From assembly GCA_029060545.1 (NCBI GenBank), contig JAIDTT010000081.1:1-47656 (forward strand): a DNA stretch of 47,656 nucleotides. Direction: 5' to 3'. How positions within the stretch are numbered: position 1 is the first letter of the stretch; each line of letters begins with the position of its first letter. Positions 1 through 47,656 of the stretch are shown piece by piece. Position numbers and translations under genes: made by a program. The notes under the pieces were generated by a model, which worked only from the letters and a program-made list of their open reading frames with translations, was not told the origin of the DNA and did not search any database. The DNA is from Paramuribaculum sp. (lineage in GTDB: Bacteria > Bacteroidota > Bacteroidia > Bacteroidales > Muribaculaceae).

Positions 1-1
1 T

Positions 2-856
2 AATAAGGTCGTGCTCGACTTCGCATTGCCTGCAGCCTTGTTTGTATCAATCGTACAGGCTACCCGAGAGGACCTCGTTAAAGATGCCACACTGACATTA
101 GTGTCTACCATTGGTATCATGGCCTGTTTCATGCTGGTCTACTTCGTATTCCGCATGTTTAAGAAAAATACCGGCGCCGACGCCGCAGTGTCGGCACTGA
201 TCAGTGGCTCACCTACTATCGGCTTCCTCGGATTTGCCGTACTTGAGCCTATCTTCGGCACCAATGCTTCCGTAGCCCTCGTGGTTGCTATCGTGGGCAT
301 CGTTGTCAACGCCATCGGTATTCCGGTCGGTCTATCCCTGATGAATGCCTCACTTGCCAAGCAGAACCCCAACCACAAGTCGCAGTCGGCTTGGAAGCCG
401 GTACTTCACGCACTCGCACAGCCTGTGGCATGGGCTCCTATCCTCGCTGTCGTATGGGTACTCGCCGGTATTCCTTGGCCGAAAGAGCTCAGCCCCTCCT
501 TCGATCTTATCGCCAAGGCCAACGCTTCGATGGCCGTATTCTCAGCCGGTATCACCCTGTCGGCTATTAAGGTCACCATCAACTGGCAGGCCGTCCTCGG
601 TTCCATCATGAAGATGATCGTAATGCCTGCCGTAGTCCTGATTCTCGGTCTGCTCTTCGGTATGGATCCCTTCAATCTGAAGATGCTTGTAGTGGCAGCA
701 GCCCTTCCGCCGGCCTTCTCCGGTATCATCATCGCCGACGAATACGATACCTACGTGGCTACCGGTACATCATCGCTTACACTTTCGGTAATCCTCTTCA
801 TCGGATTCTGTCCGCTCTGGATATGGCTTACCGACCTTGCGATAGCAGCATTCTAA
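2..856 (+). CDS. AEC-family (auxin efflux carrier / malonate-type) permease, 5' truncated by window edge
   Basis: Hydrophobic multi-TM protein; frame open upstream of the GTG at 11 to the window edge; motifs such as 'LPPAFSGIIIADEYDTYVATGTSSLTLSVILF' resemble AEC transporter C-termini. Confidence 0.7.
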   Translation, partial: NKVVLDFALPAALFVSIVQATREDLVKDATLTLVSTIGIMACFMLVYFVFRMFKKNTGADAAVSALISGSPTIGFLGFAVLEPIFGTNASVALVVAIVGIVVNAIGIPVGLSLMNASLAKQNPNHKSQSAWKPVLHALAQPVAWAPILAVVWVLAGIPWPKELSPSFDLIAKANASMAVFSAGITLSAIKVTINWQAVLGSIMKMIVMPAVVLILGLLFGMDPFNLKMLVVAAALPPAFSGIIIADEYDTYVATGTSSLTLSVILFIGFCPLWIWLTDLAIAAF

Positions 857-940
857 TCTATCCTTAGATACCTCACGGAAGAGGCTCTCCGCCATAGTGG
901 TGAAGAGCCTCTTCTGTGTATAGTTGGGAGTGTGTGGGAA

Positions 941-2974
941 TCAGTCGCCCATAGTGCGGAGCAGTTCGTCGTTCGATGATGTGCGCTCCATACGGTCTTT
1001 GATAAATTCCATCGCTTCGATCGAGTTGCGGTCGGAGAGGAAGCGGCGCAGGATCCACATGCGGTTGAGAGTCTCGTCGCGGAGCAGGAGATCGTCGCGG
1101 CGGGTGCTCGAAGCCATAATGTCTACAGCCGGGAAGATGCGCTTGTTGGATAGTTTGCGGTCGAGCTGAAGCTCCATATTGCCGGTGCCCTTGAACTCCT
1201 CGAAGATCACCTCGTCCATCTTCGAGCTCGTCTCTGTCAGAGCGGTGGCGATGATGGTGAGCGAACCGCCGTTCTCGATATTTCGGGCTGCGCCGAAGAA
1301 TCGTTTGGGCTTCTGGAGGGCGTTTGCGTCCACGCCGCCCGAGAGGATCTTGCCCGATGCAGGAGCGCAGGTATTGTATGCGCGGGCCAAACGGGTGATC
1401 GAGTCGAGCAGTATCACTACGTCGTGACCGCACTCGACAAGGCGTTTAGCCTTCTCAAGCACTATGCCGGCAATCTTCACGTGGCGGTCGGCAGGCTCGT
1501 CAAATGTTGAGGCTATCACCTCGGCGTTCACACTGCGGCTCATGTCGGTCACCTCCTCCGGACGTTCGTCGATCAGAAGGATCATGATGTAGGTTTCGGG
1601 ATGATTGGCGGCGATAGCGTTCGCGATATCCTTCAGAAGTATGGTCTTACCGGTCTTTGGAGGAGCCACGATCAGACCGCGCTGACCCTTACCTATCGGC
1701 GAGAACATATCCACCACGCGGGTTGATATATTATCCGAGCGGCCACTTGTGAGATCAAACTTCTCGTCAGGAAAGAGGGGAGTGAGGTGCTCGAAAGGTA
1801 TTCGGTCGCGGATATATTGGGGCGAACGGCCGTTGACGCTCAGCACCTCCACCAGAGGATAGTACTTGTCGTTTTCACGTGGCGGACGGATTATCGCCTC
1901 CACCACGTCGCCGGCCTTCAGCGCATTCTGGCGGATCTGCTGCTGAGTGAGATACACATCATCGGGCGAAGCGAGATAATTGTAGTCACTTGAGCGGAGG
2001 AAGCCGTGACCCTCGGGCACAATCTCAAGCACACCCGTCGCACGCAGGCGGTTGTCGAAGCTATAAGCCTGTTCCTGCTGCTGAGGCTGCTGCTGATTAC
2101 CGTTGTTGTTGCGGTTCTTCTTATTGCGGTTTTTCTGATTCTGGTTCTGCTGCTGACGCGGATTCTGCCACGGCTCATTCAGGGTGATGGGCGCTACGGC
2201 AGCAGCTGCTGCTGCCTCTTCCTTCTCGCGCTGCGAGCGAGGCACGAATTTACGACCCTCGCCGCGGGGGAAGAATGAGCCGAACGATGAATCCCCGCCT
2301 CCGGGGCGGAAATCGCGCTGATTGTTGCGGCGCTGCTGCTGATTCTGCTGCTCACCCTGTTGCTCTTCCGTTGCAGGCTCAGTAGGCTGTTCGGGCACAG
2401 CCGGAACTTCAGGCTTGGTATGAGGCTGCTCGGGTGTGGCTGCTTCATGTGCGGGCACCTCCTCTATGGGTGCGTCGGCTGCAGCTTCTGCTTCTATCTC
2501 CGACTTGCGGCGACGGCCTCGGCGACGCTTCGGCTGTTCTTCGGCATCGGCCGCAGGCTGTTGTGCAGCAGCCTCGGCTGTCGGTTCGGCCGGCATTGAC
2601 TCGGATTCTGTCTGTGCTTCGACGGCAGGCGCTTCTGCCCCAGCATTCTTAGGCTTGCGGCCACGCTTTTTGGGCTGCTTCTGCTCGGCAGCCTCAGCCG
2701 CCGGCTTCGCTTCCGTCGGCGCGGTAGCCTCGGCAGACGTTTCTGCCGGCTGATCAGCCGTCTTTTTTGCACGCGGTTTGCGCTGCTTCGGTTCCTTAGG
2801 TTGCTTGGCTTTCTTTTCAGCCACAGATGTAGATGCATTTATGGCCTGCTGGTCAAGAATACCATAGATCACATCCTCCTTGTCGGAACTGTCGATTTTC
2901 TTAAGGCCGAGCGAGTCGGCGATGTTTTTGAGTTCGCTATCGTTCATCGACGATAGTTCATCGTACTTATACAT
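941..2974 (-). CDS. rho: Transcription termination factor Rho with long low-complexity N-terminal extension
   Basis: C-terminal ~370 aa contains Rho RNA-binding and ATPase motifs ([71 protein letters not shown]); N-terminal ~300 aa is A/E/P/K then R/N/Q rich. Confidence 0.97.
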
Positions 2975-3290
2975 ATTTATTAATTATACTGTATATATCT
3001 TTTGCAGATGTAGGTGGCTTCAGTTCAGCTGTTTGGCCGTATAGCCTCCGATGGCGGAGCATCAGTGTCGTATGTGATGTCTGGAATTTTGTGCGTTGGC
3101 CGCTAAGTAATATCTGTCGCGGACATATTTAGACGCAGTTCAAGCAAAACAAACTGAATTCTGGCTACCGAAGTATTCGAAAAAAATTATAGAATTGATA
3201 CGGAATGAATAAGTGAAAAAACCGTGAAGCAGGCCTAAATTTCAGGTATATAACCAAAAATCAGCAATACTGCTTCCCCTTATTCGACCA

Positions 3291-3298
3291 CAAAGTTA
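3291..3298 (-). promoter_or_regulatory. Putative -7 element TAACTTTG for rho, implying a ~300-nt 5' leader
   Basis: Reverse complement of caaagtta matches the Bacteroidetes TAnnTTTG consensus. Confidence 0.4.
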
Positions 3299-3412
3299 AT
3301 AAAAAAATCCCAATTCCCAAAATTCCATACTTTATAACATCCGAACGGGAGGAAAATCGTCGTACACTAATGCGATGGTATCATATATTGTGATTTATCG
3401 GATATAATTTGC

Positions 3413-3420
3413 TATATTTG
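3413..3420 (+). promoter_or_regulatory. Putative -7 element TATATTTG upstream of the radical SAM gene
   Basis: Matches TAnnTTTG about 23 nt upstream of ATG 3444. Confidence 0.5.
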
Positions 3421-3443
3421 CGTATTATACATCCGACGGCATC

Positions 3444-4073
3444 ATGATTCAACCTCACGCAAAGATAATAGGTATATCACGCCACCGTATAGTGACGGAT
3501 GGCGATGGTGTCACTACGCTTGTGGCTTTTCATGGGTGCCAGTTGCGTTGTCTTTACTGCCTGAATCCACAATCGATAGGTCCCGGACGACGTTTTAGAG
3601 ACTTCACACCTCAGACCCTGTACGATTTCGTAAAAGTAGACGAACTCTATTTTTTAGCAACAAATGGCGGGGTGACCTTTGGCGGTGGAGAGCCGGCGAT
3701 GCATCCCGATTTCATATGTCAGTTTCGTGATTTGTGCGGTGGATCATGGCATCTTACAATAGAAACGTCGCTCAATGTCCCGACAGAGAATATTAAGGCT
3801 CTGTTGCCTGTAGTGGATTCATGGATTATCGACATTAAAGACATGAATCCGGATATTTACCGACGTTATACCGGTAATGATAATTCGCTTGTGGAAAGCA
3901 ATCTACAATTGCTTGCAACGAGTGGACGCACGAAAGATTGCCTTATGCGTCTGCCTCGGATTCCTAAATTTAACTCCGGTTCGGATTGTGAAAAGAGCCG
4001 GGATAAGCTTTCAGAATTGGGATTCAATAATTTTGATATGTTTAATTATCAACTACACCATAACGCATTATGA
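3444..4073 (+). CDS. Radical SAM protein related to pyruvate formate-lyase/glycyl-radical-enzyme activating enzymes
   Basis: CQLRCLYC (CX3CX2C), NGGVTFGGGEP (GGE-type SAM motif), DIKDMNPDIYRRYTGNDNSLVESNLQLL typical of the PflA family. Confidence 0.85.
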   Translation: MIQPHAKIIGISRHRIVTDGDGVTTLVAFHGCQLRCLYCLNPQSIGPGRRFRDFTPQTLYDFVKVDELYFLATNGGVTFGGGEPAMHPDFICQFRDLCGGSWHLTIETSLNVPTENIKALLPVVDSWIIDIKDMNPDIYRRYTGNDNSLVESNLQLLATSGRTKDCLMRLPRIPKFNSGSDCEKSRDKLSELGFNNFDMFNYQLHHNAL

Positions 4074-4993
4074 AACGAGGTAAACGTGTCTGTAAGATCC
4101 TTAAGGAGATACGTAGGCAGATAGCCGAGGCTAATGATATCGACTTAATAACTTCCGAATGTCGCTTCAAAGGTGATTGCATGGGCACGTGTCCTAAATG
4201 CGAAGCCGAGTTAGAATATCTGGAGCAGCAGTTACTTGAACGACAACTTGCCGGAAAATTCGTTAATCTGGCCGGTATTTCGGCCGGTGCGGTTGCAATG
4301 CTGTCGCCTTTTGCCATACAATCGCAGACTCCGGCTGATATCCCAACGGATGATATTGCAGTACAGTCGGTGATCAACGCAGATACTATAAAAGGAGTAG
4401 TCTCGTATAGCTATACTTTTAATGGGTCAACCGACTGCGACAGAATGCCCGGCGCTAATGTTTTGAACCTTCGTACGGGTAATAATGTATGGACAGATGC
4501 CGACGGGGAATTTATGATAGAGGCCAATATAGGAGATTATTTGGAAATTTCGTGTCATGGTGCTATTACAGAGGTAATAGTTGTTTCTGACAATACACCA
4601 TTGGATATAATCTTAAATGAAGATGCAAGCATGTTGAGCGATGAGATTGTCATGTTGGGTGCTATCCAGGATCCGCGCGAAGAGAATACGCTTGCGTTGC
4701 GGATTATTGATGCTGGCGGTAATCTGATTCCGAACGAGAACCTTACGTTGGAGTACGTGTACACCTACGCAAATGGCGAGACCAAAACTGTAAGGCCTAG
4801 ACTGTGGGCGATACGTGGTGATGATGTGCTCATTGATACTCGCAAGGGCGTTGGCGCGGATGGAAATCCGCTGAAAAGAGAAGTTTTACGAATCTATGCC
4901 GAGGGCTACGCAAAACCTATCACCTTGAAAATCAATCCGACAAAATGCTTCACTCGTAAAACGGTAAAGTTTAAGTCGAAAAGGAAAAAATAG
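4070..4993 (+). CDS. Membrane-anchored protein: N-terminal Cys-motif domain (CX5CX3CX2C), TM helix, CarboxypepD_reg-like beta domain
   Basis: ATGA overlap with the upstream radical SAM gene; SECRFKGDCMGTCPKCEAE motif; hydrophobic segment FVNLAGISAGAVAMLSPFAI; 'GVVSYSY...PGANVLNLRTGNNVWTDADGEFMIEA' resembles carboxypeptidase-regulatory-like domains. Confidence 0.75.
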   Translation: MKRGKRVCKILKEIRRQIAEANDIDLITSECRFKGDCMGTCPKCEAELEYLEQQLLERQLAGKFVNLAGISAGAVAMLSPFAIQSQTPADIPTDDIAVQSVINADTIKGVVSYSYTFNGSTDCDRMPGANVLNLRTGNNVWTDADGEFMIEANIGDYLEISCHGAITEVIVVSDNTPLDIILNEDASMLSDEIVMLGAIQDPREENTLALRIIDAGGNLIPNENLTLEYVYTYANGETKTVRPRLWAIRGDDVLIDTRKGVGADGNPLKREVLRIYAEGYAKPITLKINPTKCFTRKTVKFKSKRKK

Positions 4994-5096
4994 CAAGTTC
5001 CGACAGATTTAGCACATAATCCCATTTGAACTTTAGTAAGTCTTATGCTTGAGCTTTTAGATTTGTTTTACGGTTGTAATTCAAATTCTAAAGTTT

Positions 5097-6302
5097 ATGG
5101 CATCCATTAAAGTTAAGTTCAGACCTTCGAAGATTACGGATCGCGAAGGCTCAATCTATTATCAAATTATCCATGAGAGATGTGTGCGACACATCGCGTC
5201 GCGTTATCGCGTACTCCCGTCGGAGTGGTGCGATAGGCGAGCGACGGTCATTGCCGGTGCTACTACACCCGAGCGCGAACAGCATTTGCGTTCGATCCGC
5301 GAAGGGATACATTGCGATGTGGAGCGGCTGACTGTCATAATCCGCAAGTTCGACAGGAGTGGCAGGATTTATTCCATAGAAGATGTCGCCGAGGAGTTCA
5401 AGCGTTTTCGTGAGGAATATTCGCTCTTCAACTTTATGGAGCGGGTTATCGATAAGCTACGTGCCAACGGCAAAATACGCACATCCGAGACCTATACTGC
5501 TGCTCTAAGAAGTTTCCGGCATTTCAGGCAGGGGAGGGATATAATGCTCGACCGCCTCAGCACCGCCATAATGGAAGAATATGAGGCGTGGCACACCCGG
5601 CGTGGCATACAGCCCAATACCATATCATTCTACAACCGGATCCTGCGGGCCGTCTATAATCGGGCCGTCGAGGAGGAGGTTATCGAAAACCGATATCCAT
5701 TCCGTCATGTATATACGGGTGTCGACAAGACGGTGAAACGCGCGCTCCCGCTCTCGATAATAAGGAAAATCAACAACCTTGATCTGTCGGGAGTACCCGC
5801 CATGGCGTATGCCCGCGATATGTTTATGCTCAGTTTCATGCTGCGTGGGATGAGCTTCATCGATATGGCCTTTCTGCGAAAGTCAGATCTAAGAGGCGGC
5901 CGCCTGACCTATCGCCGGCGCAAGACCGGGCAGACACTTGTCGTGGCGTGGACCCCGGAAATGCAATGCATCGTTGACCGGTATCCACAAAACGCGATGG
6001 AGTATCTGCTGCCGATCATACGAAAGCCGGCTGAAAACCTCCATACCGTATACCGTAATATAGGCTACAACATCAATCACAATCTCCGAAAGATAGCCTA
6101 TGCAATAGGTCTCAGTGTGCCCTTCACTCTCTATGTAGCCCGACATAGCTGGGCATCAGTAGCCCGAGCCAAAGGAATACCGTTGAGCGTGATAAGCGAA
6201 GGTATGGGACACGATAGTGAAGCCACCACACAGATCTATCTCGCCAGCCTCGATGCCTCCGCCATCGACCGCGCCAATTCCCTCATCCTCCGCAGCCTTT
6301 AG
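5097..6302 (+). CDS. Tyrosine-type site-specific recombinase/integrase (Bacteroidetes type)
   Basis: SFMLRGMSFIDMAFL, YRRRKTGQ, YVARHSWASVARAKG and GMGHDSEATTQIYL catalytic boxes. Confidence 0.93.
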   Translation: MASIKVKFRPSKITDREGSIYYQIIHERCVRHIASRYRVLPSEWCDRRATVIAGATTPEREQHLRSIREGIHCDVERLTVIIRKFDRSGRIYSIEDVAEEFKRFREEYSLFNFMERVIDKLRANGKIRTSETYTAALRSFRHFRQGRDIMLDRLSTAIMEEYEAWHTRRGIQPNTISFYNRILRAVYNRAVEEEVIENRYPFRHVYTGVDKTVKRALPLSIIRKINNLDLSGVPAMAYARDMFMLSFMLRGMSFIDMAFLRKSDLRGGRLTYRRRKTGQTLVVAWTPEMQCIVDRYPQNAMEYLLPIIRKPAENLHTVYRNIGYNINHNLRKIAYAIGLSVPFTLYVARHSWASVARAKGIPLSVISEGMGHDSEATTQIYLASLDASAIDRANSLILRSL

Positions 6303-6315
6303 GTGGAGGGATGGG

Positions 6316-8433
6316 TTAGATCCAGTCGTTCCAGTGGTCGCACAGCGAGCGGACCATGTGGCCGATGGCGGTGTGGGGGTAGCGTTTGGTTATAGTCTTC
6401 AGATTGCCGAGGATGTACTGGGCTTTTGCACGAGCTTCATCGGTAGTCAGCATTGCCAGTGCTGCCTCCACTTCCTGATTGTATATCGCTTCGGTATGCT
6501 TATGACCCGTCGATGTGTTATAATCATAAAGAAATGCATATTTGCGCTTGGCAAAATCGTCGTCCCAGTCGTAACGGAGGTTAGGCGAGAATTTGCCGGG
6601 TATCACTCCTCTCCAATACTGTGTGAGTGCCCAGCACTCCTCAAATGAGTTGAAGCGGCCGATGGCGTACATCAAGCGTGCCATACCGCGATCGTCGGCC
6701 GTTTTGCCGCTTCGCATATCTTTCTGATAATCCAGCATCCGGCGTGCGAATGTGAGTTTGGCATTCTCCGACGATAGAGTTGGTTTTGCGCCGGCGGCAA
6801 ATTCATACTCCCATTCGTCATCTACCCTCCAGCGGCTCGGATAAATGACGAATGGCTCATATTGTAAATATCTGTATATATTCATAGTACGCAGGTATTC
6901 CGGGCTGACATCGGAGAGGTATAGCACTGCGCGAGCGTAGTTGCCTTCGCGCAGTGCTAACGTGCCGATTAATTCATAGTAATAGTCGGAGTCAGTACGG
7001 ATAGTATTGTGCAGGAAGTCGTTGAGCGGAGTCGATTTCATCATGCTGCTGTGGGCGGCGGCAAGTTGCGAGGAGTTGAGGCTGCCCATAAGTTGAAATG
7101 CCAGACCGCCATAATCCGTGGTGTTGCGTTTGTGCTCGATGGCCTTAAGCCAGTCGCTTGGTAATAGCAGACGCAGAAAGTCCATTATATTCCAGTTACA
7201 GCAGATATCTCCTTCCATAGCCAAAGGTTCTGGAGCCATGTTATCGGCATAGGCGCAGAGTGCAATAGCTGCGGCGTAGTCACCTTTTTTCCACAACTCC
7301 GGTACCCAATCCGCGTAGATTATGTTGCGTAACCGGCGTGTCCATTCTTGGGCATGAGGAGTATCAGGGTCGGCGGTGCATTTATCCTCGATCCATTGTA
7401 GATCACAGACCAGCGACCCGATTCGTCCGGAGTGAGCGTCAAGTTTCATCTTGTAGGCGTGGGCGAGGTCGGCGAGCTCCTCACATGAAAATCTTTGCTT
7501 CAATGCCCGCTGCATATAGCGGTCGGCAAGCCGGGTGTTGTGGCCGTATTCATTGTAATAGTAGGCAAGCAGATAGAGCCAGTCGCCACGGCCCGTGGTT
7601 TTCTTTCGCCGAACCATCTTTTGTGCAATCGGAACGATTTCGATGAGTTTGGCCGAGTCAGTGCAGTTGTGGCGTATATATTCCATAATCTGAGGCGCGT
7701 CGGGATTGAGTGTTGCCGTCAGAGCTACCGGATTGTCTGCTTTGATCGACCCGATGGCTCCGGCTTTGGCAAAGAGTGAATCGGCACGCCCTACTTCGCC
7801 GAGACGGCTCCAGCATCCGGCTACATATTTCGATGCCATACGTTTGAGCAGGTTGGAATCGGAAACGAGTGCAAATGCCGAATCGTAGTAGTTGATACAC
7901 TCCGAGTATGCGCGAGAGGCAAACATCGCTCTCACCGCTTGAAATGCGTAGCGGTCGCGGAGGCGCTCCCCGCTGTAGGCTTTGCAGCAGGCTATCTCTG
8001 CGTTGTATTCGCCGGTGGTGCTATGACCGTCTCTATTACGTGGAAAGTACCACGGCGATTTGGTTGATGCCCACTTCTCCTCGATAGCTTTGGCTACACA
8101 CATAAAATCGGCGATTTCATCGTCGCCATTATTATTAAGGTACGCGAAAAATGGATTTTCGCAATATGAGTAACTGCCGTTGACATAATTATTCCAGTCA
8201 CTGAGTGTGCTTGAATACACGGCTTCATTGATAGCGTCCAAGTCCATATCCTTGTATGTGACGGATTGCCATAGCCGAAGATTTTCCTCTCTATCGAAGT
8301 CGGTAGTGACATTGGTATTGAAGAATTCGGGTGTTGGGATGATAGGGAAGTATGGGCCGCAGGCGACGGCGCGATCAGCTACGGTGCTCAGGAGCACACT
8401 AATGGTCAGCAGAAAGAATATTCGAGATCTCAT
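6316..8433 (-). CDS. Secreted hypothetical protein (705 aa), likely helical-repeat
   Basis: N-terminal signal sequence (MRSRIFFLLTISVLLSTVADRAVACGPYFPI); long intact ORF in a codon-biased frame; overlaps the upstream lipoprotein gene by 35 nt. Confidence 0.7.
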   Translation of the reverse strand: MRSRIFFLLTISVLLSTVADRAVACGPYFPIIPTPEFFNTNVTTDFDREENLRLWQSVTYKDMDLDAINEAVYSSTLSDWNNYVNGSYSYCENPFFAYLNNNGDDEIADFMCVAKAIEEKWASTKSPWYFPRNRDGHSTTGEYNAEIACCKAYSGERLRDRYAFQAVRAMFASRAYSECINYYDSAFALVSDSNLLKRMASKYVAGCWSRLGEVGRADSLFAKAGAIGSIKADNPVALTATLNPDAPQIMEYIRHNCTDSAKLIEIVPIAQKMVRRKKTTGRGDWLYLLAYYYNEYGHNTRLADRYMQRALKQRFSCEELADLAHAYKMKLDAHSGRIGSLVCDLQWIEDKCTADPDTPHAQEWTRRLRNIIYADWVPELWKKGDYAAAIALCAYADNMAPEPLAMEGDICCNWNIMDFLRLLLPSDWLKAIEHKRNTTDYGGLAFQLMGSLNSSQLAAAHSSMMKSTPLNDFLHNTIRTDSDYYYELIGTLALREGNYARAVLYLSDVSPEYLRTMNIYRYLQYEPFVIYPSRWRVDDEWEYEFAAGAKPTLSSENAKLTFARRMLDYQKDMRSGKTADDRGMARLMYAIGRFNSFEECWALTQYWRGVIPGKFSPNLRYDWDDDFAKRKYAFLYDYNTSTGHKHTEAIYNQEVEAALAMLTTDEARAKAQYILGNLKTITKRYPHTAIGHMVRSLCDHWNDWI

Positions 8434-9469
8434 CGGGCGTATAATTTGAAAGATTGCTTGTATCGAGGTGATAGAGTATGTTGGAATGAGGCTTGTCGGC
8501 GAGCCGTCGGTCGATCATCTCCTTTACGCGGATGATGTCGGTGTAGTCGGCTACTTCGGAGCGAATCATATCACCGGGCCAAATTATGATGTCGTTGTAC
8601 TGAATTTCATCCGTGGCAATATACCTGTTGGTGTGGCGGTACGAAAATCTGGTGGTGTCGGTAAGATCGAGGCCATTGAGCAGGCCGACGAACTGCCGCT
8701 GGCGGAAAAGCAGTTGCCAGTTATAAGTGGGGTAGGCTACGTCGAGGTGGATAGGATAGTCGGCAAGATGCTTGAGATACGGCTCCACATCGCGCACATC
8801 GATAATGGAATTATTGGTGTCGGGATCATTGAAACTGCCGGTGTTGTAGACCATGAGTACTCCGCGATCGACTGGAGGCACCTGACCCGACAGTTGATGC
8901 AGGCGTATGGTGGAACTTAGGCACCAGGGGAGTTGCTTACCGGCAATTACGGATTTTACCGAATCGCACAGGCGGAAATAGGACTGCTGAGTCGACGAAG
9001 TCCAGTCGCAATCAATCTGCAATTCAGCTACGTTGGGTATCCGGTAGTAGGAGCACATATTGCTTACACGGCTCACTATGTTGTTGGCCAGCATACCCTC
9101 ATTGTCGCTCATTGCTTTAAGGGCTTCCAGTGTGATATAGACCACGGGTACAAACTCGGTAGAGGCCAACGTATCAGCGAATAGAGCCACGGTGGCGTCG
9201 TCGATCTGCACCGAAGCATTAGGGTAAGTGGCATCTTCGGGGTGGTAGGCGTAGGGTTCCTGAGCCACATCGAACATCCGCAGATAGATGCGTCCGATGT
9301 TGTGACTGGCGAGAAATGCGAGGTCGATACTGTCGGGACTAAATACAGTCTTCCAATAGTAGACCGAATTCATTTCCTCGTGGGCAGGGCTTAGGGCCTC
9401 GGTCGAGGCAGCGCGGTCGCAGCATGAGTGGATGAACAGAAGCAGACAAGCGGAGATCAGATACTTCAT
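8399..9469 (-). CDS. Lipoprotein, possibly TIM-barrel DUF3142-like
   Basis: Lipobox LLLFIHSC; 'VAELQIDCDWTSSTQQSYFRL' and 'VLMVYNTGSF' reminiscent of DUF3142/GH-like barrels. Confidence 0.65.
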   Translation of the reverse strand: MKYLISACLLLFIHSCCDRAASTEALSPAHEEMNSVYYWKTVFSPDSIDLAFLASHNIGRIYLRMFDVAQEPYAYHPEDATYPNASVQIDDATVALFADTLASTEFVPVVYITLEALKAMSDNEGMLANNIVSRVSNMCSYYRIPNVAELQIDCDWTSSTQQSYFRLCDSVKSVIAGKQLPWCLSSTIRLHQLSGQVPPVDRGVLMVYNTGSFNDPDTNNSIIDVRDVEPYLKHLADYPIHLDVAYPTYNWQLLFRQRQFVGLLNGLDLTDTTRFSYRHTNRYIATDEIQYNDIIIWPGDMIRSEVADYTDIIRVKEMIDRRLADKPHSNILYHLDTSNLSNYTPDEISNILSADH

Positions 9470-9494
9470 AATCGTGATTGGTTATAGTCGCTGC

Positions 9495-9571
9495 AAAATT
9501 GGCGGAAAGAAATCGCGCTGCAAAATTCTTTGCAACGCGATGTATGAAATGCCGGCCGTGGTGTATGAAAT
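9495..9571 (-). promoter_or_regulatory. Putative LytTR-type operator (tgtatgaaat-N11-tgtatgaaat at 9541-9571) plus -7-like element CAATTTTG (9495-9502)
   Basis: Two identical 10-mers with 21-bp period, 38 bp upstream of a TAnnTTTG-like element, upstream of the 9469 gene. Confidence 0.6.
9515..9540. repeat. Inverted repeat cgcgctgcaaa-attc-tttgcaacgcg between operator and -7 element
   Basis: 11-bp arms with one mismatch, 4-nt loop. Confidence 0.6.
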
Positions 9572-9581
9572 TATTTCTCGA

Positions 9582-10454
9582 CTATTTCCACACTAAATAA
9601 TTGATCTGATCGTAGGGCGAATCGTTGTTGACTCCGAACTTATAGCGGTTACCCTCAGTGTCAGTGTAGGTGCCCGCAGCAGTACTGCCTACGAGATAGA
9701 TGGCATTGCGCACACCGGCATCGACAAGTGCCTGAGAGAAGTCGTGGAAGGTGAGTCGCTCGCTACTCAGCACCACACGTATCCGACCGTCGATTTCTGC
9801 GAGGGCTTTCCGCAGGGATATACCTTTAGGCTTGTTCTCGACTATCTGTCCGCCTACCACGAGCGGGTATTGCCGGAAGAAATAGCCTTCTGATTCTATA
9901 GCTTGTTCGAGCATTGGTGTTGCATCGGCGGTGCCTATGGTCATCTCGCCGTTGATTATAGCGCAGAATCCTGCTTTGGCTTCGCCGCGGCTAACGAGAT
10001 TGCCGCTTACGACACAAGCTCCGGCTATCTGACCGTTGTCGCCTCTGACGTCGGCTGCCTGCACTATCAGCACGGCTGTGGTATCGGCCAAGGCTTCGGG
10101 ACCTATAACCAGAGCGGGGGTAGCCTGCTCGGGTGTGAGTATTCGCAATCCTACTCCATTGACCACCGTATCGGTCACCGACACATACCCCGGCTCATTT
10201 ACGATAATCGCTGTGTCGGTTGCTTCCCTATATACCTCAACCTGAACGGTCGGAATTTCTTCAATCTGCAGTGTGGTGTCGCTTACTTCTTTGTCGGAAA
10301 GCGCAAGATACGTTATAATCACGCCCAAGGTGAGTATAACTGCTATCGCACCATATATCAGGATTCTTTGTCGGGATTTGGGTTTCGGCTTTATGCCCGA
10401 TGGGGAAATGATGCGTATCTCATCATCGTTGATGTCGTGTCGTCGTATTGTCAT
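9582..10454 (-). CDS. Single-pass membrane protein with phosphodiester glycosidase (NAGPA/DUF2233)-like domain
   Basis: TM segment ILIYGAIAVILTLGVIITYLAL; 'AGFCAIINGEMTIG...YPLVVGGQIVENKPKGISLRKALAEIDGRIRVVLSSERLTFHDFSQALVDAGVRNAIYLVGS' resembles the NAGPA fold. Confidence 0.65.
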   Translation of the reverse strand: MTIRRHDINDDEIRIISPSGIKPKPKSRQRILIYGAIAVILTLGVIITYLALSDKEVSDTTLQIEEIPTVQVEVYREATDTAIIVNEPGYVSVTDTVVNGVGLRILTPEQATPALVIGPEALADTTAVLIVQAADVRGDNGQIAGACVVSGNLVSRGEAKAGFCAIINGEMTIGTADATPMLEQAIESEGYFFRQYPLVVGGQIVENKPKGISLRKALAEIDGRIRVVLSSERLTFHDFSQALVDAGVRNAIYLVGSTAAGTYTDTEGNRYKFGVNNDSPYDQINYLVWK

Positions 10455-10816
10455 TTGACGTCCTCCTTTTCGATTAATTCTTTCAGGGCCTTCAGAGCAT
10501 CCTTCGAAGCCGATAATTCGTGGTGGAATGTGCGGCAGTCGGAAAGTACAAGTTTCTTGCGCTGCGGATGGATAAATACAATGAAGTCCCGGTTTACGAT
10601 CAGGCTCTTGCCAATGCGGATAAAACGATTGTCAGCTTCCGAAAGGCACTCGGCCAGATGGTCTTCGACATGCCCGAGTTGCAGCGTGACTACATATTCA
10701 CCAGCATCAATCGTATAAAGAGTGGAGTAGTTGCCGCCGGCCACGATGTAGACCACTGCATCGAACGGGATGCGGACGATTTCAGTAGTAGTGTTGAATA
10801 CGAGACGTTTTTCCAT
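10451..10816 (-). CDS. Stand-alone LytTR DNA-binding transcriptional regulator
   Basis: VVYIVAGGNYSTLYT...ADNRFIRIGKSLIVNRDFIVFIHPQRKKLVLSD matches the LytTR domain; no receiver domain; ATGA overlap with the downstream gene. Confidence 0.92.
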   Translation of the reverse strand: MEKRLVFNTTTEIVRIPFDAVVYIVAGGNYSTLYTIDAGEYVVTLQLGHVEDHLAECLSEADNRFIRIGKSLIVNRDFIVFIHPQRKKLVLSDCRTFHHELSASKDALKALKELIEKEDVK

Positions 10817-10844
10817 CTATAGCTTCGGAATCAAGAGCCTGTCG

Positions 10845-10852
10845 CAAAGTTA
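10845..10852 (-). promoter_or_regulatory. Putative -7 element TAACTTTG of the LytTR operon
   Basis: Reverse complement of caaagtta; matches TAnnTTTG. Confidence 0.4.
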
Positions 10853-10876
10853 AGTAAATTCCGCGGAATATCGTGT

Positions 10877-11641
10877 TCATTTGAACGGTTTGTTAGGGAA
10901 TCGACGGATGATGTCGAGAAATTCTGCCTCACGCGATACCAGACTATCGGGGTAATAGATGGCGATGGAGAATTCACATTCGCGATCCTCAATGTCCTTT
11001 TTTAGAATGATTTTGCTCAGGCAGTAATCGGCTCTTGGACTTTCGGGCCGGCTGTGATCTATCGTGATGCGCGAGAGATCTTCTTTGCGTTGTGACTTGA
11101 GTGTCTCCACTTTTCCTAATTGGGCATTGTAATCACGATGACGCTGCATCACGCTATCGGCATAATGAGGATAATCGACGAGCAGCACATCGTAGAAAAG
11201 TGCGCCTGTGCTGATTATGAGTGAAGTATCGGCGTTGTAGAATTCATTGTAGTGACAGCCTATCTCAAATTCACCCGATTGGTGGTAGCCCATATTCTGC
11301 GGGAGTTTCACATAGAAGCCGTGGCGGAAATTGTAATAGAACGGGTGTCCATCAAGAGTGGAAAATGCCTTGTAGAACCCTTTGACCGAATCAGCATAGC
11401 AGAAATGCCATATAGCTCCTTTTATACCCGATATGGTGTCGGGGCTCATATACCAGTCAGGAACCGTATCGGGCTCACCGAGCTGCTCCTGCTCCAACGG
11501 GACTTCTGCGATAGGAATAGTATCGCTCGCGTGATTATCGACAACTTCGACGGCTTTGCCGGGGGGAGTGCAACTGATTATTGCCATCAAGCTCGCCGTC
11601 AGCAAAGCCGCACCGCACGTACTCATAATTACCTTCTTCAT
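10877..11641 (-). CDS. Hypothetical lipoprotein
   Basis: Internal Met gives MKKVIMSTCGAALLTASLMAIISC with lipobox; preferred over the annotated 11713 start. Confidence 0.7.
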   Translation of the reverse strand: MKKVIMSTCGAALLTASLMAIISCTPPGKAVEVVDNHASDTIPIAEVPLEQEQLGEPDTVPDWYMSPDTISGIKGAIWHFCYADSVKGFYKAFSTLDGHPFYYNFRHGFYVKLPQNMGYHQSGEFEIGCHYNEFYNADTSLIISTGALFYDVLLVDYPHYADSVMQRHRDYNAQLGKVETLKSQRKEDLSRITIDHSRPESPRADYCLSKIILKKDIEDRECEFSIAIYYPDSLVSREAEFLDIIRRFPNKPFK

Positions 11642-11679
11642 CGTTATGAATTGTTGAGTTGGAATTATTATTTCGGCGA

Positions 11680-11757
11680 CAAAGGTAGTGGGAGCAGGGG
11701 AGTCGGTCAACAATTCGACTTCGCGATGTATGAAATGGCACCCTGGCTGTATGAAAT
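11680..11757 (-). promoter_or_regulatory. Putative LytTR-type operator (tgtatgaaat-N11-tgtatgaaat, 11727-11757) plus -7 TACCTTTG (11680-11687)
   Basis: Same 10-mers and 21-bp period as at 9541-9571; 39 bp from a consensus -7. Confidence 0.65.
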
Positions 11758-11911
11758 TATATTAGTTATGAGATTGTGGCTGAATATTGAGAACTGAGAT
11801 TAATTGCTGCAAAGTGTCGTATAATTGATGAAAAAGTGTTATATTTGCAAGCAATAATGCTGATTTGCTATCATAATCATATTTTAATTATTATTCATTA
11901 TTAAATCAATC

Positions 11912-14086
11912 ATGCAAAAAATTCTGACTCGTCTGCTTCCTGCGGTAGTACTGCTGGGAGCTACGTTGCTATCTTGTAGCGACGATGACAATTCAAAGAC
12001 GAAGACTTACGAGCAGCCTACCCACCGAGTGACTGTAGATGCGCTGCAGCGTACAGCAGCTACTTTCACTATTGAAGCTCCGCAAGCTGCCGATTATGCT
12101 TATGTGGTGCAGGAGAAGGATGAAGCACCCGTAACCGATGCCGAGGAGCTGTTTAAGACCGGTACCGTCGGTCTGCTCGAAGAAGGTAAAGCTTCGGTAA
12201 CTACCCACGATATCGAGGGTGCGAAGGAGTATGTTGTATATTCGGCTGTGCGCCGTATCAACCCTTACGTCTACAGCGATGTTGTTGCTACCGATCTCTC
12301 TACCGATCTACCTTATACCGATATCGTGACTCTCGATAAGGTTGGCCTGACCGATGTGGCTTATCATATAGAGATGCCCGATGGTGCTACTAAGGTGAAG
12401 CATATCTTAGTGAAGAAGGCCGACTATATCGCTATAAAGAATATCATCGGCTCTCTCGGTGAGATCAACGAACAGTTGTATCTCAAGGTGTTCGGCTTCA
12501 CTGCGGAGGAGACCGGCGATTTCCAGTTTGACAAAATCGTGGAATATGACTTTGATGCACACTCTATTTTACACACTGGTACGACTTACTATCTGATGGC
12601 AGGTGTAGTTGGAGATGATGGCGAGATCGATCCGGATTCGTTCGAGCTCATCGAATTCGATACCCGCAAACCCGCAGAGGCACCTTATAATATTGATGTA
12701 GCTGTGACCACTACTTCTACTCAGGCTATCGTTTCGGTGATTCCCGATCCGGAAATAGTGGAATACCGTCTGCTGGTGGCAGAACGTGCGGAGTTTGATT
12801 ATGCTCTTGCCGAAGGTGAGGCGCAGATGCGAAATCTCATCGTGGGCCTTTGGGATGACGAGCAGAACTCTCCTCAGCGTGTGCATACCGGTACGATTGA
12901 ATACAAATCGTTAGGCCTCATCCCGAATTCGGAATATGTGGTCGGTATCGTTGGTTACGATAAGGATCGTCGCGAAAAGTTGATCCGCTTTGACTTCGTA
13001 ACCGGCGAACCTACCGGTCCAAAACCGACACTGACGATTACTGAGGTCGAGCCATCGGTAGCTGCTCCATGGTCGACCAAGGCATTCAACGTGAAGGCTA
13101 CCAATACCACCGAGGTGCGCTACGGCTTCTTCATCAAGTCGCAGATAGATCAGTTGCTCTACAATGGCTCAACTCTCGCCAATGTAGTCCGAGCCAATGG
13201 TAACGGTTGCTCGCCGTCGGTACTCCAGCAGATGCTCAGCGACGAAGGTGTGATATTTGAGACCAGCGATCTGCAGCCTCAGACCGAATATATGTTTGCT
13301 GTGTATGCCCGCAACGATGAATACGTGACAGCTGTCGAATATGAAGTATTCACTACCGAGGAGACACCTCTGGTAGGCGGTGCAGTGCGCAAGAATATGC
13401 CCGGTAAGTACATAGCCAGCACAACGATCGATGAAGACGGTACGGTAGCTACCTTCCCCGTGACTATCGCCACGGGCTACGATGCACTTTCCACCGGTAT
13501 GTATAAAGATCAGAACCGTCTCGTATGCTTCGGCTTCGGTCCCGAATCTGAATACCCATTTGTGTCACCCACCGACCTGATCAATGGCGGTATGAGCTCC
13601 GATGATGCATACGCCAAGTATGGTCCGAAGTGGTTTATTGAATTTGTCAGCGATACGGAAATCAGAGTACCCAACCCGACATCCGGTTCCAACCAGTGGG
13701 TGATGGGCTACGACTCCGACAAGGGTAAAAACATTATGATGTATGGCTATGGTATCAGTGCTCGTAACGGCCGTGAATTCAACCGCGCCGAGACCTTCCC
13801 GGTGGAAGTGTCTGACGATGGCCGGACGATTACAATCAAAGGATCATATCTTGAAGCTCAACTTCTTTACTACTATCCTACGATGGTGATTCCCGGATCG
13901 GGGTGGATGAGCCCCGCTGTAGAGCTGTTCCGCTGCTATTCCGAACTTGTGCTCACCAAGCAGGAATCGGCTACTACGGCTTCTTCACGCCCCGCTCCTA
14001 TGGTGGCTCCCCGCGTAGTGTCTGGTAAGGTTGGCACTAATCTTATGAAGTCGCAGCGCGAAGGCATAGCATCAAAACTGAAATAA
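11912..14086 (+). CDS. Large lipoprotein with FnIII-like/Ig-like segments
   Basis: Lipobox VVLLGATLLSCSDDD; repeated 'P.SEYVVGIVGYDKDR' / 'QTEYMFAVYARNDEY' beta-sandwich-like segments. Confidence 0.7.
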   Translation: MQKILTRLLPAVVLLGATLLSCSDDDNSKTKTYEQPTHRVTVDALQRTAATFTIEAPQAADYAYVVQEKDEAPVTDAEELFKTGTVGLLEEGKASVTTHDIEGAKEYVVYSAVRRINPYVYSDVVATDLSTDLPYTDIVTLDKVGLTDVAYHIEMPDGATKVKHILVKKADYIAIKNIIGSLGEINEQLYLKVFGFTAEETGDFQFDKIVEYDFDAHSILHTGTTYYLMAGVVGDDGEIDPDSFELIEFDTRKPAEAPYNIDVAVTTTSTQAIVSVIPDPEIVEYRLLVAERAEFDYALAEGEAQMRNLIVGLWDDEQNSPQRVHTGTIEYKSLGLIPNSEYVVGIVGYDKDRREKLIRFDFVTGEPTGPKPTLTITEVEPSVAAPWSTKAFNVKATNTTEVRYGFFIKSQIDQLLYNGSTLANVVRANGNGCSPSVLQQMLSDEGVIFETSDLQPQTEYMFAVYARNDEYVTAVEYEVFTTEETPLVGGAVRKNMPGKYIASTTIDEDGTVATFPVTIATGYDALSTGMYKDQNRLVCFGFGPESEYPFVSPTDLINGGMSSDDAYAKYGPKWFIEFVSDTEIRVPNPTSGSNQWVMGYDSDKGKNIMMYGYGISARNGREFNRAETFPVEVSDDGRTITIKGSYLEAQLLYYYPTMVIPGSGWMSPAVELFRCYSELVLTKQESATTASSRPAPMVAPRVVSGKVGTNLMKSQREGIASKLK

Positions 14087-14117
14087 TCCAATAATCATAT
14101 AGAAATACTGAAAAACA

Positions 14118-15911
14118 ATGACAAGCCTATATAGAATTAAAGCTTTCATAGTGGCCGCTGCCGTAGGTTGCCTGTCGGTCGGCTTCTCATCATGTAGCGA
14201 TGACGATCCGGCGCTTCCAGGTACGGGTATTGAGATGGCCCAGTGGACCGATGTCAACGATGTAGACATCAATGGTCAGATTCTTGTGTATGAATTTGAG
14301 GCTCCCGCCGATTGGAGTGCTACGGCCGCCGACGATGAGTGGGTGCACGTGCTCACTCCCGAAGGAGCCAAGGGGCTATCGTCGCTGCGTGTCAAGGTCG
14401 ATCCAAACGACGGTATTCTCGGTCGTTCGTCGACTGTGACCGTTAAGGTCGACGGTTATGCCGAACCTTGCGTATTGACGCTACGTCAGGGCGACGGTGT
14501 GCTCGAAAAGGGTGACGGTCGTTATCGCGAAGTCAACAAGTGGATCTACGAGTATATGGAAGAACGCTATCTATGGAACGACCATGTGCCAGATCTGCTG
14601 CTCGACTATACTCTGGATTATCAGCAATTCCTCAGTCGTATGCTCAATGGCATTGCTGAATTCGACAATGTTAATGCCGAAGATGGCCATTGGGCTGACG
14701 GCAAACGTCAGTATTGGTACACCAATATCGACAGTAGCGCCCCACTGTCACGTACGGCAGGCGATACCAACACCGACTCCGGCCTGCTTATAATGGGTGC
14801 GAGTCTTACCGGGGATGATGGTGCTGACCATGTAGGTCTCGCAGTGCTATGGTGCACCCCCGGTTCGCCTGCCGACAAGGAGAATATCAAGCGTGGCCAC
14901 TTCATCTCGAAGGTCAACAATACGGAGATCACGATGGAGAATTACCGGGAGCTAGGTACACGTGCGCTCAACGGCAACTGTACGCTTGATATAAATGATG
15001 TGGTATTCAGTAGCAGCGGTATAGCCACTATCACTCCCGTACAATCAATATTCATCGGTAAGTATTCCTATACGGATCCCTCGATCTATGCATCTAAAAT
15101 CCTTGAACTAAAAAATGGCAAGAAGGTGGCCTATATCAATTATATGGGCTTCTATATGACTTACGACAGCGAGCTGATCGACCTCTTCGGCCAATTTAAG
15201 GATGCCGGTGTAGACGACCTGATCATAGACCTCCGATACAATCCCGGCGGACACGTGCTGTCGTCGACCGTACTAGGTACTCTTGTGGCCGGTTCGGCTC
15301 ACAAGGGTGAGATCTATGTGCGCACTACCTACAATGCTACCCGTACGGCTGCCGGAGAAGTAGGTGACTACAAGATCGGCGAGGCTGCCAATCCCGAGCA
15401 GGTGGCAGGCTATGACAAGATACCCGAAGCACTCAATAAGGCTCTCGGCCTTAACACTGTATACGTGATCACTACAGAGAATACGGCTTCGGCCAGCGAA
15501 CTCCTGATCAATGGTCTGCGCGGCCTCGGAATCACTGTCAATACTATCGGTATGACGACCAACGGTAAGAACGTGGGTATGGAAGGCATACGGTATACGT
15601 ATCGCAACTACTCGTTTGAATTCTATCCCATCACATTCTATTGCCAGAACGCACAGGGATTCAAGGACTATTCGACCGGTTTCAAGCCCGATTTTGAATT
15701 CGATGATTCGAAGTTCTATCCCTGCGACTTCGGTACCGAAAACGATGCATTCACTTACTATGCTCTGCAGTGGATCAGTTCCGGTAGCAAACCCTCTGTT
15801 GCATCCGGCTCGCGTGCCGCTCATGGTAATATCACCCCGCTGAAGATGTCGAGCGATATGCTTGCTCCTATGACCCGCCGACTCGGTGGATCGATCCAGT
15901 GGCGAGACTGA
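14118..15911 (+). CDS. S41-family (C-terminal processing) peptidase lipoprotein with N-terminal BACON-like domain
   Basis: LSVGFSSCSDDD lipobox; YEFEAPADWSATAADDEWVHV...VTLRQGDG-type BACON; IDLRYNPGGHVLSSTVL and TENTASASELLINGL catalytic motifs. Confidence 0.9.
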   Translation: MTSLYRIKAFIVAAAVGCLSVGFSSCSDDDPALPGTGIEMAQWTDVNDVDINGQILVYEFEAPADWSATAADDEWVHVLTPEGAKGLSSLRVKVDPNDGILGRSSTVTVKVDGYAEPCVLTLRQGDGVLEKGDGRYREVNKWIYEYMEERYLWNDHVPDLLLDYTLDYQQFLSRMLNGIAEFDNVNAEDGHWADGKRQYWYTNIDSSAPLSRTAGDTNTDSGLLIMGASLTGDDGADHVGLAVLWCTPGSPADKENIKRGHFISKVNNTEITMENYRELGTRALNGNCTLDINDVVFSSSGIATITPVQSIFIGKYSYTDPSIYASKILELKNGKKVAYINYMGFYMTYDSELIDLFGQFKDAGVDDLIIDLRYNPGGHVLSSTVLGTLVAGSAHKGEIYVRTTYNATRTAAGEVGDYKIGEAANPEQVAGYDKIPEALNKALGLNTVYVITTENTASASELLINGLRGLGITVNTIGMTTNGKNVGMEGIRYTYRNYSFEFYPITFYCQNAQGFKDYSTGFKPDFEFDDSKFYPCDFGTENDAFTYYALQWISSGSKPSVASGSRAAHGNITPLKMSSDMLAPMTRRLGGSIQWRD

Positions 15912-15937
15912 TCGATATAGGAAACCCGGTAAATAAC

Positions 15938-15972
15938 AATCAGCCATTTAGTTGTAAGCTAAATGGCTGATT
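15938..15972. terminator. Hairpin (14-bp perfect stem, 7-nt loop) between convergent genes
   Basis: aatcagccatttag-ttgtaag-ctaaatggctgatt. Confidence 0.75.
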
Positions 15973-15997
15973 GCTTATATCTGAAAGATCGTTGTGG

Positions 15998-17473
15998 TCA
16001 ACTTTTGCGCTTGGGGTCGCAGGTGAGGCCTACACCGAGTTTCTTGAAGATCTTGCGGTCGACTTCGCCAAGCATTACGGTGGAGTGTACCTGACAGCCG
16101 TAGAGTTTTGGCAGCATCTCGAGCGCCCGGCGGCAATTCTCGTCGCGGGTAGATAGGACGGAGAGAGCCACCAGTACTTCGTCGGTGTGGAGGCGTGGGT
16201 TGTGACTGCGTAGATAGCTCATTTTTGTGTGCTGGATCGGTTCGATCATAGCCTGCGGAATGAGCTTTATCGAATGCTCTATGCCAGCGAGATGCTTTAG
16301 TGCGTTGAGAAGAAGGGCTGCACTCGGACCGAGCAGATCGCCCGACTCTGCCGTGATTATGGTGCCGTCCTCAAGCTCAATAGCCGAGCAGTAGCGGCCG
16401 CTTTGTTCGGCCCGCTCACGTGCGGCAACGGTGGTCTTTCGGTAGGCGGTGTTGATTTTGGCTTGCTTGAATAGCAGTGCGATCTTGCTGATCTCGCTAT
16501 CGTTAGCTTTTCCTACAGCAAGCTCGTTCAGAGCTGTGAAATATCGGCGGATAATCTCATCTTTAGAGGCTTCGCAGCATACTTCATCGTCATTGATACA
16601 GAAGCCGACCATATTCACTCCCATATCGGTAGGCGACTTATAGGGGTTTTCACCATAGATGCCTTCGAATAGGGCGTTGAGCACGGGGAATATCTCTATG
16701 TCGCGGTTGTAGTTGATAGCTGTCTTGCCGTATGCTTCAAGGTGGAAGGGGTCGATCATATTTACGTCGTTGAGGTCGGCAGTAGCAGCCTCATAAGCAA
16801 TGTTGACCGGGTGCTTAAGCGGAAGGCTCCATACGGGGAATGTCTCGAATTTGGCGTAGCCGGCTTCGATACCGCGCTTGTGCTCGTTGTAGAGCTGGCT
16901 GAGGCATACCGCCATCTTGCCGCTGCCGGGGCCGGGGGCGGTGACGATCACGAGCGGACGGGTCGTGGCGATGTAGTCATTGCGGCCGAACCCTTCGTCG
17001 GACGCGATCAGGTCAACGTTGGTCGGGTAGCCGTCGATGAGATAGTGGAAGTAGGTGGTGATGCCCATTCGCTCAAGGCGTTCACGGAAGGCGTCGGCAC
17101 TCTTCTGACCATTGTAGTGGGTCACCACTACCGAGCTGACGAGAAAACCGCGCTTCTGAAATTCGTTGCGAAGACGGAGCACATCCTCGTCGTAGGTGAT
17201 GCCCAGATCATTGCGCACTTTGTTTTTCTCGATATCGACGGCGCTGATCACGATCACGATTTCGGCGTGGTCAGAGAGCTGTGAGAGCATACGCAGTTTG
17301 CTGTCGGGCTGGAAACCGGGCAGTACGCGGCTTGCATGATAATCGTCGAAGAGTTTCCCGCCAAGCTCAAGATAGAGCTTGTTGCCGAACTGAGCTATAC
17401 GCTCTTTGATGTGTTCGGACTGAATTTTGAGATATTTCTCGTTGTCAAAACCGTATTTCATAACGGACAACAA
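15998..17473 (-). CDS. DUF1846 domain-containing protein
   Basis: MKYGFDNEKYLKIQSEHIKERIAQFGNKLYLELGGKLFDDYHASRVLPGF is the recognisable DUF1846 N-terminus. Confidence 0.92.
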   Translation of the reverse strand: MLSVMKYGFDNEKYLKIQSEHIKERIAQFGNKLYLELGGKLFDDYHASRVLPGFQPDSKLRMLSQLSDHAEIVIVISAVDIEKNKVRNDLGITYDEDVLRLRNEFQKRGFLVSSVVVTHYNGQKSADAFRERLERMGITTYFHYLIDGYPTNVDLIASDEGFGRNDYIATTRPLVIVTAPGPGSGKMAVCLSQLYNEHKRGIEAGYAKFETFPVWSLPLKHPVNIAYEAATADLNDVNMIDPFHLEAYGKTAINYNRDIEIFPVLNALFEGIYGENPYKSPTDMGVNMVGFCINDDEVCCEASKDEIIRRYFTALNELAVGKANDSEISKIALLFKQAKINTAYRKTTVAARERAEQSGRYCSAIELEDGTIITAESGDLLGPSAALLLNALKHLAGIEHSIKLIPQAMIEPIQHTKMSYLRSHNPRLHTDEVLVALSVLSTRDENCRRALEMLPKLYGCQVHSTVMLGEVDRKIFKKLGVGLTCDPKRKS

Positions 17474-17557
17474 AGTTATGAAAAAAATGGAAAAATGCCC
17501 ATTAAAAAATACTCACAGCGCAAAATTTCCGCGCACTCATCCATGTCTCTCAAAATC

Positions 17558-17592
17558 AATCAGCCTTTTAGTATAGAGCTAAAAGGCTGATT
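17558..17592. terminator. Hairpin (14-bp perfect stem, 7-nt loop) between the TA locus and DUF1846
   Basis: aatcagccttttag-tatagag-ctaaaaggctgatt. Confidence 0.75.
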
Positions 17593-17600
17593 ATTCAATA

Positions 17601-17894
17601 TTAGAACTCGAAACTAATTTTAAGCCGACCCCCTAATCCACGCTCTACGATGTCGTAAAGTGTGCGAAGGGTGATATTTTCGCCATCGTTTTCAACTTTT
17701 GAGATAAACGGGCGCTTCTTATCAACTCGCGCGGCTAATTGCTCCTGCGTGAGATTCAAACTCTCACGTGCAGTCCTGATTTTGTATCCAATGCGGAGAG
17801 CTTCAAGTTCGTTTTCCAGTCGGTCGCGTTCGGTCGTACCGATCTCTCCGTAGTATTTATCTTTAAGTTGGTCGAGTGTCTGTATGTTGTTCAT
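17601..17894 (-). CDS. XRE-family HTH antitoxin (HigA-like)
   Basis: SLNLTQEQLAARVDKKRPFISKVENDGENITLRTLYDIVE helix-turn-helix. Confidence 0.88.
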   Translation of the reverse strand: MNNIQTLDQLKDKYYGEIGTTERDRLENELEALRIGYKIRTARESLNLTQEQLAARVDKKRPFISKVENDGENITLRTLYDIVERGLGGRLKISFEF

Positions 17895-18237
17895 CGCAAT
17901 TATTTTTTTCGTTATAGTATTCAGCCATAATTCTCACTGCCCGTGTAATTTCTCCCGGAGGGGTCTTCTGCGTTTTCTTTTGGAAAGCACTAAATAGTAC
18001 AACCATTTTTGCGCCGTCAAAACAACAGAATATTCGGAAGATATTGTTGCCTAATTGTACACGAACTTCAAAGAGGCCGTTGGTACCTTCGATATATTTT
18101 AAGTAGGTCGACGGTACACGCTCTACATGTTCAAGTATATCAAGTACTTTGATTATTTTGTCCTGGACCTTTCGGGTTTGTTCTTTGAAAAAATCCTCAA
18201 AGTAGTTTTTGTATACTATGACCTCTCTGACTTTCAT
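17863..18237 (-). CDS. HigB/RelE-superfamily (Gp49-like) toxin
   Basis: FEVRVQLGNNIFRIFCCFDGAKMVVLFSAFQKKTQKTPPGEITRA; overlaps the antitoxin gene by 32 nt in toxin-first order. Confidence 0.88.
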   Translation of the reverse strand: MKVREVIVYKNYFEDFFKEQTRKVQDKIIKVLDILEHVERVPSTYLKYIEGTNGLFEVRVQLGNNIFRIFCCFDGAKMVVLFSAFQKKTQKTPPGEITRAVRIMAEYYNEKNNCDEQHTDTRPT

Positions 18238-18311
18238 GCAACAAAGGTAATTAATAAATTACATCCATGCAAATATAACATTGTGCCGAGATTAAAAGTT
18301 TCATTAAACAA

Positions 18312-18336
18312 TAGGCTGCGCCATCGACGCAGCCTA
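18312..18336 (-). terminator. Hairpin taggctgcg-ccatcga-cgcagccta
   Basis: 9-bp perfect stem between the divergently transcribed toxin gene and the 3' end of the DUF1349 gene. Confidence 0.5.
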
Positions 18337-18368
18337 CTTGGTAATTCGTATATGAGTGGGAGAGGTGT

Positions 18369-19028
18369 TTATTCGGCGTTTTCCTTGAGCCACTTGGTGC
18401 GGACGGCATCCGGAAGGTGCTTCACGGAGAAGTCGGAGAAGGTGACGTTAAAGCCGTCGCCGTCGGGGCAGGCTCCCATCATGCCGATCTTCACGGGGCG
18501 ATTGGCCTCCATCCAGGCATTGCGCATGAGGGTGTACTCCTTGTCGTCAAACGAGTAGAAGATCTCGATGGCATCGAGGCGACGCACAGCCTTGATCCAA
18601 ATAAATTCCACAGGGCGGTCGAGGGCTATCACGCTCCAGTCGGATGTGTGGTGAGTGACCACTGTGCTGAGATTGTACTTGCCGTCGACAAACTCGATAC
18701 CGGTCTTGATATAGTTCTCGTGGTCAATGCGAATCATCATACCGGCCTGATCGAAACGCACTTTATAGTCGCCGGATATCTTTACCTTGGCTTCAAACTC
18801 GCCGCCGTATTCAGCGAAGTAGAAGGGAGCATCGTCGACGGTGAAGCCATAGTGAGAGATACGCCAGTAGTCGCTTTTGGGGGTGACAAACATCGAGAGC
18901 TTGCCGTTGGAAATATTCCACTTTGCCGGTTCATTGAACCAGTTCATCTTCTCAAGAGTCTGTGCACCCGACGACTGGATGCAGAGGAAAGCGCATACGG
19001 CTGCAAAGAGTAATTTTTTCATATTCAC
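18369..19028 (-). CDS. DUF1349 (concanavalin-like) secreted protein
   Basis: WRISHYGFTVDDAPFYFAEYGGEFEAKVKISGDYKVRFDQAGMMIRIDHENYIKTGIEFVDG; signal peptide. Confidence 0.88.
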   Translation of the reverse strand: MNMKKLLFAAVCAFLCIQSSGAQTLEKMNWFNEPAKWNISNGKLSMFVTPKSDYWRISHYGFTVDDAPFYFAEYGGEFEAKVKISGDYKVRFDQAGMMIRIDHENYIKTGIEFVDGKYNLSTVVTHHTSDWSVIALDRPVEFIWIKAVRRLDAIEIFYSFDDKEYTLMRNAWMEANRPVKIGMMGACPDGDGFNVTFSDFSVKHLPDAVRTKWLKENAE

Positions 19029-19153
19029 GCGGTTGATTATTATGTTATTTGAATTTATTTCGTAGCAAAGGATGGATTAACCATAAATATTATTACATTT
19101 GCAAAAGTAACACATTGCTACACATCGGGCAATAGTCATAAATAACCATTCTA

Positions 19154-19891
19154 ATGAGTACGATCAGAGAGCTTGAGGATATAATGTCGGCGCAGTCACA
19201 GCAGGCCGGAGAGCTTAATATTGATACTGATATCATTGCGTATGCGCAGACTATGGCCGATATCGAGAATGCGATAGTGGTGATAAGCGATATGGCTCAG
19301 AAGCGGAGCCGGATATTTCTGGGTACGTTCGCACGTGAGCTTGGCATCAATGACTACGATAGTGAAAACTCCATCTGGGAGAAGGTGATTCTATCTTATC
19401 TATCGGAGGCAGAGTTGGAGACCAAGATGATATCCGAATTGCGGTTTTACCACTTCATTAAGAATAAGCCGAAATCGCGGCGCAATTACTATCTGCTTAC
19501 GAAGTTGCGCTTCCAGACTCATGCGGGTCGGATGGCCGATGTGGCTCACAAGCTTTACTATATATATGATGATCGAGGCGATGCGGTGAAATATGCCGTC
19601 TGCCGATATGCTCCGCTCACATTTGATTTTCGTGGCAAAAGCGTCATTGTAAACTCTATCGACGGGTCTATGGAGGAGCTTACCACTTCTGACGGCAAGG
19701 GCATACTGAGCAGGCGCGAACGTCAGGTGATGTCGCTGATCGCCGAAGGTAAGAAGAGTGCGGAGATCGCTGAGTTACTCAGTGTGAGCATTCACACCGT
19801 AAGCCGTCACCGACAGGAGATATTGGCCAAACTTCAGGTAAAAAACTCTATCGATGCCTGCCGGCTCGCGCGCTCGATGGAGCTGATTTAA
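19154..19891 (+). CDS. LuxR-type HTH transcriptional regulator
   Basis: LSRRERQVMSLIAEGKKSAEIAELLSVSIHTVSRHRQEILAKLQVKNSIDACRLA. Confidence 0.92.
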   Translation: MSTIRELEDIMSAQSQQAGELNIDTDIIAYAQTMADIENAIVVISDMAQKRSRIFLGTFARELGINDYDSENSIWEKVILSYLSEAELETKMISELRFYHFIKNKPKSRRNYYLLTKLRFQTHAGRMADVAHKLYYIYDDRGDAVKYAVCRYAPLTFDFRGKSVIVNSIDGSMEELTTSDGKGILSRRERQVMSLIAEGKKSAEIAELLSVSIHTVSRHRQEILAKLQVKNSIDACRLARSMELI

Positions 19892-21237
19892 GTTCGGCTA
19901 CGATTATATAGATAGTAGCCTGTGATGCAAAGCGAAGTGAGCATCTCCGATACTCCAAGCGCAAGCCAAATTCCGCTTTCGCCTGCGATCATAGGCAAAA
20001 TGATAAAGGATGGGATGAGCAACACCGCGCCGCGAAGCAGTGCGAACACGATTGCCGGAGCTACCTTCTCGATACTCTGGAAGTAACCTATGGCAGTGAG
20101 ATTGAATATGAAAAATATGAACGCTACTGAAAAGAGCGGGAATCCTGATACGGCGATTCCTGCTGCAGCCGTATCGCCATTGAGGAAGAGGTGTACCATC
20201 AGATCGGGAATGAACACGAACGCTGCTGTTACGATCAGTCCGCACACTATAGCCGACATAATGGCGAGACGCTCGGTGGCTACGATGCGCGATTTGCTGC
20301 CCAGTCCATAATTGTAGCTTATAATCGGCTGGGCTGATTGCGCTATAGCATTGCCGATCATGAATGCAAAGGGGCAGTAGTAGCAGGCGATACTGAAAGC
20401 GCCTACACCATCGTCGCCGATATAGTGCATAAACACGAGATTGCCCATAAGCATTAGCATTCCCATGGTGGCTTCACCCAATAGAGCCGAGATACCAATT
20501 TTACACTGATAGCCGATATTGCGTAGCGTGAGCCTTAGACTCTTACTGCTCAATTTCAGGCGGATGATGCGAAGTGTATCAGCCATCCATCCAAGATAGC
20601 ACATCACCATAAGGCCTCCTACCGCGCAACTTATACAGGTGGCTATCGCTGCGCCTCTCACACCCATCTGCATCGGGAAAATCATCACATAGTCGAGCGC
20701 GACGTTGAGCAATCCGGGCAATACGTTGCACCACATCGCGTAGCTCGGTGAGCCGTCGAGCCGTACTACAAATAGTCCGATACCGCACCACGCCTGAAAC
20801 AGACAAGCCACGAATATCCAGGGCATATAGTCGGTGACGAGCGGAAGGAGTGTCTCGGAACTACCGAGCATACGGCCCGTGGCAGCAGGGGATACCAACG
20901 TAGTTGCAAGAAAAGCCAATACTATTATAGTGACAACAGCGAGAGCCTGAGTGATATTAAGCCGGGCGGCTTTCACATTATCGTTGGCCAGGTGGATCGA
21001 CGATACCACCGAGCAGCCCACGCCGAGCATCAGGCTTATTCCCATTATCACCATAGTGGGAGCGATGCAGATGTTTACGGCAGCAAGTCCGTCGCTGCCT
21101 ACGCCCTGACCTACAAAGATGCCGTCGGTAGCCGTTACGGCACAGAGCGAAAGCATTCCCAGCAGAGTGGGGATGAAGTAGATTCTGAACAGGCGTGGGA
21201 TTTTTACCTTCCCGAGATCGATAGAGTCGCGTTGCAT
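19888..21237 (-). CDS. MATE-family efflux transporter
   Basis: 449-aa multi-TM protein with MATE features (IPTLLGMLSLCAVTATDGIFVGQGVGSDGLAAVNI; AQSAQPIISYNYG). Confidence 0.92.
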   Translation of the reverse strand: MQRDSIDLGKVKIPRLFRIYFIPTLLGMLSLCAVTATDGIFVGQGVGSDGLAAVNICIAPTMVIMGISLMLGVGCSVVSSIHLANDNVKAARLNITQALAVVTIIVLAFLATTLVSPAATGRMLGSSETLLPLVTDYMPWIFVACLFQAWCGIGLFVVRLDGSPSYAMWCNVLPGLLNVALDYVMIFPMQMGVRGAAIATCISCAVGGLMVMCYLGWMADTLRIIRLKLSSKSLRLTLRNIGYQCKIGISALLGEATMGMLMLMGNLVFMHYIGDDGVGAFSIACYYCPFAFMIGNAIAQSAQPIISYNYGLGSKSRIVATERLAIMSAIVCGLIVTAAFVFIPDLMVHLFLNGDTAAAGIAVSGFPLFSVAFIFFIFNLTAIGYFQSIEKVAPAIVFALLRGAVLLIPSFIILPMIAGESGIWLALGVSEMLTSLCITGYYLYNRSRT

Positions 21238-21295
21238 AATTCACTGCAAAGTTACTACAAAGATTGAAGTACAGAAAACAAGAGAACAATGAAAT

Positions 21296-21537
21296 AAAAA
21301 CCCTCAACCGCTGCAACGGTCAAGGGTTGGGGTTCAAGACAAAAGGCACTCAGTTTTGAGTTATACCCTTAGTGTTGTGCCAAATGCCTTACGATATGTT
21401 AATAAAATTCGTTAGCATTCGTTTCGGGTGGTTAGAGTTTACACTCTTAAGCATTAAGCGCTAACCACTGAGGAGGTTTTGCAAATTGCATGTAATTAGC
21501 TATTAAATAATAGCTTCCCTCTAAGGCTTTTTTAATT
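21296..21537 (-). ncRNA. Structured small RNA of unresolved family (6S / Bacteroidales-1-type candidate)
   Basis: Non-coding; strong promoter match TTTG-N20-TATCTTTG (minus strand, 21575-21544); internal hairpins agctatt/aatagct, gtggtt/aaccac, actca/tgagt; ends in GC hairpin 21299-21328 followed by a minus-strand T tract. Confidence 0.6.
21299..21328 (-). terminator. Intrinsic terminator of the ncRNA
   Basis: aaccct...accg/cggt...agggtt stem followed on the minus strand by TTTTTATTT. Confidence 0.65.
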
Positions 21538-21543
21538 CAACCG

Positions 21544-21575
21544 CAAAGATAAAACAAACTTTGCAAACAGACAAA
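21544..21575 (-). promoter_or_regulatory. Bacteroidetes-type promoter TTTG-N20-TATCTTTG
   Basis: Exact element match read on the minus strand. Confidence 0.65.
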
Positions 21576-21728
21576 TAAAAATCCCCTGTGGTCTTGCAAT
21601 GTTTTGATCGTTAACATTCGGACAATTCTAAAATTTTGTTACGGGTGCGAAATTTTTAATGAAAAGTTTTTTCTTTTCAGATTTATCCTTTTTCTTTGCA
21701 TAGTTACTTATTCAAATCCTGAATTGCT

Positions 21729-21980
21729 ATGCTTGGATTATTAGTATGGGCTATCTTGATTTTTTTGATTGCATGCGCCTCTTGCCCTGGTTTTTTTACA
21801 ATGATTTGTACAATTGTAGGTGTAATTTTCGGTATCTTTATACTTCTTTGTATTATTGGCATATTTTGCGGTGAGCCTTATCCGGATATGAAGGAAACAC
21901 CAAAAGATCGCGAAAAAGCCATCGATGAATGGGAAAAATATACCGGCCGCACACATCCTACCCGTGAAAAGAATAAGTAG
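21729..21980 (+). CDS. Small membrane protein
   Basis: 83 aa with two hydrophobic stretches followed by a charged tail; isolated ORF with ATG. Confidence 0.5.
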   Translation: MLGLLVWAILIFLIACASCPGFFTMICTIVGVIFGIFILLCIIGIFCGEPYPDMKETPKDREKAIDEWEKYTGRTHPTREKNK

Positions 21981-22060
21981 CTAGTTGATGTGAAGAGTAG
22001 AGAGGGGTATAGAACATAAGAGAACCGGCGGTTGTTGAAATAATAAAACGACTATTTGAA

Positions 22061-23296
22061 ATGACTTCCGCTCAGACCAACGGCACGGCTGGCTCGGCAA
22101 CTTCGCCGGCACCAAGACACTATGGCATATTCGTAGTTTTCATCGCCATTATCGGCGCATTCTCATCGCTCGTCAACGATATGTACCTCCCTACGATTCC
22201 GGCGATGATGCACCAGTTTCACACCACTCCGTCGATGACCCAGATGGGTATATCGATGGCGATGATCGGTATGGGTATCGGCTCTGTATTGTGGGGCTCG
22301 GCGAGCGATCGCTACGGTCGTAAACCTATACTGATTATATCGCTGATTATCTTTGTAGCGGCTACGGCGTTGTCACTGTTTTCGCAAAGCATTACCTTCT
22401 TTATCGTCTGCCGTCTGTTTCAGGGTCTCGGTGCCGGTGGCGCCATGGTGCTCTCCACATCTATTCCAGCCGACGTGTATATGGGACGACAGCTCGCCAA
22501 GCTGATGGCTATAGTCGGTGCGATCAATGGCGTGGCGCCGGCTCTCGGTCCGGTGCTCGGCGGATTTATGGCCGATTGGGTAGGTTGGCGGGGTATTTTC
22601 GTAGTGCTGCTTGTGATCGGTGTAGGCATGACTTTCTGGACCACACGCTATAGCGAGACGCTTCCGCCGCAGCGCCGTATTCAGGCACGCAGTTTCGGAG
22701 ATTATATCAAAGCATATCGGTCGCTGGTCGTCAACCGAAGGTTTATGATTTACGTCACAATCAAGGCTGTGGCAATCGGATTGCTCTATGCCTACATAGC
22801 ATCGGCTCCATTCATCATCCAGACGCATTACGGCTTCAGCGCATTGATGTTCGGATTGATATTCGGTGGAAATGCTTTAGCTATGAGCGTAGGATCGTGG
22901 CTGGCTCTGCGCTTCAAGGTGATGAAGCAGGGTATGATCGCGGGTTGTGTAGGTATGTTCGTTTTCGCGGTAGCGGAAGCAGTGGTGATGTGGGGCGGTG
23001 CCTCTTTTCTGCTCTATGAGTTGTGTGCAGTGCCGATGCTGCTCTTCTCAGGAATGATTTTTTCGAGTGCCAACACTCTGTCGATGGAGGTTGGCCGACA
23101 GGAAGCGGGCACGGCATCCGCCATACTCAGTGTGGTGAAGTATCTCTTTGCTGCCGTTGTATCGCCGCTTGTAGGCCTCGGGAATATGTTCCATTCGGCA
23201 GCGATCGCTTATGTTGCCGTCACATCCGTAGCCCTGATACTCGCATGGATGGCCTACCGCCTGCCTCCGCTTGCCGATATGGAGCGCTCCAATTGA
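22061..23296 (+). CDS. MFS transporter, Bcr/CflA drug-resistance type
   Basis: GSASDRYGRKPILIISL and LFQGLGAGGAMVLSTSIPADVY motifs; 12 TM. Confidence 0.92.
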   Translation: MTSAQTNGTAGSATSPAPRHYGIFVVFIAIIGAFSSLVNDMYLPTIPAMMHQFHTTPSMTQMGISMAMIGMGIGSVLWGSASDRYGRKPILIISLIIFVAATALSLFSQSITFFIVCRLFQGLGAGGAMVLSTSIPADVYMGRQLAKLMAIVGAINGVAPALGPVLGGFMADWVGWRGIFVVLLVIGVGMTFWTTRYSETLPPQRRIQARSFGDYIKAYRSLVVNRRFMIYVTIKAVAIGLLYAYIASAPFIIQTHYGFSALMFGLIFGGNALAMSVGSWLALRFKVMKQGMIAGCVGMFVFAVAEAVVMWGGASFLLYELCAVPMLLFSGMIFSSANTLSMEVGRQEAGTASAILSVVKYLFAAVVSPLVGLGNMFHSAAIAYVAVTSVALILAWMAYRLPPLADMERSN

Positions 23297-23319
23297 AGAT
23301 TCACAGCCGGGACGACGGA

Positions 23320-24543
23320 TTAAAATTTGATGTCGAACACAGTGAGTCCGTTGCTCCGATCGGTGTACAGAGAGAATGCGGCTCCGTGGCTACGCAGTAT
23401 ATCCCCCACCAGCATCAGACCCAATCCTCTGTCGGGACGTTTGGTGGAGAAGAACGGCGTGAAAATCTTTGAAGAGACATCATCGGCTATGCCCTCACCG
23501 TTATCAATAATTTTAATCCCGGATTTCCTGATACGCACTACAATTTCGCCCCCGGCTTTATTGCCGATACTTTCGGCAGCATTCTTTACGATATTCACGA
23601 GAGCTCTCTCTATCAGCATGATGTCGATATCAAATATGATCGGGTCGGGATCAGTAACATCAACCTTTATCTTAATATTCTGACCGACAGTGGACTGCAA
23701 CATCGGTGCCATACGATTGATCTCAGCTACGATATCTACTGGAGTCTTGACGGGCGAAGGCAGCTTTACAACTCCGGCATAGCCACCGACGAAATCCACC
23801 AGATTACGGCAACTTTCACGTGTCCCGGTCAGGACTCGCTCCATTGATACATCTCCGCTGTGGATTTCATTGATGCTGTCGAGCACGGATATTACGGATC
23901 CGAGAGTGTTGTTGACCTCATGGCCTATGGTGCGTATAATGGTGTTGAATACCGTGCGCTCGGATTTGATGATGTCGTCGGTGAGTATTTCGATGATAAA
24001 AAATGTGCGTCGGAATCCGGAGTCCATAAACCATAGACGTGAGCATCGGTAGATTTGTGAAGAAGCCAGACGCACCACGCGTGTTTCATCAGCTTTCAAT
24101 GATGCAAGTACTGCAATGAGACCTGGATTCTGAATCTTTCGAAATATCGGATTGGATTGAATTATATTGTCGTCGAAATCGCAGATCGCGATTCCGAGAG
24201 GCGAGACCTCGATTAACTTGCTTAAAAACAATTCCTGTTCCATTAGTTTCAGTCGCTCAGCCTTCATCGTCGCCATCATCTGATTGAATATGTTGATCAC
24301 TTTATCGGCATCGGTTTGCCCTGTTTTTCGCAATCGACTGTTGAAATCCTGACTGCGAAGTAAGTCAAATCCGCTCTTTATGGCCTCAAGCGGTTTCATC
24401 ACAGCCCGAAAAGTTAATGCCAGCATAAGCATTAACGTAGCGCCGATAAGCGTTACCGTCAATATGGAAAAGCTACAGACGGTAGCGATAATCAGTGCGA
24501 TAGTCAATGCTATGGCCGACAAAAAGAATATCCTATAAGTCAT
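23320..24543 (-). CDS. Sensor histidine kinase (HAMP/PAS, NtrY-like)
   Basis: TIGHEVNNTLGSVISVLDSI H-box; NIVKNAAESIG N-box; DNGEGI; FFSTKRPDRGLGLMLV. Confidence 0.93.
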   Translation of the reverse strand: MTYRIFFLSAIALTIALIIATVCSFSILTVTLIGATLMLMLALTFRAVMKPLEAIKSGFDLLRSQDFNSRLRKTGQTDADKVINIFNQMMATMKAERLKLMEQELFLSKLIEVSPLGIAICDFDDNIIQSNPIFRKIQNPGLIAVLASLKADETRVVRLASSQIYRCSRLWFMDSGFRRTFFIIEILTDDIIKSERTVFNTIIRTIGHEVNNTLGSVISVLDSINEIHSGDVSMERVLTGTRESCRNLVDFVGGYAGVVKLPSPVKTPVDIVAEINRMAPMLQSTVGQNIKIKVDVTDPDPIIFDIDIMLIERALVNIVKNAAESIGNKAGGEIVVRIRKSGIKIIDNGEGIADDVSSKIFTPFFSTKRPDRGLGLMLVGDILRSHGAAFSLYTDRSNGLTVFDIKF

Positions 24544-25073
24544 AACCCGTATTTTTCAATCCGTCGATAAAGTGCCTGACGCGTGATACCGAGTTTCTGC
24601 GCCGCTACACTCATATTACCTTGGCTCATCTCAATAGCGTGGATGATCGCCTCGCGTTCGATTGATTCGAGCGGTTCGATCTTTTGTGATTCGGCTATCG
24701 ATAGGTCGGCGTCGGAGATCAATTTCCTCATTTTAGAGCGAAGATCATCGTTGTCCCATGGCTTTGTGATAAAGTCGGCAGCTCCATATTTCATCCCTTC
24801 TACAGCCAGTGGTATCGTACCCCAGGCGGTAATTAGAATCACGGGCAGTTCGGGGCGCAATATCTTTATCTTACGGAGTATTTCTATACCCTGAGAGCCG
24901 GTGGAGGATAGGGTGAGATTCATATCGAGCACCACTAATTTGATCTGAGGATTGCGTACACAGTCCAGTGCGTCGCGTTCGGTAGAGGCTTCGATGTATT
25001 CGTAGCCACACCGCTTTGCTACAAGGCCGATGGAGAGGCGTACAGCGCTGTCGTCGTCAATAATCAGAATCAT
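24540..25073 (-). CDS. Response regulator with Fis-type HTH, lacking an AAA+ domain
   Basis: Receiver IIDDDSAVRLS...LVVLDMNL...ITAWGT...KPWD; C-terminal MSVAAQKLGITRQALYRRIEKYGL; 177 aa total. Confidence 0.93.
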   Translation of the reverse strand: MILIIDDDSAVRLSIGLVAKRCGYEYIEASTERDALDCVRNPQIKLVVLDMNLTLSSTGSQGIEILRKIKILRPELPVILITAWGTIPLAVEGMKYGAADFITKPWDNDDLRSKMRKLISDADLSIAESQKIEPLESIEREAIIHAIEMSQGNMSVAAQKLGITRQALYRRIEKYGL

Positions 25074-25127
25074 ATCGCAAATTTAACGAGTTTTTTGTTT
25101 TGCGGAAATTGCTGTCAGCATTAAAAT

Positions 25128-26603
25128 TTATTCGATGTATCGCGACACATCATTGTCGATAGGAGTATTGGCTTGATAGTCGAATAGTGTTATCGACCTG
25201 ATCTGATACCAGTAATTCCATAGCAGAAACAGTTCATTGATGTAATTGCGCATACTTTCATCTTTTCGTTGCTGCGAATCGTTTAGGTCAAGAGTGGAAA
25301 TCATACCGATCAGGTAAGTCTGTACATTTGTGTCGTAGCGCTGCTTGGCTATTTCATACGCTCGCGTGGCATTTTCCAGTTGGCGACCCTGATTGGAGTA
25401 GCGCTCTACCAATACGTAAAGCTCCTGACGGAAATCTGTAGCCTCCTGGCGCAGGCGGCTTTCGGTCACGCGCAGATTGCTTTCAGCTACCTTTACCTTT
25501 CCTTTTCGTTTGCCCCAGTCGACGATCGGTATTGAGAATCCTACTTCCACGAGCTGATTGCTCCGCAAGCGAGAATACGCCTCACCGATACGATTGTCCG
25601 TACCCGTGTAGCCAACCTGCACGAATAGGTTAACTTGTCGCATGTCGCCTTTGGCTTTGGCTACCTCATATTCTGCTTCGAGTTGCCGGCGACGGATGTT
25701 ATACGCAAATTTATTATTGGCCAAGGCTTCTGACAGTGCGTGATCGTAGCTTATTCTCGCTACCGGAATCGAGGATGGCACTACCGGGTATATCTCTATG
25801 TCTGAATCGATATTCAGATGCGAACGCAAAGCAAACATATTGCTTTTCATGGTAGTTTCGCTCTGGGTATACTGCGATTCGGCATCAAGTACATTGAGCT
25901 CCATCTGCAGCAGATCATTATTGCTTATCCTACCCATAGCTCTTTTCTCTTTCGCTACGGAGTAGAGTTTCCGCGCGTTTTCGAGATTCAGATTGGCTGT
26001 GACAAGATTTTCACGGCTTAAAATCAAGTTGAAAAATAGTCCTATGGTGGTCTGTGCTACATCCTCGGTCGCACTCATGAATGCGACCTTGGCTTCGGAG
26101 TACCTTACCGGTTCGATTTTGCCGCGCCAGCGCAGGGAATTTACTCCGAATATAGGCTGACTGAGCGAGAGGGCTACCGGTATAGTCATGAAGCGATTGC
26201 CCTTATCTGCTCCATACTGGTGCAGAAAGTCGAGGGTCGTAGAGAGGCGTAGCTGGCCTCCGGTAAGGGGAATGTTTTGCGTCACTGATAGTTTTGACTG
26301 GATATCGAGTGAGTGGGAGCGTACGAAGGAATAATTGCCATCGGCATCCATATAAGATGAATAACGGTCGGAATACGAAGGGGCTGTGGCCGTGAGTGCT
26401 ATCTCAGGGAGTCGATCGGCCTGGTACGTTCGCCATTCCCAATATGCGGTACGCAACTCATCTAAAGCCACCGCCGACCCTACGCTGTTTTTTCGAGCCA
26501 TCACTATGGCATCTTCAAGGGTGAGCCTTAACTCTTCCGACCGGCTCACCAATGGCACGGTCAGAAGTATGGCGGTACAGATTATGTATAGTTTGCGGTT
26601 CAT
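25128..26603 (-). CDS. TolC-family outer membrane efflux protein
   Basis: Start MNRKLYIICTAILL at 26603; LTLEDAIVMARKNS, repeated coiled-coil arms, YDTNVQTYLIGMISTLDLNDSQQ. Confidence 0.88.
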   Translation of the reverse strand: MNRKLYIICTAILLTVPLVSRSEELRLTLEDAIVMARKNSVGSAVALDELRTAYWEWRTYQADRLPEIALTATAPSYSDRYSSYMDADGNYSFVRSHSLDIQSKLSVTQNIPLTGGQLRLSTTLDFLHQYGADKGNRFMTIPVALSLSQPIFGVNSLRWRGKIEPVRYSEAKVAFMSATEDVAQTTIGLFFNLILSRENLVTANLNLENARKLYSVAKEKRAMGRISNNDLLQMELNVLDAESQYTQSETTMKSNMFALRSHLNIDSDIEIYPVVPSSIPVARISYDHALSEALANNKFAYNIRRRQLEAEYEVAKAKGDMRQVNLFVQVGYTGTDNRIGEAYSRLRSNQLVEVGFSIPIVDWGKRKGKVKVAESNLRVTESRLRQEATDFRQELYVLVERYSNQGRQLENATRAYEIAKQRYDTNVQTYLIGMISTLDLNDSQQRKDESMRNYINELFLLWNYWYQIRSITLFDYQANTPIDNDVSRYIE

Positions 26604-27832
26604 TGATCTTTGAGCGCTTGAGCAGGATCCACATTCATTGCTTTGCGTGCCGGCAGCCATATTCCGGCTATGATAAGTAGCATCATTAAAAGTACGGTGA
26701 TTGCCATAGCCTGATATATGGATGCGCTTTTCAGTGTGATCTCCGTGGGGGATATCATCATATCCGATAGCAATCCATAATGCACCATAAGCAGTTCGAT
26801 CGGTATGGCTATGATCGTGGATATGCAAAGCAGAAGCATACCCTCTCCGATGAATCTCCGGAATATATCGCGACGTGAAGCTCCGTTGACCATTCGGATT
26901 GCAATCTCATCCACTCTCTCCTGAGTGCGGAACCAGAAAGTACCGAGAAATCCAAGGAAGATCACAACGAGCAGAAACGTAGCGCAGATGAGAAAACTGC
27001 GGATAGTAATATTTATGCTCAGATGTGCAATCTCTCTGTAAGAAGCTAATGATTTTATCTCCGGCAGGTATACATTGCCGATGCGCTTATTGGCCGGTGT
27101 AAGCGATTCAAGAAACTCTTTGTCACGGCCGATGACAATCCGTATGATCATCTGCTCGGGCCAGTCATTGGTCGACAGTGGAGCATATATCACACCTCTC
27201 TGCGGCTCATAATCAGCCCGTCGCAGACCGTATGCCTCGGCGGCGATATGGCGCACACAGGAAGAATCCCGGCCTAATATCACATCTTTGCCTATAAACG
27301 GCTCCGGATTGTAAGCATCATTATCGTCATAGTCGCTTTTTGAGATTATCAGATCGCCGCGTTCGATAATTCCCGCCAGTTGGTCGGTGGTAGTACCGTC
27401 GGGTGCTCCCAGTTTGTAAGCCCGTATCACATCGGGGGATAGTTGACGCAGATTGCCGGGATACGTCAACGTATCGTAGGACAATTCCGTACCGTAATAA
27501 TTATAATTGTACGTGATAATATTTCTACCTACGCCGATAACTTCGATATTAGGATTTTCACGTAGATTACTGATGAGCAATTCCAGATCAGTGAAGGGTG
27601 AATGAAGGCTATCGTAAGGCTCGTAGAGTGAAGATTGGCTATCTACAATTTTTATCTTGGTGGCATATAGATCATCCACATCGTAGCCCTTATGCAGAAG
27701 CCTGACATTGAATAAGGACCAGAGCGATGAGAATAAGAACCATAGGATCAGGCTGACGATAGTAAGCTCTAAGGTCATCCATACGTTGCTGCGCCACTCG
27801 TTGCGCATTTGTTGCAATAGATTTCTTTTCAT
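26600..27832 (-). CDS. ABC transporter permease (MacB/FtsX-like)
   Basis: FtsX C-terminal: TQERVDEIAIRMVNGASRRDIFRRFIGEGMLLL...LPARKAMNVDPAQALKDQ. Confidence 0.9.
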   Translation of the reverse strand: MKRNLLQQMRNEWRSNVWMTLELTIVSLILWFLFSSLWSLFNVRLLHKGYDVDDLYATKIKIVDSQSSLYEPYDSLHSPFTDLELLISNLRENPNIEVIGVGRNIITYNYNYYGTELSYDTLTYPGNLRQLSPDVIRAYKLGAPDGTTTDQLAGIIERGDLIISKSDYDDNDAYNPEPFIGKDVILGRDSSCVRHIAAEAYGLRRADYEPQRGVIYAPLSTNDWPEQMIIRIVIGRDKEFLESLTPANKRIGNVYLPEIKSLASYREIAHLSINITIRSFLICATFLLVVIFLGFLGTFWFRTQERVDEIAIRMVNGASRRDIFRRFIGEGMLLLCISTIIAIPIELLMVHYGLLSDMMISPTEITLKSASIYQAMAITVLLMMLLIIAGIWLPARKAMNVDPAQALKDQ

Positions 27833-27838
27833 TTGTGT

Positions 27839-29107
27839 CTATTTGTTGTTGAGAGCCTCCACCGGATTCAGGCGCGATGCCTGCCAGGCCGGTACGGATG
27901 CACTGAGGATGTTTAGAATGAAGCAGACTACCAGAGATGTGACTATAGTAGACCAACTCAGCAGTGCCGTGAACGACGGGGTGTCACCATGGCCGATGTT
28001 GTCGACGGTTTCATATAATCCGCTATAGAAGGAAGCGAATATGATACCTAATATGACTCCGACGATGCCACCGGCCAATGTCACGATAAAATTTTCTGTG
28101 ATAATGTCGGTGATTATTCTACGGCGAGTGCATCCGAATGCCCTGCGTACACCTATCTCTCTGACTCTGCGACGCAAACGGCTGTGGAGCATACTGCTCA
28201 GATTGATTGCCGGCACGATCATCAATATTACATAAATGATAATACGCATCCGGCGCTCAGGGCCTGTGTCGGGGGTGACGTTGCTGCCACCTACGCCGGA
28301 GGCTATCGTCTCCTGATCGTAAGGTGCTTCATGGTATACCGTCTCCTGTCCTTCGGCCCGGAGTTGTGCATCCAGAATCGCATAGCGGCCCTTAACCTGA
28401 TCCCGCACATATTGAAAGTCGACACCGTCGGCTACCACCATAGCCACTGCGAGTTCGCCTAAATATTCTGTCCAGTGCCTCGGATCGTTGAGCCCGGTAG
28501 GCGTGAATACATCGCTATATGCCGACGTGGCGAGTGTCGATACATCACGGATCACACCTACTACGGTGTATGGATTATTATCGATCACAATATCCTTCCC
28601 GACATACGGTCTGCTATCGAATATTTTTCCGGCCGTGCTTTCCGAAATTACGGCCACCGGCATCATGGCATCTGCTTCCTCCTGAGTGAAGTATCTGCCT
28701 TCCACAAGGGTATAATCAAACACATCAAATATTCCTGCCGATACATTTCGCAGTGTCATATTCACAGCCTCACCTTTTGGGGCACTTACCTCTGCCTTAT
28801 CGGGCCAATAAGTGAAGCATCCCATACGCTCCACTCCGTCGAGACCTTCATAAAGCGTCTTGGCTGAGAAATAAGACATACCGGAGGAGGAATCGCCATA
28901 ATCGTTGAGCATCCTGATATGCAGCCCGACACCTACCAGCAACCGGTCACGGCAACTCTCAGGAGCGAATGGTACAGTTTTCACAACCTGCATCATCACC
29001 ACCACCATTATCAGAAATACCGATATGGCAGTAGCCAGAAATGTCACCCATGCAATCACCGGTTGGTGTCGCAGGTCATAATATATCTGTCGTAGTTTGG
29101 TTCTCAT
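27839..29107 (-). CDS. ABC transporter permease (MacB/FtsX-like)
   Basis: RLRRRVREIGVRRAFGCTRRRIITDIITENFIVTLAGG...PAWQASRLNPVEALNNK. Confidence 0.92.
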   Translation of the reverse strand: MRTKLRQIYYDLRHQPVIAWVTFLATAISVFLIMVVVMMQVVKTVPFAPESCRDRLLVGVGLHIRMLNDYGDSSSGMSYFSAKTLYEGLDGVERMGCFTYWPDKAEVSAPKGEAVNMTLRNVSAGIFDVFDYTLVEGRYFTQEEADAMMPVAVISESTAGKIFDSRPYVGKDIVIDNNPYTVVGVIRDVSTLATSAYSDVFTPTGLNDPRHWTEYLGELAVAMVVADGVDFQYVRDQVKGRYAILDAQLRAEGQETVYHEAPYDQETIASGVGGSNVTPDTGPERRMRIIIYVILMIVPAINLSSMLHSRLRRRVREIGVRRAFGCTRRRIITDIITENFIVTLAGGIVGVILGIIFASFYSGLYETVDNIGHGDTPSFTALLSWSTIVTSLVVCFILNILSASVPAWQASRLNPVEALNNK

Positions 29108-29135
29108 GATTCGATGTATATGATAGGGTTGGTAA

Positions 29136-29810
29136 CTATGAGATGACTCTGCCGTCGAAGAATCGGATTATACGATCTGTCTCGCGTGCTTGCGCTTCAT
29201 TGTGCGTAACCATTACAATCGTGGAGCCGTCCTCCTTATTCAGTTGATGAAGGAGCCCCATTACTTCGGCTCCCATCCGGCTGTCGAGATTGCCAGTAGG
29301 CTCGTCGGCGAGTATGATCGACGGACTTCCTACTATAGCTCGTGCTATAGCAACGCGCTGACACTGTCCGCCCGAAAGTTGCGAGGGCAGATGGTGCAGT
29401 CGATGTGTCATATTTAGACGTTCCAGTACGGCTTCCACCCGTTCGCGACGAGCGCGTGCGCTCATTCCGCTGCGATAGATCAGGGGCATCTCTACGTTGG
29501 CAGCCACATCCAGCGAGGGGATCAGGTGAAAACTCTGAAACACAAATCCGATGTTGGCATTTCGGAAGTGCGATAGCTCCGTATCCGATTTACCGACAAG
29601 TTCCTCTCCGAGAAGCTCTACCTTTCCGTCGGTGGGCTTGTCAATCAGCCCGATTATGTTGAGTAATGTGGACTTTCCGCAGCCACTTGGGCCCATAATG
29701 CTCAGAAATTCACCTCGCTCTACTTCAATATTTACATTTTCAAGAGCCGTGGTCTCTATCTCTTTTGTCTGATAGACCTTATTGATCTGAGTAAGTTTGA
29801 TTATTGCCAT
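29136..29810 (-). CDS. ABC transporter ATP-binding protein (MacB/LolD-like)
   Basis: GPSGCGKSTLLN Walker A; LSGGQCQRVAIARAI signature; IILADEPTGNLD Walker B. Confidence 0.97.
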   Translation of the reverse strand: MAIIKLTQINKVYQTKEIETTALENVNIEVERGEFLSIMGPSGCGKSTLLNIIGLIDKPTDGKVELLGEELVGKSDTELSHFRNANIGFVFQSFHLIPSLDVAANVEMPLIYRSGMSARARRERVEAVLERLNMTHRLHHLPSQLSGGQCQRVAIARAIVGSPSIILADEPTGNLDSRMGAEVMGLLHQLNKEDGSTIVMVTHNEAQARETDRIIRFFDGRVIS

Positions 29811-29834
29811 GATTAATATTATTATGTTGGGTAT

Positions 29835-31082
29835 TTATTTTATTTTCAGACTGCTGTACTTCTCGTATTGCGACATGTCGCCGATAGCCACTTTGTCGCC
29901 CGGGTTAAGCCCCGATATTACCTCTACATACTTACGATTGCCTTCGCCGAGGCGCACCTGCTTGCGTACGAGATGGTTGGGGCTCTCTTCTACATAGAGG
30001 TCGTAAGTCCCCGCTCCCTTATAGTACTGGCCCATAGGTAGGCGGACTACGGAGTCACAAAATCCGTAGGAGATGTATAGTTCGACCCTGGCTCCGGAGC
30101 GTAAGCGGGGATTACGTGGATCGTCGGGATTGACTATAAACTGTACGATGCCTGACTTCGACTGCGGGGTGATGTTAGTCACCATACCTTCCAGTTCTAC
30201 TTTGCCAATCCGTATCAGTACCCGCGCTCCTATCGACATCCGTTCGCTGGAGCCTTCGGCTATCTCGCCTATGATCTTAAATGATGAGAGATTTGACACT
30301 ACGGCCACCTTCTGCCCGGCGGAGATTTGTGAACCAATCTCATTGACGATAAACGTCAGCACACCATCGTGCGGCGCCGTGATTTTGCCTCGCTGTAAGG
30401 TGTTATGCATAATAGTCAGATCTTTGTCGATACTGCTCACTTGGAGTTGTCTCACTTTCTCGGCGGCACTGCAGCGTAGACGTTCGTTTTCTAATTGTTC
30501 GCGCAAACGCGACAACTCCAATTGGGCGGTTTGCAGTGCTGTTTCTGCTAATCTTACACGATCCCCGGTGCCGCTTCCCAGACTATCGAGCCTACGTTCG
30601 TTCATCACATCGATTTTCTTGCCGCTTACTTCCATTTCCTTCACGGCTATCTGCAGCGATAACTCGCTTATGGCGCTTTGTGATTGCAATTGAAGTTGAG
30701 CCAGCTCTTGTTCGCTTACTCGCTTTGAGTCTACCATCTTGTCGTAGTTGGACTGCTCGGATTCCAAATCGAGTTCGAGCAGTGGAGTCCCGGCCTTGAC
30801 ACTATCGCCTGCTATGGCATACACTCCCAGCAGACTTGTGGTGATCGGAGAATTGATGATCTCTTCGTAAGCCGGTACCACACTTCCGGTTGCCGATACT
30901 GTGGTCTCGATATCGCCTACATCTACTGTACCAAGTGTCACGCTTCGTGCATCAATACTTTTTTCGAGCATCATAAGTATGCCCAAAAGCACTGCGGTTG
31001 CGACAACGATCGCTAATCCAATTTTTACAAGTTTGCGTCTCCGACGACTTTGTAAAACTTTCGTATCAATTTTCTTATCCAT
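29835..31082 (-). CDS. HlyD/MacA-family periplasmic adaptor subunit
   Basis: N-terminal TM; VSATGSVVPAYEEIINSPITTSLLGVYAIAGDSVKAGTPLLELD; APHDGVLTFIVNEIGSQISAGQKVAVVSNL. Confidence 0.93.
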   Translation of the reverse strand: MDKKIDTKVLQSRRRRKLVKIGLAIVVATAVLLGILMMLEKSIDARSVTLGTVDVGDIETTVSATGSVVPAYEEIINSPITTSLLGVYAIAGDSVKAGTPLLELDLESEQSNYDKMVDSKRVSEQELAQLQLQSQSAISELSLQIAVKEMEVSGKKIDVMNERRLDSLGSGTGDRVRLAETALQTAQLELSRLREQLENERLRCSAAEKVRQLQVSSIDKDLTIMHNTLQRGKITAPHDGVLTFIVNEIGSQISAGQKVAVVSNLSSFKIIGEIAEGSSERMSIGARVLIRIGKVELEGMVTNITPQSKSGIVQFIVNPDDPRNPRLRSGARVELYISYGFCDSVVRLPMGQYYKGAGTYDLYVEESPNHLVRKQVRLGEGNRKYVEVISGLNPGDKVAIGDMSQYEKYSSLKIK

Positions 31083-31145
31083 ATCCCGAAAGTATAATAT
31101 TTCGGGACGAATGTCAAGTGTTGCTGATTACCAGCGGTTTATGGC

Positions 31146-31685
31146 TTAGCGATTGTCCGTTTTCGTACATCGGACTTCGATTCGGGCAATTTTTCGTAGT
31201 ACTTGTCGGCGTGCGGAGGCCACTCCCGGCGACAGCTCGTTGCGGTCCATCATTTCAATCTCCCACCGTAGCTCTTGCATCAATTCCGAATAGTGTCGAC
31301 ACTGAGCAAATGCCTGTTTCAGGCACAGAGCCCGTATGCCGTAGGGGAGTGTGGAGTTGATTCGTGAAAGACAGAAGTCGAGGTAATCGGTGCGCAGATC
31401 GTCTTTAGCCGTTGGCATTCTGTCAAGAAGAGTGAGAATAAGTCGTTGCTTGCCAATGTGATTAGCAGCCAGTAGATAATCAATCAGATAGTTGCGCCTG
31501 GGGATGAGCCATCGCAGCTCCTCGGAATTGAAATGAGTGAATATCCATAGAGCATTATAGCCTACTCGATCGTCGGGATCATTGATAAGAGCGAATAGAC
31601 TCGCCCTGATGTTGTCATCAGCAGCCATATAGCGCATGTGGTTGATATCCCGCAAGCCGATACGTTTGCCGAGCACTTCTTTCAT
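31146..31685 (-). CDS. Hypothetical protein, possibly HEAT-repeat-like
   Basis: Intact 179-aa helical ORF overlapping the upstream gene by 4 nt. Confidence 0.6.
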   Translation of the reverse strand: MKEVLGKRIGLRDINHMRYMAADDNIRASLFALINDPDDRVGYNALWIFTHFNSEELRWLIPRRNYLIDYLLAANHIGKQRLILTLLDRMPTAKDDLRTDYLDFCLSRINSTLPYGIRALCLKQAFAQCRHYSELMQELRWEIEMMDRNELSPGVASARRQVLRKIARIEVRCTKTDNR

Positions 31686-32146
31686 AAATCTTTGAATTTT
31701 ATGTTGGGGTTGACGGCGCGGAGTTGAGCTACGAATTCCTCCGGTCGCACCGGCGATATAATGAGCGGATCGCGGCTTTTCAATACCGATCGGTCGGTAA
31801 ACGTAATGGCAATCCTATGCTTTAGCGAAGCAGCCGGGCTTGAGAGTATCGATTTGGTTGGCTTTATCTCCGCAATCTTATTGATCGGAAATGCCGTGGA
31901 AATAAAAAATTGGTACACTATCAGTTGGTCGCCATCGATCTTGTAATAGACACTCAGTAAGGTCACTAATATGAAGAGAAAGGATCCGGCACATATTATT
32001 GTAGGCGCGATATAGTCGTCACACATCACCGGCCAGCTGCATAGCAGCAATGTGCCTGTCACAATACACCATGTGAAGGCATCCCATCTGGAACTATATC
32101 TCGTACTGCCGTATTTCTTCATAATCATCTCAATTAGCTTATGCAA
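31682..32146 (-). CDS. PH-domain-like (DUF1200/YdbT-type) small membrane protein
   Basis: Two TM then 'YYKIDGDQLIVYQFFISTAFPINKIAEIKPTKSILSSPAASLKHRIAITF'. Confidence 0.7.
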   Translation of the reverse strand: MHKLIEMIMKKYGSTRYSSRWDAFTWCIVTGTLLLCSWPVMCDDYIAPTIICAGSFLFILVTLLSVYYKIDGDQLIVYQFFISTAFPINKIAEIKPTKSILSSPAASLKHRIAITFTDRSVLKSRDPLIISPVRPEEFVAQLRAVNPNIKFKDL

Positions 32147-32200
32147 TGTTAGAGAAAATTATTTGAATCCGCAAATACTTGAGTTATTATTGAAATTGAG

Positions 32201-32208
32201 TATCTTTG
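32201..32208 (+). promoter_or_regulatory. Putative -7 element TATCTTTG
   Basis: TAnnTTTG match 14 nt upstream of ATG 32223. Confidence 0.4.
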
Positions 32209-32222
32209 TGTACAGATTAGTT

Positions 32223-32450
32223 ATGATCGTAATTATGAAACAGACCACCACCCGGACATTCACGATATTTGGCTGGTTCCTGGTAAAGATAGCCTTGCTT
32301 ACCGCCGTAGTTATAGCTATCCGCTACCTGTGTGGTACAAAAGGAGAGACACTCGATAGCGTCTGGATCATACCGCTCGGTATCGGCTACTATAACTCGT
32401 GGCGTTGCCTCTCCCGCGAACTCCGCCACCTCCACACCACCAACGGTTAG
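32223..32450 (+). CDS. Small hypothetical membrane protein
   Basis: 75 aa, single strong TM, preceded by TATCTTTG promoter-like element. Confidence 0.5.
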   Translation: MIVIMKQTTTRTFTIFGWFLVKIALLTAVVIAIRYLCGTKGETLDSVWIIPLGIGYYNSWRCLSRELRHLHTTNG

Positions 32451-32651
32451 GGTAACCAAACCTGTATACTCAATAATCCTGTTCTATAAGGTCAGAAACA
32501 CCTATTTATAGTTAGAAATACCGCTTAGGAAGATATACCATTGCATAATTGTATGCATAATTGTATTATTACCAAGTGATGACCAATACTCGGAGTATTT
32601 GGAAGATTATAAACAGGGAACCGAATTTGATTCCTAAAATGAAGATAAGTT

Positions 32652-33467
32652 ATGAAGTTGACCGATAACCCGATTTGGATTGCGATACAATACATTTGTG
32701 TGTTGTTTCTAACTTTCTGTTTTGCAGGGCTAATAGTAAGCAATTTTTTATTCATGTGGCTTATTGTTATATTCAGTGGGCTGTTTATTCCGGCAGTGGT
32801 TGTTGCGTGTATCTCATTTATTAGGTCGCTAAGATGCGACAGCAGGCATAAGAAAGTACTGTTAATCTTGAATGTGGTCAATATACTTTTGTTTTTATTC
32901 TCGTTTTTCAATCCGTCCGGCAAATGTGATGCTGATATAATGGAAAACCACTACACCAAATATGGTGGACGAATGGAGCAGATATATCATAATCTTTATG
33001 ATAAAATGACTCCCGGGTGTTATGTACATATTGAATTTGAACATGGCGATGTTGCAATGTTCCATTTCTCAAACGGTAGTGGTGAGCGGGAATCCAACTG
33101 GGATCCGAGTGAAGAAAAGATAGATTCTTTGCTCACACTGAGCGGACTCGACAGAAAATCTTTAGCATGGCTGGAAAAAGAGTTGGATAAAATAGGCTGT
33201 ATTTCTATTTCTATGCGGGCAGTTCCGGGTAATCCTTTTTGTATTGGCTTCCGACGTATTGGAATGGGAATGTACTCTTTCTGGTTTTACGACCATCCTC
33301 TATCTCCTGAAGAACAGAACCGCATAAACGCTAATGAAAATCTAATTGTCTTTAATGATTCCACTGTCTTTGAATATGGCGGTGGGGCTATTGGTTCGCT
33401 GAATTTCCCAGGTAAGGAGGAATATCTGAGAAAGAGAAAACAGATACATAATGAAATTGACAGATAA
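32652..33467 (+). CDS. Hypothetical membrane protein
   Basis: 271 aa, two N-terminal TM segments then soluble domain; AT-rich accessory composition. Confidence 0.65.
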   Translation: MKLTDNPIWIAIQYICVLFLTFCFAGLIVSNFLFMWLIVIFSGLFIPAVVVACISFIRSLRCDSRHKKVLLILNVVNILLFLFSFFNPSGKCDADIMENHYTKYGGRMEQIYHNLYDKMTPGCYVHIEFEHGDVAMFHFSNGSGERESNWDPSEEKIDSLLTLSGLDRKSLAWLEKELDKIGCISISMRAVPGNPFCIGFRRIGMGMYSFWFYDHPLSPEEQNRINANENLIVFNDSTVFEYGGGAIGSLNFPGKEEYLRKRKQIHNEIDR

Positions 33468-33645
33468 AAGATTTTGGATATTTGAGGCATTTACCATTTT
33501 ATATGCTATGGTATTGATGTCTCTTGCGTTGATAATCCTTGATAAATTAGGCCCTTCTGTTCTCCCCTTAAGCCCCCAAACAAAACATCCAGTCTCACGC
33601 CCAAAACTGGGTGTGAAATTGGGCGTTTGTTGTCTAAAAACTTGA
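33451..33645 (+). pseudogene. Possible truncated paralogue of the upstream gene (shared MKLTD..(F/I)WI start)
   Basis: MKLTDKRFWIFEAFTILYAMVLMSLALIILDKLG vs MKLTDNPIWIAIQYICVLFLTFCFAGLIVS; C-terminal part runs into the ssrA terminator. Confidence 0.35.
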
Positions 33646-33654
33646 TTATCAAGT
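33635..33654 (-). terminator. Terminator hairpin downstream of tmRNA
   Basis: Minus strand acttga-taa-tcaagt followed by TTTTTA. Confidence 0.6.
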
Positions 33655-33661
33655 CTAATTG

Positions 33662-34061
33662 TGGAGCTGGAGGGGTTCGAACCCTCGTCCAAACGTGGAA
33701 CCAATAAGCTTTCTACATGCTTAGTTGCAACTTGGTTTTCGTGTATCGACAGGCAAGCAACAACCAATCGATGCCTTATCCTCTAAAGTTTCGGAGTCAT
33801 CGCGAGGCTTCCCGACTCCTATTTCCGATTTACCAGCACCGCCTGATCGATTAGCCTCGGAAAAAATACGGCAATCGGGCGATGTCTTGTCGGTGCAACT
33901 GTTGCGCCGATTAAGCTAATCTACTGTACTTCGATTAAGCAGCAAGAGCGTAGTTATTTTCGCCATTTAAATTGTCGACGTCGGAGATTATAGAGCGCCT
34001 TCCGTCATGGCTCTGCATGCTTACATACCGCCTCTACACGCTGTCAAAGCCAGTCAGCCCC
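33662..34061 (-). ncRNA. ssrA: tmRNA (transfer-messenger RNA), tag ...NGENNYALAA
   Basis: Minus-strand 5' GGGGCTGACTGGCTTTGACAG, 3' GGACGAGGGTTCGAACCCCTCCAGCTCC; 7-bp acceptor pairing; tag ORF aat ggc gaa aat aac tac gct ctt gct gct taa at 33967-33935. Confidence 0.96.
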
Positions 34062-34076
34062 GAGTGGATGTGAATA

Positions 34077-34084
34077 CAAAGTTA
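34077..34084 (-). promoter_or_regulatory. Putative -7 element TAACTTTG of ssrA
   Basis: caaagtta on plus strand, 16 nt upstream of the mature 5' end. Confidence 0.55.
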
Positions 34085-34088
34085 CAGA

Positions 34089-34120
34089 ATTTATTTCAAA
34101 TCCGAAAATTTTTTGCGTCC
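34089..34120. repeat. Direct repeat copy A (31/32 identical to 35075-35106)
   Basis: atttatttcaaatccgaaaattttttgcgtcc; decodes on the minus strand as GRKKFSDLK*. Confidence 0.95.
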
Positions 34121-34456
34121 ACATCCGTTACATCTGTCGTGTAAAAATATGTCGAATCTGTTGTAAAGCATATTAGTGCAATTTTTAGACCATATTCTGG
34201 TAATCAATATCTGCCATATACTTACGACTTTGAGTCATCTTTAATGGATAAAGATGATTGGGAATGTCAATTCGTATCTAACGTCCTAACCAAAATGTAA
34301 GCAATGAGCGAGACCATAATCTCTCTCTTTTTGTATCTTTGCGTTGACAAACAAGTGTAACTTTGTATGTAATTACCTTAATACTGGCGCAAACCATGGC
34401 CCAAATGCTCCCAACGGGGCGTTTCCTGGTTGCTCGCTCATACCGAGTTTTAGATA

Positions 34457-35020
34457 ATGAAAAATTTAGTAATATCAATTATTAACCTTCTTCTGTCCGC
34501 ATTGAATGTTAATGCTCAACCGATGAGGTCTGATGCTATCTATGATGAACAACAGTTATGGATACAATCTCTGCTGAGTGAGCCTATTGGTGGTGACTAT
34601 TTGTTTTATTGCACTGGACACAATGGGAGGATTTGGTCGTTAGTATCAGTAGATTCAACTGGTATAAAGCTCTATAATGGTACAACAAGTCAATATACGA
34701 AATGCGACGAACCGACTTTGATTGATACACTTTCATTTATTAATGATAATATTCAGACAATTATATGGGGAATTGATTCTTTAGTAAAATTCAAGCATTT
34801 ATTAAAGCCGATTGAAAATAGGACGTATAATCCGATATATAATCAATTATATCTTATAAAAGATAACCGCATAGTTTTCAGTTATAACGATGCCATAGAT
34901 TATTATTCCGAAACTGATAGCTCAGAATTTAATCATAACCTAAATAAGCTTACTTTTCTAATGTTATGGTTGGCGGCACCATCGCTACGCACATTCATAC
35001 CAATTCCCTCTGACACATAA
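34457..35020 (+). CDS. Hypothetical protein with signal-like N-terminus, inside the repeat-bounded segment
   Basis: 187-aa ORF, AT-rich relative to flanks. Confidence 0.55.
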   Translation: MKNLVISIINLLLSALNVNAQPMRSDAIYDEQQLWIQSLLSEPIGGDYLFYCTGHNGRIWSLVSVDSTGIKLYNGTTSQYTKCDEPTLIDTLSFINDNIQTIIWGIDSLVKFKHLLKPIENRTYNPIYNQLYLIKDNRIVFSYNDAIDYYSETDSSEFNHNLNKLTFLMLWLAAPSLRTFIPIPSDT

Positions 35021-35074
35021 TTGTCAGAGAGAATATATCTCTATATCATAAGGATAAAGTTGGATAATAAAGAT

Positions 35075-35106
35075 ATTTATTTCAGATCCGAAAATTTTTT
35101 GCGTCC
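35075..35106. repeat. Direct repeat copy B = 3' end of the glycosyltransferase gene
   Basis: atttatttcagatccgaaaattttttgcgtcc. Confidence 0.95.
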
Positions 35107-36090
35107 GCGAAGGTAATATTGTATCAGCAGATTGGGTCGGCGAGGCCTGGTGTGGAGTAGATCGGACGTTGCCGATTCTATGCCTTCGTAGGCTTTCTTC
35201 ATCCTCCGGTATTCGCGATGGGCGCGCAAGATAGCTCCGGCGTGCCCCCACTTTCCTTTGGCTACAAACTGGGCCCAGGCCAGCGTGTCGAGCAATCGGC
35301 GCCGAAGCAGGGTAGCGGTGCGTGTGCGGCCATGAGGCAGGTTCTTATACAGCATCAGCAGGGAGTTGCGGAAGTTGAGCATCGTCTTCCGTGGATTCGA
35401 TGCATCGAGGCTCGCACCACCGAGATGATATACGTGCGATTGCGGCACGGCGGCTATCCTGTAGCCGAGCCGCTGCATTCGCCAGCATAAGTCAATCTCC
35501 TCCATATGAGCGAAAAAGGCTTCGTCAAGTCCGCCCGCCTTCCGGTAAGCTTCTACTGATACCATCATAGCGGCACCTGTAGCCCAGAATAGATCGTCGA
35601 CAGCGGTGTCGTATTGCCCGCCATCCGTTTCCACTGAGTCCATAATTCGGCCGCGGCAATACGGGTAGCCGTTACGGTCGATATATCCGCCTGCGGCCCC
35701 TGCGTATTCAAACTTCGTGCGGTCGCGGTACGATAGGATTTTCGGCTGACAGGCTCCGCATAGCGGATTGCTCTTCATATATTCGAGCAGGGGAGTGACC
35801 CAGTCGGAATCTACCGCCACGTCGGAGTTGAGCAGTACGGCGTATGGTGTATCACACATATCCAATGCTTTATTGTAGCCGCCGGCAAAACCGTAGTTCT
35901 GATCGAAAGCCCACACTTCCACCCGTGGAAACTCTTCGCGCAATACCTTCAGAGAATCATCAGTGCTACCGTTGTCGGCTACTATCACCTTGGCTGTGTC
36001 GGCCGGAGTATATTCCACTACCGATGGTAGAAACTCGCGCAGCAGTTTCTCGCCGTTCCAGTTCAGTATTATTACGCTTACTTCTTTCAT
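35077..36090 (-). CDS. Family 2 glycosyltransferase
   Basis: VSVIILNWNGEKLLREFLPSV; VIVADNGSTDDS; VLLNSDVAVDSDWV. Confidence 0.93.
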   Translation of the reverse strand: MKEVSVIILNWNGEKLLREFLPSVVEYTPADTAKVIVADNGSTDDSLKVLREEFPRVEVWAFDQNYGFAGGYNKALDMCDTPYAVLLNSDVAVDSDWVTPLLEYMKSNPLCGACQPKILSYRDRTKFEYAGAAGGYIDRNGYPYCRGRIMDSVETDGGQYDTAVDDLFWATGAAMMVSVEAYRKAGGLDEAFFAHMEEIDLCWRMQRLGYRIAAVPQSHVYHLGGASLDASNPRKTMLNFRNSLLMLYKNLPHGRTRTATLLRRRLLDTLAWAQFVAKGKWGHAGAILRAHREYRRMKKAYEGIESATSDLLHTRPRRPNLLIQYYLRGRKKFSDLK

Positions 36091-37397
36091 ATTATTCCGA
36101 TAATGTCAGTCGACCCTCCGGTCTTAGGCTTGCTGAGGTCAACATCAATGATCTCATTGTAGAACTCGGGACGCAGGGGTAATTCCACACGCAGATAGTT
36201 GTCGGTGAAGCCATACATGTGCCCGTCGTGCGCCGTATGTTCCACGAGCACCGGGCGTCGGCGTCCGCAGTTCTTGTCGATAAAGGCGCTAAGCTTCCGA
36301 TCAGATACCACTTGCATCTCGGCGGCACGGCGATGCTTTTCAGCCTGATCCACGCGTACCCACTCCGTCTCGGCTACGGCGCGGGTGCCGGGGCGTTCCG
36401 AATAGGGGAAGATGTGAAGGCGCGTGATGTCAAGGCTGTCGACAAATGCTTCTGACTTCTCAAACTCTTCAAGCGTCTCGCCTTTAGCACCAACTATCAG
36501 ATCCACACCAATAAAGGCATCGGGCATCACCTCGCGTATCTTCGCTATCTTGCCTGCAAATAGAGCGGTGTCGTAGCGGCGACGCATCAGTCGGAGCACA
36601 GCGTCACTTCCGCTCTGCAGTGGGATATGGAAGTGCGGCATGAAGGCACGCGACTGTGCTACCCATTCTATCATCTCGTCAGTGAGTAGATTAGGTTCTA
36701 TCGACGAGATGCGGTAGCGCTCTATACCCTCCACAGCATCAAGTTCCTTGAGCAGATCGAGGAAATTGTGATTCGTACCATGTCCGAAGTCGCCGATGTT
36801 GACGCCCGTAATCACGATCTCCTTGCCCCCGTCGGCAGCTGCCTTGCGTGCCTGCGCCACGATCTCTTCTATCTCTCCGCTGCGGCTCCTGCCACGCGCA
36901 AAGGGTATAGTACAGTAAGAGCAGAAATAGTCGCAGCCGTCCTGCACCTTGAGGAAGTATCGCGTACGGTCGCCGCGAGAGCATGACGGTGTGAACCGAC
37001 GTATATCCTTGGCAGGAATCACATAGCCACCCTGTGTGTCAGTAGTTTCATTTTCCAGACGGTCGATGATTTCTTTGACCATCCGTGTCTTATCGTCGTT
37101 GCCCCACACCACGCCCACTCCGGGAAGCGTGGCCACATCAGCCGGGCAGAGCTGTGCATAGCAGCCGGTCACGGCAATCATCGCCGACGGCCATCTGCGG
37201 TTGAACGCTCTGATCGCCTGCTGACATTTCTTCTGTGCCATCGACGTCACCGCGCACGTATTCACCACTACCACGTCGGGGATATCTCCTTCGCCGGCAC
37301 GTCGTACGCCCAGTGCATCAAGCGCTTCGGCTATCGTCGACGTCTCGGCGAAATTCAGTTTGCATCCGAATGTATGGTAGTGTGCGGTGTGAGCCAT
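36087..37397 (-). CDS. mtaB: tRNA (N6-L-threonylcarbamoyladenosine(37)-C2)-methylthiotransferase
   Basis: TFGCKLNFAET; VVNTCAVT; QDGCDYFCSYCTIPFARGRSRS; IHLPLQSGSD-like FHIPLQSGSDAVLRLMRRRY. Confidence 0.93.
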   Translation of the reverse strand: MAHTAHYHTFGCKLNFAETSTIAEALDALGVRRAGEGDIPDVVVVNTCAVTSMAQKKCQQAIRAFNRRWPSAMIAVTGCYAQLCPADVATLPGVGVVWGNDDKTRMVKEIIDRLENETTDTQGGYVIPAKDIRRFTPSCSRGDRTRYFLKVQDGCDYFCSYCTIPFARGRSRSGEIEEIVAQARKAAADGGKEIVITGVNIGDFGHGTNHNFLDLLKELDAVEGIERYRISSIEPNLLTDEMIEWVAQSRAFMPHFHIPLQSGSDAVLRLMRRRYDTALFAGKIAKIREVMPDAFIGVDLIVGAKGETLEEFEKSEAFVDSLDITRLHIFPYSERPGTRAVAETEWVRVDQAEKHRRAAEMQVVSDRKLSAFIDKNCGRRRPVLVEHTAHDGHMYGFTDNYLRVELPLRPEFYNEIIDVDLSKPKTGGSTDIIGII

Positions 37398-37546
37398 CGG
37401 TATTTATATTGTTATTACTGTTTTGCAAAAGTACGAAAAAAGTAGCTACATTTGTAATTCCCATCTCGAATCGTTGCGTCGGAGCATTGAACATATTGTC
37501 CTTCCCGGGTGTAATACAAGTATATATCTATTCATTCATATCGCTT

Positions 37547-39208
37547 ATGCTCTCTGAAAACCTCATACAGATCTACGCCTCCTCCTTCCGTAAAAACTGG
37601 GATCTCCCGGCTCTTACCGATTATGGTACATCCAATACGCTCACCTATGGCGATATGGCTCGCCGCATTGCCCGCACGCATCTCTTTTTCGAGCTTATGG
37701 GTATCAAGCCGGGCGACAAGATAGCTGTGATGGGTAAGAATTCCGTCAACTGGGTGGTGAGCTATATGTCCACAATTACCTACGGAGCAGTAGTGGTCCC
37801 GGTGCTTCAGGACTTTAATCCGCAGGATGCCCAGCATATCATAAATCATAGCGGCTCCAGGATACTTATCGTCAACGATCAGCTATTCGAGCATCTCGAC
37901 TTCTCTCAGATGCCCGATGTGAAAATCGCCATCTCGCTCGACAATCAGGAGATTCTCGCTGAGCATTCCACCTCCGCTAAGGGTCATCGTATACTCAAGT
38001 CACTTCCTTCTGTTTTCGACAGGCGTTACCCCAAAGGCTATGGCCCCGACTCAGTGAAATACGCAGACTTTCCGCCCGGCAGTCTTGCGGAGATCAACTA
38101 CACATCCGGCACAACAGGCTTCTCGAAAGGCGTAATGCTTACGCTCAACAATCTGTGTGGCAACGTCGTGTTCGGTATGCGCTCCCACCTCCACTATCCC
38201 GGTTCGCGATGTCTGTCGTTTCTGCCTCTTGCCCATGCCTACGGATGCGCTTTCGATATGCTCACACCTCTGGCTGTCGGTACCCACGTCACCCTATTCG
38301 GTCGTCTGCCCTCGCCCAAACTTCTGCTTAAGGCGTTTGCCGAAGTGCGTCCTACGCTGATTCTGTGCGTACCCCTCATTCTTGAGAAGATCTATCGCAA
38401 GCAGATACTACCCGTCATATCCAAGCCATCGATGAAGCGACTTATGGCATTGCCGATCATCAAGAAGAGAGTGTATAAGAAGATACGCGACAAGCTCATC
38501 GACGCATTCGGCGGCGAGTTTGAGGAGGTGATCGTTGGCGGTGCGCCGCTCAATCCCGAAGTCGAGGCCTTCCTCTATAAGATCCGCTTCCCATTCACCG
38601 TCGGCTATGGCATGACTGAGTGCGGCCCCCTGATCAGCTATACTCCATGGCGCGAGTTTATACCCACGTCATCCGGACGCACACTCACCGGGCTGATGTT
38701 CTCCAAGGCCACATCGTCCAACGAGTCCTATATCCCCGGCGAACTCTGTGTGAAGGGCGAGAACGTTATGCTCGGATACTATAAGAATCCCAAGGCTACG
38801 GCCGCGGTGCTCGATTCCGACGGATGGCTCCACACCGGTGATATGGGCACGATATCCAATGCCGGTACCATCTTTATCAAAGGTCGATCCAAGACCATGC
38901 TCCTCTCGGCCAACGGCCAGAATATCTACCCCGAAGAGATTGAAGCTAAGCTAAACAATCTCCCATACGTGGCCGAAAGCCTTGTAGTGGAGCGCGGCAA
39001 CAGGCTCGTGGCGCTCGTTTATCCTGATTACGAGGCTATGGATCGCGCCCGACTCACTTCCGACATGATGCCGCCGGTGATGGAGAAGGTGCGCGAGGAG
39101 CTCAATCGTCAGCTCGCAGCCTACGAGCGTATCGACCGGATCCAGCTCCGGGCCAACGAATTTGAGAAGACGCCGAAGCGTTCCATCAAGCGTTATCTCT
39201 ATCAGTAG
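37547..39208 (+). CDS. AMP-dependent synthetase/long-chain fatty-acid-CoA ligase
   Basis: INYTSGTTGFSKGVMLT; VGYGMTECGP; GWLHTGDMG; internal start MLSENLIQ chosen. Confidence 0.93.
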   Translation: MLSENLIQIYASSFRKNWDLPALTDYGTSNTLTYGDMARRIARTHLFFELMGIKPGDKIAVMGKNSVNWVVSYMSTITYGAVVVPVLQDFNPQDAQHIINHSGSRILIVNDQLFEHLDFSQMPDVKIAISLDNQEILAEHSTSAKGHRILKSLPSVFDRRYPKGYGPDSVKYADFPPGSLAEINYTSGTTGFSKGVMLTLNNLCGNVVFGMRSHLHYPGSRCLSFLPLAHAYGCAFDMLTPLAVGTHVTLFGRLPSPKLLLKAFAEVRPTLILCVPLILEKIYRKQILPVISKPSMKRLMALPIIKKRVYKKIRDKLIDAFGGEFEEVIVGGAPLNPEVEAFLYKIRFPFTVGYGMTECGPLISYTPWREFIPTSSGRTLTGLMFSKATSSNESYIPGELCVKGENVMLGYYKNPKATAAVLDSDGWLHTGDMGTISNAGTIFIKGRSKTMLLSANGQNIYPEEIEAKLNNLPYVAESLVVERGNRLVALVYPDYEAMDRARLTSDMMPPVMEKVREELNRQLAAYERIDRIQLRANEFEKTPKRSIKRYLYQ

Positions 39209-39295
39209 CCCGTATTAGTTGACACATCAGGCTCGCCGTGTGCGGAATAATTCCTATTTTTGCACTGCGTAACATCGATACGCGCCGTTACCGAT

Positions 39296-39997
39296 ATGAG
39301 CCGATTCGACTTCAAGCAATTCTCCGTATATCAGGATGCCTGCGCCATGAAGGTGGGCACCGATGGCGTATTGCTCGGCGCGTGGGCTGACCTCTCGGGG
39401 GCAGGAAGGATATGGGATGTCGGCACAGGTACCGGTCTCATTGCTCTGATGCTAGCTCAGCGCTCAGCATCCGCGCAGATTGCAGCAGTAGAGATAGAAT
39501 CTGCCGCTTGCGCTCAGGCGCGTGGCAATGTCGCTGTCTCTCCTTGGTCCGATCGCATAGACGTAGTGGAAGGTGATATTCGGTCACTGGCCGACACTCT
39601 GCCGCACCCGGATCTCATTGTCAGCAATCCGCCTTTTTTCACCAACGCCCTGCGTCCGGTCGATAATGCGCGTTCCACAGCACGCCACGATTCCACCCTG
39701 CCTGTGCGCGACCTCATGCTGATAGCTTCACAGGTACTCACTCCCAATGGATCGATTGCCATAATCATACCGGCCGACCGCAGTCAGGATGCAGTCGTAG
39801 AAGCAACCTTGGCCGGTCTGTCCCCGTGGCGTATCACAGCCGTGCGTACCACTCCGGTCAAAGCACCCAAGCGCATGCTTATGCAGTTCGGTCGCCGAGG
39901 TCGCGATATTTTGCGCGAGGATCATCACATACAGGATGCTCCCGGTTGCTATTCCGACTGGTACAGCCGTCTCACACACGATTTTTATTTACGATAA
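39296..39997 (+). CDS. tRNA1(Val) A37 N6-methyltransferase (TrmN6-like)
   Basis: MKVGTDGVLLGAW; WDVGTGTGLIALMLAQR; DLIVSNPPFF. Confidence 0.9.
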   Translation: MSRFDFKQFSVYQDACAMKVGTDGVLLGAWADLSGAGRIWDVGTGTGLIALMLAQRSASAQIAAVEIESAACAQARGNVAVSPWSDRIDVVEGDIRSLADTLPHPDLIVSNPPFFTNALRPVDNARSTARHDSTLPVRDLMLIASQVLTPNGSIAIIIPADRSQDAVVEATLAGLSPWRITAVRTTPVKAPKRMLMQFGRRGRDILREDHHIQDAPGCYSDWYSRLTHDFYLR

Positions 39998-40008
39998 TAC
40001 CGATCAAT

Positions 40009-40893
40009 ATGTTTACTCAAAAGAATTTCTATAGCAGTCCCGCATCGCGCTACCTGATGTTGTTGCTCGCGTGGATGCTCTGCACCATAATCGGATCCTT
40101 TGTGATGGCTCTCGTAATGGGCGACGGCACTCAGACCGGGCGAATGCGCATCGCTATCGTAGTGCAGGACATACTTATGTTTATCCTTCCGGCTCTGCTC
40201 ACAGCCGTATTTATCACGAGCCGTCCCGCCGAACTGCTCGGCGTCACCCGCCGATTCCCCCCGTCGGCACTGCTTCTGGTATTTATGATTATGGTAGTGT
40301 CGGCCCCTGCCATGAATATACTTATCAGTTTCAATCAGTCGCTCACATTACCCGAGTCACTTAAACCGATAGAGGAATGGATGCGCCACTCCGAAGAGTC
40401 GGCTGCTCACTCCCTGTCGCTCGTCACCGGAAGCACATCGGTAGGTTCCCTTATCATAAGTATACTTATCGTCGGTATTCTTGCAGGCTTCTCCGAAGAG
40501 ATATTCTTCCGGGGCGCCCTCCAGCGCATCATGGCTACCGGTGGCGTTTCGGCACATGCCGCTATATGGATAGCTGCCTTCATATTCAGCGCGTTCCACA
40601 TGCAGTTTTTCGGCTTCCTGCCCCGACTGCTTCTCGGCGCATTCTTTGGGTATCTGCTATGGTGGAGCGGTTCCCTCTGGCTGCCTGTGTGCGCTCATGC
40701 GCTCAACAATACTATGGCTCTGATACTCGAATGGCAGCGTCAGCGCCAGGGAGCGCGTGTCACTCTCGACGCCTCGCTTAGCGACAATCCCGACTTCGCA
40801 TCGTGGTGCATTATTCTCCTGGGGGTTGCGCTTGCCGCGTGGATGATCATCACTCTCCGTTGGCGCCTGAAGAAAGCCGCCGCGAAGAGGTGA
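40009..40893 (+). CDS. CPBP family intramembrane glutamic endopeptidase
   Basis: FSEEIFFRGALQRI; FSAFHMQFFGFLPRLLLGAFFGYLLWWSGSLWLPVCAHALNN. Confidence 0.92.
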   Translation: MFTQKNFYSSPASRYLMLLLAWMLCTIIGSFVMALVMGDGTQTGRMRIAIVVQDILMFILPALLTAVFITSRPAELLGVTRRFPPSALLLVFMIMVVSAPAMNILISFNQSLTLPESLKPIEEWMRHSEESAAHSLSLVTGSTSVGSLIISILIVGILAGFSEEIFFRGALQRIMATGGVSAHAAIWIAAFIFSAFHMQFFGFLPRLLLGAFFGYLLWWSGSLWLPVCAHALNNTMALILEWQRQRQGARVTLDASLSDNPDFASWCIILLGVALAAWMIITLRWRLKKAAAKR

Positions 40894-40933
40894 CTTTCGC
40901 AGCGGCTTATGTGATGGGGATATGTACTGACGA

Positions 40934-42037
40934 TTATTCTTCGGCGTCGAGCATCGACAGTGCAAACGAATAAGCTCCGATCGAGATTGCTTTGCTTGCA
41001 CCGAGCTTGGATATGGCTACGCCGGTCGACTTCTGGGGATCGTAGATCACCGTCTTATCGGAGCCATACACCTTGATCGGACGAGCTGCACCGTGAGCAA
41101 ACTTCACGAATTCCTCTTCATTGTCGAGCTCGAATGCCATTTCGGGCATACGCGGGATCTCTTCGCCGCTCAGTGAGTGGAGTACTCCGCGGAGCTGCTT
41201 CATAAGAGCGGGCATAAAGTATTTGCGTGCGCCTACGAGACCGCCGCCGAGCACTACGAGCGAGTCAGTCAGAGTTACTGCCGTAGCGATAGCGTCGCCG
41301 GCCACTTCACCGAATTCCTCGAAGGCGGCAATAGCGGCCTCGCGGTTGCCGGGACGGGTACCGTCGGCTATCTCGCATATATCTTTAGGCTCGAGTTTCG
41401 ATTCGTGGTCGCCCGACTTCTCGGCGTAGACGCGCTTCACCGCACGGATAGCCACACCTTCCTCCACATACACCTCGGGGTGATTCTTGTGGCGCAGACA
41501 GAAAGTTTCGGCTGCCGAGTTGTTGCCGCGGTTGAGGTGATTGTCGATCACCATACCCATACCGAAGCCGGTGCCGAAGGTATATCCTAAGAGATTAGTG
41601 TACACCTTGGGGCTACCCAAAGCAGCGAGCTTGGCATTGATTTCGGGGAGCACACCGCCCAGAGCCTCACCGAAAGCGAATAGGTCGCCGTCGTTGTTGA
41701 TGAATACCGGAATGCCGAATTTATCCTGTAGGAACGGGCCGAGAGCCACACCGTTGCGGAACGACGGAAAGTTTGGCAGATAGCCGCCTATGATACCGTG
41801 AGGATAATCGGCCGGGCCGGGGAATGCGAAGCTGATAGCCACGGGCTTCTCCTCAAGCTTGTCTATTACCATCTGGAAGCCCTTCACCATAGTGGCGAGG
41901 CAGAGGTCGAGATCGGCCGCATTGGAGGGGAGGGTTATGGGGTCGATGATGAATTCATTGGACTGCATGGCGCCAAACACCAGATTGGTGCCGCCGGCGT
42001 CGAGAGTGATCACGATGCGTTTGTCGAACTTATACAT
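40934..42037 (-). CDS. ROK-family sugar kinase/regulator
   Basis: ITLDAGGTNLVFG; FAFPGPADYP; FINNDGDLFAFGEA; GTGFGMGMVID. Confidence 0.85.
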   Translation of the reverse strand: MYKFDKRIVITLDAGGTNLVFGAMQSNEFIIDPITLPSNAADLDLCLATMVKGFQMVIDKLEEKPVAISFAFPGPADYPHGIIGGYLPNFPSFRNGVALGPFLQDKFGIPVFINNDGDLFAFGEALGGVLPEINAKLAALGSPKVYTNLLGYTFGTGFGMGMVIDNHLNRGNNSAAETFCLRHKNHPEVYVEEGVAIRAVKRVYAEKSGDHESKLEPKDICEIADGTRPGNREAAIAAFEEFGEVAGDAIATAVTLTDSLVVLGGGLVGARKYFMPALMKQLRGVLHSLSGEEIPRMPEMAFELDNEEEFVKFAHGAARPIKVYGSDKTVIYDPQKSTGVAISKLGASKAISIGAYSFALSMLDAEE

Positions 42038-42097
42038 GATATCTTGGATTTAAGAATTAATATTTGGCAAAGTTGTCGGCTACAAAAATAATAATAA

Positions 42098-42676
42098 TTA
42101 CTTTATCCGCTGCGGATTTTTGGCGATAAATTCTTTCCAAGAGCCGCACTTGCCCGATTGAAGCGGTTTCGATGACTCATAGAAGTGGCAGAGAGCCGCA
42201 GCCAAAGCGTCGGTAGCGTCAAGTTTCATCGCCGTAGCTTCGGGCGAGAGCGATAGTATCCGGCGCAGCATCTCGCACACCTGCTCTTTCGAGGCGGCGC
42301 CATTGCCCGTTATGGCCATCTTGATCTTTCGCGGCTCATACTCCGTAATAGGTACGTCGTGGGCAAGTGCTGCCGCCATAGCCACCCCCTGCGCGCGTCC
42401 GAGTTTGAGCATTGACTGCACATTCTTGCCGAAGAAAGGCGCCTCTATCGCCATCTCGTCAGGCAGATACTGATCCACCAGCATAGCCACACGCTCGTAG
42501 ATACGGCGCAGACGCAGATAGTGGCTCTCAAACTTATTCAGCTCGATCACCCCCATTGCTATCATCATAGGCTTCTTGCCTATGATGCCGAGCAGGCCGT
42601 AGCCCATCACGTTTGTACCCGGGTCGATACCTATTATTATGCGGTCATATTGCTTCAGAGCTGTCGTATTGGTCAT
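42098..42676 (-). CDS. ruvC: Crossover junction endodeoxyribonuclease RuvC
   Basis: [46 protein letters not shown]; start MTNTTALKQ. Confidence 0.95.
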
Positions 42677-42984
42677 ACCTCTATCGGTTGCATTATAGTG
42701 GTGAAATATACCATATAGCGCTGCCAGTCGGGAAGCCATCTGCTGAATATTTCCGGCAGCGCGCATGGCTCCCACTCGCGTATGCCGTCTATCGAAGCGT
42801 CGGCATCAAGCTGCAGCGCCAGCCCCTCACCTTCGGGATTCGCAGGATCAGCAATACGCATAAGCCTCGGATTGCTCAGTATTGGATCATCCGTAAGCAC
42901 CTTGATACCTTCGTTGCCAAGCCATTTCAGCAGACTGTCAGCGTGGCCGAAGTCCACCATGAAAGTAATATTATATAAATGCAT
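42673..42984 (-). CDS. DUF4286 family protein
   Basis: [22 protein letters not shown]; overlaps ruvC start by 4 nt. Confidence 0.8.
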
Positions 42985-42995
42985 AGAGCGTAGAG

Positions 42996-43754
42996 TCAGT
43001 TATCAGATTGTTTCATCGCCTTCTTGTGGCGAAGGTAGCGCGGAATGAATCCTAAGTGTCGGATCACAGTAGGTACCAGTCCGTAGTAGTGGCTCATAAT
43101 GCGGAAACGCTCCTTGAGCGAAGCCTTGTGATTGGCCGTGGTCACCCCTTCAGAAAGATAGTCGATCAGGATATCGGGAATATAGATATTGTGGCGCGAA
43201 TGTTGCAGACAGCGGATACACCACTCATAATCGGCCGAATAGCGGTAGTCGAGATTATATAGCGGAGCTATGCGTGCCAGCACCACGAAAGCCTGGTGAC
43301 ATACCACCATACCCTTTGCAAAACTCTTGTAAGTCAGCACCTCCGGCGCACTCAGATGCCGATCGGCAATGCGATGGCGGTCGCTGTCCACGAGTTGCGT
43401 CTGGCCATATACAATACCCGGAGTATCATTCTCCACGATAGCCTTCGCTATTTCGGCCAAAGTATCGGGGGAGTGGAACGAATCACCCGCATTGAGGAAA
43501 ATATAGTATTGACCCGAGGCCATCATCATACCCTTGTTCATCGCATCGTAGATACCTTTATCCGGTTCCGACTTGTATATAATACGCTCCGAGCCGTTAG
43601 CCGCATTTCGGATAATATCGATAGTCGAATCCTTTGAGGCACCGTCCACGATAATATGTTCATAGTCTGTAAACGACTGTTCGGCCACACTGGCGATAGT
43701 CGGGGGGAGAGTCTTTTCAGCGTTGAAGGTAACAGTGATGATGGAAATTAGCAT
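42996..43754 (-). CDS. Family 2 glycosyltransferase
   Basis: MLISIITVTFNAEKTLPPTIASV; HIIVDGASKDST; YIFLNAGDSF; start moved to 43754. Confidence 0.92.
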   Translation of the reverse strand: MLISIITVTFNAEKTLPPTIASVAEQSFTDYEHIIVDGASKDSTIDIIRNAANGSERIIYKSEPDKGIYDAMNKGMMMASGQYYIFLNAGDSFHSPDTLAEIAKAIVENDTPGIVYGQTQLVDSDRHRIADRHLSAPEVLTYKSFAKGMVVCHQAFVVLARIAPLYNLDYRYSADYEWCIRCLQHSRHNIYIPDILIDYLSEGVTTANHKASLKERFRIMSHYYGLVPTVIRHLGFIPRYLRHKKAMKQSDN

Positions 43755-43942
43755 AGCGTTGGCAAGGATAATGATGTCAGCTACTGCAAAGATAATCAAA
43801 ATCTCCGAAACACCATCCGCCATCCTATTTCCACCCCTCAATAAAATTTTTCGAAAAATATGTGTTCCTCCACCCCAATCCACCCTTAACTTTGCATCCC
43901 CAAACCACCACTATATAGCCTCCCGAAAATCCATCCGCAAGC

Positions 43943-44146
43943 CTTGTAGGGCGGTTCATTTGAGCCGCCGCCCCATTGCGTCAGCATGGCTCCGACCGCC
44001 CTTAAAATTTTGTCCTGGTGCATCGCTTGTAGGGAAGAATTTCAAATCTTCCGCCTATAGCACCTGCCTCCGTCACCCTCAACTATTAGCCCTATTAGCC
44101 CCATCTTAATCTACCACCCTCAAATTTTTGTCTCGGTGCTTCGCTT
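43943..44146. repeat. REP-like intergenic palindromes and imperfect direct repeats
   Basis: cttgtaggg at 43943 and 44026 each followed by an inverted repeat; 30-mers 43999-44028 and 44117-44146 match at 25/30. Confidence 0.5.
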
Positions 44147-44245
44147 CAGCGAAGCAAAAAGTTTACCGAATCGCTCGATCTCATCCGCCATCCTCACCAC
44201 CCAATAATTACTTTGTATCATAAGCTTTCTAATGGGGCATATAAG

Positions 44246-44280
44246 AAGAGAGCTGCATAAAATTCTTACGCAGCTCTCTT
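44246..44280 (-). terminator. Terminator hairpin for the fimbrillin/VWA gene
   Basis: aagagagctgc / gcagctctctt 11-bp stem just downstream of the 44301 stop. Confidence 0.6.
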
Positions 44281-44300
44281 TTGTTTATTGTATAATTCGA

Positions 44301-47192
44301 CTACTCAAGATTGGTAACGCCTCTTACATACGGGGTACTAGCCTGGTTACTTAAATTACCGCCAGAACCGTATATGCAATTTGTGAAATAACCGGTCGAT
44401 GAAGAAATGGCTGTTGATTTAGTATAGTAATAGTATTTTGTATAACCGTCACCTGATTTTAAAGGTGCTCCACCAAAAGAACTCAATGCTGCATTTACGT
44501 CAGACCATTTCGCGCTTATAATCTTTCCCTGATTGGCGGTGGGCAAAATATCTTCATACATTGTCATAGCAGTCTCAACGGATGAAATCGAGCCGGATTG
44601 TGCATCGTTCAGATGTAAGGTAAACTTCTCGCCTCCTGCGATAACGACAATCCCCTCAACTGTCTCTATTTCTCCCATTCTATTGTTATATTCTTGTTTG
44701 CTTAAAAATTCACGAGTACCATTAATCATAACTGAGAGTTTTAAATCATCAGAATCTGTCCAATATATGGTAGAAGTAGAAGTCGTCGGCTTTACGCCTC
44801 TTACATACGGGGTACTAGCCTGGTTACTTAAATTACCGCCAGAACCATATATGCAATTTGTGAAATAACCGGTCGATGAAGAAATGGCTGTTGATTTAGT
44901 ATAGTAATAGTATTTTGTATAACTGTCACCTGATTTTAAAGGTGCTCCACCAAAAGAGCTCAATGCTGCATTTACGTCAGACCATTTCGCGCTAATAATC
45001 TTTCCTTGATTAGTGGTAGGCAAAATATCTTTATACATTGTCATAGCAGTCTCTACAGACGAGATGCGATCGGTTTGTATATCGTTTAGCGAAAGAATAA
45101 AGCTTTCACCTCCACTTATGATTGTCAATCCTTCAACGACTGCATTCGACAAATTGGCTTTGTCATATTCTTCCTTAGTAAGATAATAGCGAGTGTCATT
45201 TATCCATACAGCTAAAGAGAGATCTTTGGGAGTGGTTGAGTAAATCGTATTATCATTATCGCTTGGCTTGTCACCGGAGCCACTTTCACTATTAACGGCT
45301 TCATAAAGAGTATTAATAAAGTCCTTAGCATTATTCTGTGCTTTTGCAAAATCATTAGCAAGTGAACTAGAACAGTCAAGCACAAGCATTATAGCTGCGG
45401 ATCTGCGTTCTGTTACGACATGAAAATTTTCTTCTTTATCAGCCTCTGAGTTTTTCTGCCAATCATTATTGGATGTTATATAAGTCCACTCATCAGTAAA
45501 ATCAGGGGTTATTAGTTTGTTATTTTCAGTACGAACTCCCTCTAACGTAAAAGTTAAGAAGATACCATCCTGTTCACCCTTAAGTGTGGATCCGGAGGTA
45601 GATGTTAGCCCTATATATTTCACATTTTTAAGTGAATAGGTATTAGTGTAGGTATTAATGTCGGTATCGATGTCAAATGTACCTTCAATATAGCATGTTG
45701 ATTTATCTGCTTTAGCAACATTATCGAATGTGAAACGAACAATCGTACCCTTCGACAGACCGGGCATTCTCAAATCAATGGTCTGGACATAGTTACTTTG
45801 TGATAGTTGTTCGGCAATTTTCATAAACCCTGCGTTTACCTCCGACATATTTGCTGCCACGGTTGCATAGTCGTCAGACGAAGCAAGTTTTTTAAGATTA
45901 TCTCTGAACTGACTTACATCAGACACATCCTGCCCTCTGAAGCCGATAGAATAGGCAATAATAGGCTGATGACATATGGTCTCATTCTTTATTCGTTGGC
46001 TGAGAGCATTAAGATAGTCATTATCATTATCGTAAGGGACATTCATCATCATAGAACCTTGATCCAAACCGTCAGTAAACGTAACGATGGCTACTTTTGA
46101 GAGGTCGGATGGTAGAGGTACAGATTGCAGTTTATTGATTGCCTGATCTACCGAGTAGTACAACAAAGTACCATTCTTCATATTCAGACCGTTGATAAAT
46201 GAGTCGAATCCGGGTTTACTTCCTTGGCTAAGTTCAACAATGGGGTAAGAGTATAGCTCCTGGTTGAAGCCAACTATTCCGAGATAGATGCCGCTGTTTG
46301 TTCCGCCGCCGCCGGTTGTGGCGTCAGTCCATTCTGTCACTCGGGTATCCACATCATTAAGCACTCCGAAAGTTGAGCGCTCTATCACTACTGCATTATC
46401 CGACACAACCTTTCCCTCCTTCATTGCCGAGGTGCGGAATGTCATCGTATAGCCCGATGCTAATTGGGCTGGATAAGCTGCCATATAATACTCTGCACCG
46501 GCTTTGAAAGTACCTCCGTCGGGAGCGTAGATGATGATCGAATCCACACTCTCCACCACCTCATCAAGTACTTTGGGGAATTCGTTTTCATCAAAAGTCA
46601 CTTTTGCCGCTCCCGTAAGTCTTTCACCATTATTTCCCTTGAAGCATACGGACGTAATATCGTCGCGCGTAACGGTGAATTTCACACCGCCGCAGATATT
46701 ATAGAATGCTAAGTTATGGCTTTGTGCTCTGGCCATAGTCGGGAAAAGTCCGTTTTGAAACGATCCCTCTTCTGCTGTCTGATATGTCGGCAGGGTGATT
46801 GTTGCCACCCCGTCATTGAAACTGTTGCTTGCCGAGTAGGGATAAATGGCGTAGAGATACTTTCCATCGGTATAGTTTTCTCCGCCGGCCGATACCCCTG
46901 CTAATGTTCCCTTAAACTCTGCAATATCGGTTGTATCACTGTTCTGACAGGTGAATTTACTTCCACCATCAGTACCGGAGTTATAGAACACGCTGATTTC
47001 ATCGCCGGGTACCCACCTTACGGAGCCGTCGGGCAGGCGTACGGTACGGGAGTCTGCCCCCGCACCCTCGCGGGTAGCCGTTAAGGTTATTTCCACACCG
47101 GTTCCGGCGTAATTGTCAAAATCTTCATTATCGCATGAAAAGCACGAAAGTGCCGCACACGAAAGTGCTAAATATTTTAAGCTCTTAATCAT
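44301..47192 (-). CDS. Lipoprotein: fimbrillin-like N-terminus, VWA-like segments, two tandem ~159-aa C-terminal repeats
   Basis: LSCAALSCFSCDNED lipobox; YLYAIYPYSASNSF / GGVKFTVT fimbrillin-like; VAIVTFTDGLDQGS and AIMLVLDCSSSLANDF VWA-like; C-terminal duplication. Confidence 0.8.
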   Translation of the reverse strand: MIKSLKYLALSCAALSCFSCDNEDFDNYAGTGVEITLTATREGAGADSRTVRLPDGSVRWVPGDEISVFYNSGTDGGSKFTCQNSDTTDIAEFKGTLAGVSAGGENYTDGKYLYAIYPYSASNSFNDGVATITLPTYQTAEEGSFQNGLFPTMARAQSHNLAFYNICGGVKFTVTRDDITSVCFKGNNGERLTGAAKVTFDENEFPKVLDEVVESVDSIIIYAPDGGTFKAGAEYYMAAYPAQLASGYTMTFRTSAMKEGKVVSDNAVVIERSTFGVLNDVDTRVTEWTDATTGGGGTNSGIYLGIVGFNQELYSYPIVELSQGSKPGFDSFINGLNMKNGTLLYYSVDQAINKLQSVPLPSDLSKVAIVTFTDGLDQGSMMMNVPYDNDNDYLNALSQRIKNETICHQPIIAYSIGFRGQDVSDVSQFRDNLKKLASSDDYATVAANMSEVNAGFMKIAEQLSQSNYVQTIDLRMPGLSKGTIVRFTFDNVAKADKSTCYIEGTFDIDTDINTYTNTYSLKNVKYIGLTSTSGSTLKGEQDGIFLTFTLEGVRTENNKLITPDFTDEWTYITSNNDWQKNSEADKEENFHVVTERRSAAIMLVLDCSSSLANDFAKAQNNAKDFINTLYEAVNSESGSGDKPSDNDNTIYSTTPKDLSLAVWINDTRYYLTKEEYDKANLSNAVVEGLTIISGGESFILSLNDIQTDRISSVETAMTMYKDILPTTNQGKIISAKWSDVNAALSSFGGAPLKSGDSYTKYYYYTKSTAISSSTGYFTNCIYGSGGNLSNQASTPYVRGVKPTTSTSTIYWTDSDDLKLSVMINGTREFLSKQEYNNRMGEIETVEGIVVIAGGEKFTLHLNDAQSGSISSVETAMTMYEDILPTANQGKIISAKWSDVNAALSSFGGAPLKSGDGYTKYYYYTKSTAISSSTGYFTNCIYGSGGNLSNQASTPYVRGVTNLE
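44317..44580. repeat. Near-identical intragenic direct repeat copy 1 (partner 44794-45057, offset 477 bp)
   Basis: Long stretches identical by eye, e.g. cgcctcttacatacggggtactagcctggttacttaaattaccgccagaacc. Confidence 0.95.
44794..45057. repeat. Near-identical intragenic direct repeat copy 2
   Basis: See copy 1. Confidence 0.95.
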
Positions 47193-47213
47193 ATTATTGA
47201 TATTTTTTGTTTT

Positions 47214-47656
47214 TTACCATTCTACTTCGCCGGTATCTTCCGAGCCTCCGGCGGCAGGCTTACCGGTCACAGCGATCTCTACACTACACGATGCACCCTT
47301 TACTGTTCGTGCGGTAATCGTTGCAGCTCCCTTTTTCGCTGCTTTTACCACTCCGTTGCTTACTGTGGCGACGCTTGTATCGGAGCTCACCCAAGTAATA
47401 CCGGATTCGGGTATAGATTTAGGGTTAAGTATAGCCCATAGATCTTTTTGTTCACCTCTGTTTAAAGTGATACTATTGATAGTAAACGATATCGATGCAG
47501 GCACAACATTAATCGTACATTGAGCCGACACACTGCCGGCTGTCACAGTAATCTGTGCTGTACCGGATGCTATGGCTGTCACAACTCCGTTGCTGCTTAC
47601 AGAGGCTACCGATGTGTTGGACGACTGCCAGCTCACGCTCTTGTCGGTGGCATTAT
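47214..47656 (-). CDS. Big_2 (Ig-like group 2) domain protein, 5' truncated by window edge
   Basis: SVSWQSSNTSVASVSSNGVVTAIASGTAQITVTAG and ITWVSSDTSVATVSNGVVKAAKKGAATITA; frame open to window end. Confidence 0.88.
   Translation of the reverse strand, partial: NATDKSVSWQSSNTSVASVSSNGVVTAIASGTAQITVTAGSVSAQCTINVVPASISFTINSITLNRGEQKDLWAILNPKSIPESGITWVSSDTSVATVSNGVVKAAKKGAATITARTVKGASCSVEIAVTGKPAAGGSEDTGEVEW

Follow-up and report, generated by a model that had tools for sequence, protein, structure and literature searches.

The window, ie the whole stretch of 47,656 nucleotides analysed here, carries on its minus strand a set of genes grouped around one for a LytTR DNA-binding protein, together with two copies of a direct-repeat pair. 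In the direction of transcription, a 254-amino acid lipoprotein, P0003 (10877-11641), is encoded first; its gene probably leads an operon P0003-LytTR-P0002 and is separated from the LytTR gene by a gap of 60 bp. P0003 matches no Pfam family above cut-off, and among 198 searched genomes of the family no relative was found outside its own genome. The LytTR gene, P0001 (10451-10816), encodes a soluble protein of 121 residues in which Pfam places LytTR at residues 12-115 (45 bits, cut-off 22.6) and finds no receiver domain. It had been described as a stand-alone gene in an earlier, sequence-only reading of this DNA. The gene is real, but it does not stand alone: it overlaps by 4 nucleotides a downstream membrane-partner gene, P0002 (9582-10454), which that reading had overlooked, and in relatives it is kept beside P0002-type genes. 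Directly before the LytTR gene is a -7-like element, TAACTTTG (10845-10852, minus strand), which is found at the same place in two related loci (L013 and L016) and is probably left over from the LytTR gene's own promoter. The genome has two LytTR genes in all, P0001 and one other. When solved structures were searched by sequence, a LytTR profile matched only a designed protein, by chance, and a PADLOC scan of P0001-P0007 for anti-phage defence gave no match.

P0002 has 290 residues, consisting of a cytosolic tail, one membrane helix predicted at about residues 31-50, which crosses in a single pass, and an outer domain with the NAGPA fold. NAGPA is its only recognisable domain (Pfam, 26.5 bits). 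The AlphaFold2 model of the protein has a pLDDT of 88, and Foldseek matches the outer domain to animal NAGPA and to 3ohg with E-values of 6e-9 to 5e-8. The LDGG-type signature of NAGPA proteins is catalytic. At this position Slr0280 has LDGG whereas the 56 aligned sequences of the P0002 family are LVGS-like, and because of this replacement P0002 is probably not an active glycosidase. The cytosolic tail varies among relatives apart from DIxD(D/N)EIR(I/V)I, near-invariant in the alignment, which reads DINDDEIRII at residues 7-16 of P0002 (10407-10436, minus strand); R14 is present in 56/56 and I13 in 55/56 aligned relatives. Since the motif is short and conserved, lies in a disordered cytosolic tail and is encoded beside the LytTR gene, the DIxDDEIRII tail is the natural candidate for a LytTR contact. 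By analogy with the systems discussed below, P0002 is a probable LytTR-restraining sensor.

Beyond P0002 are two overlapping minus-strand genes, both predicted targets. The first encodes P0004 (8399-9469), a 356-residue lipoprotein with a GH18-like fold. Its model has a pLDDT of 91.5 and is matched by Foldseek to SleL and chitinases (best E-value 8e-10, TM 0.4-0.5); a sequence search of solved structures with P0004 gave nothing significant. The GH18 motif DxDxE is not kept in the P0004 family, which has DCDWT in 37 of 38 sequences and DCDWN in the other, so that the catalytic glutamate is missing. Because it combines a GH18-like fold with the loss of that residue, P0004 too may bind instead of cutting. 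The second gene encodes P0005 (6316-8433), an exported protein of 705 residues and unknown fold, which has no Pfam match and follows P0004 homologues in most relatives. A tyrosine recombinase gene (5097-6302, plus strand) converges on the end of the P0005 gene; the patchy distribution of the locus would fit a mobile one. On the other side, divergent from P0003, are plus-strand genes (11912-15911) for a lipoprotein and an S41 peptidase, which weakly match fn3 and BACON, respectively, and further out is a gene for an ordinary DUF1846 family protein (15998-17473, minus strand).

The repeats reported in the sequence-only reading were recovered by sequence search. TGTATGAAAT-N11-TGTATGAAAT occurs at 9541-9571 and at 11727-11757, in both cases with exact repeats and a 21-bp period; on the minus strand, that of the genes they face, each reads ATTTCATACA-N11-ATTTCATACA. 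Operator D (9541-9571) lies 10 nucleotides past the P0002 stop codon and faces P0004-P0005, and operator U (11727-11757) faces P0003-LytTR-P0002. At up to 3 mismatches the window contains 2 matches, compared to 0.01 expected from shuffled sequences. The genome was then searched in full, as had been suggested, by sequence pattern: at the same threshold, just the 2 window copies are found in 2,095,576 bp, and the repeat pattern read backwards has 0 matches there.

Both sites have the same geometry, with the proximal repeat followed after 16 bp by TTTG or TTGA and after 39 bp by a -7 element. At the P0004 promoter these are a -33-like TTTG at 9521-9524, which occupies positions 17-20 after the repeat and is a conserved column in relatives, and the -7 element CAATTTTG at 9494-9501; at the P0003 promoter they are a -33-like TTGA at 11707-11710, at the same offset, and TACCTTTG at 11680-11687 (all minus strand). 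The TAnnTTTG-like -7 element had been recognised earlier with distances of 38 and 39 bp; the element is real, and both distances measure 39 bp. The promoter form at these sites (TTTG, a 19-bp spacer, TAnnTTTG) is of the Bacteroidota type, and Bacteroides promoter entries likewise have it (PMC6193735). A sigma-70 consensus scan is uninformative here, since the organism uses -33/-7 promoters. Between operator D and its -7 element is a hairpin with a T-rich tail (9512-9541, minus strand; 13-bp stem, -19.2 kcal/mol, z -5.5), also overlooked earlier, which is a probable terminator of the LytTR operon. Possible control of the divergent 11912-15911 genes had been raised as well. Operator U points away from them, and their own -7-like element, TATATTTG at 11840, is 82 bp from the operator and not 39, so that their membership of the regulon is unsupported.

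Within the family, 64 of 397 genomes have a P0002 orthologue, called above about 110 bits; other families of the order have them too. Scanning GTDB species genomes yielded 282 relatives, including Dysgonomonas macrotermitis and Parabacteroides sp. PF5-6, the latter a cultured carrier with two operators. The LytTR-P0002 pair is kept in about 60 relatives. Protein identity in the compared loci is mostly 35-65%, so there has been ample time for intergenic DNA to change. The operator was scanned for in 63 loci, from 40 nucleotides before to 400 nucleotides after the P0002 stop codon, and was found at no more than 4 mismatches in 20 after the P0002-type gene, ie at the place of operator D, in 52 of them. 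At the same threshold, 20 permuted motifs gave 5 sites in 1260 scans, and the real motif gave 0/61 at a distance of 2 kb; the reversed motif gave 0 in the 63 loci even at up to 5 mismatches. A site is present in 23 of the 26 loci that had no part in defining the motif; there are 27 such sites in total, 25 of them with the -7 element at 39 or 40 bp, while the 20 permuted motifs gave a single site there. The repeats are thus conserved where the LytTR gene is kept, which was the footprinting proposed with the sequence-only reading, and its suggestion that the LytTR protein would control 6316-9469 and 10877-11641 through the repeats is strongly supported by it. In some relatives that have the pair, among them L019, L129, L205, L207, L208 and L310, the motif picks out no operator.

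The spacing to the -7 element is kept along with the operator. Of the 52 operator-bearing loci, 46 have a spacing of 39 bp and 6 one of 40 bp; it is 38-41 bp for 16/17 autoregulatory sites before LytTR, and 38-40 bp for 19/28 sites lying for the most part outside the module. Only about one locus in four has a strong autoregulatory site; several relatives have the operator 86-106 nucleotides before the LytTR start. At the level of whole genomes, sites with no more than 2 mismatches were found in 54/64 genomes with P0002 and in 58/333 without (Fisher p 4e-25, a value that overstates independence since the genomes are related), and the backwards motif was found in 7/397. To judge from these sequences, the sites and the pair are clearly inherited together. 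Among 13 tested genomes with sites and no P0002, 9 had a LytTR homologue, compared to 3 of 11 site-free ones. Some of the 58 P0002-less genomes match through a recurrent TGTATGAAATGATNGAGGTNGTNAATGAAAT-type sequence that is apparently a conserved part of a coding region; in L148, the only case examined, it is inside a 377-residue open reading frame.

A common gene order in relatives is operator - LytTR - P0002 - operator - P0004 - P0005, and when the order changes the operator moves or flips with the target gene. The second target is a giant protein of about 1800 residues in three loci (L013, L015 and L132), that of L013 being a bacterial alpha-2-macroglobulin. The target is divergent in L090 and L133, and there the operator is flipped to face it; L016 has an additional gene in inverted orientation, with an exact operator of its own. 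In L291 and L300 the target-LytTR-P0002 operon starts with the P0004-P0005-like genes and has a single operator in front of it; L303 and L311 have a different gene in this leading position, the operator of L303 being upstream of the whole operon. The window has this whole-operon layout, with P0003 as the leading gene. In relatives without P0003 the same operator is often directly upstream of LytTR, and for that reason the upstream site of the window most likely drives the P0003-LytTR-P0002 operon, ie is autoregulatory. At sites unlinked to the module, VWA-like proteins are found next to the operator in five genomes (L142, L182, L184, L185 and L199) and P0004 homologues in three (L183, L191 and L192). 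Over linked and unlinked sites together, the recurring operator-marked targets are GH18-fold lipoproteins, alpha-2-macroglobulin and VWA proteins. VWA-type proteins right after operator copies are mostly away from the LytTR locus, and a further example is L298 (Pfam VWA, 38 bits).

We take the locus to be a LytTR Regulatory System (LRS) of a so far undescribed variety, with a probability of about 0.77, in which P0002 would restrain LytTR and LytTR, when released, would activate its own operon and envelope genes. In the proposed mechanism P0001 is a soluble LytTR activator. P0002 would lie in the inner membrane, where its short cytosolic DINDDEIRII tail most likely holds P0001 and its outer NAGPA-fold domain probably serves to sense, and not to cut, an envelope or glycan cue. 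Once this restraint is lifted, P0001 would bind the two ATTTCATACA half-sites of 21-bp period and activate promoters whose -33 and -7 elements lie at the fixed distances of 16 and 39 bp. Operator U would then drive P0003-P0001-P0002, a positive feedback, and operator D would drive P0004-P0005.

An inhibitory P0002 is assumed by analogy with the LRS of Streptococcus mutans, and P0002 could instead activate or recruit LytTR: it might recruit or fold P0001 at the membrane, with a signal turning the pair on directly at the same operators and targets. Activation and inhibition are indistinguishable by sequence, and the conserved tail motif would serve either role; we nevertheless consider an activating P0002 rather unlikely, as the membrane protein of the characterised LRS is an inhibitor (PMC6193735). 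That P0001 represses from these sites is quite improbable. In principle, blocking or looping by a LytTR protein bound upstream is conceivable, but the sites are upstream of the -33 element and at a fixed 39-40 bp from the -7 element, the position and rigid phasing to be expected for an activator touching RNA polymerase; from a repressor one would expect tolerance of varied spacing or an overlap with the promoter. We give as little credit to the possibility that a different regulator binds the repeats and that the LytTR pair is a mere neighbour or target. Some genomes have sites and no detected pair, and a few of those have no detected LytTR homologue either. Against this, the sites co-occur with the pair, the remaining ones are mostly in genomes with a LytTR homologue, and they precede LytTR itself and its neighbours whatever the gene order; moreover, LytTR proteins bind paired repeats at two helical turns, and the genome has just one other LytTR gene.

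The hairpin at the first site, and not the repeats, could also be the main regulatory element, as an attenuator or RNA switch, and the stem is indeed stable in the window and in many relatives, most of those with the tandem order having a similar one (judged by eye). RNA folding gives no such hairpin at the second window site, where the upstream neighbour is divergent, and none is evident at the unlinked sites, although operator and spacing are kept at these. L134, L136 and L137 have instead a stem that forms around the proximal repeat. These features make a hairpin as the main regulatory element very improbable and fit a terminator of the upstream LytTR operon that lies within the next operon's control region and whose 3' arm contains the -33 TTTG. 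The occurrence of two nearly identical modules within 2.2 kb might, finally, be put down to chance or to a mobile repeat copied twice. This is hardly credible, as the N11 spacers and the flanks differ between the copies, the genome contains no others, and the repeats are conserved at orthologous places across genera.

The LytTR domain of AgrA and ComE-type regulators binds paired repeats about two helical turns apart. P0001 shares with them the domain and the paired repeats at about that spacing; unlike P0001, they have a receiver domain and a sensor kinase. The fold of the P0002 outer domain is that of NAGPA/DUF2233 proteins (3ohg, BACOVA_00430; 5h3k, Slr0280; animal NAGPA), from which P0002 differs in the lost LDGG signature, the membrane anchor and the coupling to a LytTR gene. 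LRS have been characterised only in S. mutans, their signals being mostly unknown (PMC6193735). Like HdrRM and BrsRM there (PMC6193735), the present system has a soluble receiver-less LytTR protein, a membrane-protein gene downstream in the same operon, separate target promoters with repeats, and, in front of the operon promoter, 21-bp-period repeats (10 bp, 11 bp apart). It is set apart by a one-pass partner, with the NAGPA fold in its outer domain and DDEIRII as a conserved motif on the cytosolic side, by the gap from repeat to -33 element (16 bp, compared to about 10), by its Bacteroidota-type promoters, and by the fact that inhibition by P0002 is proposed by analogy; the repeat sequence does not match that of published LRS. 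LRS with unrelated membrane proteins are on record, so that homology of the partner to one of the five S. mutans LRS membrane proteins is not required for LRS in general (PMC6193735). The 'LRS-like' operons of Bacteroides thetaiotaomicron and B. ovatus resemble the present one in being from Bacteroidota, in repeats spaced 11 bp apart and in -33/-7 promoters with a 19-bp spacer; in contrast, their LytTR protein itself has membrane segments, their partner, encoded upstream, has NfeD and DUF2154 domains, and their repeat is of the TCCGGTATTCA type (PMC6193735). The system thus has those features of an LRS that can be checked in sequence, and differs in partner, repeat sequence and operator-to-33 distance. 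A literature search covering open-licence papers gave none that pairs LytTR with a phosphodiester glycosidase, with an alpha-2-macroglobulin or, for Bacteroid- organisms, with an FHA domain.

A wider generalisation, which we advance tentatively and at slightly below even odds, is that membrane-gated LytTR switches are widespread in Bacteroidales. One LytTR lineage would use interchangeable partners, either a dead phosphodiester-glycosidase sensor that grips LytTR by its ten-residue DIxDDEIRII tail or an FHA-domain membrane protein, with the same ATTTCATACA-type half-site 39-40 bp from the -7 element and an envelope-defence regulon of alpha-2-macroglobulin, VWA proteins and GH18-like lipoproteins. 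The locus itself would add to the LRS a Bacteroidales variety with a defined operator, a fixed promoter geometry and a list of predicted targets. Regulon members can be sought by the rule ATTTCATACA-N10/11-ATTTCATACA, 39-40 bp before NAnnTTTG, in genomes with almost no known regulation. The conserved tail peptide is a ready candidate for the contact between regulator and partner, and it becomes testable in common gut bacteria how a membrane protein whose enzyme domain is degenerate gates a transcription factor.

Several variants of the module were also seen. A variant repeat, TGTAAGAAAT-N11-TGTAAGAAAT, occurs in G348 (three copies), G394 and G297 (genus g17) and is perhaps the operator of another regulator lineage; G348 has no LytTR homologue at an E-value of 1e-10. 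In L222, L223, L224, L225 and L200 (also L227, L228, L229 and L232) the partner encoded after the homologous LytTR gene is an FHA-domain protein instead of one of NAGPA type. This partner has a hydrophobic segment (Pfam FHA, 37 bits for L222), and in L222, L223, L225 and L200 a variant operator is found at the end of the FHA gene. A second NAGPA-membrane subfamily is encoded beside LytTR in L212, L215 and L226, with a tail motif of the PVIIIE or PIIIIE type in place of DDEIRII.
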